Shown here: in pieces, positions 1 to 64,000 of the stretch
Position numbering within the stretch: the first letter of the stretch is position 1
How the letters are laid out: each line of letters begins with the position of its first letter
Assembly: GCA_945878525.1 (NCBI GenBank)
Contig: CAMCTU010000002.1
Location: 1 to 64,000 of the forward strand
Direction of reading: 5' to 3'
From: Sphingobacterium thalpophilum
GTDB lineage: Bacteria > Bacteroidota > Bacteroidia > Sphingobacteriales > Sphingobacteriaceae
DNA: 64,000 nucleotides
Made by a program: the position numbers and the translations under genes
Notes under the pieces: model-generated
The model's input: only the letters and a program-made list of their open reading frames with translations
Told to the model about the DNA's origin: nothing
Database searches by the model: none

Positions 1-158
1 TGGATACCGACGATGGTATATTTGAAGGTTCGATCATGGTGTACGTGAATAATACAAATCACCTGGATAACCTGATTATAAAACTCAGGGAAGTAGTTGG
101 AGTTAGCTCAGTAACCCGATTTGACTCGCAAGGTGAAGATATGGTAAAGGCTTCCTGA
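1..158 (+). CDS. C-terminal fragment of RelA/SpoT (p)ppGpp synthetase/hydrolase (ACT domain end), truncated by window start
   Basis: Frame 3 reads DTDDGIFEGSIMVYVNNTNHLDNLIIKLREVVGVSSVTRFDSQGEDMVKAS*, typical of a RelA/SpoT C-terminal ACT domain; stop TGA at 156-158. Confidence 0.8.
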   Translation, partial: DTDDGIFEGSIMVYVNNTNHLDNLIIKLREVVGVSSVTRFDSQGEDMVKAS

Positions 159-215
159 ATTAAATATTAAATATTCTTATTTTTTGGATAAATTTGGGCG
201 TCATTTAATCACATT

Positions 216-692
216 ATGCCCGGAAAAGATACAATTGCACTTGTTATTAAGATTTTTGAGGCTTATTTGGAGAACAAAAGCCTTAGAAAGACTCCTGAAC
301 GATATGCTATACTGGAGGAAATCTACTCACGTAATGATCATTTTGATGTGGAATCTTTGTATATCCACATGAAAAATAAAAAGTACAGGGTAAGCCGCGC
401 AACAGTTTACAACACACTTGAACTGTTAGTTTCATGTGATTTGGTTACCAAACATCAGTTTGGAAAGAATATGGCACAATTTGAAAAATCCTACGGCTAC
501 AAACAACACGACCATATTATTTGCATTGATTGTGGGAAAGTAGTAGAATTTTGTGATCCCAGAATACAACAAATTCAGAGCATGATGGGTGATATACTTA
601 AGTTTGATATCAAACACCATTCACTTAATTTATATGGAAATTGTACACGCCTGAAGGAAGGAAGTTGCGATTCATTTATCAATAAAAATTAA
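216..692 (+). CDS. fur: Fur family transcriptional regulator
   Basis: Winged-helix [12 protein letters not shown]...[28 protein letters not shown] metal-binding motif. Confidence 0.92.
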
Positions 693-726
693 TCTACACA
701 TTTTAATACTCCCCCTATTTTAAATC

Positions 727-2001
727 ATGACTGTTGACGTATTGCTAGGCCTCCAATGGGGCGACGAAGGAAAAGGAAAAATTGTTGATGTGTTGAGTCC
801 GGAATATGACTTGATCGCTCGCTTTCAGGGCGGACCAAACGCTGGGCATACCCTGGAGTTTGACCAGCAGAAATACGTACTCAACACCATCCCTTCAGGA
901 ATATTCAATGATAATGCCATGAATTTAATTGGAAATGGTGTAGTTATTGATCCAATTATCCTGAAAAGAGAGCTTGATAACCTCAAAAAAAATGGGTTTG
1001 ACCCGGTTGCAAGAAAAAAAATGGTTATTGCCCGAAAAGCTCATCTTATTCTGCCTACTCATCAATTACTTGATGCCGCTTCGGAAAGCAATATGGGGGA
1101 AGGCAAAATCGGTTCAACCTTAAAAGGTATAGGGCCAACCTATATGGATAAAACCGGCAGGAATGGTTTGCGTGTGGGCGATACTATGCTCACTGATTTT
1201 CGCGAACGTTACATGCGCCTGGTCAATAAACACCGATCAATTTTATCCCATTATGGCGAGATCCCTGATTACTCAGAAAAAGAAGCAGCTTTTTTTGAAG
1301 CAGTTGAGTTATTGAAAACAATACCACAGGTTGATAGTGAACATTTTGTAAATCAATACCTCAGAGATGGTAAAAAAGTATTGGCGGAAGGTGCACAAGG
1401 CACAATGCTTGATATCGACTTTGGATCCTATCCATTTGTGACCTCATCGAACACAACAACTGCAGGTGCATGTACAGGACTCGGTGTTGCACCTAAAAAT
1501 ATTGGACATGTTATCGGGATATTTAAAGCGTATTGCACCCGGGTAGGAAGCGGTCCCTTTCCAACTGAACTGGACAATGAAATCGGTGAAGAACTCAGAA
1601 AAATCGGGCATGAATTCGGTGCTACCACAGGACGGCCACGCCGTTGCGGATGGATTGACCTTCCGGCATTAAAATATGCAATCATGTTGAATGGTGTTTC
1701 TGAGATGGTGATGACAAAAGCTGATGTACTCAGTGGATTTGAGACAATTTATGCTTGTACACATTACAAATATAATGGTGAGGTGGTTGATTATATGCCA
1801 TATGATATCAATGCAATTAAGGCTGAACCCATATTTGAAGCTATTCCCGGATGGAAGGAAGATCTGACTGCTATCAGAGAAATTGATGAAATTCCCGAAA
1901 AACTTAAGAATTACATAAGCTATCTTGAAAAGCATTTGGGTGTACCGATTAAATATCTCTCAGTTGGACCTGATCGTGTTCAAACGCTGACTCTTTGTTA
2001 A
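727..2001 (+). CDS. purA: Adenylosuccinate synthetase
   Basis: LGLQWGDEGKGKIVD P-loop; GPTYMDKTGRNGLRVGD; TTGRPRRCGWIDL. Confidence 0.98.
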   Translation: MTVDVLLGLQWGDEGKGKIVDVLSPEYDLIARFQGGPNAGHTLEFDQQKYVLNTIPSGIFNDNAMNLIGNGVVIDPIILKRELDNLKKNGFDPVARKKMVIARKAHLILPTHQLLDAASESNMGEGKIGSTLKGIGPTYMDKTGRNGLRVGDTMLTDFRERYMRLVNKHRSILSHYGEIPDYSEKEAAFFEAVELLKTIPQVDSEHFVNQYLRDGKKVLAEGAQGTMLDIDFGSYPFVTSSNTTTAGACTGLGVAPKNIGHVIGIFKAYCTRVGSGPFPTELDNEIGEELRKIGHEFGATTGRPRRCGWIDLPALKYAIMLNGVSEMVMTKADVLSGFETIYACTHYKYNGEVVDYMPYDINAIKAEPIFEAIPGWKEDLTAIREIDEIPEKLKNYISYLEKHLGVPIKYLSVGPDRVQTLTLC

Positions 2002-2048
2002 TCAGGGAGTCTGAATATCTTCAGAACATTTATTTGATTTAACTATCT

Positions 2049-3329
2049 ATGTTAAAGGTTTATTTTACTGATGATACAGATACTTTCAAATCAAAAGCAC
2101 TGGTCTGGGCTAATTCATTCAACACAGCATGTTATTTTGATTCAAATAATTTTTCGGATCCCTACTCCGCATTTGGGGTATTTATTGGGGCAGGCAAAAT
2201 AGCTGAGTTAATTGATTCTGAAAAGAGCTCATTCGCAGAGCTGGAACAGTTCTTAAGCTCAAACAAAGCCTATATCCCAGGATATTTTTCTTATGACCTA
2301 AAAAATGAAATTGAAAATCTTAAATCAGAAAATCCGGATAACCTTAATTTTCCCGAAATTCATTTTTTTCTGCCAGAGCACAGTATTCTGATCAAAAATA
2401 ATGAAATAAGTATTTTCAGTGAACAGACAGATGAGGTTTGGAGTTTAATAAACCAAACTATTCTGGATCAATCTAAAGAACAGGTATCTGTACCCGAAAT
2501 ACTCGGAAGATTCAATCGTAACGAATACATTCAAACAGTCCGGGAAATTCAGAAACATATTCAAAGAGGAGATATCTATGAGATGAATTTCTGTCAGGAA
2601 TTTTATTCGGAGGATGCTGTAATTAATCCACTGGAACTATTTACTGAACTGAATAATCTTTCTCCTACCCCTTTTGCCAATTACTTTAAAATAGATGATC
2701 AGTATATCATTTCGGCAACTCCTGAGCGCTTTTTGAGTCGTAGAGGTAACAAATTGATCAGTCAGCCAATTAAAGGAACATCTTCCCGAAACTCCGATTC
2801 AAAAAGAGACAGAATACAGAAGGAAGAACTGCTTTTGAATGAAAAAGAACGAGCAGAGAATGTCATGATTGTCGATCTTGTTCGGAATGACCTTACCAAA
2901 AGTGCAAAACCGGGAACGGTTAGAGTAGAAGAACTTTTTGGTATTTATAGCTTTAAACAGGTTCACCAAATGATCTCTACAGTAGTTTGCGAGAGGGATG
3001 AAGATCTGTCAAATCCCAAGATTATTGCCAATACGTTCCCAATGGGATCAATGACCGGTGCTCCAAAAATAAAGGCAATGCAATTGGCAGAAAAATATGA
3101 ACGAAGCAAACGCGGTGTTTATTCAGGTGCTATTGGATATTTTGCACCTGATGGGGATTTTGATTTTAATGTGGTAATCCGTACCATTCTTTACAACAAA
3201 GATCAGAAATATCTTTCATTCCATGTTGGCAGTGCCATAACTCTTGATTCAGATCCTGAGAAAGAGTACGAGGAATGTCTTTTGAAAGGCAAAGCAATAA
3301 GGGCAGTTTTGAATCAAACGATACCCTGA
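2049..3329 (+). CDS. pabB: Aminodeoxychorismate synthase component I / anthranilate synthase component I-like chorismate-binding enzyme
   Basis: IQRGDIYEMNFCQEF, ATPERFLSRRGNKLISQPIKGT, MIVDLVRNDL, GSMTGAPKIKAMQ, YSGAIGYF motifs. Confidence 0.85.
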   Translation: MLKVYFTDDTDTFKSKALVWANSFNTACYFDSNNFSDPYSAFGVFIGAGKIAELIDSEKSSFAELEQFLSSNKAYIPGYFSYDLKNEIENLKSENPDNLNFPEIHFFLPEHSILIKNNEISIFSEQTDEVWSLINQTILDQSKEQVSVPEILGRFNRNEYIQTVREIQKHIQRGDIYEMNFCQEFYSEDAVINPLELFTELNNLSPTPFANYFKIDDQYIISATPERFLSRRGNKLISQPIKGTSSRNSDSKRDRIQKEELLLNEKERAENVMIVDLVRNDLTKSAKPGTVRVEELFGIYSFKQVHQMISTVVCERDEDLSNPKIIANTFPMGSMTGAPKIKAMQLAEKYERSKRGVYSGAIGYFAPDGDFDFNVVIRTILYNKDQKYLSFHVGSAITLDSDPEKEYEECLLKGKAIRAVLNQTIP

Positions 3330-3339
3330 TTTTTAACTT

Positions 3340-3530
3340 CTATTTAATTTTTGCACCGGTGTAATACTGGCGAGCTTCTGGTATAAGTTTCCTGATTGCG
3401 GCAATCCTTCTTGCATCACTCGCATGTGAGCTTATAAATTCAGGAGATTCACCTGTGGCGGCACCTGAGCGCATGAAAACAAGAAGATCACCATCGCTAA
3501 TGCGACGATCTTGTCTAATTTTTTCATCAT
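3340..3530 (-). pseudogene. Decayed M48-family (LoiP/YggG-like) lipoprotein metallopeptidase remnant
   Basis: Minus strand: one frame gives lipoprotein signal MMKKLDKIVALAMVIFLFSCAQVPPQ... (ATG at 3530, stop at 3432); another frame gives MRSGAATGESPEFISSHASDARRIAAIRKLIPEARQYYTGAKIK* (stop at 3340-3342), like the PEFLSTHPSD.RRI...PEA..YY C-terminus of M48 peptidases. Confidence 0.6.
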
Positions 3531-3548
3531 TAGAATTAGATAATCTGA

Positions 3549-4196
3549 TTAATGAGCTTTTCGTTTAAACAGATCTACTCTGGGTTCTTCTCCTTTGAGT
3601 AGTCGCTCAATATTCTTTTGATGTGTTACTAAAATGAGTATGCAAATACACATTCCATAAAGTAAGACGGAACGTATTGGAGATTGAAATATGAATATTA
3701 TGCTAAGGGGGAATGAAAATCCCGCCATAATTGAACTGAGTGATACATATTTGAAAACGAGCAGAAATACAACAAAGGTAAGAACGCAAAGCATCGCTGC
3801 CTCTGTGTGTACTGCCAATATCATACCAAATAATGTAGCAACCCCTTTTCCTCCACGAAATCCAGCAAAAACAGGGAATAAGTGACCAAATACCGCGGTT
3901 ACTCCAAGAGCGAGCTGATAATTTACAAACTGAACCGAATCTTGGGGTCCGGTAAGTGAAAGGCCGATAAGATAAGCAAGATTGGTTGCCGTATAGCCTT
4001 TAAAAATATCAAGAAACATGACGGCTATACCTGCCTTTTTACCTAAAACTCTGAATGTATTTGTAGCACCGGCATTTCCACTACCGTATTCACGAATATC
4101 TATCCCATAAAATGCCTGTCCTATCCAAACCGCCATAGGAATTGAACCGAAAAGATATGAAAGAATCAAAGCTGAGAGCGAGTAAATCGAAATCAT
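3549..4196 (-). CDS. plsY: Acyl-phosphate glycerol-3-phosphate acyltransferase
   Basis: SYLFGSIPMAVWIGQ, GSGNAGATNTFRVLGKKAG, GHLFPVFAGFRGGKGVAT motifs. Confidence 0.96.
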   Translation of the reverse strand: MISIYSLSALILSYLFGSIPMAVWIGQAFYGIDIREYGSGNAGATNTFRVLGKKAGIAVMFLDIFKGYTATNLAYLIGLSLTGPQDSVQFVNYQLALGVTAVFGHLFPVFAGFRGGKGVATLFGMILAVHTEAAMLCVLTFVVFLLVFKYVSLSSIMAGFSFPLSIIFIFQSPIRSVLLYGMCICILILVTHQKNIERLLKGEEPRVDLFKRKAH

Positions 4197-4244
4197 TCTT
4201 TACAATATTACAAATTCATTCGGGTGTATAAATGAAAAAAAAAA

Positions 4245-5102
4245 TTATTTGGATTTTGATGCCTTCAGGCTCATATCCAAACTTTTCACTGAATGTGTTA
4301 ATGCACCCATGGAAACATAGTCAACTCCACATTTCGCGTAATCTAAAACATTTTGCTCAGTTATACCTCCTGAGGCTTCTGTGATATAGGTTCCATTAAT
4401 CAAGGTTACAGCCTCCTTCAATGTTAAAAGACTAAAATTATCAAGTAAAATCCGATCTATTTTTCCAAATTTCATCACTTCATTTAATTCATCCAGATTT
4501 CTGACTTCAACCTCAACCGGTATGTTTATTTTATTTTTGATAAGATAAGATTGGGCAGAGCTTATTGCCTTGGCGATACCCCCTGCATAGTCGACATGAT
4601 TATCTTTAATCAAAATCATATCATAGAGGCCGAATCTATGGTTTACTCCTCCCCCAATCTTGACAGCCAATTTTTCGATATAACGAATTCCGGGTGTAGT
4701 TTTACGGGTGTCAAGTACCTTAGTCCCTGTTCCTTCAAGCTTTTTAACTATCCGATTAGTTGTACTGGCAATTCCACTCATCCTCTGCATTGTATTCAAA
4801 ACCAGGCGCTCAGCTTTAAGTATGGAGTGAACACTTCCACTTACATAAAATGCTGCATCACCAGAATTAACAATATCCCCATCATGAATAAGCACATCTA
4901 ACTTCAGATCAGGATCAACGGCCTTAAAAATCTCTAAGGCAACTTCGATCCCGGCTATGATTCCATTCTCTTTAATAAGAAGTTTTGCGGTTCCAGTTTG
5001 GCCAACCGGTATGGTAGACAGCGATGTATGATCACCGTCGCCAATATCTTCAGACAGAGCATTCAAAATGAAAGGCTCTAATATTGTTTTGTTTAAGTTC
5101 AT
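4245..5102 (-). CDS. nadC: Nicotinate-nucleotide pyrophosphorylase (carboxylating)
   Basis: EDIGDGDHTS, ERLVLNTMQRMSGIAS, DTRKTTPGIRYIEKLAVKIGGGVNHRFGLYDMILIKDNH. Confidence 0.97.
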   Translation of the reverse strand: MNLNKTILEPFILNALSEDIGDGDHTSLSTIPVGQTGTAKLLIKENGIIAGIEVALEIFKAVDPDLKLDVLIHDGDIVNSGDAAFYVSGSVHSILKAERLVLNTMQRMSGIASTTNRIVKKLEGTGTKVLDTRKTTPGIRYIEKLAVKIGGGVNHRFGLYDMILIKDNHVDYAGGIAKAISSAQSYLIKNKINIPVEVEVRNLDELNEVMKFGKIDRILLDNFSLLTLKEAVTLINGTYITEASGGITEQNVLDYAKCGVDYVSMGALTHSVKSLDMSLKASKSK

Positions 5103-5495
5103 TCTACTTGGTCAGACAAAAATAGAAATACTTAGCTATATTTCTTATTCTTTGTCGCTTTCGATATTAATTGAATTGATTAGAAATTTATTACTATTAA
5201 CTCCCATCGTCGCAGATATTCTATAATTGCTCTTTAATGTAAAAGAACTCCAAACTTAAGTTTGAACTGGAACTGAGTCTGTGAATTACTTTTACCGATA
5301 GTGGCCTTCGTTTAGAAAAAAAATGCGAAGGATTCATTCTGACAAGGCTTTTGAATATTTGTCCTCTTCCGAAAGAATATTTAATTCAACTTCATTTAAA
5401 AAGTAATTGGCTCCCATTTCTATTAAAGGTAATACTAAAAGTAAGCCGTGATACAAAAAATACTAACTTATTTAATTTGAGTGTATATTTGTGTT

Positions 5496-7019
5496 GTGGA
5501 AAATAAAAAAGCAATACTTTTAATTCTAGACGGCTGGGGATACGGAAAACACGATAAATCTGATGCTGTAAGTGTAGCCAGAACACCTTTTTTCGATCAA
5601 TTAATTAAGAACCATCCTAATTCGAAATTGCAGGCTTCAGGGGAGTCTGTTGGCTTGCCTGGCGGACAGATGGGCAACTCGGAAGTTGGCCACATGAACC
5701 TGGGTGCAGGAAGAGTTATTTATCAGGAATTAGGCCGAATAAACAAGGCTGTCAAAGAAAATGAACTCAACGATCACCCGGTTATTAAATCGGCTTTTAA
5801 TTATGCAAATACAGCAAACAAAAATGTACACTTCATAGGATTATTATCTGATGGTGGCGTTCATTCTCATATTGATCATCTGAAAGGCTTGTGTGATGCA
5901 GCAAAATCCAATGATGTAAAAAACGTGTTTATTCACGCCTTTATGGATGGAAGGGATACTGATCCAACTTCCGGCATTAGATTCATAGAGGAACTTGAAC
6001 ATCACCTGAAGCAATCATCGGGCATCATCGCTTCTGTTATTGGCCGATATTATGCAATGGATAGAGACAGTCGCTGGGAACGGGTTAAACTGGCCTACGA
6101 CCTCCTGGTTAATGGTTCAGGAAAGCTAAGTAAGGATATTCCAGAAAGTATAAAGCAATCATATGAAGCTGGAATCACTGATGAATTCATCGAACCGATC
6201 GCTAAAACAGGCATAAACGGGATGCCTATCGGGCAAATTAAACCCGGCGATGTGGTCATTTGTTTTAATTTCAGAACTGACCGGGGAAGAGAGATTACTA
6301 CAGTATTAACACAGAATTCATTTCCTGAATTTCAAATGCATCCTTTAGATCTTTATTATGTAACAATGACCACATATGACGAAACATTTAAAAATGTTCG
6401 TGTAATATTTACAAAAGATGATTTGAATGAAACCCTTGGTGCCGTGCTTGAGCAAAATCATAAAAATCAAATCAGGATTGCCGAAACAGAAAAATATCCG
6501 CATGTCACTTTTTTCTTCTCAGGTGGAAGAGAAAAGGAATTTAACAATGAAAAAAGGATTCTGATTCCCTCTCCAAAGGTTTCAACTTATGATCTGCAAC
6601 CAGAAATGAGTGCTGCCCTCATCGCTGATGCGATCTGTCCTGAACTTGAGAGTGGATGGCCTGATTTCGTCTGCCTGAATTTCGCCAATCCGGATATGGT
6701 TGGGCATACCGGCGTTTTCAGCGCAGTAGTCAAAGCCGTTGAAACCGTTGACCAATGTCTAAAGCAAGTAGTAGAATGTGGTATAAAAAATGGTTATTCC
6801 TTTATTATCCTTGCTGATCATGGTAATGCAGATTTCATGATTAATGAGGATGGATCTCCAAATACCGCACACACTACAAACCTCGTTCCCTGTATATTGA
6901 TAGATAAGGACTACCACAAGATCGGAGATGGAAAACTTGGGGATGTTGCACCAACTATTCTAAAATTAATGAATATTAAATCGCCCGAAATAATGAGTGG
7001 TGAAGTTTTGGTTTCTTAA
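5496..7019 (+). CDS. gpmI: 2,3-bisphosphoglycerate-independent phosphoglycerate mutase (likely GTG start at 5493/5496; ORF track starts at 5481)
   Basis: ILLILDGWGYG, GGQMGNSEVGHMNLGAGR, LADHGNADFM motifs. Confidence 0.95.
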   Translation: MENKKAILLILDGWGYGKHDKSDAVSVARTPFFDQLIKNHPNSKLQASGESVGLPGGQMGNSEVGHMNLGAGRVIYQELGRINKAVKENELNDHPVIKSAFNYANTANKNVHFIGLLSDGGVHSHIDHLKGLCDAAKSNDVKNVFIHAFMDGRDTDPTSGIRFIEELEHHLKQSSGIIASVIGRYYAMDRDSRWERVKLAYDLLVNGSGKLSKDIPESIKQSYEAGITDEFIEPIAKTGINGMPIGQIKPGDVVICFNFRTDRGREITTVLTQNSFPEFQMHPLDLYYVTMTTYDETFKNVRVIFTKDDLNETLGAVLEQNHKNQIRIAETEKYPHVTFFFSGGREKEFNNEKRILIPSPKVSTYDLQPEMSAALIADAICPELESGWPDFVCLNFANPDMVGHTGVFSAVVKAVETVDQCLKQVVECGIKNGYSFIILADHGNADFMINEDGSPNTAHTTNLVPCILIDKDYHKIGDGKLGDVAPTILKLMNIKSPEIMSGEVLVS

Positions 7020-7552
7020 TGAATCGCAGGCTAGCTCTCTTATTTGTTGTTTTCATTTCATCCTGTACCATTCAGGAGGAAACGAAATCAAAATATGATT
7101 TTTTTGACATTAAAGGATTTTTTGAAGCTGAAGCTAAACGATTGAGCCAAAAAAGAACACTATCAAACAAAATAGTGACTCAAAACAATCAGTCAGAAAT
7201 TAAAAAAGGGCTTCCTGTTGACTGGAATGATGAACTTGCTCTTTTCATTGCCTCAGATTTAAATAAACCAGCCTGGATCAATAGTTATAAGCGATCTGAG
7301 GATGATTTAAGAATAAGCTATCTTGCCATTGATACAAATCTGCGTACACGTTACATTGAAATAAAAAAGGACCAAAACGGAAAGGCTTTCTTTTTCAAAA
7401 TAAAAAACATTTCCCGAAATATGCTTTATGAATCGTCAGAAGAACTGACCTACATACCGGATTCATCGTACACAATTAATAAAAATCAAAGAGTACGATT
7501 TCTAGGGAATAATCAATATCAGATTAAAGGAACAATCACTCACAGAAAATAA
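7019..7552 (+). CDS. Putative lipoprotein of unknown function, start overlaps the gpmI stop (TAATG)
   Basis: Signal MNRRLALLFVVFISSC with lipobox; 1-nt stop/start overlap with gpmI. Confidence 0.75.
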   Translation: MNRRLALLFVVFISSCTIQEETKSKYDFFDIKGFFEAEAKRLSQKRTLSNKIVTQNNQSEIKKGLPVDWNDELALFIASDLNKPAWINSYKRSEDDLRISYLAIDTNLRTRYIEIKKDQNGKAFFFKIKNISRNMLYESSEELTYIPDSSYTINKNQRVRFLGNNQYQIKGTITHRK

Positions 7553-7554
7553 AA

Positions 7555-7917
7555 TCAGGATTCATGATCCCGGCTTTCTTGAAATACAGATAACTTCCTG
7601 TATAGAAATCCATTATAAATTATCAAAACCAGTAGCCCGACTATAAAAAATACTGTTGCAACAGGACGTAGCGAATCATCAAAATAAAATTCACCAATCA
7701 TCCAGGTGGTATTTGCCATGATCCAAAAGCAAACCGCCAGATTATGGTAGAATTCAGAAACTAATTTTCTAAACTTAAAAGTGATAAAGAATGCAATGAA
7801 CAGCGTCGGGAAAATCATAATTATTCCCAGCAACTGCAAATCCAATACCCAACATGTGTCCTTGACCAACCAACAGGCAATATGCATGTTCTCAACCTTT
7901 CTAATTGATTTTATCAT
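7555..7917 (-). CDS. Small integral membrane protein of unknown function (about 3 TM)
   Basis: Hydrophobic segments IIMIFPTLFIAFFITF, NLAVCFWIMANTTWMIGEFY, VATVFFIVGLLVLIIYNGFLY. Confidence 0.7.
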   Translation of the reverse strand: MIKSIRKVENMHIACWLVKDTCWVLDLQLLGIIMIFPTLFIAFFITFKFRKLVSEFYHNLAVCFWIMANTTWMIGEFYFDDSLRPVATVFFIVGLLVLIIYNGFLYRKLSVFQESRDHES

Positions 7918-7964
7918 TTAACGTTTTCTTGCGGGCGAATATCTTTAAATTTCCTGTAAAAAAG

Positions 7965-7987
7965 AAAACCCGGATAAACCGGGTTTT
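7965..7987 (-). terminator. Intrinsic terminator hairpin downstream of the TPR gene
   Basis: AAAACCCGG-ATAAA-CCGGGTTTT inverted repeat with flanking A/T runs. Confidence 0.8.
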
Positions 7988-8007
7988 TAAGACAATTGAA
8001 ATAAATT

Positions 8008-8622
8008 CTATTTCAGGTTTTGAAGATAGATTTTAGCATCTTCCAGTTGGGTGATAATGTCTCTACGATCAGGTGTAATAGATAAAACTTTTTCAAAATC
8101 TGCAATGCATGACCTGAAAGATCCTGTTGCTTTATTCTTGTCGTACAATCCCGGTATCTTCTGTCCTTTTAATACACCGTAATCACGGTAAGCTACTGCC
8201 CTATTCTGATATAATTTAACATCCTCAGCATTCAGATCAATGGCCTTGGAAAAATCTTTAATGGAAGAAAGAAGTAATTTCTCTCTGTCGGCATTTGCAA
8301 TACCTTTAGTATCATTAGCCATGATACTATTGGCCTTTCCTCTGTAATAATATGCACTATTATCTCCTGGTTTCAACGAAATTACTTTATTAAAAGTGTT
8401 AACAGATTCCTTATAGCTGGCAGAATGATAATAGGAATACCCCAGCATATACAATGTGTTTACGTCTGTAGAATCTTTAGCAAGTGCTTTTTCAAGATTT
8501 GAAACTGCAGCTTTGAAATCTCCATCTATAAGTGCCTTCTGACCCATTTTGTGGTAGGCAGTTTGTGATAAAGCAATATTTGCTGATAATAGAATAATTA
8601 ATAAACCTGAAAATGATCTCAT
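8008..8622 (-). CDS. Tetratricopeptide repeat protein, exported
   Basis: Signal peptide; TPR pattern (LEKALAKDSTDVNTLYMLGYSYYH..., FNKVISLKPGDNSAYYYRGKA). Confidence 0.85.
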   Translation of the reverse strand: MRSFSGLLIILLSANIALSQTAYHKMGQKALIDGDFKAAVSNLEKALAKDSTDVNTLYMLGYSYYHSASYKESVNTFNKVISLKPGDNSAYYYRGKANSIMANDTKGIANADREKLLLSSIKDFSKAIDLNAEDVKLYQNRAVAYRDYGVLKGQKIPGLYDKNKATGSFRSCIADFEKVLSITPDRRDIITQLEDAKIYLQNLK

Positions 8623-8792
8623 TTTAATTAGCGATAATTTAATTTCGAAGTGAAAACGAACTGATTTGAATAATATTTTAAATATACGAATTTAGTTTCT
8701 TGATAGAAATAACAATGTCAAAAAATAAAATATGTCAGAAAATTTGTCTGTATATTACCTTTTATCGGCTTTTTTTACATAGAATTATGGTT

Positions 8793-8808
8793 TGGCACAT
8801 ACCTTGCA
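8793..8808 (+). promoter_or_regulatory. Predicted sigma-54 (-24/-12) promoter for lon
   Basis: TGGCACATACCTTGCA matches the consensus TGGCACRNNNNTTGCW at all specified positions; GG-N10-GC spacing; intergenic, about 75 nt upstream of the lon ATG. Confidence 0.75.
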
Positions 8809-8881
8809 GATCTACTGTTTCGGCCAATTTAATTGGTTTTTCAAAAAATTCAACTGTCATTATGACGTTATTAAGATATAG

Positions 8882-11359
8882 ATGAGTAGCTACGATAATT
8901 TTGATTTTAACCGCACATTACCCTTAATTAGTGAAGATACTGAGTTCTTTCCACTGATGTCACAGGAAGATGAAGAGGAAATGAACAATGAAGAAACACC
9001 CGACATTTTGTCGATACTTCCTTTGCGCAATACTGTTTTGTTTCCCGGCGTGGTGATACCAATCACGGTGGGCAGGGACAAGTCAATCAAACTTATAAAA
9101 GATGCTTATCGTGGGGAAAGGATAATTGGTGTTGTTTCCCAGAAAGATGTTGGTATTGAAGACCCTGAATTCGAGCAATTAAATCAGGTAGGAACTGTGG
9201 CCCTAATTATTAAGATGCTTCAGATGCCGGATGGCAACACTACCGTAATTATTCAAGGTAAGCAGCGCTTTCGCTTGAATGAAGAAGTACAATGCGATCC
9301 TTACATTAAAGCTAGTATTCAAAAATTTGTTGAAGTAAGACCTAAGGCTGATAGAGAATTCAAGGCTTTGTTGGCGTCCATCAAAGAGATGGCTATGCAG
9401 ATCATCCAGCTTTCTCCAAATATTCCAAGTGAGGCAGGCATTGCAATAAATAATATAGAAAGTTCATCTTTCCTGATTAACTTTATTTCATCAAACATGA
9501 ATGCTGAGGTTTCTGCAAAACAGCATATGCTTGAAGTGGCTAATCTACATGAGCGTGCAAAAATGGTTTTGGAGCATTTGACGCAGGAACTGCAAATGCA
9601 GGAACTCAAAAATCAAATACAGTCCAAAGTACGTGTCGATCTTGACAAGCAGCAGCGCGATTATTTTCTGAATCAGCAATTAAAAACCATCCAGGAAGAG
9701 CTTGGAGGAAATTCACCCGATTTGGAGATCGAGAATCTGAGAGGCCGTGCCATATTAAAAAAATGGAGCAAGGAAACCACCAATCACTTCAATAAGGAAG
9801 TAGAGAAACTGGCCAGGATGAACCCTGCAGCAGCGGATTATTCTATACAAATCAATTATCTGGAGCTTCTGCTCGAGCTTCCATGGAATGATTTCACAAA
9901 GGATAATTTCGATCTTAAACGCGCCGCTAAAATTCTTGAAAAAGATCACTACGGTCTGGATAAAGTAAAACAGCGGATTATCGAATATCTAGCTGTTTTG
10001 AAATTAAAACATAACATGAAGGCTCCGATTCTTTGCCTGGTGGGTCCTCCGGGAGTAGGAAAAACCTCTTTGGGTAAATCAATTGCAAAAGCATTGGGAA
10101 GAAAATATGTTAGAATGGCTCTTGGTGGAATCAGAGATGAAGCAGAGATAAGAGGCCATCGCAAAACCTATATTGGAGCAATGCCTGGTCGTATTATTCA
10201 ATCCATAAAAAAAGCCGGCAGTTCAAACCCAGTATTTGTTTTGGATGAAATTGACAAGGTTGGTAATGATTTTCGCGGTGATCCTTCATCAGCACTGCTT
10301 GAAGTACTTGATCCTGAACAGAATAATGCATTCTATGATCATTATGTTGAGGTTGATTATGACCTGTCAAGTGTGATGTTTATAGCAACCGCTAATTCCC
10401 TGAGTTCAATTCAACCTGCTTTATTAGACAGGATGGAGATTATTGAGGTAAACGGTTACACTATAGAAGAGAAAATTCAGATTGCCAAACAGCATCTGCT
10501 ACCAAAACAGCGGGAACAACACGGCATTAAATTAAAAGATATCACACTTAAAAATCCTGTTCTTGAAAAAGTAGTTGAAGATTATACGAGAGAATCGGGC
10601 GTTCGCGGACTTGAAAAAAAAATAGGTTCATTGGTACGTGGCATAGCAACAAAAATCGTAATGGATGTTGAATATGACCCAATAGTTAGTAAAACTGATG
10701 TGGAAACTATCCTTGGTCCGCCAACTTACGACAAAGATCTTTATGAGGGCAATGAGGTAGCAGGTGTCGTTACTGGCCTGGCATGGACTCAGGTGGGCGG
10801 AGATATCTTATTCATTGAAGCAAGCCTAAGTCCGGGTAAAGGGAAATTGTCACTTACCGGAAATTTAGGTGATGTGATGAAGGAATCTGCTACTATCGCA
10901 ATGGCCTATCTTCGTGCTCATGCCATGAAATTTAATATTGATCACAGAATATTTGATCAATGGGATGTACACGTACATGTACCTGCCGGTGCAACCCCTA
11001 AGGATGGGCCTTCGGCAGGAGTAACCATGCTTACAGCTTTAACCTCTGCATTTACCCAACAAAAAGTCAAACCTCATCTGGCTATGACCGGCGAAATAAC
11101 ACTACGTGGCAAAGTTTTACCTGTTGGTGGTATAAAAGAGAAAATTCTGGCTGCGAAAAGAGCAAATATCAAAGAAATTATTCTCTCAAAATCAAACAGA
11201 AAGGATATTCTTGAGATAAAGGAAGATTATATCCGAGATATGCAATTCCACTATGTCAGTGAAATGAAGGAAGTTATTGATCTTGCCTTGGTGAAGGATA
11301 AAGTAAAAGATGCGATCGACCTCTCTATTAAAGAGACAAACGGGCATTCCATTAAATGA
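8882..11359 (+). CDS. lon: ATP-dependent protease La
   Basis: [17 protein letters not shown]-domain, [29 protein letters not shown] Walker [17 protein letters not shown] catalytic Ser. Confidence 0.98.
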
Positions 11360-11454
11360 AATTTTTCACCTTCCTATTGTTATAAGTATTTAATTTATAA
11401 TTCAGCATTGTTTTTCGAAGCTTTTATTGAAATTGGAGCTGTATTTGAGCACGT

Positions 11455-12420
11455 ATGAGAATAAATCACAAAATCTTCTTTATCAACTTGTTTTTTATAT
11501 TTATTGCAGCAAGGCTTTATGCACAAAATAATTCCTATAAAAGTGAATTTGGTTTCAGATCTGAAAATGATTCTTACCTGGCACAGGGGCAGGACAGGTA
11601 TTATACCAATGGACTTTCACTGAACTTCAGGTCTGCAGTTGATCAATCCACACTAAGGAATCCGAAATTAAATAAATTAATTTGGGAGATTGAAGCCGGA
11701 CAAAAAATATTTAATCCTCAATCAGGGAGTATATTGGATATTGATTTTATAGATCGGCCTTTCGCAGCTTACCTATATGGTGGCGCCGGAATCCATTTTC
11801 TTTATAATTCTGAAACTAATCTGAAATTAAGCCTTCAGGTAGGCACCGTTGGACCAGCTGCCAAAGGTAAAGAAGCTCAGGAATTCCTGCATAACAACTT
11901 TGGTTTTTATAAAATTGATGGATGGCAATGGCAGGTTAATAATGAAATAGGAATTAATTCTACCGTAGAATTCAATAAACTAATCAATAGATTGAGATCC
12001 GGGAAAACCGATTTTATCGTTAGTTCTTACCTCAATGCCGGTAATACCTTTGCAGGTGGTGGCGCAGGACTAATTTTCAGGCTGGGTGAAATAAATCCTC
12101 TGCATAGTTCTGCAATCAATCAAAGTACCATTTCCAATAATGCCAAAATCAAATCTGGAAAGGAATTTTTCTTCTATGCAAAACCAATGCTACATTTTAT
12201 TGCCTATGATGCAACCATTCAAGGTGGATTATTCCAAAATGACAAAGGAGCAGTGGTTTTTGATCAAAAACCTTTAGTTTTTAGTCAGCAGGCAGGAGCC
12301 ATCTTTTCTAAAAAAAGGTGGACAGTTGATTTTTCAGTGGTCTTTAAATCCAAGGAAATAAAAAGCTTTGCAAAACCTCATCAATACGGCTCATTCGCAT
12401 TATTATACCGAATGAATTGA
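11455..12420 (+). CDS. Lipid A deacylase LpxR family protein (DUF2219)
   Basis: Signal peptide; FRSENDSYLAQGQDRYYTNGLSLNF, GPAAKGKEAQEFLHNNFGFYKIDGWQWQVNNEIGIN, FAGGGAGLIFRLG. Confidence 0.85.
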   Translation: MRINHKIFFINLFFIFIAARLYAQNNSYKSEFGFRSENDSYLAQGQDRYYTNGLSLNFRSAVDQSTLRNPKLNKLIWEIEAGQKIFNPQSGSILDIDFIDRPFAAYLYGGAGIHFLYNSETNLKLSLQVGTVGPAAKGKEAQEFLHNNFGFYKIDGWQWQVNNEIGINSTVEFNKLINRLRSGKTDFIVSSYLNAGNTFAGGGAGLIFRLGEINPLHSSAINQSTISNNAKIKSGKEFFFYAKPMLHFIAYDATIQGGLFQNDKGAVVFDQKPLVFSQQAGAIFSKKRWTVDFSVVFKSKEIKSFAKPHQYGSFALLYRMN

Positions 12421-12426
12421 TAATAC

Positions 12427-12852
12427 CTAATCCTTAAAATAATCCTTTCTGTTTATTTTCTTTAAAGAATTGAGATGTTTGGTCTTGAGCCTATTTTCAA
12501 CAGATGAACGTTTGGGCTTTGTAGCTTTCCTAATTGGAGGAAGATAAAGGGCATTATTAATCAATTGCCTGAGTTTTACAAGGCTTTTCTGTTTATTCAG
12601 CAACTGGCTTCTCTCCTCCTCTGTAATAATTTGCAGAACCCCGGCCGAAGATATTTTATTGGCAAGTTTTTTCAATAAAATTTTCTTTTGCTCATCTGTA
12701 AACAAAACAGATGAGCTGATATTAAGATTCAGTTCAACTTTTGAGGAAACCTTATTGACATTTTGCCCGCCTTTTCCCCCACTTCTGGAGGTTTTAAAGC
12801 TGATCTCTTTTAATAGGTCCTTTATCAGAAAATTCATACCCAAAATTATCAT
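12427..12852 (-). CDS. arfB: Alternative ribosome-rescue peptidyl-tRNA hydrolase ArfB/YaeJ
   Basis: SRSGGKGGQNVNKVSSKVEL GGQ motif; short protein with basic tail PPIRKATKPKRSSVENRLKTKHLNSLKKINRK. Confidence 0.92.
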   Translation of the reverse strand: MIILGMNFLIKDLLKEISFKTSRSGGKGGQNVNKVSSKVELNLNISSSVLFTDEQKKILLKKLANKISSAGVLQIITEEERSQLLNKQKSLVKLRQLINNALYLPPIRKATKPKRSSVENRLKTKHLNSLKKINRKDYFKD

Positions 12853-12926
12853 TTCTCATCACAAATTTGACTGCATTTAACAAATTATATCATCAGTAAA
12901 TCAATTTCAAATTCTATTTTTGCTTA

Positions 12927-13613
12927 ATGAGTAAGAATATAGTTATAGCCATTGATGGTTATTCATCCTGTGGAAAAAGCACAATTGCTAAGGCCCTGGC
13001 CAGAAAACTTCATTTTATTTATATCGATACCGGTGCAATGTACCGGGCTGTGACTCTTTATTTTCTCAGAAAAAAAATTGATCTGCATGATGTCATTTCC
13101 GTAGAGAAAGCATTAAATGAAATCCACATTAACTTTGAATACAACAAGGAGCAAACTTTTGTATTTCTAAATGAGGAAGATGTATCTGAGGAAATCAGAC
13201 AAATGCCAGTATCTGAAAAAGTAAGTCAGGTTAGCGCAATCAAAGCCGTGCGTACAGAAATGGTCAGACAGCAGCAAAGAATGGGTAAATCTCAAAATAT
13301 AATAATGGATGGTCGCGACATCGGCACTGTAGTTTTTCCCGATGCAACACTGAAATTTTTCATGACCGCCGATCCGATGATTCGTGCTGAGCGAAGATTT
13401 AAAGAATTAATCGGTAAGGGTGAAAAGGTTAGTCTGGAAGAGATTTATTCCAATCTTGCGCTCCGGGACCATCAGGATACTACCAGAGAAGAAAGTCCCT
13501 TGACTCAGGCAGAAGATGCAATTGTATTGGATAACTCTGGAATAGATCAGGAAATGCAATTGAATTTTGCATTATCCTATATTAATCCTTTGCTGACTAA
13601 AAATATGCAGTAA
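12927..13613 (+). CDS. cmk: Cytidylate kinase
   Basis: IAIDGYSSCGKSTIAKALA, YIDTGAMYRAVT, MDGRDIGTVVFPDA. Confidence 0.97.
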   Translation: MSKNIVIAIDGYSSCGKSTIAKALARKLHFIYIDTGAMYRAVTLYFLRKKIDLHDVISVEKALNEIHINFEYNKEQTFVFLNEEDVSEEIRQMPVSEKVSQVSAIKAVRTEMVRQQQRMGKSQNIIMDGRDIGTVVFPDATLKFFMTADPMIRAERRFKELIGKGEKVSLEEIYSNLALRDHQDTTREESPLTQAEDAIVLDNSGIDQEMQLNFALSYINPLLTKNMQ

Positions 13614-13756
13614 CAAAATTACCTGATTCAATAAAAACACGGTTTATAGCCCATTAATTTTGGGTAATTGTTACTATATTCTGTTAATTACCTAAAATAT
13701 TGAGATTCAATTAAAAATAAAGCGCAGAAATGTTTTTTATTAAAAATCTTATTTTC

Positions 13757-13764
13757 TACCTTTG
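13757..13764 (+). promoter_or_regulatory. Bacteroidota-type -7 element (TACCTTTG) upstream of rpsA
   Basis: Match to TAnnTTTG, about 40 nt upstream of the rpsA ATG; no clear TTG -33 element seen. Confidence 0.5.
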
Positions 13765-13805
13765 CAGTCCGATTTGATAATCGGAAAAAGGAGATAAATT
13801 AATTA

Positions 13806-15803
13806 ATGGCCAAAAAACTAGAAGCCGAAAAGGAGTTAACTGCTAAACAAGCGGAACTTCAAGGCGAAGAAACCACTACGGTTAAACACAAGGAAACCAT
13901 TGAATCGGAAGCTGATTCAGTGTCGATCGAAGAGATCAAATCAAAAACACTCATCACCCCTTCAGGCGATTTCGACTGGGATGCTGATGACAAAGGCTTC
14001 GGTAACTACAGTGCTGCAGACCGTGAAAAGTTTGAAGAAATGTATGCCGGTACTTTCAATTCAATTAATAAAGGCGAGATCATCTCGGGAGTTGTTGTCT
14101 CAATCAACAACAAAGATGTGGTACTAAACATTGGATTTAAATCTGACGGTCTGGTATCTCTCTCTGAATTCCGTGACACACCTGATCTAAAAATCGGTGA
14201 TACAGTTGATGTATTTGTTGAATCACAGGAAGATGCTAACGGACAGTTAGTATTATCTCGCAAACGCGCAAAAACTCAACGTTCATGGGAAACCATCAAT
14301 GAAGCTTTGGATCAGGACAAAATCATTACCGGTTTTGTTAAGAGCCGTACTAAAGGTGGATTGATTGTGGATATTATGGGAGTTGAAGCCTTCCTTCCAG
14401 GATCGCAGATCGACATCAAGCCTATCCGTGATTATGACGTTTATGTTGGTAAGACAATGGAATTCAAGGTAGTCAAAATCAATCATGAGTTTAAAAACGT
14501 TGTGGTATCTCACAAAGTATTGATTGAAGACGATTTAGAAAATCAGAAAACTGAGATCGTTGCGAAACTGGAAAAAGGACAGGTACTAGAAGGTACAGTT
14601 AAAAACATTACCGATTTCGGTGTGTTTATTGATCTTGGTGGCGTAGACGGACTATTACATATTACAGACATTTCGTGGGGTCGCATAGAGCATCCACGCG
14701 AAGTATTAAACCTTGATCAAAAGATCAACGTTGTTGTTTTAGATTTTGATGACGAGAAAAAACGTATCGCATTAGGGTTAAAGCAATTAACTGCTCATCC
14801 TTGGGAAGCTTTAGATATTGCATTAGAAATCGGTTCTAAAGTAAAAGGAAGAATTGTAACTGTTGCAGATTACGGTGCATTTCTTGAAATCACTCCAGGT
14901 GTTGAAGGGTTAATTCACGTTTCTGAAATGTCATGGTCGCAAAATCTTCGTAACCCACAGGAATTCCTTAAAGTTGGTGATGAAGTAGAAGCTCAGGTAT
15001 TGACTTTAGATCGTAACGAGCGCAAGATGAGCCTTGGTATCAAACAACTTACTCCTGATCCATGGAAAAACATTGGCGAGCGCTACCCTATCGGAAGCAA
15101 GCACAAAGCTGTTGTTAAAAACATGACTAACTTCGGTGTGTTCGTAGAAATTGAAGAAGGTATCGACGGTTTAATCCACATATCTGATCTTTCATGGTCA
15201 AAAAAGGTTAATCACCCTAATGAATTCACCAAAGTTGGTGAAGGATTAGATGTGGTTGTTCTGGAGCTTGATGAATCTAATCGCAAACTAAGCTTAGGTC
15301 ATAAGCAATTGGAAGAAAATCCTTGGGAAACTTTTGAAACAGTATTCACTATGGATTCTATTCATGAAGGTACTGTACTGAAAGTAACAGATAAAGGTGC
15401 AATCATTGCTTTACCTTATGGTGTTGAAGGATTTGCTCCTACAAAGCATATAGCCAAAGAAGATGGCAGTTCAATCAAAGCGGATGAAACTGCTGATTTC
15501 AGGATCATTGAATTTAATAAAGATTCTAAACGTATTGTAGTTTCTCATGCCCGTATCTGGGAAGAGGCAAAAGCAGAAGAACGTAAAGAAGAATTCAATG
15601 CTAAAAAGAAGGAAGCCAAAGCAACAACAACTGCAGTTAAAAAGGTGAAGGAGTCTGTTGAAAAATCAACTTTAGGTGATCTTGGAGTTCTTGCTCAATT
15701 GAAAGAGAAAATGGAAGGTGCAGAAAGCAAAGCAAAAAAAGCTAAGAAAACTGAAGAGGATGCAAGCACAAATACTGAAGTAATAGAAGCTTCTGAAGAA
15801 TAA
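13806..15803 (+). CDS. rpsA: 30S ribosomal protein S1
   Basis: Multiple S1 RNA-binding repeats (GTVKNITDFGVFIDLGGVDGLLHITDISW, KGRIVTVADYGAFLEI..EGLIHVSEMSW). Confidence 0.97.
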   Translation: MAKKLEAEKELTAKQAELQGEETTTVKHKETIESEADSVSIEEIKSKTLITPSGDFDWDADDKGFGNYSAADREKFEEMYAGTFNSINKGEIISGVVVSINNKDVVLNIGFKSDGLVSLSEFRDTPDLKIGDTVDVFVESQEDANGQLVLSRKRAKTQRSWETINEALDQDKIITGFVKSRTKGGLIVDIMGVEAFLPGSQIDIKPIRDYDVYVGKTMEFKVVKINHEFKNVVVSHKVLIEDDLENQKTEIVAKLEKGQVLEGTVKNITDFGVFIDLGGVDGLLHITDISWGRIEHPREVLNLDQKINVVVLDFDDEKKRIALGLKQLTAHPWEALDIALEIGSKVKGRIVTVADYGAFLEITPGVEGLIHVSEMSWSQNLRNPQEFLKVGDEVEAQVLTLDRNERKMSLGIKQLTPDPWKNIGERYPIGSKHKAVVKNMTNFGVFVEIEEGIDGLIHISDLSWSKKVNHPNEFTKVGEGLDVVVLELDESNRKLSLGHKQLEENPWETFETVFTMDSIHEGTVLKVTDKGAIIALPYGVEGFAPTKHIAKEDGSSIKADETADFRIIEFNKDSKRIVVSHARIWEEAKAEERKEEFNAKKKEAKATTTAVKKVKESVEKSTLGDLGVLAQLKEKMEGAESKAKKAKKTEEDASTNTEVIEASEE

Positions 15804-15827
15804 TAGTAAGATCTAAATTCTAGTATT

Positions 15828-15865
15828 AAAGGCTGTATCAAAATAAACTGATACAGCCTTTTCTA
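15828..15865 (+). terminator. Intrinsic terminator downstream of rpsA
   Basis: AAAGGCTGTATCA-aaataaac-TGATACAGCCTTTT inverted repeat followed by T-rich tract. Confidence 0.88.
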
Positions 15866-15956
15866 TTTTTTGAGTTTTATACCGTTTTTGGACACTACCG
15901 TTTTTATTGCAATTTCATTGTTGTTATCGTGAAAAAATATTGAAAAACAGCTTTTT

Positions 15957-15982
15957 GCCCCGATATTTATCAGGGCTTTTTT
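15957..15982 (+). terminator. Second hairpin plus T-run between rpsA and pyrR
   Basis: GCCCCGAT-ATTT-ATCAGGGC (one mismatch) followed by TTTTTT. Confidence 0.55.
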
Positions 15983-16113
15983 GCGTTTATAAACCCATTA
16001 ACCCTGGTTATCAATTCTCTACCACACTCCCTCTATAATCCCATCCATAAAGTTTTAGCTTATTCCTTTCTGCTTTTATCTTTTTTCCCTATTTTTACTT
16101 AAACTATACCAAA

Positions 16114-16656
16114 ATGCCAAGGTTAACACTGCTTGACGGTCCCAAATTCCAAATTACCATACAGCGTCTTTGCCATCAGTTAATCGAAAATCACAATCTT
16201 TTTGAAAATTCAGTCATACTTGGTATACAGCCACGTGGGATTTTTCTTGCTAAACGGATCATTACAGAACTGAAAGTCAGTTTGCCTGATGTTAAAATAG
16301 AAAGCGGAAATCTGGACATTACATTTTTCAGAGATGATTTTCGTCGTAAAGAAGGATTATTAATTCCCAGCAGCACAGAGATTGATTTTATCATTGAAGG
16401 CAAAAAGGTAATCCTGATGGATGACGTGCTTTGGACCGGCAGAACCATAAGAGCAGCTATGGATGCCTTACAATCTTTTGGAAGACCTGGAAAAGTTGAG
16501 CTATTGACACTGGTCGATCGGCGCTATTCAAGACATCTGCCAATTGAAGCTGATTATATCGGTATTAAAGTTGACACCATCGCATCCCAAAAGGTTATTG
16601 TTAGCTGGAAGGAAACTGATAAAGAAGACAAAGTAATCTTACTATCTGAAAAATAA
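16114..16656 (+). CDS. pyrR: Bifunctional pyr operon regulator / uracil phosphoribosyltransferase
   Basis: VILMDDVLWTGRTIRAAMDAL PRPP-binding loop, LVDRRYSRHLPIEADYIG. Confidence 0.9.
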   Translation: MPRLTLLDGPKFQITIQRLCHQLIENHNLFENSVILGIQPRGIFLAKRIITELKVSLPDVKIESGNLDITFFRDDFRRKEGLLIPSSTEIDFIIEGKKVILMDDVLWTGRTIRAAMDALQSFGRPGKVELLTLVDRRYSRHLPIEADYIGIKVDTIASQKVIVSWKETDKEDKVILLSEK

Positions 16657-17597
16657 TGGCAGAAACAATTCAAACTTTAAGCACTAAGCACCTGCTGGGA
16701 ATAAAAGATCTCACATTAAGAGATATTGAATTGATATTTGAAACAGCCGATACCTTTAAAGATGTTCTGAATAGACCAATTAAAAAGGTTCCATCCTTAC
16801 GAGATATAACTATTGCTAATATATTTTTTGAAAACTCAACCCGTACACGCCTTTCATTTGAACTTGCACAAAAGAGACTTTCAGCGGATATAGTAAATTT
16901 CACTGCTTCCTCATCATCGGTTAGTAAAGGAGAAACCCTAATTGATACCGTTAACAATATATTGTCAATGAAAGTTGACATGGTAGTAATGAGGCACCCT
17001 TATGCCGGAGCAGGTGTGTTTTTAAGTAAGCATATAGATGCTCAGATTGTGAATGCTGGTGATGGCGCACACGAGCATCCAACTCAGGCACTTCTTGACG
17101 CCTTCTCCATTCGTGAAAAATATGGTGAAGTTAAAGGCCGGAAAATAGCTATAATTGGCGATGTGCTCCATTCAAGGGTTGCCTTATCAAATATGCTGTG
17201 TCTGCAGAAATTGGGAGCAGAAGTAATGGTTTGCGGTCCGAGCACATTGATTCCAAAATACATAAAAACTTTAGGTGTTAAGGTTGAACATGACCTTGTT
17301 AAAGCTTTAAACTGGTGTGATGTTGCTAATATGCTTCGAATTCAGCTCGAAAGACAAGATATAAAATACTTTCCATCCCTCAGGGAGTACAGTATGATGT
17401 ATGGTCTTAACAAACAAATTCTTAATTCACTCGACAAAGAAATCACCGTAATGCACCCTGGCCCGATAAATCGTGGAGTAGAAATCACAAGTGATGTTGC
17501 AGATAGCAAACAATCAATTATACTTGATCAGGTTGAAAATGGAGTAGCAATCAGAATGGCTGTATTATATCTGCTTGCTAACCAAAGAAACAAATAG
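16656..17597 (+). CDS. pyrB: Aspartate carbamoyltransferase catalytic subunit
   Basis: FFENSTRTRLSFELAQKRL, GDGAHEHPTQALLDAFSIRE, VMHPGPINRGVEI; overlaps pyrR stop (TAATG). Confidence 0.98.
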   Translation: MAETIQTLSTKHLLGIKDLTLRDIELIFETADTFKDVLNRPIKKVPSLRDITIANIFFENSTRTRLSFELAQKRLSADIVNFTASSSSVSKGETLIDTVNNILSMKVDMVVMRHPYAGAGVFLSKHIDAQIVNAGDGAHEHPTQALLDAFSIREKYGEVKGRKIAIIGDVLHSRVALSNMLCLQKLGAEVMVCGPSTLIPKYIKTLGVKVEHDLVKALNWCDVANMLRIQLERQDIKYFPSLREYSMMYGLNKQILNSLDKEITVMHPGPINRGVEITSDVADSKQSIILDQVENGVAIRMAVLYLLANQRNK

Positions 17598-17747
17598 TGT
17601 TATCTTGTGAGATTTCTTCAATCTTTATTACCTGAAAAAAACCTTTGTAATTATTCGTTATTATTCTGTTTTCAACACATGTTAATTACTAATTTGAAAA
17701 GCTTGAAGGCCTTTCCATTAAATTAGTGATAAATATTTTGGTTATTT

Positions 17748-20700
17748 ATGCACAGACAATACGCAATTTTCATCCTTCTATTGACATTTTTCGCTGTTCC
17801 GGTAGTTGCTCAGAACACTGCCTGGATTGAAGTAAATCAGTTTTACAAAGGCGGTCTAGAACTATGGGATCAGGGTAAATATGCAGCCGCATCCCAGCAA
17901 TTCAGCCGTGCTGTTCAAACTAAACAGACAAGCTCTGTGCATGCAGAATCTAATTCTGAATTTAGTCTAATCAAAGAAAATTCTGAATTCTATATAGCGC
18001 TGTGTGCACTTGAATTAAATAACAGCGATGCAGAATCCTTGTTTAGCGAATTTATATCTAAGTTTCCTGCGAGCAATTATACAAAACTAGCTTATTACCA
18101 TTTGGGTAAATCCTATTTTTCAAGAAAGAACTATCCAAAAACCATTGAATGGTTCACAAAATTAGAAGGAAACAATATTTCCGGAAAGGAATCTTCAGAG
18201 TATAGGTATAAACTTGCATATTCCTATTTCGAGTTAAAAAATTATGATCAGGCAAAACCAATATTTGCTGAGTTAAGGAATGAAAAAACTACCTATAACG
18301 AACTTTCTATTTACTATTTTGCATACATTAGTTATCTTCAAAAAGATTATAAAACTGCATTAACTGAGTTTGAAAAGCTCAAGGGCTCAAAACCTTATGA
18401 AAGCAGCTATCCCTACTATATTTCTGCCATGTATTTTCTGGATCAGCGATATGATGATGTAATCAATTATGCTATCCCAATTTTAAAATCTACCAAACAA
18501 CTCTATGAAACAGAACTGTTTAGAATTGTAGGAGCTTCATTTTTTGCAAAGTCTGATTATATCAGCGCAGGTGCATATTATAAAGATTTTCAAAAAAATG
18601 ATCTGGGCAGAACCCAGAATAATCAGGACAATTACCAAATTGGTTATACCTGGTTTAAGTTAAAAGACTACAAGAATGCAATTATTGAACTGGAAAAGCT
18701 TGAAACAACAGATGAGTATTTTCAAAGTGGAATGATTGCATTGGGCGAATCCTTTCTCAAAACAAATAATAAACAAGGTGCCAGAAGTGCGTTTTTCAAG
18801 GCCTCTAGATTAAACCTGGATAAAAAATTACAGGAAGAAGGATTGTTCAATTACGCTAAACTCTCTTATGAACTTGATTTTCATCAGGTTGCTTTAGATG
18901 CAACCCAGCTATTCATAAAAACATATAGCTATTCAGTTAAGCTGGATGAAGCAAAAGTACTGCTAGGAGAAATCTTGCTAACTACAAAAAATTATAAGGA
19001 TGCTATCGATATCCTTGAGAGTATTCCCAACAGAAACCGTGAAGCAAATGGAGTATACCAAAAAGTTACCTATTTCAGGGGACTTGAATTTTACAATGAA
19101 CGTGCCTTTCAGAATGGAATATCTATGTTCATGCGCTCAAATACTAATGTTGTTGATAAAGAAATTCATGCCTTGTCTACCTATTGGCTGGCAGAAGCGA
19201 TGTACGAAGTAAGGAAGTTTGGAGAATCTGTAGACAACTTTGAAAAGTTCATGAACTTACCGGCTGCAAAACAAACCGATGTTTATAATTTTGCACATTA
19301 TGCCCTGGCTTATGCAGCATTTGAACATGAAAACTACAGAAAAGCAGCAACATACTTTAAGCGTTTTTTGCAGGGGAATGAAAAAGATATAAATACAATC
19401 AATGATGCTGTACTTCGATTGGCAGACTCATATTTTGTTTTGAAAGATTATAATGACGCCATTGGATACTACGATCGGATTGTCTCCTATAAAACCTCAA
19501 GTGAGGATTATGCAATGTTTCAGAGAGGTATGATTCAGGGCTTGCAGGGACAGAATGATTTAAAGATTGTAACCCATCAATCACTTCTTCAGCAATTTCC
19601 AAAATCTAATTATTCTGATGATGCTGGATTTGAAATAGCCTATACTTATTTCATTAAAGGTGATTACGAAATTGCAAAAACTGACCTGAGTGCTTTAATA
19701 GAAAAATATCCCAGAAGCAGTTATGTGCCCAGGGCACTATTCACAATTGGTCTGGTTGAGCTGAATCAGGATCAGGAAGAATCAGCATTAATAACCTTTA
19801 AGCGTGTGATTAGTGAATACTCAACTACTGATGAAGCTAAGCTGGCGCTTGAGTCAATCAAGAACATTTACCTGCAAAGATCTGATGCAGCAGGATTTCT
19901 GGACTATGCAAACAGTACCAGTATTGGAAACTTAAGCGCTTATGAACAGGATTATATCACCTTTCAAGCTGCAAATAACCGCTTTTTAAATGGTGATTAT
20001 CAGGGTACATTTGAGTCGGTGAATGCTTATTTTGATAAATTTCCAAAAGCTGCACATGATAAACATGCAAAATTCATCAGAGCTGAAAGTCTGGTAAGAT
20101 TAAAACGACCAGATGAAGCCATTCCAGATTATGAATATATTCTAAATGATTGGACAAGCGATTATACCGAAAGGGCTCTAATGAGTATTGCCAAAATTTA
20201 CATCTCACAAGAAAAGTATAATGAAGCTGTTGTACACCTCAAAAAGCTGGAATTAACCTCAGAGTATAAATCAAATTACAATTTCGCCGTTAATAATTTG
20301 ATGGAAGCATATGCCAGCATGGGTTTACCTGATGAGACCCTTAAATACGTCAAATTCATCAGAGAATCAGAAAAATCATCTGAAGAAGATATTTTAAGAG
20401 CTGGGCTATATGCTGGAAAGGCAAATCTGATAATTGGTGATACCATTGAGGCTGTTAAAGAAATAGAGTTAATTGCAGACAGTACCCAAACTGTTACCGG
20501 TGCAGAAGCGAAATATCTTTTAGCAGAATTACAGTATAAAAAACAAGAATTTAAAAAATCACTAGCTACCGCATTTGATTTGACTAATAAAATGCCATCC
20601 CATGATTATTGGGTTGCCAAGACCTATATCCTCATTGCTGATAATTATGTTGCCATGAAGGATATTTTCCAGGCGAAGAGCACACTTCAAAGTGTAATTG

Positions 20701-20780
20701 AAAATTATGAGGAGAAGGAAGATGGCATTCTTTTGTTGGCTAAAGAAAAGTTGGATTCACTGAATAAACGCGCTAAATAA
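17748..20780 (+). CDS. Large exported tetratricopeptide repeat protein (1010 aa)
   Basis: Signal peptide; many TPR/Sel1-like repeats (FPASNYTKLAYYHLGKSYFSRKNYPKTIEWF..). Confidence 0.9.
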   Translation: MHRQYAIFILLLTFFAVPVVAQNTAWIEVNQFYKGGLELWDQGKYAAASQQFSRAVQTKQTSSVHAESNSEFSLIKENSEFYIALCALELNNSDAESLFSEFISKFPASNYTKLAYYHLGKSYFSRKNYPKTIEWFTKLEGNNISGKESSEYRYKLAYSYFELKNYDQAKPIFAELRNEKTTYNELSIYYFAYISYLQKDYKTALTEFEKLKGSKPYESSYPYYISAMYFLDQRYDDVINYAIPILKSTKQLYETELFRIVGASFFAKSDYISAGAYYKDFQKNDLGRTQNNQDNYQIGYTWFKLKDYKNAIIELEKLETTDEYFQSGMIALGESFLKTNNKQGARSAFFKASRLNLDKKLQEEGLFNYAKLSYELDFHQVALDATQLFIKTYSYSVKLDEAKVLLGEILLTTKNYKDAIDILESIPNRNREANGVYQKVTYFRGLEFYNERAFQNGISMFMRSNTNVVDKEIHALSTYWLAEAMYEVRKFGESVDNFEKFMNLPAAKQTDVYNFAHYALAYAAFEHENYRKAATYFKRFLQGNEKDINTINDAVLRLADSYFVLKDYNDAIGYYDRIVSYKTSSEDYAMFQRGMIQGLQGQNDLKIVTHQSLLQQFPKSNYSDDAGFEIAYTYFIKGDYEIAKTDLSALIEKYPRSSYVPRALFTIGLVELNQDQEESALITFKRVISEYSTTDEAKLALESIKNIYLQRSDAAGFLDYANSTSIGNLSAYEQDYITFQAANNRFLNGDYQGTFESVNAYFDKFPKAAHDKHAKFIRAESLVRLKRPDEAIPDYEYILNDWTSDYTERALMSIAKIYISQEKYNEAVVHLKKLELTSEYKSNYNFAVNNLMEAYASMGLPDETLKYVKFIRESEKSSEEDILRAGLYAGKANLIIGDTIEAVKEIELIADSTQTVTGAEAKYLLAELQYKKQEFKKSLATAFDLTNKMPSHDYWVAKTYILIADNYVAMKDIFQAKSTLQSVIENYEEKEDGILLLAKEKLDSLNKRAK

Positions 20781-22459
20781 TGAATTTCAATACATTAAAA
20801 TATAGTCTGCTTCTAAGCTTATTTAGTTTGTCTGTTTTGACCAATGCACAGGTAAAAAACGATCAGAATCCTCCTGCACAGCAAGCAGCAGCGGGTGGAA
20901 CATTGTTGGAAGAAATAGAAGTTGTCAGACCCTATAAACCTGTTCTTGCAGATGCTGTTAAAATAAGAAGAAATCCTGACATGAATACGGTGGCAGCATT
21001 TAAGCCAGTACTTACCTACAATATCATTGATAAAAAACTGGATTTAAATACCAATATAAAAGAATTACAAGCTCAAAAAATGGCAGATGAGCAGCCTGTC
21101 ATACTTGGCAATAATTATTTAAAAGCTGGTGGCGGTAATTTCAATACTGCATTAGGTGAGATCTATATCAGTACCGGAAGAGATGAAGCCCTTCAAGCCG
21201 GTGCTTTTATTAAACATCTTTCACAAAAAGGCAGTATGGAGTTACAGCAATTTTCAAGACAGGAGCTCGGTTTGTTTGGGCGTACAATTACTGATGATTA
21301 TTCCTTGAGTGGAAAATTAATTTACGACAGAAATGCCAGTAATTTCTATGGCTTTGACCCGCTGTCTTCAGTTGCTACCGATATGAGCAAATTACAATTC
21401 AGCACAATAGGTGGTGAAGCTGAAATTGTGAGCAGTTATTCCGAAACAAACACTTTCAATTATTTTGCAAATATCAATGCCTATCAGTTCAGTAATATTG
21501 AAGATGCCCGCGAAAGTTCAGTATTACTCAGAGGATCGCTTAATAAGGTAGTAAAACAATCAAATATTGGCGTTAATGCCTCCATAGATTTAACATCAAC
21601 AAAAGACCAGGCTTATCAGATAGGAAACAATATCCTGCGAGCCAACCCCTACCTAAAACTAAAGGCTAAAGGCTTTAATCTTGATCTTGGAGTAAATATA
21701 GTTCAGGAATTTGGAACTCAGACAAGACTTAATATTTTACCTGCAGTTTCTGCAGAACTGCCAATTATACCTGGATATGCTACCCTATTTGCCGGTGTAA
21801 ATGGAGATGTGTTAAAAACAAGTCTTAGAGATCTTGCCTTTGAGAATCCTTACCTGAATAAAAACATCGCAATCAAAAATTCTCTGGAGAAAATGAATAT
21901 TTATGGTGGATTAAAAGGGAATGCCAGTGCCGAATTCGGATACAAAATAATGGCCTGGTACAAAACAGTAAACGATCTCCAATTATTTGTAAACAGCCAG
22001 GCTCTAACAAACAGGTTTGAAACAGTTTATGACAATGGACAAAGTAATATTTTAGGGGTTGAAGGTGAAATCAATATTAAAGCATCAGAATTTCTAAATC
22101 TAAATGGCAAAGCCCAGCTGTTAAATTATACATTGGCTTCAGAAAAAGCAGCCTGGTTTAAACCTAGTTTCCGACTGATGTCTAATGCTAAGCTCCAGAT
22201 TGACAGAAAGGTAATAATTGATGCTGAAGTATTATTTCAAGATAATGTTTATGCAAGGGTAAATAAAACACCGGGAACATATAATTCCAGAAGCATAGAC
22301 GGCTTTATTGATCTGAGTGCGGGTGCAGAATACAAAGTAAGTAGTAAAATCGGTGTTTATATTCGTGGAAATAATCTGATTGGAAAGCAATATCAAAGAT
22401 TTCTTTATTATCCAAGACTGGGAATGAACGTTTTAGGCGGGGTTAACTATGCATTCTAA
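20780..22459 (+). CDS. Outer membrane beta-barrel protein (TonB-dependent-receptor-like, no evident plug domain)
   Basis: Signal peptide, EEIEVVRPYKPVLADAVKIRRNPDM segment, alternating beta-strand pattern, aromatic C-terminus (MNVLGGVNYAF). Confidence 0.75.
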   Translation: MNFNTLKYSLLLSLFSLSVLTNAQVKNDQNPPAQQAAAGGTLLEEIEVVRPYKPVLADAVKIRRNPDMNTVAAFKPVLTYNIIDKKLDLNTNIKELQAQKMADEQPVILGNNYLKAGGGNFNTALGEIYISTGRDEALQAGAFIKHLSQKGSMELQQFSRQELGLFGRTITDDYSLSGKLIYDRNASNFYGFDPLSSVATDMSKLQFSTIGGEAEIVSSYSETNTFNYFANINAYQFSNIEDARESSVLLRGSLNKVVKQSNIGVNASIDLTSTKDQAYQIGNNILRANPYLKLKAKGFNLDLGVNIVQEFGTQTRLNILPAVSAELPIIPGYATLFAGVNGDVLKTSLRDLAFENPYLNKNIAIKNSLEKMNIYGGLKGNASAEFGYKIMAWYKTVNDLQLFVNSQALTNRFETVYDNGQSNILGVEGEINIKASEFLNLNGKAQLLNYTLASEKAAWFKPSFRLMSNAKLQIDRKVIIDAEVLFQDNVYARVNKTPGTYNSRSIDGFIDLSAGAEYKVSSKIGVYIRGNNLIGKQYQRFLYYPRLGMNVLGGVNYAF

Positions 22460-22504
22460 TGCATTTTTTGTCTATTGATAATTTAAAATTAACTTTATCG
22501 CAGA

Positions 22505-23563
22505 ATGGAAATCGGGCTTTACATCGCAGAATTGTTAGGTGAACAGGATGAGGTAAGCGTCATCGGTTTGGGAACTTTTACCAAAGAAAGGATCGCTGGT
22601 AAATTTGATAAAAGTAGCAATCAATTCTATCCTCCTTCTTATCACTTATCATTCAAGGAAAATACGTTTATCTTCTCTGGATTAAGTGAGTATATAAGTC
22701 TGAAGAGAAGTCTTAGTATCTATTCATCAGAAGAATTGATCAAAAATTTTACAGAAACAATTCTGGATATCCTGAATAGCTCAGATACTGTTGAAATAAA
22801 TCATTTGGGCAGCCTTCATAAGGAAAATAACCATTTGACATTTAAGCAATCAGAAAGTTTTGGAATTGTAGACAAATTTTATGGACTAAAACCAATTTCT
22901 GAACTTAAAATAGCACCTATTCCTTCTTCAAATCAAAAAATCTTAACAGATGATGCGGTAAAACCTTTTCAGGTCGAAGAAGATGAACTAGATGAAGAAA
23001 TTTATTTTGATGCGCCAAAAGCCAGACTTCTGCCTATTCTGATAATCAGCATTCTTGCTATTTCTGGCTCACTCTTTTCATTATATTTTTTTGATCAGGA
23101 TTTTAATCAATTTATAAGGAATACCCTCTCGCCTAAAGTCACTCCCTCAGCTCCTTTTGAACCTGTAAAAACTTTAATTCCGGTAACTGCAGATTCATTA
23201 ACTACCAAACCGGCGGTAACTGATAGTGTTGCAGTAACTAATGATAAAAATCAAGAAATTGTACAAAAAGAAATTCCAAATAAACCCGTTGAAGTTTTAA
23301 TTGAAGAAAAAGTTCCTTCAAATAATGAAGGGCTTAGCTATGAGATAATTGTTGCTGCATTTGCAAGAAAAAAAGATGCAGAAAGCTATATAATCGAGAT
23401 GAGTTCAAAAGGTTATAAAGCAAAAATTGTTGAGAACCTACCAGGGAAAATGATGAAAATCAGTTTGGGTTCATTTACAGAAGAAGAATCTGCAAACACT
23501 GAACTTAAACAGATTCAAAAAAATATCAATAAAGATGCCTGGATAGCCAGAGTTAAACCGTAA
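22505..23563 (+). CDS. HU-CCDC81-like N-terminal domains + TM + SPOR domain protein
   Basis: N-term IGLYIAELLGEQDEVSVIGLGTFTKE...; TM LLPILIISILAISGSLFSLYFF; C-term SPOR YEIIVAAFARKKDAESYIIEMSSKGYKAKIVE. Confidence 0.85.
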   Translation: MEIGLYIAELLGEQDEVSVIGLGTFTKERIAGKFDKSSNQFYPPSYHLSFKENTFIFSGLSEYISLKRSLSIYSSEELIKNFTETILDILNSSDTVEINHLGSLHKENNHLTFKQSESFGIVDKFYGLKPISELKIAPIPSSNQKILTDDAVKPFQVEEDELDEEIYFDAPKARLLPILIISILAISGSLFSLYFFDQDFNQFIRNTLSPKVTPSAPFEPVKTLIPVTADSLTTKPAVTDSVAVTNDKNQEIVQKEIPNKPVEVLIEEKVPSNNEGLSYEIIVAAFARKKDAESYIIEMSSKGYKAKIVENLPGKMMKISLGSFTEEESANTELKQIQKNINKDAWIARVKP

Positions 23564-23576
23564 AAAATCCATAAGA

Positions 23577-24275
23577 ATGTTTCTACTGCAAATTGACACG
23601 TTAAACCCTGTAGCTGATGCTGCAGCATCAACCATTCAAACAATGCCAACAAATGAAGAATTAAGATTCATTGAGTTACTGTTCAAAGGGGGCTGGGTTA
23701 TGGTACCGCTCGCGCTTCTGGCCTTTATGGGTCTGGTAATTTTTATGGAGCGTTATTTTACCATTCGTAAAGCTTCTAAAAACGAAATGAACCTCATGTT
23801 ACAAGTCAAACAGAGTGTAAAATCTGCTAAACTTGATTCAGCTCTAGCCATTTGCAGAAACAGCAATACGCCATTGGGAAGAATGCTTGAAAAAGGCCTG
23901 TTACGAATAGGAAGACCAATTAAGGATATTGAAGGTGCTATTGAAAATGTTGGAAAACTTGAAGTTTCAAAACTTGAGAAAAATATAAGCATACTCGGTA
24001 TCATTGCAGGTATTGCCCCAATGCTTGGTTTTGTGGGTACTATCATTGGTGTTATTACCATATTTCACGAGGTTTCAGTAAAAGGAATCATTGAAATTGG
24101 AACTATTTCTGGTGGACTATATGTAAAAATGATTACTTCAGCCACCGGACTGATTATCGGTATCATTGCTTATGTGCTTTACCATATATTGAACATAATG
24201 GTAGACCGTATCATCCTGAAAATGGAAACTGATGCAATTGAATTTATTGACTTATTAGAGGAGCCGGGTAAATGA
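23577..24275 (+). CDS. MotA/TolQ/ExbB proton channel family protein
   Basis: GGWVMVPLALLAFMGLVIFMERYFTIRKA; IAGIAPMLGFVGTIIGVITIF; ATGLIIGIIAYVLYHIL. Confidence 0.93.
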   Translation: MFLLQIDTLNPVADAAASTIQTMPTNEELRFIELLFKGGWVMVPLALLAFMGLVIFMERYFTIRKASKNEMNLMLQVKQSVKSAKLDSALAICRNSNTPLGRMLEKGLLRIGRPIKDIEGAIENVGKLEVSKLEKNISILGIIAGIAPMLGFVGTIIGVITIFHEVSVKGIIEIGTISGGLYVKMITSATGLIIGIIAYVLYHILNIMVDRIILKMETDAIEFIDLLEEPGK

Positions 24276-24670
24276 ATTTAAGAAAACGTCAAAGAGGGAA
24301 CGTTGAAGTCCACACCTCAGCATTAAATGACATCATGTTTTTCCTGCTGTTATTCTTCCTGCTGGCTTCAGCAGTTGCAAACCCCAATGTGGTCAAATTA
24401 TTTTTACCACGTTCAAATTCCGGACAATCCATTCCACAGAAAACTATTAATGTCTCAATAACAAAGGATCTGGAGTATTATGTAGAGAAAAAACAAGTGG
24501 ACGCAGCAAATCTGTTTCAAAGCATAGAAACTTATCAAAAGGCAAACCCAGATTTAACCATAATACTCTATGCTGACCGTACCATAGCGATTGAAAATGT
24601 AATCGAATTGACTGATATTGCTAATAAACTGAAGGTAAAACTTGTTTTAGCGACAGAAACAAAAAAATGA
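24272..24670 (+). CDS. ExbD/TolR biopolymer transport protein
   Basis: VHTSALNDIMFFLLLFFLLAS with conserved Asp; periplasmic domain; ATGA overlap with TolQ-like gene. Confidence 0.92.
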   Translation: MNLRKRQRGNVEVHTSALNDIMFFLLLFFLLASAVANPNVVKLFLPRSNSGQSIPQKTINVSITKDLEYYVEKKQVDAANLFQSIETYQKANPDLTIILYADRTIAIENVIELTDIANKLKVKLVLATETKK

Positions 24671-25488
24671 TTGAATACCGCCGAAAAGAAGAAAACAATT
24701 ATCCAAAAGCATATGCCATTTCTACAGGTATAATGCTTGCTTTTTTGGTGATAAGCTACTTTATTGTTGCCAGCCGTGTTGAACCGGATACAGGTACCGG
24801 AGGAATAATTGTGAATTATGGAACTTCTGAATTTGGCATGGGCGACGACTATATGAGCGTTGAAGAGCCTTCTACCTCGCCCGACGCTAATCTTACATCA
24901 CCGGATAAGGTGATCATAGAGAATACCACTTCAAACGAATCCAATTCTGAAATTTCAGATAAAACAATTGCTACTCAGGATAATGAAGAAGCTCCAGAAG
25001 TTATAACAAAAGAAAAAAGTAGTACCAAAGCACCGGCAATAACAACTCCTGCTAAAGATAACAAACCCGTTGTTAATCAAAATGCCTTGTACAAAGGCAA
25101 GAAAAATGATGGCTTAGGGAAGGGTGATGGTACGGGCACAGTTGCAGGAAACCAGGGAAGTACCAATGGCGACCCTTTGTCGCCTGATTATGGTGAGGGA
25201 GGTTCAGGAAACGGGCCATATAGTCTGGATCTGAAAAGTCGCAGATTCACAAATCTTACCCCACCTAAGGATAATGGTCAGAAATATGGCCGAGTTGCTG
25301 TACGGATATTTGTAGATAAAAACGGAGTGGTTGTAAATGCAATTCCTGGGGTTAAAGGCACCACCTTGTCGGATAAAGATATCTGGGAAAAATGTCGCCT
25401 AGCAGTAATTGGATCTTCTTTGAACAAGCTGGAATCGGCCCCAGAAGTTCAGATCGGAGTGGTGATGTTCAACTTCAAGGTAAAATAA
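24667..25488 (+). CDS. TonB/TolA-like energy transducer protein
   Basis: Single N-terminal TM, Gly/Pro/Lys-rich linker, TonB-like C-term GRVAVRIFVDKNGVVVNAIPGVKGTT; ATGA overlap. Confidence 0.8.
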   Translation: MIEYRRKEENNYPKAYAISTGIMLAFLVISYFIVASRVEPDTGTGGIIVNYGTSEFGMGDDYMSVEEPSTSPDANLTSPDKVIIENTTSNESNSEISDKTIATQDNEEAPEVITKEKSSTKAPAITTPAKDNKPVVNQNALYKGKKNDGLGKGDGTGTVAGNQGSTNGDPLSPDYGEGGSGNGPYSLDLKSRRFTNLTPPKDNGQKYGRVAVRIFVDKNGVVVNAIPGVKGTTLSDKDIWEKCRLAVIGSSLNKLESAPEVQIGVVMFNFKVK

Positions 25489-25509
25489 GTCCACATAATT
25501 GCCCAATTA

Positions 25510-26871
25510 ATGAATGTACCTGAGATAACTTCCGATAATTCTGAGGCTTCAGGGATTTTTAATTCTTACTCTGCTGTAATTTCCTACCTTTATTCTAGGC
25601 TTCCCATGTTTTCACGTCTTGGTGCCCTTGCAATAAAGGCAGATCTCATCAATACCGAAAAATTTTGTGCCCATCTTTCTGAACCACATAAAAAGTTTAA
25701 ATCGGTACATATTGGTGGAACCAATGGCAAGGGCTCTTCATCACATATGCTCGCTGCAATCCTTCAAACAGCCGGTTATAAAACCGGTTTGTACACTTCT
25801 CCTCACCTTAAAAATTTTAGGGAACGGATTCGTATAAACGGTGAAATGATATCAGAACAAGATGTTTTGGAATTCGTAAATAATAATTACGAATTTATCG
25901 AAGGAATTGAACCCTCCTTTTTTGAAGCAACAGTCGCGATGGCATTTAATCACTTCGCAATAAATGAAGTGGATATTGCAATTATTGAGGTTGGTTTAGG
26001 TGGTAGACTTGACTCTACAAATGTGATAAATCCTGAACTTTCCCTGATCAGTAATATAGGGTATGACCATATGAATATTCTGGGAAATACCCTGCAATTA
26101 ATAGCCGGAGAGAAGGCCGGAATAATAAAAAAAGGAACTCCGGTAGTAATCAGTCAACAACAAAGTGAAGTAGCTGATATTTTTTTAAAAAAGGCAGCAG
26201 AGCAGCAATCGAAAATCATATTTGCAAGTGAAGAATGGTCAATAGAAATGAGTAGTTCTCAAGAAAATTTACCTGAATTTTTAAAATTAGATATCAGTCA
26301 GAAAAATGATACAATTCCAGCCTGTTTCAGCTTTACTGAAATTGAATTAGACCTCACAGGAACCTACCAGTTAAAAAACCTAGGGGGCGTTTTAAGCGCT
26401 GTAAAGCAGTTAAGGAAATTGGATTATCAAATATCCGATCAGAACATTATTGAAGCACTTAGGCAGGTAAAGGCTTTAACAGGGCTAATGGGACGCTGGC
26501 AAATGTTGCAGGAAGCTCCTTTAGTTATCTGCGATACCGGACATAATGAAGATGGGATCAGGGAAGTGCTGAAAAACATAGAACAGAGCTCTTATAAGCG
26601 GCTTCATATGGTTATCGGAATGCTTGGAGATAAGGACAGCTCAGGAATTTTAAAAATGCTTCCTGAGGAGGCCACATATTACTTTTGTCAACCTGATTTA
26701 CCGAGGGCAAAGCCGGCAATTGAGCTAAGAGATGAGGCCAACACTTATAATTTGCATGGTGACTATTATTCTTCTGTGAGTGATGCTCTTGATGCAGCAA
26801 AAAAATCTGCCGATAAGAATGATCTGATCTTTGTTGGCGGCAGTACGTTTGTGGTCGCAGAGGTGGTTTAA
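25510..26871 (+). CDS. folC: Bifunctional folylpolyglutamate synthase / dihydrofolate synthase
   Basis: HIGGTNGKGSSSHMLAAILQTAGYKTGLYTSPHL; EVGLGGRLDSTNVI; CDTGHNEDGI. Confidence 0.97.
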   Translation: MNVPEITSDNSEASGIFNSYSAVISYLYSRLPMFSRLGALAIKADLINTEKFCAHLSEPHKKFKSVHIGGTNGKGSSSHMLAAILQTAGYKTGLYTSPHLKNFRERIRINGEMISEQDVLEFVNNNYEFIEGIEPSFFEATVAMAFNHFAINEVDIAIIEVGLGGRLDSTNVINPELSLISNIGYDHMNILGNTLQLIAGEKAGIIKKGTPVVISQQQSEVADIFLKKAAEQQSKIIFASEEWSIEMSSSQENLPEFLKLDISQKNDTIPACFSFTEIELDLTGTYQLKNLGGVLSAVKQLRKLDYQISDQNIIEALRQVKALTGLMGRWQMLQEAPLVICDTGHNEDGIREVLKNIEQSSYKRLHMVIGMLGDKDSSGILKMLPEEATYYFCQPDLPRAKPAIELRDEANTYNLHGDYYSSVSDALDAAKKSADKNDLIFVGGSTFVVAEVV

Positions 26872-26970
26872 CCATTTGTATAAATCCTAAGAAATTTAGC
26901 TCCAATAAATTATTTCCGGATTATGGATTCTTCAATATTTTGTCATCAATGAGATATAAACTCAAAGCTG

Positions 26971-27810
26971 ATGATAAGTTTCACTCAAAATTTATACGGG
27001 AAACAATGGCTGGATCTTGTATTCAAAAATCGTAACAAGGCCTATGGTGCTTATGAATTGAGAAAGAACAGTGCTGCAACTACTGTTAAAGCTTTCTGTT
27101 ATGCAGCCGGATTCTTCTCTATTCTGGTAATTACACCCTGGCTCATTCATGTGCTATCCAAAACTAATCTGGTCGCAGGGAATTATGAACAGGTAAAGAT
27201 CATCGAAGTTAATCTTCTTTCCAGAATTAAGGAGGTAAAACCTGAAAAACAGCCAATTACAAAAACTCCATCTAAACCAGTACAGCAAAAAAGTGTTCAG
27301 TATGCAAAGATGAATGTAGTTCCTGCAAATCAGGCAGAATCAGATATTCCCACAAAAGAGCAGTTGAATGAGGCTGTAATCGGTATAACAAATAGTGATG
27401 GAGAGGAGCGTTTAAATTTAGACCCAATTGATATTCAGGAAATTGGTCCTGTCATGACAGGAAATCCGACTTCAACTGCCGAAAACATGGAACTCCATAC
27501 CTTGGATGGCATTGAAAACTATCCAGAATTTCCCGGTGGTCAATCAGCATTCATTAAATTTCTAAGCAGGAACTTAAAATACCCTGTAATTGCAGTTGAA
27601 AAGGGAATTGAGGGAAAAGTTCTGGTAAGTTTCATTATAGAAAAAAACGGCCGGCTTTCAAACATCAAAATCCTTCGTGGAATTGGATATGGCTGTGATG
27701 AAGAAGCAATCAGAGTGCTTGAAAAATGTCCTGAATGGAAACCGGGTATTCAGAATAAGCAAAAAGTGAGGGTAGCCTATACACTACCCATTAATTTCAG
27801 CTTGCCTTAA
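26971..27810 (+). CDS. TonB family energy transducer
   Basis: QNLYGKQWLDLVFKNRNKAYGAYELRKN N-term; C-term FPGGQSAFIKFLSRNLKYPVIAVEKGIEGKVLVSFIIEKNGRLSNIKILRGIGYGCDEEAIRVL TonB domain. Confidence 0.93.
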   Translation: MISFTQNLYGKQWLDLVFKNRNKAYGAYELRKNSAATTVKAFCYAAGFFSILVITPWLIHVLSKTNLVAGNYEQVKIIEVNLLSRIKEVKPEKQPITKTPSKPVQQKSVQYAKMNVVPANQAESDIPTKEQLNEAVIGITNSDGEERLNLDPIDIQEIGPVMTGNPTSTAENMELHTLDGIENYPEFPGGQSAFIKFLSRNLKYPVIAVEKGIEGKVLVSFIIEKNGRLSNIKILRGIGYGCDEEAIRVLEKCPEWKPGIQNKQKVRVAYTLPINFSLP

Positions 27811-27831
27811 TTCAATCATTATGGTAATTAA

Positions 27832-28584
27832 TTATTGTGCCAGGTAGCCCCCGTCAATTGGATAGTAGGATCCGGTAACAAAAGAAGACTTATCAGATCC
27901 TAACCAAAGAATTAGCTCAGCAATTTCTTCTGATTCACCCAATCTACCAATTGGATGTAATCCAACAACGGCTTTGAAAATATCTTCATCCAGTGCATTC
28001 ATTACCATTGGTGTTTTAATATACCCTGGCCCAACTGAATTGACTCTGATTTTTTGATCTGCATATTCAAGTGCGGCAGCTTTTGTTAAACCAACTATAC
28101 CATGTTTTGCTGCAACATAGGCAGGCGAAGACTTAGTACCCACAGCACCCAGAATTGATGCAATATTTATAATACTACCACCGCCTGATTTCATCATTGC
28201 CGGGATCTGATATTTCAATCCATAAAAAACTCCGGATAAATTTGTCTCAATAACTTTTTGCCATCCATCAATAGGATATTCAGTAAGATTACTAATTGGT
28301 CCGGCGATGCCTGCATTATTTACAGAAATGTGCAATGCCTCGTATTTGGATACGGATTTTTCGACAAGATTCTTGTTATCTTCCGCTTTACTGGTATCTG
28401 CCTTTATAAAAAAGGCCTGTCCCCCTGCTTTACTGATCTCTGCAACAACTGCATTGCCATGTTCTTCATTGATATCAGAAACAACCACTTTAGCACCTTC
28501 ACTGGCAAAAAGAATTGCTGCTGCCCTTCCAATACCCGATCCAGATCCGGTAATGATTGCAACTTTATCTTTCAAACTTTTCAT
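27832..28584 (-). CDS. Short-chain dehydrogenase/reductase (SDR) oxidoreductase
   Basis: AIITGSGSGIGRAAAILFA, NNAGIAG, YVAAKHGIVGLTKAAALEYA. Confidence 0.93.
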   Translation of the reverse strand: MKSLKDKVAIITGSGSGIGRAAAILFASEGAKVVVSDINEEHGNAVVAEISKAGGQAFFIKADTSKAEDNKNLVEKSVSKYEALHISVNNAGIAGPISNLTEYPIDGWQKVIETNLSGVFYGLKYQIPAMMKSGGGSIINIASILGAVGTKSSPAYVAAKHGIVGLTKAAALEYADQKIRVNSVGPGYIKTPMVMNALDEDIFKAVVGLHPIGRLGESEEIAELILWLGSDKSSFVTGSYYPIDGGYLAQ

Positions 28585-28720
28585 AATAGTTATAGTTTGA
28601 TAATACTAAAGTCTGAAAAACCAATCAACAGAAACATGACCAAGATCATCGGATTTGAAGATATTGGTCACAATAACCAGCTATAGATCATATAAGGAGA
28701 GATTTTTAGTCCATTGTTGC

Positions 28721-30139
28721 TTATACATCTTTCTTGTCAAAAGCTTTCCACATGTAGAAAACCGGAACACCGGTTATCACAACAATGAGACCAGGCCATG
28801 TGAAATTTGGCTTGTAAATAATGAGCAGAGTACAAAAACAAATTCCCATCAAAATATATACTGCTGGTAGAAATGGATATCCAAACGCTTTATATGGCCT
28901 TTCTGAATCAGGTCGTTTAACCCTCAATATATAAATACCAATTATAGTCAGAACATAGAATATAACAACCACAAAAGAAATCATATCCAGCAGATCCCCA
29001 TATTTGCCACTTAAGCATAGAACCGATGCCACAAGACATTGAAGCCATAATGCGAACTCGGGTACGGCATGTTTGTTTAATGAAGCAGTCTTTTTGAAGA
29101 ATAAACCATCACTTGCCATGGTATGGTAGACTCTTGCACCTGCGAGAATTAATCCGTTATTACAACCAAAGGTGGAAACCATTATCATGAGCGCAATAAT
29201 TACTGTACCTATGTTTCCAAATATTACGCTGGATGCAGCAACTGCAACCCTGTCCTTATCTGCAGTTGCTATCTCCTGTAATGGCAGAACCGCCATGTAA
29301 ACCAGATTAGCCAGAACGTAAATTACAGTTACAATCAGGGTTCCCAAAAACAAGCTGAGCCCGATATTGCGTTTGGGATTTTTCACCTCGCCGGCAATAA
29401 AGGTAATATTGTTCCAGGCATCACTACTAAAAATTGAACCAACCATTGCTGCTGCTATAGCACCTAAGGCAGCAACTAGGGTATAGGACTCAACAGTTCC
29501 ACCAACAGTCAACTTTTGCATGCTCCAGGCATTAGCCCAGTTGGCTTCCCATATATCCGGTTTAAGCATGATGAAACCAAAAATGATCAAGCCAAATAAA
29601 CTCACAAGCTTTGTCATCGTAAAGGAAGTCTGAATAATTTTACCCCCTTTTACTCCTTTGGTATTGATGTAAGTAAGCAGAATAATAATCACTATAGCAA
29701 GAACCTGGGCCGGTGAGATTGATATTGAACCAAGACTAAATAAAATGATATCCTCACTAACTGCTGGCCAGAGATAGGCTGTAAATTTAGAAAATGCAAC
29801 CCCAACAGCAGCTATAGTACCAGTTTGAATAACTGCGAAAAAACTCCAGCCATATAAAAAGCCAACCAATGGATTATAAGCCTCTTTTAAGTAAACATAT
29901 TGTCCGCCGGCCTTAGGAAACATAGCGCTTAATTCGCCATAACTTACAGCTGCAATCAAGGTCATTAAACCGGTAATCAGCCAGACGGTAATCAACCATC
30001 CTGCAGAACCTACATTTCGTGTTATATCAGCACTTACAATGAAAATACCAGATCCGATCATACTCCCTGCAACCAGTAAAGTTGCATCCAGTAACCCGAG
30101 CTCGCGCTTCATTTCACTTTGCTCTAAAATTTCATTCAT
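28721..30139 (-). CDS. APC family amino acid permease
   Basis: LGLLDATLLVAGSMIGSGIFIVSADI, 12-TM pattern. Confidence 0.9.
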   Translation of the reverse strand: MNEILEQSEMKRELGLLDATLLVAGSMIGSGIFIVSADITRNVGSAGWLITVWLITGLMTLIAAVSYGELSAMFPKAGGQYVYLKEAYNPLVGFLYGWSFFAVIQTGTIAAVGVAFSKFTAYLWPAVSEDIILFSLGSISISPAQVLAIVIIILLTYINTKGVKGGKIIQTSFTMTKLVSLFGLIIFGFIMLKPDIWEANWANAWSMQKLTVGGTVESYTLVAALGAIAAAMVGSIFSSDAWNNITFIAGEVKNPKRNIGLSLFLGTLIVTVIYVLANLVYMAVLPLQEIATADKDRVAVAASSVIFGNIGTVIIALMIMVSTFGCNNGLILAGARVYHTMASDGLFFKKTASLNKHAVPEFALWLQCLVASVLCLSGKYGDLLDMISFVVVIFYVLTIIGIYILRVKRPDSERPYKAFGYPFLPAVYILMGICFCTLLIIYKPNFTWPGLIVVITGVPVFYMWKAFDKKDV

Positions 30140-30352
30140 ATTTTTTAAAAAATTAATTTCAGATTAAACTTACAATAAAATAATACCTATTGCCCAACTA
30201 ATTTTAACTCAATCCAAAAATTTCTGAAATAAAGCAAAAAAAAAGTACAAATTTTATAAATAATTTTTGGAGATAACTACCTCATAATCAATAGATATAT
30301 AATATAATATGGATTAATGGAACTGAATGTCACAACAATATGAATTTCTAAG

Positions 30353-30383
30353 TTTGAATAATAGAATAACCCTGCTATTTTTG
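30353..30383 (+). promoter_or_regulatory. Bacteroidota-type promoter of hppA (TTTG-N19-TAnnTTTG)
   Basis: TTTG at 30353-30356 and TATTTTTG at 30376-30383, 19-nt spacer, upstream of the M-PPase gene. Confidence 0.65.
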
Positions 30384-30417
30384 GCGTTCGTAAAAGAAAA
30401 ATTATCAATAATAAATA

Positions 30418-32661
30418 GTGGTTTCTATGGAGTTTTTACAAAACAATTTAATTTATCTAATACCTGCAATGGGTGTTTTCGGTATTATAGTAATGGCTGT
30501 TAAATCGGCCTGGGTTACTAAGCAAGATGCCGGCGACGAAAACATGCAAAGACTTTCTGGTTATATTGCTGATGGAGCAATGGCCTTTCTCAAAGCAGAG
30601 TGGAAAGTGCTTGGCTATTTTTCTGCTATTGCGGCCATTCTGTTAGCTTACTCAGGCACACTTGTTGAAACATCAAGTTGGGTTATATCTATTTCTTTCA
30701 TTATCGGTGCATTTACATCTGCTCTAGCAGGATACATTGGAATGAATATCGCAACAAAGGCAAATGTTAGAACTACTCAAGCAGCAAGAACTAGTCTTGC
30801 AAGTGCTCTAAAAGTCTCATTTACAGCTGGTAGTGTTATGGGTATTGGTGTTGCAGGTTTGGCGGTTCTTGGTTTAGGAAGTCTGTTTATTGTATTTTAT
30901 CAAATATATGTAATCAATACAGGTGCAAACGTAAACGGCAAGGAAATGGAGAAGGCGCTTGAGGTTCTGGCCGGATTCTCACTTGGTGCTGAATCGATTG
31001 CACTTTTTGCACGTGTTGGTGGTGGTATTTATACTAAAGCTGCCGATGTAGGAGCAGATCTAGTGGGAAAAGTTGAAGCAGGAATTCCTGAAGATGATGT
31101 TCGTAACCCTGCTACCATTGCTGATAATGTGGGTGATAATGTAGGTGACGTAGCGGGTATGGGTGCTGATCTTTTCGGATCATATGTTGCCACTATTCTT
31201 GCAACTATGATTCTTGGACGTGAAATTACCTCGGTTGATAATTTTGGTGGTATTGCCCCAATATTGTTACCTATGCTTATAGCCGGTCTCGGACTCATTT
31301 TATCAATAGTTGCTACTGCATTTGTTAAAATCAGCAAAGAAACTGACAGTGTTCAAAATGCTCTGAATATGGGAAACTGGTCTTCAATCGTTTTAACTGC
31401 CATTGTTTCTTATTTTGCAGTAGACTGGATGCTTCCAGAAAATATGCTTATCCGAGGCTTCGAATTCAGCAAAATGGATGTTTTTTATGCGATCGTTGTC
31501 GGACTTGTTGTAGGTACTCTGATGAGTTTAATAACCGAATATTATACTGCAATGGGTAAACGCCCGGTATTGAGTATTATACGTCAGTCGTCTACTGGTC
31601 ATGCAACTAACATTATTGCAGGACTATCAGTTGGAATGGAATCAACGGTATTGCCGATCCTGGTACTTGCAGGAGGTATCTATGGTTCATTCCACTTTGC
31701 GGGTTTCTATGGCGTTGCAATTGCAGCGGCAGGAATGATGGCTACTACAGCAATGCAATTATCCATTGATGCATTCGGACCAATTGCCGATAATGCAGGT
31801 GGTATTGCTGAGATGAGCGGACTGCCTCCGGAAGTAAGAGAACGAACTGACAATTTAGATGCTGTTGGAAATACAACAGCCGCTACCGGAAAAGGGTTTG
31901 CTATTGCATCTGCAGCTTTAACGTCTCTGGCTTTATTCGCCGCATTTGTTGGAGTTGCCGGTATTGATCGTATCGATATCTACAAAGCTGATGTTTTAGC
32001 CGGACTTTTTGTTGGGGGTATGATTCCATTTATTTTCTCGGCACTCTGTATCTCTGCAGTAGGAAGAGCTGCAATGGATATGGTAAACGAAGTAAGAAGA
32101 CAGTTTCGTGAAATTCCAGGAATTATGGAGTACAAAGCTAAGCCTGAATATGAAAAATGCGTGGCTATTTCAACTAAAGCATCAATTCGTGAGATGATGC
32201 TTCCAGGAGCGATTGCACTGATTGTTCCAATAATCATTGGTTTTGCTTTTGGACCTGAAGTCTTAGGTGGTTTATTAGCAGGAGTTACTGTTTCTGGAGT
32301 TTTGATGGGTATGTTTCAATCGAATGCCGGCGGTGCGTGGGACAATGCAAAGAAATCATTTGAAGCAGGTGTAGAAATTAATGGCGAGATGTATTATAAA
32401 AAATCTGAACCTCATAAGGCTTCGGTAACCGGAGATACCGTTGGAGATCCATTCAAAGACACGTCTGGCCCGTCAATGAACATTTTGATTAAATTAATGT
32501 CAATTGTTTCTCTGATTATTGCGCCTCATATTTCAGCAGGTACATCCCATCAGGTAAAAGTTGAAGTCAGAAAAGAAATGAAGATCATCAACACCGTTGA
32601 CCAGTCTGGTAAAATTGTCACCGACACTATAATCAATAAAACTGATACAATTAGCAGATAA
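30418..32661 (+). CDS. hppA: Membrane-bound ion-translocating pyrophosphatase (ATG at 30427 is the likely start)
   Basis: [92 protein letters not shown]. Confidence 0.97.
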
Positions 32662-32672
32662 TTGAAAAACAA

Positions 32673-32713
32673 AAAAAAGCAGAAGGAGTTTAATAACTTT
32701 CTTCTGCTTTTTT
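32673..32713 (+). terminator. Intrinsic terminator of hppA
   Basis: AAAAAAGCAGAAG ... CTTCTGCTTTTTT 13-bp stem. Confidence 0.88.
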
Positions 32714-32857
32714 GGTTTAATAAGATTTGTAAAACCTAACAAATAGAAATGATTCTGAATTCGTTCATACATTCATCTACAGGTTTCATAATTCCGATTA
32801 AATTAATTACGTTTGAAATCTTTAAAACTACAAACCTCATACACTAAACCAATTCAT

Positions 32858-34333
32858 ATGTTCCACAAAAAATCCATAGAACAGTTAATGTTCGAATCCA
32901 ATGAAACGGGTGCAGGCACATTAAAACGTTCACTAAGTAGTGTTAATCTGGTTGCGCTTGGAATTGGTGCAATTATTGGCGCTGGTCTCTTTTCATTAAC
33001 TGGAATAGCTGCAGCCGAGAACGCAGGACCAGCAGTAACCATTTCATTCGCACTTGCTGCATTTGCTTGTGCCTTTGCAGGTTTATGTTATGCGGAGTTT
33101 GCATCTATGATACCAGTTGCAGGTAGCGCATATACCTATTCTTACGCAACTATGGGTGAATTTATGGCCTGGATTATCGGATGGGACCTTGTTCTGGAAT
33201 ACGCCCTGGGTGCAGCAACCGTGGCGGTTAGCTGGTCGCGGTACCTTTTGGAGCTATTAAATAAATACAACATAAATCTTCCACATGAAATCATTGTTTC
33301 ACCTTGGGAAACAATGAAACTTGGAGATGGAACTATTATCGAAGGCGGACTGATCAATCTTCCCGCGATTTTCATTGTATGTGTATTATCACTTGTTTTG
33401 ATAAGAGGAACACAGGAATCAGCAACCATGAATAATGTACTTGTTATACTTAAAGTTGCAGTAGTCTTAATATTCATTACCTTAGGCTGGAGTCATATCA
33501 ACCCTGAGAATTATGTTCCGTATATTCCTGAGAATACAGGGAAATGGGAAAATTTCGGATGGACAGGAATTTCAACCGGAGCAGCCGTAGTGTTTTTTGC
33601 TTTCATAGGATTCGATGCAGTTTCGACCGCGGCACAGGAAGCAAAAAATCCTCAGAAAGGAATGCCAATTGGAATTTTAGGTTCATTGATTGTATGTACC
33701 ATATTATATGTATTATTTGCCCACGTTATGACAGGTCTTGTTAATTTTAAAGACTTTGCAGGCGACGCAAAACCAGCTGCAACAGCTTTTGCAATGACGG
33801 GATATACCTTCCTGCAGGATGCATTAATTATTGCGATCCTGGCCGGTTATACCTCCGTGATATTAGTGATGCTGATGGGACAATCCCGGGTATTTTATAC
33901 CATGGCTAAAGATGGCCTACTGCCAAAATTCTTTGCTGCGGTTCATCCAAAATTCCGTACCCCTTGGAAAACAAACTTATTTTTCCTCGTATTTGTAAGT
34001 CTTTTTGCAGGACTTGTACCAGTTTCAGATTTGGGACACATGGTTAGTATAGGCACTTTATTTGCATTTAGTTTAGTTTGTATTGGAATCATGGTATTAC
34101 GTAAATCATTACCTGATGCTGTACGTCCATTCAGAACACCATTTGTACCATTTGTTCCTGTTATGGGTATTCTTGTTTGTCTTTATTTAATGTATTCATT
34201 ACCCACAGAAAGCTGGATCCGTTTATTTATCTGGATGGGCCTGGGGGTAGTTGTTTATTTTATATATGGCAAAAAACATAGTAAAGTTCGGGAGTTAAGG
34301 GACGGGGAAATCCTTGAGAAAGACAAAGAATAA
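32858..34333 (+). CDS. APC family amino acid permease (ORF track starts at 32813; ATG at 32858 more likely)
   Basis: LVALGIGAIIGAGLFSLTGIAAAENAGPAVTISF; 12+ TM. Confidence 0.93.
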   Translation: MFHKKSIEQLMFESNETGAGTLKRSLSSVNLVALGIGAIIGAGLFSLTGIAAAENAGPAVTISFALAAFACAFAGLCYAEFASMIPVAGSAYTYSYATMGEFMAWIIGWDLVLEYALGAATVAVSWSRYLLELLNKYNINLPHEIIVSPWETMKLGDGTIIEGGLINLPAIFIVCVLSLVLIRGTQESATMNNVLVILKVAVVLIFITLGWSHINPENYVPYIPENTGKWENFGWTGISTGAAVVFFAFIGFDAVSTAAQEAKNPQKGMPIGILGSLIVCTILYVLFAHVMTGLVNFKDFAGDAKPAATAFAMTGYTFLQDALIIAILAGYTSVILVMLMGQSRVFYTMAKDGLLPKFFAAVHPKFRTPWKTNLFFLVFVSLFAGLVPVSDLGHMVSIGTLFAFSLVCIGIMVLRKSLPDAVRPFRTPFVPFVPVMGILVCLYLMYSLPTESWIRLFIWMGLGVVVYFIYGKKHSKVRELRDGEILEKDKE

Positions 34334-34351
34334 TCAAATCAAATAATAAGC

Positions 34352-34383
34352 AAAAAGGTTTCGGAATTGTCTGAAACCTTTTT
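34352..34383 (+). terminator. Intrinsic terminator
   Basis: AAAAAGGTTTC ... GAAACCTTTTT inverted repeat. Confidence 0.88.
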
Positions 34384-34425
34384 GCTTTATATCAAAATAT
34401 CAATAAACAATAGCTTTAAATTTCG

Positions 34426-34998
34426 ATGATGGAGTACTTTAACCTCAAACAAATCCTTTCAGTAACTATGATCTTGTTTGCAATCATAGATATTCTCGGA
34501 TCCATCCCTGTGGTAATTTCATTAAGAAATAAAGTCGGACATATTCAGTCTGAAAAGGCTTCTATTGTTGCACTTCTCATCATGATTCTATTTTTATTCA
34601 TAGGAGATGAAATGTTGAAAATTATTGGGCTTGATGTCTCTTCATTCGCCATTGCAGGTTCTGTGGTAATCTTCATTATCGCAATGGAAATGATATTAGG
34701 GATCAATTTTTTCAAAGAGGAAGTTCCTGAAAGTGCTTCAATCGTTCCATTGGCTTTTCCATTAATAGCAGGTTCAGGTACGCTTACAACACTGTTATCA
34801 CTAAAGTCGGAATATGAAACCCAAAATATAATTACAGGTATTATACTGAATATAATTTTTGTTTATATCGTTCTAAAAAACACAATTTATCTGGAGAAAC
34901 TACTAGGAAAAACAGGTTTAAACATCATGCGTAAAGCCTTTGGGATAATACTTTTGGCGATTGCAATCAAGCTTTTCAGAAACAATACCGGACTATAA
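34426..34998 (+). CDS. MarC family integral membrane protein
   Basis: FAIIDILGSIPVVISL, VPLAFPLIAGSGTLTTLLSL, GLNIMRKAFGIILLAIAIKLF. Confidence 0.9.
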   Translation: MMEYFNLKQILSVTMILFAIIDILGSIPVVISLRNKVGHIQSEKASIVALLIMILFLFIGDEMLKIIGLDVSSFAIAGSVVIFIIAMEMILGINFFKEEVPESASIVPLAFPLIAGSGTLTTLLSLKSEYETQNIITGIILNIIFVYIVLKNTIYLEKLLGKTGLNIMRKAFGIILLAIAIKLFRNNTGL

Positions 34999-35022
34999 GC
35001 TTTTGGAGTAATTTCTTTCGCT

Positions 35023-36195
35023 TTATTTTTTGATTAATCGGGCAACAAACATGGTATCTGCTTTGTCTTCGTAGCCTTTAATTACCTCATACCCTTCTAG
35101 CTGCATTCCATGATATTTTTGCAACCAGCTGATAATTTCCTCGTTCTCTTCTTTGAAAACAGAGCACGTTATATAAATCAAAGGTCTGTCTTGCTTCAAA
35201 TATTTAATCACATTAGCTGCAATAACCTTTTGAAGATTCTGAAATCCAATTATCTTGTATTCCTCAAACTGGCTGATCATTTCCGGAGTTCTGCCCCAGG
35301 TTCCTGATCCTGTACAAGGTACATCCAAGATGATGCCGTCGAACTCATAATCATGAATCTCAGGGTCTGCGTTCTTTGTCAGATCTATTATTTTCTTCTG
35401 ATAGGTTCTAAGTCCGGCAGCTATAAAACGCTCATCCAGGTTATCCAGAACACTTTGACGAATATCAGAAACTAAAAGTTTAAGATCAGCTTGCTCTGAA
35501 AACAATAATAATGACTTACCTCCGGAGGCTGCACAGGCATCCCACCAATGCTCGTAACGATTTGGCTTGAAATATTTTGCTGTTTTTTGTGAAGACAAAT
35601 CCTGTACTTCATATGGCTTTACAGGAAAATTACTGTCAGAAAAAATGGAATTCAGATTCGTACCATTTGGCAGAGCGACTGTGTTCTGGGAAATCAAGCT
35701 GAAGTCAATACCGCAATCCTCAAGCGTATTTAATACCCAGGATAATGCCTGTGGATTTATCCTAATAAAGAGGTCGGGTTGTACAAAAAATGACTGCAGA
35801 AAAGCTCTTTTATCAATTCCATTGGATAAATGACCGGTAAATGGAAACACTTCATCTATTAAAAATCCTTCATGTATTGAAGCGAAATTGATTTTTTCTA
35901 CAATATTCAGATAAATTATTTGATTCAGATCAGAACGAAAATGATGAAGAAAAGGGTTATCTACAGAAGTACAGAAAAATTCAGCAAGAAATAATCGCTC
36001 TTCTATAGACTTGTTGGCAATGGCTCTGCCGAGTCTGAAATAGTTATAAAGTAATCTTGAAGCAGAGCGTCGATCATTAGAACCCATTTGTTTGTTCCTT
36101 TTAAAGTATTCAGGAAGAAATTTGGCAAGAGGTTTATCAGCAGAGAAATTCTCAAATACCCGTAAAAATGACCTCAATTGTTGCTCTGCTCTCAT
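35023..36195 (-). CDS. RsmB/NOP2/Sun-family rRNA cytosine-C5 methyltransferase
   Basis: WWDACAASGGKSLLLFS SAM site, DVPCTGSGTWGRTPE, YITCSVFKEENEEII. Confidence 0.93.
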   Translation of the reverse strand: MRAEQQLRSFLRVFENFSADKPLAKFLPEYFKRNKQMGSNDRRSASRLLYNYFRLGRAIANKSIEERLFLAEFFCTSVDNPFLHHFRSDLNQIIYLNIVEKINFASIHEGFLIDEVFPFTGHLSNGIDKRAFLQSFFVQPDLFIRINPQALSWVLNTLEDCGIDFSLISQNTVALPNGTNLNSIFSDSNFPVKPYEVQDLSSQKTAKYFKPNRYEHWWDACAASGGKSLLLFSEQADLKLLVSDIRQSVLDNLDERFIAAGLRTYQKKIIDLTKNADPEIHDYEFDGIILDVPCTGSGTWGRTPEMISQFEEYKIIGFQNLQKVIAANVIKYLKQDRPLIYITCSVFKEENEEIISWLQKYHGMQLEGYEVIKGYEDKADTMFVARLIKK

Positions 36196-37439
36196 TTTAC
36201 AAGCTGTAATTCAAAATTCTGATATCTTAAAAGCATTAAGCTTGTGTTTCTATATCCATATTTTAGATCTTTCACAAAAAGATACTCATTATGAAGGCCT
36301 TTATAAATCTCCTTAACTAAATGATCTGGATATTGCCTGTCATATTTTTCAATCAAAGTTCCAAAATAATAGGCTGTATCAAATCCTTTAAAGGCATATT
36401 CAGAAGGCTCCATTCCAAATTCGTCCCGATATCTGGCAACAAAATTTTTAACATTCTGAGCATTATAATTTACAAAATAGGAAGCGCTGATTCGGGCATT
36501 CAATGCCTGCATCTTTTCAGGGTTGAGATAACTGGCCTTCATCCAATCGGGATGCCCAAATAGCTCAATTCTAAATTTTTTATGCTTTAAATTATAAAGC
36601 TTATCAATGGCCGGCAATAAAAATGCCCTGTCGGTAGAAGTAATTAAAACAAGATTATTTTTCGTAGAACTTAGGTATCCTTCAATACCAATAAAATTGG
36701 GACGTTCAATAACCCAAAAGCCGGACCCGGATAACTCGTTAAGATAACGCTTGATAAAACCCGAATAGCTGGCATCAAGTGTCTTTTGAGTATTTATCAA
36801 AACAATTTGAACATCTTCAGGTTTGTATTGCTTATTGATAAATTCTGCAATTTTCAATCCATGCTGATCGATTGAATTATTGATACTCACAAGATCAGGA
36901 TCATTAAATTCAGAAGGCTTAGAAGCAGCCAGAGGTGAAACCTGAAGAATTTTACCTAAATCCGAAAATTCAGAAAAAGTTCGGATACCTTCAGGAAATA
37001 TTGGTCCTACTATCAAATCCTGATTTTTAACAGAGCCAGACATAGCCAGGTTTACAATTCTAGTTTCATGATTCTGAGTATCAAAAACCTGTAAATTATA
37101 ATTATGTCCTCCACTACTTAAGGAATCGAGTCCGAGCTTGAAACCCTGATAAAAATCAATAGCAAGATCAGCTTTGTTGAGATCACCCTTTTGGGAAGTT
37201 TTAAGATTTATCGTATTTAATTGAAATGGCAGTAAAAGCAAAATTGAATGATCGATATTTTTCTTCGCCGGCTGTTCAACCTCAGACACAACTATTTCAA
37301 TGGGTGCTGGCTTTTCAATCGGTTTTGGAGGAATAACTTTTTTTGAGCATGCTGATAAAAAAATCAGCATGCATAGTAGGATCCGAAAATTATTCCCACT
37401 CAATTGTAGCGGGGGGTTTGGAACTAATATCATAAACAA
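36192..37439 (-). CDS. Lipoprotein with periplasmic ligand-binding fold (ABC substrate-binding / LpoA-like)
   Basis: [16 protein letters not shown] lipobox; [32 protein letters not shown].. type-1 PBP-like; ATGA overlap with downstream methyltransferase; true start uncertain. Confidence 0.75.
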
Positions 37440-38919
37440 CTCTGTTAATTCCTTTTACATTATTAATTATTTCATTCGAAATCTTAGCCAAAAGTTCATA
37501 AGGCAGATGACTCCAGTCGGCAGTCATACCATCTACAGAACTTACTGCTCTTAAACAGATTACATGTTCGTAAGTACGCTCATCCCCCATTACTCCGACC
37601 GACTGTACCGGCAAAAAAATCGCTCCTGCCTGCCAGACTTTGTCATACCAGCCGTAAGATTTTAAATTACTGATATAAATTGAATCTGCCTCCTGAAGAA
37701 TTTCTACTTTCTCAGGAGTGATATCATCCAGAATACGAATTGCCAGACCAGGACCCGGGAATGGGTGCCTGCCTAAAAGAGCTGTATCCATTCCTAATGT
37801 TTTTCCAACCCTTCTAACTTCATCTTTAAACAGGGTATTCAATGGCTCAACTACCTTGAGTTTCATGAAATCAGGTAAACCACCTACATTATGATGAGAT
37901 TTTATTGTTGCTGAAGGACCCTTGACGGAAACTGATTCAATAACATCAGGATAAATTGTACCCTGACCGAGCCATTTTACATCCTGAACCTCATGCGCTG
38001 CATCATCAAAAACCTCAATAAACACGCGACCAATAGTTTTTCTTTTAGTCTCAGGATCTTTTATACCAGCAAGCTGGCTCAGAAACCTATCTCCAGCTCT
38101 GACCCCACGTACATTGAGTCCCATATGCTGATAAGAATCAAGTACCTGATCAAACTCGTCTTTACGCAACAAGCCATTGTCGACAAAAATACAATGAAGG
38201 TTTTTTCCGATCGCCTGATGTAGCAAAACTGCAGCCACAGATGAATCTACCCCACCTGATAAGCCTAAAATCACTTTATCATCTCCTATTTTCTCTTTCA
38301 AGGAGGCTATTGTTGTTTCTATGAATGCATCCGGTGTCCAATCCTGACTGCACCCACAAATATCCACGAGGAAATTTTCAAGAAGTTGCTTTCCGTCCGT
38401 ACTATGAGTTACTTCAGGATGAAATTGAATCCCATAAACATTAGTATTTTTAATGTGGTAAGCTGCTACCCTGACAGAATTAGTACTGGCAATAATTTCA
38501 AAATTGTCAGGAATCGAGGCTATGGTATCAGCATGAGACATCCAGGTTTGTGAACCTTTAGAAATATTCTTAAACAGAGGATGAGTATGGTCAATATAAT
38601 CAAGACAAGCTCTGCCATATTCCCGTGTAGATGAGGCCTTCACCTCAGCACCTGAAGTATGAGCAATGTATTGGGCGCCATAACAAACTCCTAAAATTGG
38701 AAATTTATTTTGTAAATCCTGATAATTAACTTGTGGTGCATCAGACTGTCTGACAGAATATGGACTACCCGAGAGAATAACCCCCTTAACTGAAATGTCA
38801 AATTCAGGAATATGGTTAAAGGGATGTATCTCACAATATACATTTAGTTCTCTGACTCTCCGGGCAATAAGCTGTGTGTATTGCGACCCGAAGTCAAGAA
38901 TGATGATTTTTTCTTGCAT
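37390..38919 (-). CDS. guaA: GMP synthase (glutamine-hydrolysing); start at [11 protein letters not shown] rather than ORF start 38973
   Basis: [54 protein letters not shown]-term KPPATIEWE. Confidence 0.98.
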
Positions 38920-39136
38920 GGTCAAAGATAACTTTTTTGTACAGAGGCTGAATATACTAGTTAAGCTTTTCATGCAATTATGTCGGATAAAATTACATTG
39001 TTAAATTACTTGTGTGGATAAACCAGCATCGGCAAGTGTCACATTTTTAGCTCATTTAGAGCATGTTGATGGCCCTATAGTGCGCGAAATCAATTGAATC
39101 ACGAATAAAGAGGAGTTTTGAGATTGCAGAGAAGTT

Positions 39137-39178
39137 GAAAAGCAGATAGCTAAAAGCGGAAAGCAAAAAGATAAAAAG
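39137..39178. repeat. Degenerate heptanucleotide tandem repeat (unit about NNAAAGC)
   Basis: Consecutive 7-mers gaaaagc agatagc taaaagc ggaaagc aaaaaga taaaaag. Confidence 0.65.
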
Positions 39179-39242
39179 ATAATTTGAAAACTATGACATA
39201 TAGTTCTAAATAGATTGGACAAGTTTTTGCGGTTACTGATTC

Positions 39243-39845
39243 ATGAAATTGATGCTTTTAAATTCTTTACTGTTTGTATTATTATCCTCATGCGAAATTC
39301 CATGGGGAGATCATTACATTCCTCCAACCCAGATAAAAGTTGTTACGGTCCGTGATACCTCATTGCAGAACCAAACAGAAGTATCTAAAAATTATTTAGA
39401 TACTTTAATTTCTGAAACCATAAATACCAAGAGAACCAGAGCAGATGAGTTGGTTGATTTTGCAGAAACACTTCAAGGTATTCCATACAAATACGGATCG
39501 AACAATCCCAAAAGAGGTTTTGATTGTTCAGGCTTTGTAAGTTATGTTTTCAATCATTTCGGAATATCAGTTCCACGAACGTCCATTGGCTTTACCTATC
39601 TTGAAAAAGAAATAAAGCTAAGAGAAGCTAAACGCGGCGATATAATTTTATTTACCGGCACCGATAGTACCAAGCGCATGGTTGGCCATATGGGAATCAT
39701 AACCTCTGATAAAGGACAGAACCACGTATTTATCCATTCAACTTCCGGAAATGCCTATAGCGTAACCAAAACTCCTTTAAATCGATACTATCAGGGCAGA
39801 TTTATCAAAGTAATCCGAATTTTCAAAGACAAAGATTCGTATTAA
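39243..39845 (+). CDS. NlpC/P60 family cell-wall hydrolase, lipoprotein
   Basis: Lipobox LLSSC; FDCSGFVSYVFNHFGISVPRTS; AKRGDIILFTG; GHMGIITSDKGQNHVFIHSTSG. Confidence 0.93.
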   Translation: MKLMLLNSLLFVLLSSCEIPWGDHYIPPTQIKVVTVRDTSLQNQTEVSKNYLDTLISETINTKRTRADELVDFAETLQGIPYKYGSNNPKRGFDCSGFVSYVFNHFGISVPRTSIGFTYLEKEIKLREAKRGDIILFTGTDSTKRMVGHMGIITSDKGQNHVFIHSTSGNAYSVTKTPLNRYYQGRFIKVIRIFKDKDSY

Positions 39846-39855
39846 AAATAAGGTT

Positions 39856-41694
39856 TTAAATTATTCCGTAAAGAGAGCCCCCTATTTCTCCCAACTTGTC
39901 AACCCTTTCTTCACTATTTTTGTCCTTAATAAGTTCTGGTGCATGATGCGTCTTGAGTCTTGCATCTATAATCATTGGCCCCTTACATCCCCAATGTTTA
40001 TGTTCAGTAAAAGAATTAATACCATAAATATCGTGGGAAGGATTACTTCGTGTAAAACTAACCCAAACAAAATTATTTATGCTGTCTGAAACAAATCCTG
40101 CATCATCACATAATATAAATAAAGGCAAGCCATCAAGATCCTTACTAGATAGGTATGAGTTAAAAATTTCAATTTCCTTTTCGGTTTGTTGTTGGCTCTC
40201 AAAAGGTGGAGACTCAACAGCCAAAACTCCCGGCATTATCATTTTAAAATTAGAGAAAGGCCTGGGAAGTGAAAACGAAGGAGGTAATTCCGTCCACAAA
40301 TTTCGTTTTTTATCACCTGCGGCTGCAATCGCTACTTTGGAACCTGAGTTAATGTCTGTCCCACTATAATCAAGAGTATCCATCGTGGTTCTTGTATAAA
40401 AATGCAGATCACGGCTGAGGTCAACCCGTTCCAGTATATGCTTAAAAAAACCTTCAATATTACTGGTTTTAAGTGAAGGGTCATCTTCTTTATTACAGAT
40501 GAAAAGGTATTTTGCAAGGCTCAGCTGACTTTTACCTAATATATGATTAGCAATAGTCAGGATTTCCTGAGGTTTCTTCTCTTTTAGGTATGGCGTATAT
40601 CGCTCACTACCAATTGCAAACAGTAGAGGATGAACACCTGCCGCATCAACTGCGTTAACTTCATGGAGTCCAGGAATTTCTTTTGGGATAGCAGAACCGG
40701 TAATATCATGAATCAGAGCCCCAAAGCTTGTGTCTTCCTGTGGTGGTCTGCCAACAACAGTAAATGACCAAATGGCATTTTCACGATGATAGACATTTCT
40801 TACCTTCATCAGTGGAAAAGGATGTTTAAGACTATAATAACCTAAATGATCACCAAAAGGGCCCTCGGGTTTATTCTGTCCAGGCTCTACCGTACCTGTA
40901 ATAACAAAATCCGCATCAGAAGAAATACAAAAACCCTCCTTGTCATAAAAGTATCTGAACCTTCGATTACCAAGCGCACCAGCAAAGGTCATTTCTGATA
41001 AACCTTCAGGTAATGGCATCACAGCAGCTAAAGGATGAGCGGGTGGTCCTCCGATAAAAATACTTACTTTTAAAGCCTCGCCTTTTGCATTTGCCTTTGT
41101 TTGATGTACTCCAATACCACGGTGTAGTTGATAATGCAGTCCGATCTCCTGATCCTGGATATAATCATTCCCCCCTAACTGAATCCGGTACATCCCAAGA
41201 TTGGCATTCATAATACCTGGCTTGTCAATATCTTCCGTGTAAACCTGAGGCATGGTTACAAATGGTCCACCATCCATAGGCCAGTTCACAATTTGTGGCA
41301 AAGCAGAGATTTTTGTGATACCAAATTTAACAGGTGAGAACAATTCTTTATTCCATGGCAAGGCAGAAAATGCGGTCAGGCCTGATCCGGCATATTTAAA
41401 TGGATTTTTAACTGCCTTTAAAGGATCTGATTTGAGATCAACAAGGGTTTTTATAGCTTCCAGAGTATCTCTGAACATGAATTTCGACCGCTCTAAGGTG
41501 CCAAATAAATTGGAAACAGCAGGAAACTTACTGCCTTTGATGTTTTCGAACAGGATTGCTGGCCCTCCATTTTCGAACACCCGCAGATGAATTGCAGCAG
41601 CTTCTAGAAAAGGGTCAACCTCCTCTTTAATTCTGATCAAATGACCGTGCTTTTCAAGATCTGAAACGCATTCTGCCAAGCTTTTATAACCCAT
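39856..41694 (-). CDS. UbiD family decarboxylase (menaquinone/ubiquinone biosynthesis decarboxylase-like)
   Basis: GGPAILFENIKGSKFPAVSNLFGT; EGPFGDHLGYYSLKHPFPLMKVRNVYHRENAIW; VDARLKTHHAP-type end. Confidence 0.92.
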   Translation of the reverse strand: MGYKSLAECVSDLEKHGHLIRIKEEVDPFLEAAAIHLRVFENGGPAILFENIKGSKFPAVSNLFGTLERSKFMFRDTLEAIKTLVDLKSDPLKAVKNPFKYAGSGLTAFSALPWNKELFSPVKFGITKISALPQIVNWPMDGGPFVTMPQVYTEDIDKPGIMNANLGMYRIQLGGNDYIQDQEIGLHYQLHRGIGVHQTKANAKGEALKVSIFIGGPPAHPLAAVMPLPEGLSEMTFAGALGNRRFRYFYDKEGFCISSDADFVITGTVEPGQNKPEGPFGDHLGYYSLKHPFPLMKVRNVYHRENAIWSFTVVGRPPQEDTSFGALIHDITGSAIPKEIPGLHEVNAVDAAGVHPLLFAIGSERYTPYLKEKKPQEILTIANHILGKSQLSLAKYLFICNKEDDPSLKTSNIEGFFKHILERVDLSRDLHFYTRTTMDTLDYSGTDINSGSKVAIAAAGDKKRNLWTELPPSFSLPRPFSNFKMIMPGVLAVESPPFESQQQTEKEIEIFNSYLSSKDLDGLPLFILCDDAGFVSDSINNFVWVSFTRSNPSHDIYGINSFTEHKHWGCKGPMIIDARLKTHHAPELIKDKNSEERVDKLGEIGGSLYGII

Positions 41695-41789
41695 GTGTTA
41701 AATTCATTGAAATAGTGTTGCAATTTAAGAAATTGCAAACTCTCAAGATTATGAGATTAGCTGGATATTGTTAAAGTATTGCAATCTTC

Positions 41790-42242
41790 TCAGAACTTGA
41801 GACATTCCACACCAAAACGGTTTAAAAAATCGACTCCTTCATCTGAAGGAAGACCTTTATATTCAGCGTATGATGCTTTATACCAAACCTTTTTAATGCC
41901 AGATGAAAATATGATTCTTGCACAGGCCAAACATGGAGAAAGGGTAAGATATAGCGTTGAACCATCTAAAGTCGAACCATTTTTAACAGCATAAAGAATT
42001 GCATTCTCTTCGGCATGAAGTGCAAGTGAACAACTGTTTTTAGAATCACGCGGACACCCGGTATCAGGCCATTCCTCATCACAATTATGTGTACCTGCAG
42101 GTGGTCCATTATAACCTATGGAAATAATACGGGTATCTTTTGTTAAAACAGCACCGACCTGAGCCTTTACGCAGTGAGAGCGTTCAGCCAGGTCGGTTGC
42201 CAGATTCATAAAAATCAAGTCGAAGCTTGGTTTAACCTTCAT
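41790..42242 (-). CDS. dCMP deaminase / ComEB-like cytidine deaminase
   Basis: LHAEENAILYAVKNG, LTLSPCLACARIIFSSGIKKV zinc motifs. Confidence 0.93.
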   Translation of the reverse strand: MKVKPSFDLIFMNLATDLAERSHCVKAQVGAVLTKDTRIISIGYNGPPAGTHNCDEEWPDTGCPRDSKNSCSLALHAEENAILYAVKNGSTLDGSTLYLTLSPCLACARIIFSSGIKKVWYKASYAEYKGLPSDEGVDFLNRFGVECLKF

Positions 42243-43849
42243 TAATGTGATGCTTCTGCCTCTAAGTCATTTACGTCAATTCCTTGCTTTTTCAATTCAG
42301 AACTAACTTTTATTGCAAAATAAACCAAGTAAACAAAGCAAAGGAATGGAACGATGTAAGAGAAATGAATACCACTGGTATCAGCCAATATTCCCTGTAC
42401 AGGAGGTATAATCGCTCCACCAAGAATCATCATGATAAGAAATGCAGAGCCCTGCGAGGTATATTTACCTAAACCTGTAATGGCCAGTGCAAATATACAT
42501 GGCCACATAATGGAGCAGCAAAGTCCGCCACTTAAAAATGCATAAATGGCAACCTGACCCTCAGTTAGTAATCCAACAATCATAGCAATAGATCCCAACA
42601 CGCTAAAAGTAAGGAGGGTCTTAGCGGGTTTATCCTGACTAAAAAAGAATCCGGCTATCAGTATTACGATACAAACACCATAGATAAAAAACTGCTCAAC
42701 TGAAGCTCCGTTCAAATGATTTGCGATCAGAATAATCGCAAACGCAATAAAAGGAACAACAATAGTCAAAATTGTTTTTGTCTGCTTTGCTAATTTAAAG
42801 ATACTCACAGCACCTGCCCATCTCCCGATCATCATACTTCCCCAATAAAGTGAGATAAATGGTGCAATTTCAGAACCGCTTAGACCTCCAAATTCAGGTA
42901 GCTCCAATAAAGCGCCCATATTACTTTGGATGGTCACTTCCACTCCTACATAGGTAAAAATTGCAATCATTCCAAGGATAAGTTGAGGATAACCCATTGC
43001 ACCCCAGCCTGTTTTGTCTTTCCCTGCAGACCTGAGTGCTAACAATAAAGTTGCAACCATTATAAACAGTGATAGATAAACAAATATATTCATAGCCAGA
43101 CCAGTCGCAACAGCAATTGGATCAGCTGCCAAAATCAATAAGAAAGCCACAAAAATCACAAATAAAGGCATATTTGTTTTGCCACTTGCCTCAACTTTTT
43201 CATCACTGGTTACCTTGGGTAATTTGGCCATCCAGAAATAAAGCGCTACAGCTAAAAATAAACCGGCAAGAATATAATACAACAAATTAATCGACTCAAT
43301 TTCGACTTCCTTAGGGACAGCATTACTTGCTGTTCCAAAAAGAATAATACTTACAGCAATGGGCCCTAAGATTCCACCTAGATTGTTTACCCCTCCTGCC
43401 AAATTCAAACGATTAGCACCAGTTACCGGACTTCCGAGAGCAACCACAAACGGATTTGCAGCAGTTTGCTGAAGCGAAAAGCCAATTGCTACAACAAAGA
43501 AAGAGAATAAAATGAATGCAAATGAACCTGAACCAACAGCAGGTATCATCAGCAAAGCTCCACCTGCAGACACTACAAGTCCGATAGCAATACTATTCTT
43601 ATATCCGAGATAATTTAGAATATCTACTTTTATAATCTTGGATGCATAAAACAGTATTAGTGAACCAATAAAATATCCTCCGTAAAAGGTAAAGTCAATC
43701 AATTGAGACTCAAACTGTGTTAAATTAAAATGTGTCTTACAAAAAGGAATAAAGATTCCATTACTGGCAGCCAGAAAGCCCCAAAAGAAAAACACTGTAA
43801 TCAGTGTGTACAAAGCGGAAGAATAATTTTTTTGTGAATTGTTATCCAT
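42242..43849 (-). CDS. FucP-like MFS sugar transporter
   Basis: [45 protein letters not shown]; 12-TM pattern. Confidence 0.9.
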
Positions 43850-43994
43850 AACTGATTTTTATTGTTAAATAATTATCTAACATAAATTAAATTTCTCATA
43901 TCTCTAAGTTTAAAATTTTTTTATCAATCATGATGTGTAATTCTCTGTTTTTAGGTTACTTTGCAAAAGTAAATATTAGCAATATATATTCGGA

Positions 43995-44624
43995 ATGATA
44001 GAATCAATCGTTTCAGGAATAGGCTTGGGATTTGTGCTTTCGTTTCTAACCGGACCTGTATTTTTTGCTCTGATAAAAACCAGTATTGAGAAAGGATTTT
44101 CTGCCGGAGTTTCATTGGCAGGTGGTGTGCTTATCAGTGACATTTTTTATGTAGGTATTAGCTTGTATGGCTCATCATTCATAGCCCTTGAAAATGAATA
44201 CCGTGTTCAGATAGGAATTGCCGGAAGTTCTATTTTGTTTATCATTGGACTTTATTACCTATTTAAGAAGGTAAAAGTTAATTATGAGCAGACCAGCTCT
44301 AAAAGAAAAAATACAGGTTATTTTATCAAAGGATTTTTGATGTGCATTTTCAACCCTGCAATACTTTTATACTGGCTTAGTGTCACCAGCAGTGTTATTT
44401 CAATCTCAGGAGAAATAAAATCATCAGAAATCATTCCATTCTTTGGATCAATCCTGATTACCCAGTTTAGTCTGGATGTATTAAAGGCATATTATGCAAA
44501 CAAGCTAAGATATAAGATCAAGGAAAAAAATATTGCACAATTAAACCGCGTTGCAGGAGTCCTGATTCTGATCTTTGCAGTCAGATTAATTTATAATCTG
44601 TTGACTGGGCACTCACTTATTTAG
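43995..44624 (+). CDS. LysE/RhtB family translocator
   Basis: GLGFVLSFLTGPVFFALIKTSIEKGFSAGVSLAGGVLISDIFYV; FNPAILLYWLSV. Confidence 0.88.
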   Translation: MIESIVSGIGLGFVLSFLTGPVFFALIKTSIEKGFSAGVSLAGGVLISDIFYVGISLYGSSFIALENEYRVQIGIAGSSILFIIGLYYLFKKVKVNYEQTSSKRKNTGYFIKGFLMCIFNPAILLYWLSVTSSVISISGEIKSSEIIPFFGSILITQFSLDVLKAYYANKLRYKIKEKNIAQLNRVAGVLILIFAVRLIYNLLTGHSLI

Positions 44625-44633
44625 TTGTTGGTG

Positions 44634-44723
44634 GAGAATTGAGAGTTAATAATTAATTCAGGAAAAATTCAAGGAATCTGCGTTTATAGCTTTAAACTTT
44701 TTGCTTTAGGCTTTCAGCTTTAA
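44634..44723. repeat. Heptanucleotide-periodic intergenic repeats (gagaatt/gagagtt block and gctttNN block)
   Basis: 44634-44654 gagaatt gagagtt aataatt; 44682-44723 gtttata gctttaa acttttt gctttag gctttca gctttaa. Confidence 0.65.
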
Positions 44724-44747
44724 CGAATTGCCTTCTGAACAAAGAGG

Positions 44748-46649
44748 TTAGTATGCACGTTGATTCTTCCCTTCCATCCAGTTCATAAAGGCTTTATTTA
44801 CTACCTTATTACCTCCCGGTGTTGGATAATTCCCGGAGAAATACCAATCTCCAAGATGGGCGGGAATTGCCTTATGAAGATTATCTAGCGTTTGATAGAT
44901 TACTTTAACCTCTGTTTTAATTTCCTTTGGAGTAATAATTTTTGCAATTCTGTCAGATATTTCCTGATCAGTAAATTGACTGTAGATTTCCTGTACAAAA
45001 TTGACAGTTTGCATATTTCCAAGCCTCTCAGATGCTATACAATTCTGATAAACCCTTTCAATGATATCTTCTCTACCCGTTTCCCTCAAAAGTGAAATAG
45101 CAGCTTCAAATGCTACAAACTCACCCATTCTTGACATATCAATGCCATAACAATCAGGATACCTGATCTGCGGGGCCGAAGAAACAACAATAATTCGTTT
45201 AGGTCCTAACCTATCCAGTATTTTAAGAATGCTTTGCTTCAAAGTTGTACCTCTGACTATAGAATCGTCAAGCACCACTAGATTATCAGATCCTTTGTTA
45301 ATTAATCCATAAGTGGTATCATACACATGGGCTACCATATCCTGGCGATCAGCATCTTGCGTAATAAAAGTTCGAAGCTTTACATCTTTTATCGCAATTT
45401 TCTCAATCCTTGCAGACATATTCAGAACTTCTTCAAGTTCGCTGTCTGAAATCTTTTCTGAGCGGTTTAATAGAATATCTTTTTGATAATCTCTTAAAAA
45501 TTTATGAACTCCTTCAACCATCCCATAAAAAGCTACTTCAGCAGTATTGGGGATGTAAGAAAAAACAGTGTTCTTAAGATCATAGTTTATTTCGTTGAAT
45601 ATCTGCGGACAAAGAATGAGTCCGAGCTGCTTTCGCTCACGATATATGTCTGCATCACTTCCTCTGGAAAAATAAATCCGTTCAAAAGAACATGATTTTT
45701 GTATTTCGGGTTCCCGGAAAAGCTCTTCGGTTACCTTGCCGTTCTTTTTAATAATGAGTGCATGTCCGGGCTTGATTTCCTTAACTAATTCTAGTGGAAT
45801 ATTAAATGCAGTTTGTATGGCAGGGCGTTCAGAAGTAACAATTACTATTTCATCATCATGGTAATAAAATGCAGGCCTGATTCCAACCGGATCGCGCATT
45901 ACAAAAGCATCTCCATGTCCCAAAATACCACTAATCGTATATCCACCGTCCCATGTCTTTGCCGAACGACGAAGGATAGATGCTACATCAATATGCTCAG
46001 CAATTTGATGGCTGATTTCCTCATTAGAAAAACCATCATTTTTATATTTATCGAATAATATCTGATTTTCTGTATCGAGAAAGTGTCCGATCTTTTCAAG
46101 GACTGTCACCGTATCGGTTCTTTCCTTAGGATGCTGTCCTAATTCAAATAATTGCTCAAGTAATTCATCAACATTTGTCATGTTGAAATTACCGCTCACA
46201 ACTAGATTTCTTGTCATCCAGTTATTTTGACGTAAAAAGGGATGACAGCTCTCAATACTATTTTTCCCATGAGTACCATAACGTAAATGCCCCATGAGTA
46301 CTTCACCAGTAAAACTTATATTGTCCTTTAACCAATCAGCATCCTGTAATAATTCAGGTGATTCATTATGAACATCAACAAACTTCTTTTGAACATATTC
46401 GAAGATCTCTGCAACTGCATTGGCCCCCATCGAACGATGACGACTTATATATCGTTTCCCTGGCTGAACATCCAGTTTGATTGTAGCAATACCTGCACCG
46501 TCCTGTCCTCTATTGTGCTGCTTTTCCATAAGCAAATACAATTTGTTAATCCCATAAAGTGCTGTTCCATATTTTTGCTGGTAATAAGATAAAGGTTTTA
46601 ACAGACGGATAAGTGCAATGCCGCACTCATGTTTAATCGAATCGCTCAT
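44748..46649 (-). CDS. purF: Amidophosphoribosyltransferase, long form (633 aa)
   Basis: N-term HECGIALIR Ntn Cys; NRGQDGAGIAT; MGHLRYGTHG; VVLDDSIVRGTTLKQSI PRPP loop. Confidence 0.9.
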   Translation of the reverse strand: MSDSIKHECGIALIRLLKPLSYYQQKYGTALYGINKLYLLMEKQHNRGQDGAGIATIKLDVQPGKRYISRHRSMGANAVAEIFEYVQKKFVDVHNESPELLQDADWLKDNISFTGEVLMGHLRYGTHGKNSIESCHPFLRQNNWMTRNLVVSGNFNMTNVDELLEQLFELGQHPKERTDTVTVLEKIGHFLDTENQILFDKYKNDGFSNEEISHQIAEHIDVASILRRSAKTWDGGYTISGILGHGDAFVMRDPVGIRPAFYYHDDEIVIVTSERPAIQTAFNIPLELVKEIKPGHALIIKKNGKVTEELFREPEIQKSCSFERIYFSRGSDADIYRERKQLGLILCPQIFNEINYDLKNTVFSYIPNTAEVAFYGMVEGVHKFLRDYQKDILLNRSEKISDSELEEVLNMSARIEKIAIKDVKLRTFITQDADRQDMVAHVYDTTYGLINKGSDNLVVLDDSIVRGTTLKQSILKILDRLGPKRIIVVSSAPQIRYPDCYGIDMSRMGEFVAFEAAISLLRETGREDIIERVYQNCIASERLGNMQTVNFVQEIYSQFTDQEISDRIAKIITPKEIKTEVKVIYQTLDNLHKAIPAHLGDWYFSGNYPTPGGNKVVNKAFMNWMEGKNQRAY

Positions 46650-46752
46650 AGTTATTTCTGAGATTATAAAAGTAGATATTTAATACCTATTAAGCCAATG
46701 AAATCATTCGTAATTCGTATTAAATGCAATATAATTTGGCAGTTGAACTCCA

Positions 46753-48252
46753 TTAAATGAGTTGCTCCAGGAGTGATGGAAAAATTGTCAAAAGAAGTAG
46801 CATAAATGCAAGAAAAACGCCCAAATACACTTTTGGAGACTGAAGTGAGAGTTGAACCGGATTAGATGAATCTCTTAAAAATGCGTTCAAAGGAATTTTT
46901 AAATAATAAAACAAAGACACAACAGTACTTATTGATGCAATAATAATCATGATCAACAACAATGTTGTACCGGATAAATTATAGGCTTCCAGTGCGGAAG
47001 AGAACACTAAAAATTTAGCTGTAAACCCAACAGTAGGTGGTAAACCTGTGAGCGATAGCAGAACAATCAAAAAACTAATCATTAATATGCTATTCTGCTT
47101 ACCCAAGCCTTTTAGTTCATCAATGAGTTGCTTCCCGGTTTTTTCCTCAATTTCATCAATCATTATAAATGCCGCCATATTCATAATCACATAAATTGCC
47201 ATGTAAAAAATGATTGCTTTAAAGCCTCCTGCCGAAAAAACAAATAATGCCATCAGCATAAATCCGGTATGAGCAATTGAAGAATAGGCTAACATACGTT
47301 TGATGTTATTCTGCCAGATTGCGACAAAATTTCCAAGCAACATGCTCAAGATGGCCAGAAAAGCGAGAAGAAAATTCCAATCTAAAATACTTTTACTTAA
47401 GCCTTCAGATCTCTGATCATAGAAAATTTCAAGAAAATTAATAAGAATAGCAAAACCTGCAATTTTAGGTGCGGTTGATAAGAAGGCGGTGACAGGTGTA
47501 GGAGCTCCTTCATAAACATCCGGAGACCAGAAATGCAGAGGTACAAGTGATAATTTGAATGCGATTCCGATGAAAACCATCAAAAAGGCCAAACCTGAAG
47601 AAATGAGAGGTATATTTTTTAAACCAGCAATAAATGAAGGATCATTTAAGAAAAGGGTTCCGGTAAATCCATACAACAATGAAATTCCATATAACATTAT
47701 AGCGGAACAAACTGCTCCAAATAAAGCATATTTCATGGCTGCTTCTGTCTGCCTCTTCCCAGCAGATAAATATCCTACCATCAAATAAGAGCCTAGAGAT
47801 ACCATTTCCAAGGAAAGATAAACCATCAGCAAATTTACTGACATAGCCATCATATTCAGGCCCAGATGAACTGCAAGAAGTATTGCAAACATATCTCCAA
47901 AACCTTTATCATGATTCTGAAATGTTTTGTTAAAACGAATAAAAAGAACAAACAATACACTGGCTAAAGAAAACAGAAGTTTAAAAAGCACAGACAAATG
48001 ATTCAAGATAATCATTCCACCAAACAGAGGCGTACTATCGATTTTCAGAAAACTGACATTCAGATAGATTTCCAAGATTAAGGTAAAAAATACTACAATG
48101 AAGCTTAATTGGGGATAGCGCTTGCTAAAAAAAAGATCAGCCAGAATTACAAAAAGAAACCCCAAAACCAAACATAATTCGGCGCTTAAAAAGGGCAAAC
48201 TCGAAAGTGAATCCCGGATAGACAATGGAATATATGGAATCAGCTCATCCAT
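46753..48252 (-). CDS. nuoN: NADH-quinone oxidoreductase subunit N
   Basis: SLVPLHFWSPDVYEGAPTPVTAFLSTAPKIAGFAIL; MLAYSSIAHTGFMLM. Confidence 0.96.
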   Translation of the reverse strand: MDELIPYIPLSIRDSLSSLPFLSAELCLVLGFLFVILADLFFSKRYPQLSFIVVFFTLILEIYLNVSFLKIDSTPLFGGMIILNHLSVLFKLLFSLASVLFVLFIRFNKTFQNHDKGFGDMFAILLAVHLGLNMMAMSVNLLMVYLSLEMVSLGSYLMVGYLSAGKRQTEAAMKYALFGAVCSAIMLYGISLLYGFTGTLFLNDPSFIAGLKNIPLISSGLAFLMVFIGIAFKLSLVPLHFWSPDVYEGAPTPVTAFLSTAPKIAGFAILINFLEIFYDQRSEGLSKSILDWNFLLAFLAILSMLLGNFVAIWQNNIKRMLAYSSIAHTGFMLMALFVFSAGGFKAIIFYMAIYVIMNMAAFIMIDEIEEKTGKQLIDELKGLGKQNSILMISFLIVLLSLTGLPPTVGFTAKFLVFSSALEAYNLSGTTLLLIMIIIASISTVVSLFYYLKIPLNAFLRDSSNPVQLSLQSPKVYLGVFLAFMLLLLTIFPSLLEQLI

Positions 48253-49847
48253 TATCTTGTAATTAACTGAACCAAGGCCAGAACTGAAGCATTCATTTTA
48301 CCAAACAACAGGGATGGAAATATCCCCAACAGCAGAGCGAGTACTGCCAAAGGCACCAATGCAAATTTCTCTCTAGTATTGACATCGACTAACTGATGCC
48401 TCCAGGATTCACCTCCTTTTAAATGAAGCTGACCAAAGAACATACGCTGTAATGTCCAGAGGAAATAGGCAGCACTTAGCAAAATCCCAACAGAGGCTCC
48501 AATTGCCATCCATCTTGGCAACAAACCATTGACATCCTCTGAAGTAAAAGAACCAATCAATGTAAAGGCTTCGGCCATGAAAGCAGAAAATCCCGGTAAA
48601 CCCAGAGATGCAAAAAAGGCAATCATTACAAAAAATGTAAATTGAGGCATCAAGTTGGCCAAACCTCTGAAATTAGAAATTTCGCGATCATGAACCCTAC
48701 TATAAATCATTCCTACAAGAAAGAAGAGCATAGCCGAGAGCCCACCATGGCTTATCATCTGTAACATTGCACCGCTTACGCCTTCTGTAGTTGAAGAAGC
48801 AATACCAAGCAATACAAAGCCCATGTGTGAAACAGATGAATAAGCAATCAAGCGCTTTAAATCAGTTTGAGCCAAAGCATTCAACGCTCCATAAAGGATT
48901 GAAATAAGTCCGATTAGACCAATCCACCAGGCAGACTGAACAGCAGAATCAGGGAAGATGCTAAAGCAAACTCTAAGAATACCATAACCTCCAACTTTGA
49001 GCAAGAGACCCGCCAGAATAATTGAAACAGGAGTTGGGGCCTCTACGTGTGCATCTGGTAACCAAGTATGTAGCGGAACGATTGGAACTTTGATAGCAAA
49101 AGCAATAAAAAGCACAATAAAAGCGAGTAATCGGGCAGAAATTCCCAAAATACTTTGCCCAGCAATGGCTGAAAAGATAGAATCCGGAATATAATTCTCC
49201 GGATTCATCATAAGAATCATGTTAAAGGTGTGGTTCCCTGTAGCAGGATTCAAAACGGAAAAATACAATCCGATAATGACAAGCAGCATGAATACCGAAC
49301 CAAATAACGTATACAGAAAAAATTTAATAGCCGCATATTCCCTTCTCACTCCACCCCACATCCCTATCAGGAAATAAAGTGGCAACAACATCAATTCGTA
49401 AAAAATATAAAAAAGGAAAAAGTCAAGAGCACAAAAAACCCCCATTACCGCCGTGTTAAGCAAAAGAAACAAGGAAAAATATGCTTTTAAATTGGTTTTA
49501 ATTTCCCAAGATGCCAGAGTGGCAACAAACATCACCAATGCAGATAACATTAAAAATGGCATGGATAAACCATCGATACCCAGGAAATAATCGATTTCAA
49601 GTTTGCCTATGCTTCCAAGATCAAGGCGGATCCAAGATAATTTTTCAATAAACTGAAACTCATCTTCCTTATTTATACCTGCCGTAGATTTATTGAAATT
49701 GATATAGATAAACAAGCTCAATAAAAATTGAATCAAACTGACAAAAAGGCTAATGTACTTAAACCTCTGATTAAAGCCCGAGGGAAGAACCAGAATCAGC
49801 AAGGCCGCTGCAATTGGCAGAAATATGAGTATCGATAGCAAATTCAT
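48252..49847 (-). CDS. nuoM: NADH-quinone oxidoreductase subunit M
   Basis: VPLHTWLPDAHVEAPTPVSIILAGLLLKVGGYGILR; RLIAYSSVSHMGFVLLG. Confidence 0.97.
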   Translation of the reverse strand: MNLLSILIFLPIAAALLILVLPSGFNQRFKYISLFVSLIQFLLSLFIYINFNKSTAGINKEDEFQFIEKLSWIRLDLGSIGKLEIDYFLGIDGLSMPFLMLSALVMFVATLASWEIKTNLKAYFSLFLLLNTAVMGVFCALDFFLFYIFYELMLLPLYFLIGMWGGVRREYAAIKFFLYTLFGSVFMLLVIIGLYFSVLNPATGNHTFNMILMMNPENYIPDSIFSAIAGQSILGISARLLAFIVLFIAFAIKVPIVPLHTWLPDAHVEAPTPVSIILAGLLLKVGGYGILRVCFSIFPDSAVQSAWWIGLIGLISILYGALNALAQTDLKRLIAYSSVSHMGFVLLGIASSTTEGVSGAMLQMISHGGLSAMLFFLVGMIYSRVHDREISNFRGLANLMPQFTFFVMIAFFASLGLPGFSAFMAEAFTLIGSFTSEDVNGLLPRWMAIGASVGILLSAAYFLWTLQRMFFGQLHLKGGESWRHQLVDVNTREKFALVPLAVLALLLGIFPSLLFGKMNASVLALVQLITR

Positions 49848-49896
49848 ATTGAGACTCCCAAAAATAAAATTACGGACACGAACAACTGAAATAATC

Positions 49897-51936
49897 TCAT
49901 ATCAGATAGCTTAAAATAAAAAATGATAGTACAAAGAGTAACATTGTTATAAGGTAATGCTGTAATCTGCCCGATTGAAAAGTTCTAAAAAACCGGCCAA
50001 GATATTCTGAGAATAATCCGCTTGCATTCACCAAACCATCAATAACTTTTCTATCAAACCACTGAGCCATAGAAGATAATATTTTAGTAATCGTTGCCAT
50101 ACTGATCACTAAACCATCGATCACGACACTATCAAACTGATAGATGATTTGGGCCAGCTTTCCAACTGATTTGACAAACATAAAATCATAAATCTCATTA
50201 AAATACCATGCCCTGTTTGAAATCTGATAAAGCCAGGAGCCAAAAGTAAATTTTAAACCTTTATCAAGGACATAGATTTTATATGCAAACACGATCAATA
50301 AAATTGAGCCTGAATTAATAATCAAAGGTACCAGCCAGTGAAAAATACTAATTTCTTTAATTGCAGATAACTGAAACCCCTTCCATAGCCATGAAGTTTC
50401 AAAAGAAGCAGGATTAAAAGCAAAAACTATAAAAGTGCAAAAAAATGATAGAATAATTAAAACATAGGTCATCGAACCAGGAGAATCATGGATGTTAGCT
50501 AGTTTATCAAACTTAATTTCGCGAGATTCTGCGAAAAAGACTCTGAATATAAGTCTGAAAATATAAAAAGCGGTCAACCAGGATGTCAATACCATAATCC
50601 AGGGAAGAGTACCAAACACGCCATCCCGCGAAGCAGCCCATTCGAATGTCCTGATGAGAATGGAATCTTTAGAAAGAAAACCTGATGTTAATGGTAATCC
50701 AACGAGAGCCGCTGAGGCAAAACACATCCCTAAAAATGCAAAAGGCATTCTTTTACTCAATCCACCCATAAAACGGATATCCTGATAATCGAAACTATGA
50801 CTATTTTTTTCGCTGTAATGATGCAACTGATGAATCACTGACCCAGCAGCAAGAAACAAAAGACATTTAAAAAATGCATGTGTAGTTAAATGAAATATGC
50901 TCTCTGAATAAGCTCCAATTCCTAAAGCCATAACCATAAAGCCTAATTGAGAAATTGTGGAATAAGCTAGAATTCGTTTGATATCGTTTTGAGTTAATGC
51001 AATCGTCGCGGCCATAAATGCCGTAAATGCACCAATACAAACCATTACATCCAACACCAGAGGATCAAAAACAGAATAAACACGGGCGATCAGAAATACC
51101 CCGGCTGCAACCATGGTAGCTGCGTGTATGAGCGAAGAAACTGATGTAGGTCCCTCCATTGCATCAGGAAGCCAGGTATGTAGTGGAAATTGGGCAGATT
51201 TAGCCATTGCACCAAGAAAAAATGAAAAACCAGCTATACTGAGCCATATGGCAGGCATTTGTCTTGAACCACTTATCCATAAATTATTTTCAATAAGTGA
51301 AGAACTTAACAAACCCCCATCTCCAAAAAGACTGATCAGATCAAGTGTTTGAAATTGGGTATAAATAATCAGGATTCCGGTCAAAAAACCCAAATCACCA
51401 ATTCTGTTCATGATAAATGCTTTTTTGGCCGCCTGCGATGCCGCATTTTTACTAAACCAAAAACCAATTAGGAGGTAGGATGAAAAACCAACCAATTCCC
51501 AGAACAGATAAATTAACAATAAACTATCAGAAATTACCAGGCCAATCATAGAAAAGCAAAACAAACCCAAATAAGCCCAATACCTATTTAAATTAGGGTC
51601 ATTTTTCATGTATTCACGTGAATAAATATGAACCAAAACTGAGATACCGGAAACCAGAACCATCATGAGAACACTCAGATTATTCAAAAGTATCCCAGCG
51701 AAAAACTGAACTTTACCTATTTGAAACCAGGATATTTGAAAATGTTCAGGTTCGGCGTTCCAGATTTGTAAAAACAAGTGCAGCGCCAAAAGAAAAGACA
51801 AAGAAATGGATGCTAATGCGAAATTGGCACCTTCCTTCTTGTTGAATAAAAGTATAAAAACAAACGAAAAGAAAGGCATTATTGCTACCAAGAAGGCAAT
51901 TAATCCTGTATTTTCTACAAAGTTTAGTACTTCCAT
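49897..51936 (-). CDS. nuoL: NADH-quinone oxidoreductase subunit L
   Basis: FPLHTWLPDAMEGPTSVSSLIHAATMVAAGVFLIAR; RILAYSTISQLGFMVMALG. Confidence 0.97.
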   Translation of the reverse strand: MEVLNFVENTGLIAFLVAIMPFFSFVFILLFNKKEGANFALASISLSFLLALHLFLQIWNAEPEHFQISWFQIGKVQFFAGILLNNLSVLMMVLVSGISVLVHIYSREYMKNDPNLNRYWAYLGLFCFSMIGLVISDSLLLIYLFWELVGFSSYLLIGFWFSKNAASQAAKKAFIMNRIGDLGFLTGILIIYTQFQTLDLISLFGDGGLLSSSLIENNLWISGSRQMPAIWLSIAGFSFFLGAMAKSAQFPLHTWLPDAMEGPTSVSSLIHAATMVAAGVFLIARVYSVFDPLVLDVMVCIGAFTAFMAATIALTQNDIKRILAYSTISQLGFMVMALGIGAYSESIFHLTTHAFFKCLLFLAAGSVIHQLHHYSEKNSHSFDYQDIRFMGGLSKRMPFAFLGMCFASAALVGLPLTSGFLSKDSILIRTFEWAASRDGVFGTLPWIMVLTSWLTAFYIFRLIFRVFFAESREIKFDKLANIHDSPGSMTYVLIILSFFCTFIVFAFNPASFETSWLWKGFQLSAIKEISIFHWLVPLIINSGSILLIVFAYKIYVLDKGLKFTFGSWLYQISNRAWYFNEIYDFMFVKSVGKLAQIIYQFDSVVIDGLVISMATITKILSSMAQWFDRKVIDGLVNASGLFSEYLGRFFRTFQSGRLQHYLITMLLFVLSFFILSYLI

Positions 51937-52241
51937 TAATTCTTTAAAGTATCAGTTTTAGTTGGGTCTATTGACTTGAAATATTTGTATACATTTAAAA
52001 TAATAGCCAGTGCTACAGCTACTCCCGCCGCAGCAAGAACAATTGCGAATAAAGCAAACATCTGCCCACCACCGGATATTTTATCATACTTTCCAAAAGC
52101 AACAAAATTCAAAACTGCTGCATTGATCATAAACTCGATACCTATCAGAATTTGAATTGCATTTCTCCTGGTCAGCACTGCGTACAAACCTATACAAAAC
52201 AGGCTGGCACTGATTAACATAAAGTGTTCAACCGGAATCAT
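51936..52241 (-). CDS. nuoK: NADH-quinone oxidoreductase subunit K
   Basis: LFCIGLYAVLTRRNAIQILIGIEFMINAAVLNFVAF. Confidence 0.96.
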   Translation of the reverse strand: MIPVEHFMLISASLFCIGLYAVLTRRNAIQILIGIEFMINAAVLNFVAFGKYDKISGGGQMFALFAIVLAAAGVAVALAIILNVYKYFKSIDPTKTDTLKN

Positions 52242-52777
52242 TCTTTACCCCCCTTTCTTGCGAGATGTGCTGCGCCAATCAATACCATCAAAAGAAATAT
52301 AGAAAGTATTTCAAAAGGAAGCAGATAAGTTGTCATGATATGAATACCTATTTGATTTGCGGTATTATCATTTGAATTGATGGGTAAACTTTCCTGCATC
52401 CATGATAATTGGTTAAAATCAGTTTTGATTATAACCACAAACAATATAAACAGGAATAAAATACTTGTTAAAATTCCGGCAAAATGATTGAATTTGAAGC
52501 CTGAAACTGCTGGCTTTATACTATTAAGCAATTCCCTGCTGGATAACATAAATGCAAAAAGCATGAGCACTAATACTCCTCCGGCATAAATAACTACCTG
52601 TGTCAATGCAATAAAATCAGCCAAAGCAAATAAATACAGTGCCGCAAGGGAAAAAAGTGTGACAAAAAACAGAAAAATACTTCTCACCAAATTTCTCATC
52701 AATACAACCTTTAGTGCGGAAATCAACACAGAAACAGCAAAGAAATAAAATAGAATCTGTTCTTGTTCCATGATCAA
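52238..52777 (-). CDS. nuoJ: NADH-quinone oxidoreductase subunit J
   Basis: LVRSIFLFFVTLFSLAALYLFALADFIALTQVVIYAGGVLVLMLFAFML. Confidence 0.95.
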   Translation of the reverse strand: MIMEQEQILFYFFAVSVLISALKVVLMRNLVRSIFLFFVTLFSLAALYLFALADFIALTQVVIYAGGVLVLMLFAFMLSSRELLNSIKPAVSGFKFNHFAGILTSILFLFILFVVIIKTDFNQLSWMQESLPINSNDNTANQIGIHIMTTYLLPFEILSIFLLMVLIGAAHLARKGGKE

Positions 52778-53370
52778 TTTTGGATTTTCTGTTGCATCGC
52801 AGCTTCCTTTGCTGCCAATCGCTCTGCGTTAAGTTTTTCGATGGCAAAACGTTTATCGGAAGCATCTTCCGGGGTCATTTCTGAGAACTTATAAATCATT
52901 CCCTTTAAATCAGGCATACTCCTATCGTAGGTGTCTGTCATAACAAGGCACTCAGTGGGGCAAACAACGGTACACAAACCACAATACATACATTTTGCCA
53001 TATCTATATCAAACTTTGCGGCATACAGACGCTTTGTTGTACCATCTGAAGTTTTTCCGATCGCCTCGGTAGCTTTGATGCTCTCGATATCAATACAATC
53101 AACCGGACAAATTTTGGCGCAGAGATCGCAAACAATACAATCATCCATTTCAACATCCAATTGATACCTTCCAAGCTCAGGTACCGGTAATTTCTGATGA
53201 GGATATTGGATGGTTGTAATTCCACTGTCTTGTATAAAATAATCCTTGTCTGTAATGGATATCACTTTCCTGCTTTCTCTTGCAGCAAAGAAATGAGCCA
53301 TTGTCAGACCTAATCCTTTAAAAACAGTTTTGAATGCATGTAATACCTCTCTTACCATAGCATAGGTCAA
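52774..53370 (-). CDS. nuoI: NADH-quinone oxidoreductase subunit I (2x[4Fe-4S])
   Basis: DDCIVCDLCAKICPVDCIDIES; AKCMYCGLCTVVCPTECLVMT. Confidence 0.96.
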   Translation of the reverse strand: MTYAMVREVLHAFKTVFKGLGLTMAHFFAARESRKVISITDKDYFIQDSGITTIQYPHQKLPVPELGRYQLDVEMDDCIVCDLCAKICPVDCIDIESIKATEAIGKTSDGTTKRLYAAKFDIDMAKCMYCGLCTVVCPTECLVMTDTYDRSMPDLKGMIYKFSEMTPEDASDKRFAIEKLNAERLAAKEAAMQQKIQN

Positions 53371-53392
53371 AAAATTTAAATTCTATTTATTT

Positions 53393-54466
53393 TTACTGCA
53401 TAACTCCAAGCCGCCATAATCCTGAGACAAGCATACATAAAAACGCTAGCGGAGTCAGAACCTTCCAGCAAAAACTCATAAGCTGATCAACCCTTAATCT
53501 GGGAAGAGTCCACCTGATCCATATCTGTATTGCCACTACTAAAAGTGTCTTAATTAGAATCCAAAAAAATCCCCAGACCATCCCATTAGTCCAGGTAGCT
53601 AATTTTACTGAACCTATATTGGGTAGCGGACTATTCCATCCACCCAGAAATAATACCACACCTATTATCCCAACAAGAAACATCATGGAATATTCAGCAA
53701 GAAAAATAAATGCAAATCTAAGTCCGGAATATTCAACATGAAATCCTCCAACCAGTTCAGATTCAGCCTCCGGAATATCAAACGGAGCACGATTACATTC
53801 TGCCAGTGAGGCTATAAAGTAAATGATATAGGCAAGAATCAGATGTGGAGCCTGAAAAATATTCCAGGCAAGAAAGCCACCAACAGACTTGATTTCCCAG
53901 ATCCCCAGAAAATAAATATAATCAGTGCTGAGTAAACCCTGTTTCATAGAAATTTCCTGGAGATTCAGACTCTGTGCAATCATAACAGCAGAGATAAGCG
54001 CTACACCTGCAGGAATCTCATACGATATCATCTGCGCTACAGAGCGCATTGAACCTAAAAGAGCATATTTATTATTTGAGCCCCAACCTGCCATTAAAAT
54101 TCCTAGAGTCTCTATTGATAGGATGGCAAAAATATAATAAAGACCCAGATTGAGCGATGAAGGAATGATGCCGGTCGCCCATGGCAATGCCGCAAAGCCG
54201 AGATATACAGAAACAAAAATTACTATTGGAGCGAGTGTAAATAATATTTTATCAGCTGCTGTAGGAATGATAAATTCCTTTTGAAGCATTTTTACAATAT
54301 CTGCAAATGCTTGCAGGATACCATATTTTCCGACCTCCATAGGCCCAAGGCGGTCCTGAATAAATGCGGAAATTTTGCGTTCGGAATACACAGCAAAAAG
54401 AGTAAACAAAGCTGTGAATGCAAATAATGCGGTAGCAACTAATACATATATCAGATAGAAGGTCAA
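53393..54466 (-). CDS. nuoH: NADH-quinone oxidoreductase subunit H
   Basis: AVYSERKISAFIQDRLGPMEVGKYGILQAFADIVKMLQKEF; ECNRAPFDIPEAESELVGGFHVEYSGLRFAFIFLAEY. Confidence 0.97.
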   Translation of the reverse strand: MTFYLIYVLVATALFAFTALFTLFAVYSERKISAFIQDRLGPMEVGKYGILQAFADIVKMLQKEFIIPTAADKILFTLAPIVIFVSVYLGFAALPWATGIIPSSLNLGLYYIFAILSIETLGILMAGWGSNNKYALLGSMRSVAQMISYEIPAGVALISAVMIAQSLNLQEISMKQGLLSTDYIYFLGIWEIKSVGGFLAWNIFQAPHLILAYIIYFIASLAECNRAPFDIPEAESELVGGFHVEYSGLRFAFIFLAEYSMMFLVGIIGVVLFLGGWNSPLPNIGSVKLATWTNGMVWGFFWILIKTLLVVAIQIWIRWTLPRLRVDQLMSFCWKVLTPLAFLCMLVSGLWRLGVMQ

Positions 54467-54545
54467 TTTACCGGGCTTATGTTCGCAAACTTAAGTATTA
54501 TGCTTATAAAAGCATACTAAATCTATCTATTAAAAAGAATTTAAA

Positions 54546-55352
54546 TTAATCCCATATAGGTTTATAGGAGAGATGAATCTTTTCACCAAAAAATAGCCTT
54601 GTGCTCTTTGCAAAAGATGGTGTAAAATCTGAAACAAAAAACTGATGACGCTTTGCGGGACCATCATTAAGTAAATTAAGCTTTGTCAGACGTTCCTTCA
54701 GGTATCCGGCTACAATTTCTGCAGTGTTGATAATATCAAGTTTATCACCGTAAAATGAGGATATTTCTGGCTTTATCAGGGGGTAATGGGTACAGGCAAG
54801 TATCAAACTATCTATTTTTTTTAGCTTTGGTGATGTCAGGTAAGAATTAATAACTGTTTTACTGATATTATTATTAAAAAACCCCTCCTCAATCATAGGT
54901 GCTAATAAGGGTGTAGCAAGTGAAGAAACCACAATAGTGGGATCTATAATCTTGAATTTCTTTGCGTAAATATCTGAGCGAATTGTTGATTTTGTTGCTA
55001 TCACTCCTATTTTTTTATATTTCCCATCACTTACCATCAAATTTACAATCGGATCTATCACATTGATAATCGGAACTTTATCCCCAAGAAAATGAACTAA
55101 TTCATGGTAGGCATGTGCAGATGCTGTATTACAGGCAATGACAATTAGCTTACAATTTCTATCCAGCAAGAACTTAGCAATTTTTAGACTATAAAATTTG
55201 ATGGCTTCGGGTGATTTATCCCCGTAAGGCATATGAGCAGTATCGCCAAAATAAATAATTTGTTCATTTGGAAGGATTTTCCGAATAGCATTTGCAACCG
55301 TAAGGCCACCGATTCCGGAATCGAAAACTCCAATAGGAAGTGCTGAACTCAT
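54546..55352 (-). CDS. murI: Glutamate racemase
   Basis: IGVFDSGIGGLTVANAIRKILPNEQIIYFGDTAHMPYGDKS; VIACNTASA; LACTHYPLI. Confidence 0.97.
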   Translation of the reverse strand: MSSALPIGVFDSGIGGLTVANAIRKILPNEQIIYFGDTAHMPYGDKSPEAIKFYSLKIAKFLLDRNCKLIVIACNTASAHAYHELVHFLGDKVPIINVIDPIVNLMVSDGKYKKIGVIATKSTIRSDIYAKKFKIIDPTIVVSSLATPLLAPMIEEGFFNNNISKTVINSYLTSPKLKKIDSLILACTHYPLIKPEISSFYGDKLDIINTAEIVAGYLKERLTKLNLLNDGPAKRHQFFVSDFTPSFAKSTRLFFGEKIHLSYKPIWD

Positions 55353-55404
55353 AACTCAAAAATAGAATAATAAATCGAGCAGTTGTATTGAAATTTTTGA
55401 ACAA

Positions 55405-55436
55405 AAAAAATGCGAAGTGAATACTTCGCATTTTTT
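55405..55436 (-). terminator. Intrinsic terminator downstream of the bamA-skp-skp group, before murI
   Basis: AAAAAATGCGAAGT-GAAT-ACTTCGCATTTTTT perfect 14-bp inverted repeat. Confidence 0.9.
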
Positions 55437-55451
55437 AAAATAAAATAAACC

Positions 55452-55997
55452 TTATTTAGCTGCAATTGCAATACCTAATTTGGTTTTTACATCATTCATT
55501 AAATCAGTACCTCCGTCAAAATATACTACTCCAGGCTGAGAAACATCAAAAACATAAGCAAAACCCTTTTCTTTAGCGATTGCCTTTACGGCTTCTTCTG
55601 CCTTTTTAAATACAGGCGAATAGATCTCAGAACGCTTTGTGGTCATTTCTTCCTGCGCCTTTTCCTGCTCTTCAGTAATGCGTTTTTCCAGATCCTGAAT
55701 CGTTCCTCCAAGTGTGGTTAATTCTTTCTCTAAGGTAGCTCTGTTTGCTTCACTCAATGTTTTGTATTTTTCCTCATATGTGGTAACCATTTTCTGGCGC
55801 TCAGCACCCATCAACTCAAGTGAGGTTTGTTTTGCCTTAGCAAAAGTCTGAAAACTAGCATCAGCAGTTTTCATTTCAGGCATTGACTGTAATAGATCAG
55901 CCGAATTAATGTGACCAAATTTTTGCTGAGCATTCGCAGCACTAACTGCAAAGAATAATCCGAAAGCAACAACTCCTATTTTAAATACTTTTTTCAT
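55452..55997 (-). CDS. OmpH/Skp family periplasmic chaperone
   Basis: Signal peptide; QQKFGHINSADLLQSMPEMKTADASFQTF; long coiled-coil. Confidence 0.9.
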   Translation of the reverse strand: MKKVFKIGVVAFGLFFAVSAANAQQKFGHINSADLLQSMPEMKTADASFQTFAKAKQTSLELMGAERQKMVTTYEEKYKTLSEANRATLEKELTTLGGTIQDLEKRITEEQEKAQEEMTTKRSEIYSPVFKKAEEAVKAIAKEKGFAYVFDVSQPGVVYFDGGTDLMNDVKTKLGIAIAAK

Positions 55998-56036
55998 TTT
56001 TTTTGTATTCTGTTATTTGTTTATAATTTAAAAAAC

Positions 56037-56567
56037 CTATTTACTTATTGTACCGGGCTTATAACCTAATCTGATAATTACATCATTACTTTTGTCTAAA
56101 CGCGGACTTGCATACATTAGTGTGATCTCGCTGTTTTTATCAAATAACATATCCAGTTGTTGAGCTTCTGCAACAGCCTGGACTGCCTTCGAAACACGAT
56201 CCTGAATAGGTTTAATTAATTTTGTACGAGCCTGGAAAAGTTCCCCTTCGAAACCGAATTTAAGCCTTTGAAACTCCTTAGCTTCATTTTCCTTTTCAAT
56301 TATTTCGTTTTCCCGAGTTTTTCTCATAAGCTCTGTCAACAAAACCTGATCAGCCTGATAGGCTTTAAAAAGGCTCTCAATAGCAATAAACTTAGAATCA
56401 ACCTCCTTTTGCCATTGTAAAGAGAGGGCATCCAATTGCTTTTGAGATGAATTATATTCAGGTATGTGTTTTAGAATATAATCACTGTCTACATATGCAA
56501 AACGTTGTGCATAGGCTCCTAAAACTGTAAAAGCCAATAACAATACAATTATAAGAATTTTTTTCAT
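56037..56567 (-). CDS. OmpH/Skp family periplasmic chaperone (paralog)
   Basis: Signal peptide; QRFAYVDSDYILKHIPEYNSSQKQLDALS; coiled-coil. Confidence 0.9.
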   Translation of the reverse strand: MKKILIIVLLLAFTVLGAYAQRFAYVDSDYILKHIPEYNSSQKQLDALSLQWQKEVDSKFIAIESLFKAYQADQVLLTELMRKTRENEIIEKENEAKEFQRLKFGFEGELFQARTKLIKPIQDRVSKAVQAVAEAQQLDMLFDKNSEITLMYASPRLDKSNDVIIRLGYKPGTISK

Positions 56568-56572
56568 AACAC

Positions 56573-59116
56573 TTAATTAAATCCTCCGTTCAGAGCTTGG
56601 GAAATACTGAATGTAAAAGATTGTTTTCCATTAGAGGGTAATCCAGGTATCTTGTCAAAAGGAAAACCATAATCAATCCCAAGAAGTCCAAAAATAGGTA
56701 AAAATACTCTTGCTCCAATACCTGCGGTACGTCTGATGTTAAATGGTGCAAAATCACGGAATGAACTCCAGGTATTTCCTCCTTCAGCAAAAGCCAAAAC
56801 GAAAATTGTAGCAGTCTGACTGGCTGTTATTGGATGTCTTAATTCCAGAACATATTTATTGAACAAGGGACTACCCGAACCCTGGGCAATAGTTGGATTA
56901 GAGCCCGCAGGAATTACTGCATTATTAGCATAACCACGCATTGCAATAATCTCAGAACCCTGAAGGAAATCAAACCCCTGCATACCATCACCCCCAAGTT
57001 TAAATCTTTCAAAGGCCGATTGCCCTATCGCCTGATTATAAATTCCCAAGAACCCAAATTGCGCCTGAGCCTTAAGAACTAGCTTTCCGTAGATGCGCTG
57101 GAACCACTGCGACTCAAATTTCCATTTATGATATTCTGTAAACCTGTATTTATCCTTATCAGTTGCGATTGCATAATTCTTATTGTTAAGTAAGGAAAAT
57201 GGAGGTGTTGCCTGTACTGTCAGCTTTAAATTTGAACCTGTAGTTGGAAAAATTGGTGCATCAACAGAATTCCTGCTGAATTCCTGTGTCAGGTTAAAAT
57301 TATAGGATGTACCTGAAGAAAAAATAAATCCACTAAAGTTATTCAGAATATATTGCTGAAGATTAATTGAAGTATTGGCCTGGAAATAATCATCAGGCCA
57401 TTTCAAACGTTTACCTAAACTAAAGGTCAAACCATTCAGGCGAATCTTCTGCTGATTAAGATCCTGATTACGAAGACCGTTTGATTGCAAAGAGGTGAAA
57501 GCGCTAATTCCGAAATAAATAGGTTTCTTTCCTCCAAGCCATGGTTCAGAGAATGAAAAATTATAGGATTGATAGAATTTACCATTTGTTTGCCCCCTGA
57601 TACTCAGTCTTTGTCCGTCTCCTTTAGGCAACGGTTTCCAGGCGCTTTTATTGAAAAGATTACGGGCAGAGAAATTATTAAATGTTAATCCCAGGGTACC
57701 CACAACACGTCCTCCACCAAAACCTCCGGATAACTCAATTTGATCAGAAGGCTTTTCTACCACATTATACTCGATATCTACTGTACCATCATTAGGATTA
57801 ATATTGATTGGTTTAGGATCAGTTTTGGTATCATCAAAATTTCCTAACTGTGCAATTTCACGGGTACTTCTTACAATAAGCTCTTTAGAAAATTTCTGTC
57901 CCGGTTTTGTACGAATCTCTCTTAAAATTACCCTATCATTGGTTAACTCATTCCCTCTAACCCTGATATTATTAATTGTATACTGCGGCCCTTCATACAT
58001 TCTCAGTTCGAGATCAATGGTATCGCCATAAACTTTGGTCTGAACCGGATCAACATTAAATGTCAGATATCCATCGTTCATATAGAGTGAAGATATATCA
58101 TCTCCTCCGGGACTGCTGGTTAGTTTTCTTTCAAGTTTCTTCTCACTAAATACTTCGCCTTTATTGACAGCCAAAATAGTCTCCAGAACTTTGGTAGAAT
58201 ATTTAGCATTACCTGCCCAGGTTATATTTCCAAAATAATATTTAGGCCCCTCATGAAGATCAATTTTTACACCGATAGTACTTTTTCCGGTTCGATAGGT
58301 AGTGTCTTTGACTATTTCAGCATCACGATAACCTTTTTCCTGCATTTTTTCTACAAGTTTTAGCTTATCCTCATCATATTTATTCTGAAGGAACTTGCCT
58401 GATCCAAATACTTTGTAAAAAGCCTTTTCTTTGGTCTTCTTCAAGTATTTCTTTAAGTTCTTATCCTTAAAATCTTTATTTCCATTAATTACAATTTCAC
58501 TTATTTTAACTCTATCGTTCTTCTCAACTGTAATATCTAAAATTTTATTATTTGCCGCAGCAGTGTCTTTTCTTTCTGCAATGAACACATCTGCAAACAG
58601 AAAACCTTTCTCAGTGAAATGCTTTTTTATTATATCTGTGGTTGTTTTCAGTAAATTCTCATTAACAACCTTGCCTGTTTTATCATTTAACTTTTCACGA
58701 ACATCTGTTACTTCACCTTTTTTCAAGCCAATTAAATCAATTCTGGTTAAACGAGGACGTTCCACAACTTCTATCTCGAAAAATATTGAATCAGATCTGA
58801 TCTCAGCTATGTTTAATTTTACATCATCAAATAATCCCTGAGCCCAAAGGTTTTTTACTGCGTTGGATGTAGCATCACCTGGAACAGAAATCCTGTCCCC
58901 TTTGGTTAACTTTGAAATAGTAATCAGAACATCATTATCCAGAAATTCAGTACCAAGAATTTTGGTTCCACCGATAACGAAATCTTTAGGATTCAAATAG
59001 CTAAGTTCTTCGTTAGTTGTAGTTTTAGTTGGAGTTGGGGTTCCAGTTCTTCCAAACTGGGCCATAGCAGAAGTACCGGATACTAAAAACAAAAACAGTA
59101 TGAAAATTCGATTCAT
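56573..59116 (-). CDS. bamA: Outer membrane protein assembly factor BamA
   Basis: POTRA repeats (VKISEIVINGNKDFKDKNLKKYLKKTKEKAF...), VEKPSDQIELSGGFGGG, IRGYxx-like barrel MRGYANNAVIPAG, Omp85 C-term. Confidence 0.95.
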   Translation of the reverse strand: MNRIFILFLFLVSGTSAMAQFGRTGTPTPTKTTTNEELSYLNPKDFVIGGTKILGTEFLDNDVLITISKLTKGDRISVPGDATSNAVKNLWAQGLFDDVKLNIAEIRSDSIFFEIEVVERPRLTRIDLIGLKKGEVTDVREKLNDKTGKVVNENLLKTTTDIIKKHFTEKGFLFADVFIAERKDTAAANNKILDITVEKNDRVKISEIVINGNKDFKDKNLKKYLKKTKEKAFYKVFGSGKFLQNKYDEDKLKLVEKMQEKGYRDAEIVKDTTYRTGKSTIGVKIDLHEGPKYYFGNITWAGNAKYSTKVLETILAVNKGEVFSEKKLERKLTSSPGGDDISSLYMNDGYLTFNVDPVQTKVYGDTIDLELRMYEGPQYTINNIRVRGNELTNDRVILREIRTKPGQKFSKELIVRSTREIAQLGNFDDTKTDPKPININPNDGTVDIEYNVVEKPSDQIELSGGFGGGRVVGTLGLTFNNFSARNLFNKSAWKPLPKGDGQRLSIRGQTNGKFYQSYNFSFSEPWLGGKKPIYFGISAFTSLQSNGLRNQDLNQQKIRLNGLTFSLGKRLKWPDDYFQANTSINLQQYILNNFSGFIFSSGTSYNFNLTQEFSRNSVDAPIFPTTGSNLKLTVQATPPFSLLNNKNYAIATDKDKYRFTEYHKWKFESQWFQRIYGKLVLKAQAQFGFLGIYNQAIGQSAFERFKLGGDGMQGFDFLQGSEIIAMRGYANNAVIPAGSNPTIAQGSGSPLFNKYVLELRHPITASQTATIFVLAFAEGGNTWSSFRDFAPFNIRRTAGIGARVFLPIFGLLGIDYGFPFDKIPGLPSNGKQSFTFSISQALNGGFN

Positions 59117-59177
59117 TTGATGTATTAAAGATGCTAAATTAAGCTAATAGCTTGTTAAAAAGTGTTAAAAGTGAAAA

Positions 59178-59918
59178 TTAGTTCAACTGTTCACTAATCA
59201 TACCGAATCGTCTCTCTCTTTTCTGATAATCTAATACAGCTTCAAAAAGATCCTCTCTTCTAAAATCCGGCCATAATTTTGAAGTAAAATACAATTCAGC
59301 ATAGGCAATTTGCCATAATAGATAATTACTGATTCTGTGTTCGCCACTTGTTCGGATCATCAGTTCTGGGTCAGGTATGCCAGCAGTGTTCAGATGAGTA
59401 CCGAAAATCTCTTCAGTAATTTCTTCTGCTTCTAATTCACCATCCCTTACTTTTACAGCCAATCGTTTTGCCGCATCCGTAATTTCCCATCTCGAACTAT
59501 AACTCAGTGCGAGAGTAAGCGTACAATTGGCATTTAAAGAGGTTTTCCTTATCGCTTCTAATAATTGTTTTCGGCACTTTTCAGGCAATGAAGACAAATT
59601 CCCGATGGCATTTAAACGCACACCATTATCCATCAAAGTTCTGGTTTCCTTGCTTATGGTTGAAACCAAGAGTTCCATTAATGCCATTACCTCAAGTTTT
59701 GGTCTGTTCCAATTTTCAGTTGAAAAAGCGTACAAAGTTAGGTATTTGATCCCGAGTTCAACCGCACCTTCAACTGTGTCACGAACTGCAATAACACCGT
59801 TTTGATGACCAAAAACGCGATGTTTCCCTTTATCCTTTGCCCAACGGCCATTCCCATCCATAATTACTGCTACATGTAGCGGCAAGCGTTCTTTATCTAT
59901 CTGTTCAATCAGGCTCAT
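59178..59918 (-). CDS. uppS: Isoprenyl transferase (undecaprenyl diphosphate synthase)
   Basis: HVAVIMDGNGRWAKDKGKHRVFGHQNG; LYAFSTENWNRPKLEV; DPELMIRTSGEHRISNYLLWQIAYAELYFTSKLWPDF. Confidence 0.97.
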   Translation of the reverse strand: MSLIEQIDKERLPLHVAVIMDGNGRWAKDKGKHRVFGHQNGVIAVRDTVEGAVELGIKYLTLYAFSTENWNRPKLEVMALMELLVSTISKETRTLMDNGVRLNAIGNLSSLPEKCRKQLLEAIRKTSLNANCTLTLALSYSSRWEITDAAKRLAVKVRDGELEAEEITEEIFGTHLNTAGIPDPELMIRTSGEHRISNYLLWQIAYAELYFTSKLWPDFRREDLFEAVLDYQKRERRFGMISEQLN

Positions 59919-60274
59919 CGACTAAGTTTAACATTCCAAAGCAGAACAATTAATTTGAGGCTAAATCAATTATCCCCAGTTAAAAAATTATCTTGTGTAT
60001 AATTTAATAATTACTCTAAAATTTTGAGACGCAAAGTTATGACTTAATTACATTAATCTGCTACAAGAATTAAAACTGATTAAAATTGGCAATGTGAAAG
60101 GCAGATATACATAAATGACATACATTAAAAAAAAACATAAGATATTTATTTTGATAATGTCATATCATTTATATGATTTCAACTCTTTTTATTTAGAATA
60201 ACTTAAATAACAAATGATTAAGAGCTGGCAATAAAAAAATATAGATCCTAATTATTCCTTGTTTTTTTCGGTTC

Positions 60275-61066
60275 TTAAAAAGTGAAGCATTTAATCGGAA
60301 TAAACGTGTAGGTCAATCCCACTCCCGAAAACATATACGTGTCTCTGGGCCTAAAGTCCCCCCTTTGCGTTCCAGGTGTACCAATTTGTGGTGCAATTGA
60401 ACGGTCGGCAAGAGCCTGGGTTAACTGACTCGCAGGAGTTACTGCATTAAAATCAATATACCTTCCACTGATGTCATCCAGATAATCTGTAAAAGCTGTT
60501 CGATATCCAACTTCAGCAAGAATTGTCCAATGGCCGCTAATATTATATTTTACTCCCACACCGTAAGGCACGCTGATTGCACTCTTTTTATAGGCAATAT
60601 TCTCAGTCTGTACTAAACGTAGTTCAACGTCCTCAGCCTTATATTTTGTCAATGGATTATATGTAAAGGAAGCTACACCAGTAAAAAGATATGGACTCAG
60701 CTTTCTGGAATTATAACCAAAATCCGCGCCTGCCATATACCTGAAAAGATTGAATTCAATTTGCATGGATAGTTCTGAAATCAGAGAATTAAAGTCAAGA
60801 TTACGCGCTATCTGAAAAGAATTGGAAGACCCAGCATCGCTTGCCCGGACAGTTCCCTGCATAAAATTTAGCTTTGCTGACCAATACCCATCAAAATTCC
60901 GTTTGATTTGAACTCCAGCAGCGGGATCTGTAAGTTTGTGGACTTTAACAGGATTTATATCGCCCATATAACCAGCACCTCCTAAAAATCCACCAAATTC
61001 CCAAGTCTGTGCTGAACAAAAGTTGTTGTATAAAAGCAATATGATGATACCTAATAATCTAAGCAT
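60275..61066 (-). CDS. DUF6089-type outer membrane beta-barrel protein
   Basis: Signal peptide; TWEFGGFLGGAGYMGDINPVK; RYMAGADFGYNSRKLSPYLFTGVASFTYNPLTKY; VPYGVGVKYNISGHWTILAEVGYRTAFTDYLDDISGRY. Confidence 0.85.
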   Translation of the reverse strand: MLRLLGIIILLLYNNFCSAQTWEFGGFLGGAGYMGDINPVKVHKLTDPAAGVQIKRNFDGYWSAKLNFMQGTVRASDAGSSNSFQIARNLDFNSLISELSMQIEFNLFRYMAGADFGYNSRKLSPYLFTGVASFTYNPLTKYKAEDVELRLVQTENIAYKKSAISVPYGVGVKYNISGHWTILAEVGYRTAFTDYLDDISGRYIDFNAVTPASQLTQALADRSIAPQIGTPGTQRGDFRPRDTYMFSGVGLTYTFIPIKCFTF

Positions 61067-61083
61067 GAATGCAGATGCTGTTC

Positions 61084-61968
61084 TTAATAATTTCGGGTAT
61101 CAATTCCCCAAAGCAATTTAGTTCTTAACGTAGATAAATAGTTTTCATTATTGAGCCTAATCAAATTGATGTCAAAATCCGCCTTTTTTACTTTAACTTT
61201 TATTGAAGTATCAATTACCTCCGTTCTGGAATCACATGTTAGAAGGTATTTGGAACTTCTGCCTTCGATTTCAAAGGATAGAACATTGGTATCTGATAAA
61301 ACAATCGGACGAACATTAAGGTTATGTGGTGAAATTGGAGTGACAACCATGTTCCCGGATCCCGGGAAAACAATTGGCCCACCACAACTCAGCGAATATG
61401 CAGTTGATCCGGTAGGCGTTGCAACAATTAGTCCATCAGCCCAATAGGAATTCAAAAAATCTCCATTAAGATAGGCATGCACGATCATCATGGCTGAGGT
61501 ATCCCGTTTATGGATTGTTACATCATTCAAGGCAAAATTTTCATTTCCGAAAAGTTTTAGCTCTGATTCTATACAAAGCTGGACACGCTTATCCAGAGTA
61601 AAGTCCTTATTTACCAGACTTGACATGGCATTGACAATATCATTTTTATTAATACTCGCCAAAAAACCTAAACGTCCGAAGTTTATGCCAATTACCGGAA
61701 TATTAGTATCCCGAATTAGTGTAACAGTATCGAGTAAGGTACCATCACCACCCAGACTGATCATTACATCAACTTTAGCGTCAACCAGATCATTATAATT
61801 TCGAAAAATTTGAAACTTCCTTGGGAAAAATATTTTGCCTGAGATGAAGTGATTATACCTATCATAAACAAAGGTCTCAACCGAATGTTCTGCCAGGCTG
61901 TCGAAAACCTGCTGAACATGAGGTAATACAGTATTGTTGAATTGCCTGCCGTAAATTGCAATCTTCAT
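61084..61968 (-). CDS. nadK: NAD kinase
   Basis: SLGGDGTLLDTVTLIRDTNIPVIGINFGRLGFLA; ADGLIVATPTGSTAYSLSCGGPIVFP. Confidence 0.97.
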   Translation of the reverse strand: MKIAIYGRQFNNTVLPHVQQVFDSLAEHSVETFVYDRYNHFISGKIFFPRKFQIFRNYNDLVDAKVDVMISLGGDGTLLDTVTLIRDTNIPVIGINFGRLGFLASINKNDIVNAMSSLVNKDFTLDKRVQLCIESELKLFGNENFALNDVTIHKRDTSAMMIVHAYLNGDFLNSYWADGLIVATPTGSTAYSLSCGGPIVFPGSGNMVVTPISPHNLNVRPIVLSDTNVLSFEIEGRSSKYLLTCDSRTEVIDTSIKVKVKKADFDINLIRLNNENYLSTLRTKLLWGIDTRNY

Positions 61969-61977
61969 GTTATATTC

Positions 61978-62640
61978 TTAGATATTGAGATAGTTCATTA
62001 ACTGATCGTATCTGTCAGAAGTACCATCATCTGATTTACTATCATTAAAGGTAGCCTTGATATGATAATCATACCTAAGAAAAGATGCTATTATAGAGGA
62101 CAAATCTGTGCGATTAAGCTTTAAGGTGATTTCAAGTTTTGTGGAATCATGGAAGGATTTAACGTAGGAGCTCAATATTTGAGCATTATCTGATTCTACA
62201 ATCTGTGAAATATGCGCCAAAGAATTATTTCTGTTAATGATCTCAAGAACAATTATGCCACCAGGTTCGCTCACTGATGTAATTGTGGCAATATGTTCCA
62301 TCATTGTGTTTATGGAAATAAGACCTTTGTAGTTTTTGTGGACATCAAGAACGGGAACAACACTTAATTTCTGTTCGTAAAAGATCCTGATAACATCGTA
62401 AACGTGTTGATCCTCAAAGACAAATGGATTATGAAGTGATAAAAATAAACTGCCAACTTGAGCATTGGAATCAAGAACTTGTATCAGATCTTCATCAGAT
62501 ACAAGTCCAAGAAATTGTTTTTCATTAACAATTGGGAGGTGATTGATACGAAACTCGCTCATCCGTTCATGCACTTTTTGAATGGTATCAGTAGTTCTTA
62601 TAGCTGGTATACTATCCGATATGAGTTCGTATGCTAACAT
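61978..62640 (-). CDS. CBS-domain pair protein with ACT-like C-terminal region
   Basis: MSEFRINHLPIVNEKQFLGLVSDEDLIQVLD; FYEQKLSVVPVLDVHKNYKGLISINTMMEHIA; then GGIIVLEIINRNNSLAHISQIVESDNAQILSS (ACT-like). Confidence 0.88.
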   Translation of the reverse strand: MLAYELISDSIPAIRTTDTIQKVHERMSEFRINHLPIVNEKQFLGLVSDEDLIQVLDSNAQVGSLFLSLHNPFVFEDQHVYDVIRIFYEQKLSVVPVLDVHKNYKGLISINTMMEHIATITSVSEPGGIIVLEIINRNNSLAHISQIVESDNAQILSSYVKSFHDSTKLEITLKLNRTDLSSIIASFLRYDYHIKATFNDSKSDDGTSDRYDQLMNYLNI

Positions 62641-62650
62641 AAGGTTGGTG

Positions 62651-63409
62651 TTAATAGATACGATCTAAAAACTTTCTTAAGTGCGCATTGAATTCAAGAG
62701 GCCTTTCCATCATCGGAGCATGACCGCAGAGATCCACCCAATTCAACTCAGAATCAGGTAATAACTGATTGAATTCTAATGCCACATCAGGAGGGGTTAT
62801 TTTATCATTTTTACCCCATATTAGGCAAACGGGAACTTTAATTTTATGAATATCTTCTGACATATTGTGCCTGATGGCTGATTTAGCCATAGAAAGTATT
62901 TTAATCACTTTTATTCTGTCATTAACTATCTGGTAAACTTCATCCACCAGTTCTTTTGTTGCAATAACAGGATCATAAAAGGTAAATTCAACCTTTTCCT
63001 TGATGAAATCATAGCTTTCACGTTTAGGAAATGAACCTCCGAATGCGTTTTCATATAAACCTGAGCTGCCTGTCAAAACCAGCGATTTAACGTCATCCTG
63101 ATGTTCAAGGGTATAGATTAATCCAACATGGCCGCCAAGTGAATTACCCAGCACGGTAATATTTTTAAGTTTTTTATATTTTACAAATTTATGTACAAAC
63201 TTTGCAAGTGATTTCACTCCAGTGGTAAGCAAAGGAAGGTCGTAAAGTGGTAACAATGGTATAATTACCCTGTAATCCTTTTTAAACTCTTGCACAACAT
63301 CGGTCCAATTGCTAAGTGCACCCATTAAGCCATGGAGCAACAAAAGCACTTCACCTTCCCCCTCTTCAGTATATTTAAAACCGTTATCTTCTTTTATCTC
63401 GAACTCCAT
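62651..63409 (-). CDS. Alpha/beta hydrolase
   Basis: LLLLHGLMGALSNWTDVV; VLGNSLGGHVGLIYTL nucleophile elbow; DLCGHAPMMERPLEFN. Confidence 0.94.
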   Translation of the reverse strand: MEFEIKEDNGFKYTEEGEGEVLLLLHGLMGALSNWTDVVQEFKKDYRVIIPLLPLYDLPLLTTGVKSLAKFVHKFVKYKKLKNITVLGNSLGGHVGLIYTLEHQDDVKSLVLTGSSGLYENAFGGSFPKRESYDFIKEKVEFTFYDPVIATKELVDEVYQIVNDRIKVIKILSMAKSAIRHNMSEDIHKIKVPVCLIWGKNDKITPPDVALEFNQLLPDSELNWVDLCGHAPMMERPLEFNAHLRKFLDRIY

Positions 63410-63539
63410 AGAATCGTTAAGTACAATTTGTCTTTTACCTGCTAAGATATAAGTCTAAAAGTTATTTCAATAAAAAAACTTATTATATCAGAAAGAAAAT
63501 AAGTCATAATAGTCAATTCAGTTATAAACGATCAAAAAA

Positions 63540-63989
63540 TCAACTAAGTAATTCTTTTACAAGCTCAGAAATAGTTTTTCCATCTGCCTTACCTGCCAAT
63601 TCCTTACTTGCAACTCCCATCACTTTACCCATATCTTTTATACCCACAGCACCTGTTTTGCTGATTATTTCTTTAATTAAACCTGCAACAGCGCTTTTGT
63701 CCAATTGTTTTGGCAGATAAGCCTCTATTACCTGAAGCTCTTCCTGTTCAATTTGATACAAGTCCTGACGATTTTGAGACTGATAAATGTCCGCAGATTC
63801 CCTACGTTGTTTAGCCAGTTTTTGAAGAACCTTAATTTCTGCTTCCTCTGAAAGTGTTTCCTCTGCCCCTTTTTCTGTTTTGGCAACTAATAAAGCAGCT
63901 TTAATGGCTCTTAGTCCGCGTAAACGTGTGCTATCCTTACTCAACATGGCAGATTTAATATCCTGATCAATATTTTGTTGTAGAGACAT
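63540..63989 (-). CDS. GatB/YqeY domain-containing protein
   Basis: DIKSAMLSKDSTRLRGLRAIKAALLVAKTEKG; YLPKQLDKSAVAGLIKEII; KDMGKVMGVASKELAGKADGKTISELVKELL. Confidence 0.94.
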   Translation of the reverse strand: MSLQQNIDQDIKSAMLSKDSTRLRGLRAIKAALLVAKTEKGAEETLSEEAEIKVLQKLAKQRRESADIYQSQNRQDLYQIEQEELQVIEAYLPKQLDKSAVAGLIKEIISKTGAVGIKDMGKVMGVASKELAGKADGKTISELVKELLS

Positions 63990-64000
63990 TTCCTGAAATG

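Follow-up and report, generated by a model that had tools for sequence, protein, structure and literature searches.

A giant TPR protein and a predicted plug-less outer-membrane barrel belong to a proton-motor-linked gene set common to most of the Bacteroidota

The window (the whole stretch of 64,000 nucleotides of Sphingobacterium thalpophilum, family Sphingobacteriaceae, that was analysed) contains six consecutive genes on the forward strand, which we refer to as the cassette. The features are as follows:

17748..20780, + strand: secreted giant TPR protein of 1010 aa, with a Sec signal peptide ending ...VVAQ and YbgF/CpoB-type repeats
20780..22459, + strand: predicted plug-less outer-membrane barrel protein of 559 aa, with a signal peptide ending ...TNAQ, related to TonB-dependent transporters
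20852..21100, + strand: predicted periplasmic tail of the barrel protein, disordered over residues 25-107 by AlphaFold2 pLDDT
20906..20965, + strand: conserved, TonB-box-like tail motif LEEIEVVRPYKPVLADAVKI of the barrel protein, residues 43-62 (family alignment A1)
21101..22456, + strand: predicted barrel domain of about 22 strands, residues 108-559 (AlphaFold2, Foldseek)
22505..23563, + strand: inner-membrane protein with two N-terminal HU domains (CCDC81-type), one TM helix and a C-terminal SPOR domain
23577..24275, + strand: TolQ/ExbB-type motor subunit (MotA_ExbB match)
24272..24670, + strand: TolR/ExbD-type motor subunit (ExbD match)
24667..25488, + strand: putative diverged TonB/TolA-type transducer of 273 aa (in-register alignment with position-equivalent proteins)

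A preliminary description had reported an exported 1010-aa TPR frame that overlaps a 559-aa barrel frame by one base, directly upstream of a SPOR protein and TolQ/TolR/TonB genes. Both points are confirmed by the coordinates, signal peptides, ORF positions and domain matches: in the ORF reading of the window the TPR stop codon (TAA, 20778-20780) and the barrel start codon (ATG, 20780-20782) share one base, giving TAATG. The overlap had also been read as a sign of fixed stoichiometry, which we find unsupported because it is retained only in the closest relatives. In the 78 gene pairs compared from near relatives, the two frames are spaced by -59 to +60 bases (mostly 0 to 18), where the most negative values may reflect upstream start choices; tight overlaps are found again in other classes. 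That description did not mention how widely the genes are spread in the phylum, that the barrel is kin to TonB-dependent transporters, that there are HU domains or that tail and TPR protein occur as a natural fusion; all of this is treated below.

For the 559-aa protein AlphaFold2 predicts, at high confidence, that residues 108-559 fold into a barrel of about 22 strands. The N-terminus ahead of it is modelled as disordered, with pLDDT below 50 for residues 17-107. The nearest folds found with Foldseek are the TonB-dependent transporters FpvA and BtuB (E 7e-20 to 1e-18). The Pfam search gave no match of note for this protein and no Plug, and a search of the whole genome gave 36 Plug matches elsewhere and none in the barrel protein. 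The claim that the barrel is without a plug thus holds in Pfam, in the genome-wide Plug search and in the AlphaFold2 model. A standard TonB-dependent receptor with plug was considered as well and is ruled out, given the missing Pfam Plug and the N-terminus that is disordered in AlphaFold2.

The segment EEIEVVRPYKPVLADAVKIRRNPDM, which had been singled out as distinctive, lies within the disordered tail. Its core, R-x-Y-x-P-x-L-x-x-A, does not vary across family alignment A1 (R50, Y52, P54, L56 and A59). Scored against the TonB box, the tail motif of the window protein reaches p=0.034, and LPDFVITG/LPEFVITG in four relatives from other classes p=0.001-0.035. The same scoring is not significant for the barrel tails of most Bacteroidia.

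The 1010-aa protein carries TPR repeats (Pfam TPR_6, E 3e-36) of the YbgF type (TIGR02795, E 1e-59, 200 bits against a cut-off of 90.1); against the CpoB equivalog it scores 52.8 bits where the cut-off is 383. A relative with sequence homologous to the C-terminal three quarters is predicted by AlphaFold2 to form a continuous helical-repeat solenoid. A structure search with the TPR model returned generic helical-repeat proteins only, and the class-wide TPR alignment held no stretch conserved enough for a contig scan.

Downstream, the protein at 22505-23563 matches HU-CCDC81_bac_1 (E 1e-8) and SPOR (PF05036, E 2.3e-7) in Pfam, and across lineages SPOR is seen in 25 of the 32 proteins at this position. 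TolQ matches MotA_ExbB (E 1.5e-21) and TolR matches ExbD (E 1.1e-22), both under the TolQ/TolR equivalog cut-offs. This TolQ is distinct from the second ExbB of the genome, which belongs to an ExbB-ExbD-ExbD set on another contig. The 273-aa protein gave no Pfam match (TonB_C was missed), and its profile-profile comparison with the other, free-standing TonB of the window was not significant. In six non-Bacteroidia genomes, proteins at the same operon position pass the Pfam TonB_C cut-off and align in register with it. Judged by this positional alignment across lineages, the protein at 24667-25488 is probably a diverged TonB/TolA-type transducer.

The expectation that the pair is co-conserved in other genomes was borne out: all 62 genomes sampled from the class encode both TPR protein and barrel, side by side in 61 of them. 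At the level of the phylum, 181 of 248 genomes have a full-length TPR homologue (the phylum-wide search gave no match to the TPR protein in family f17), and the barrel gene is near-universal. The order TPR-barrel-SPOR-TolQ-TolR-TonB is found in 74 of 80 Sphingobacteriaceae loci; families f8 and f9 have it complete too, and it recurs in several other classes. Many lineages keep the pair apart from the motor, among them families f3-f7 and f11, where the motor is located elsewhere, and family f23 has the TPR gene away from that of the barrel. Where the set is split, a motor copy and an HU/SPOR-type protein are still encoded in 18 of 18 genomes. This motor copy is 36-48% identical to the TolQ of the window (further copies at most 34%), with TolR downstream of it and then, in most, a TonB-type gene. 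Overall, a six-gene proton-motor-linked set is common to most of the phylum Bacteroidota. A literature search found no publication on this cassette.

Another reading would make the barrel a TonB-dependent nutrient importer with its plug supplied in trans, for instance by the TPR protein. The cassette shares with the TonB system and BtuB/FpvA the motor, a probable TonB_C-type transducer, the (importer) barrel fold and, in some lineages, a TonB-box-like segment. TonB-dependent transporters, however, form an expanding receptor family, whereas this barrel is usually a single-copy core gene; it also differs from them in having neither plug nor substrate partner. Moreover, no SusD-like or surface partner was seen near the barrel, and its neighbour in many lineages is the HU/SPOR protein. 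Taken together we regard such an importer as very unlikely.

Somewhat more weight, though still well short of favour, is given to an energised outer-membrane exporter or flippase, in which the barrel would be the pore and the TPR protein would hand over a surface lipoprotein, a polysaccharide or a lipid for motor-driven passage. As modelled, a plug-less barrel of 22 strands would make a wide pore. The TPR/barrel pairs AlgK-AlgE, PelB, PgaA and BcsC export polysaccharides, and with these the cassette shares its anatomy of periplasmic TPR protein and outer-membrane barrel; to our knowledge, the export route of surface lipoproteins in Bacteroidota is also not settled. Against this, the best matches of the barrel are the importers FpvA and BtuB and not AlgE or BcsC, no glycosyltransferase or substrate gene accompanies the cassette across the loci compared, and SPOR often neighbours the pair across classes. 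The proton motor within the cassette is a further difference from these export systems.

In the analysis of residual rate covariation TPR-barrel ranks first of 36 gene pairs (r 0.77), a value to be read with the caveat that long alignments inflate this measure. TPR-TolQ gives 0.55 and TPR-TonB 0.50, and TPR or barrel against the motor genes 0.28-0.55. This clear difference, like the remote motor of families f3-f7 and f11, could be taken to mean that TPR protein and barrel form a separate complex, their adjacency to the motor being operon history and the motor serving other receptors. We consider this rather improbable, since the full gene order is seen again in other classes and this motor copy is not that of the other ExbB-ExbD-ExbD set. 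That the six genes encode one machine is well supported.

A natural fusion joins the barrel tail to TPR residues ~256-1010; it forms one clade (93/82) spanning at least five genera, in a tree from which the row TPR_L205 was disregarded as a wrong reading frame. In the AlphaFold2 model of the fusion the tail is left disordered, with only two alignment rows covering it.

Regarding the type of machine, we see an even chance that it is a force-transducing one of the Ton/Tol type, placed by SPOR, with the plug-less barrel as its outer-membrane end, and a functional counterpart of Tol-Pal. The inner-membrane TolQ-TolR motor would use the proton motive force to move the TonB-type transducer, which in turn would engage an outer-membrane module of barrel and TPR protein. 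Here the barrel, of the TonB-dependent-transporter kind, may act as an anchor and not as a gated importer, and the adaptor on its periplasmic side would be the giant TPR protein; docking would likely take place at the disordered tail with its TonB-box-like motif. The HU-TM-SPOR protein may put the machine at denuded septal peptidoglycan. It is the SPOR domain that suggests this septal role, and SPOR proteins also have other uses. In dividing cells the machine would likely pull in the outer membrane and keep it in place, as Tol-Pal does elsewhere; we judge the odds of such a role in division to be about balanced.

Bacteroidetes are reported to have no identifiable tol-pal loci, and PorE has been proposed as their tether between outer membrane and peptidoglycan (PMC12204202). 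With Tol-Pal (TolQ, TolR, TolA, TolB, Pal, CpoB/YbgF) the cassette shares a proton motor, a probable transducer, a YbgF-type TPR protein, a peptidoglycan-binding component and a likely septal role. It differs in that the cassette has no TolB propeller (a TolB_N domain was not found in this genome either) and no Pal-type OmpA lipoprotein, OmpA domains being present elsewhere in the genome. The outer-membrane partner is instead the predicted 22-strand barrel, the peptidoglycan binder is the inner-membrane SPOR protein, and CpoB has only about a quarter of the length of the TPR protein. Like the cassette, PorE is a candidate answer to the missing Tol-Pal, but it is one lipoprotein that combines CpoB-, TolB- and Pal-like domains, is known from the type IX secretion system and is not a motor cassette.

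Bacteroidota are dominant bacteria of the gut and of many soils and waters. For the question how they draw in and stabilise their outer membrane at division, the cassette provides a concrete, near-universal candidate gene set, in which a barrel has seemingly turned from nutrient gate into anchor. As a speculative and improbable extension, it might represent a third branch of the Ton/Tol superfamily, a single machine that joins the nucleoid (by HU) and the inner-membrane motor to septal peptidoglycan (by SPOR) and to the outer membrane (by the plug-less barrel and its TPR adaptor). Across Bacteroidota, constriction of the outer membrane would then be coupled to clearance of the chromosome. If the proposed machine is right, Ton/Tol motors would have a third use, and the cassette might be a drug target specific to the phylum.

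The pair consists of two open reading frames that share one base in the window (forward-strand coordinates):

17748-20780, giant TPR protein, 1010 aa, with signal peptide
20780-22459, barrel protein, 559 aa, with signal peptide

An exported TPR protein overlapping a secreted barrel protein by one base had been proposed in the preliminary description, and the reading frames, signal peptides and overlap are all present. The 1010-aa protein is a long array of tetratricopeptide repeats (Pfam) of the YbgF/CpoB kind (NCBIfam). A Pfam search returned no useful match for the 559-aa protein; AlphaFold2 (64 sequences) predicts with high confidence that residues 108-559 form a barrel with about 22 strands, and residues 17-107 (the tail) come out disordered. 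Foldseek matches this model to the TonB-dependent transporters FpvA and BtuB (E 7e-20 to 1e-18), and a barrel-family profile of 34 members matches the C-terminal barrel of a ferric enterobactin receptor (E 2.7e-7). The barrel had also been described as plug-less, and indeed Pfam Plug matches 36 places in its own genome, none of them at the barrel gene, on which ground a standard plugged TonB-dependent transporter was rejected. On a rival reading, the protein would be an importer with a plug supplied in trans.

By its closest named relatives, the window's genome falls in Daejeonella (Sphingobacteriaceae). The barrel is present in 61/61 Sphingobacteriaceae genomes and in all 151 genomes of the order sample. 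Co-conservation of the two genes, as anticipated, is borne out in the phylum sample (248 genomes, 62 of them Bacteroidia): both occur in 62/62 class genomes, and in 61 the TPR gene lies no more than 1.4 kb upstream of the barrel in the same orientation, either directly adjacent or with one small gene in between. The sole exception (G237) keeps both genes, but apart. Across the phylum, TPR homologues at E<=1e-20 are found in 181/248 genomes, many of them full-length, and the barrel directly follows the TPR gene also in lineages outside the class. Most of the phylum has a TPR match; none is listed for family f17. This family is one of small genomes. The small genes inserted in some lineages are unrelated, and three different ones were seen (the first two within the class):

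L116:6498-7358, small gene between TPR and barrel
L117:7326-7706, small gene between TPR and barrel
L112:6673-7161, small gene between TPR and barrel

Among 51 non-redundant Sphingobacteriaceae loci, after removal of the housekeeping-neighbour component from pairwise distances, TPR and barrel show the highest residual correlation of 36 gene pairs (0.77, followed by TolQ-TonB with 0.59 and TPR-TolQ with 0.55). Since longer proteins give less noisy distances, a bias favouring TPR and barrel, this covariation supports co-evolution without proving it.

All sequences of the family alignment share the tail core R-x-Y-x-P-x-L-x-x-A. Some relatives from other classes carry LPDFVITG or LPEFVITG, which resemble a TonB box (p=0.001-0.035 in four of them), and LEEIEVVR in the window scores p=0.034. 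Because most Bacteroidia tails miss significance, the motif can be called TonB-box-like, no more. Five or more genera carry an additional gene (828-908 aa) in which the barrel signal peptide and tail are followed by the C-terminal three quarters of the TPR protein:

L047:5496-7979, fusion gene of Parapedobacter soli, between TPR and barrel
L048, L049, L195, L205, L236-L242, further fusion loci, at other genomic places

The fusions form one clade (support 93/82) and keep the tail motif, which suggests that barrel tail and TPR repeats can function side by side. The position in Parapedobacter soli is that which a tandem duplication with internal deletion would leave. AlphaFold2 of one fusion leaves its tail disordered, a little informative result as only two alignment rows cover it.

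In many lineages the gene 3' of the barrel encodes a membrane protein that ends in a SPOR domain (25/32 proteins at this position), usually preceded by HU domains. The window copy (22505-23563) combines cytoplasmic CCDC81-type HU-fold domains with a periplasmic SPOR domain in one membrane protein, possibly linking the nucleoid to the septal wall. TolQ, TolR and a third gene follow. In lineages other than Bacteroidia, six position-equivalent products of this third gene score above the TonB_C threshold of Pfam; the diverged window copy aligns with them, so it is considered a TonB-type transducer. Directly following folC is a gene for a free-standing TonB protein (26971-27810, TonB_C E 2e-20); it has no motor genes to go with it and was detected at this location in only 1/80 related loci. 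Elsewhere in the window, an LpxR-type outer-membrane lipid A deacylase homologue (11455-12420, E 7e-71) precedes rpsA, as in about one quarter of related loci.

The pair had been placed directly upstream of this SPOR and TolQ/TolR/TonB set, and the complete order recurs in 74/80 Sphingobacteriaceae loci (most of the remaining six are on short contigs), in families f8 and f9 and in other classes. In families f3 to f7 and f11 the pair alone remains linked, an arrangement that bears on the rival reading that the pair works independently of the motor. In f23 the TPR gene is separate and the other five genes form a second locus. Among 18 genomes with split or reduced loci (f2 to f7, f11, f23), all have an HU/SPOR-type protein elsewhere and a motor copy nearer the window TolQ (36-48% identical, other copies <=34%), followed by TolR and in most also by a TonB-type gene. 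Given that the only other ExbB of the window's genome sits in an ExbB-ExbD-ExbD set, the cassette TolQ-TolR is a second, separate motor. An energised exporter is a further rival.

The six-gene cassette belongs to the wider Ton/Tol superfamily, but is neither Tol-Pal, as it lacks TolB and Pal, nor a TonB-dependent transporter, as its barrel lacks the plug. A domain search found no TolB_N in the window's genome. Our literature search, which took in only a minority of subscription papers and preprints (the rest may mention single components), found no published description of the cassette. Its components (motor, transducer, YbgF-type TPR protein, SPOR protein and a barrel that has lost its gate) are those expected of a Ton/Tol machine, except that the parts at the outer membrane are new. 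The SPOR protein should bind septal peptidoglycan, as is established for SPOR domains. According to published work, tol-pal loci cannot be identified in Bacteroidetes, for which PorE was proposed as tether instead (PMC12204202). On the best reading, the cassette would be a functional counterpart of Tol-Pal.
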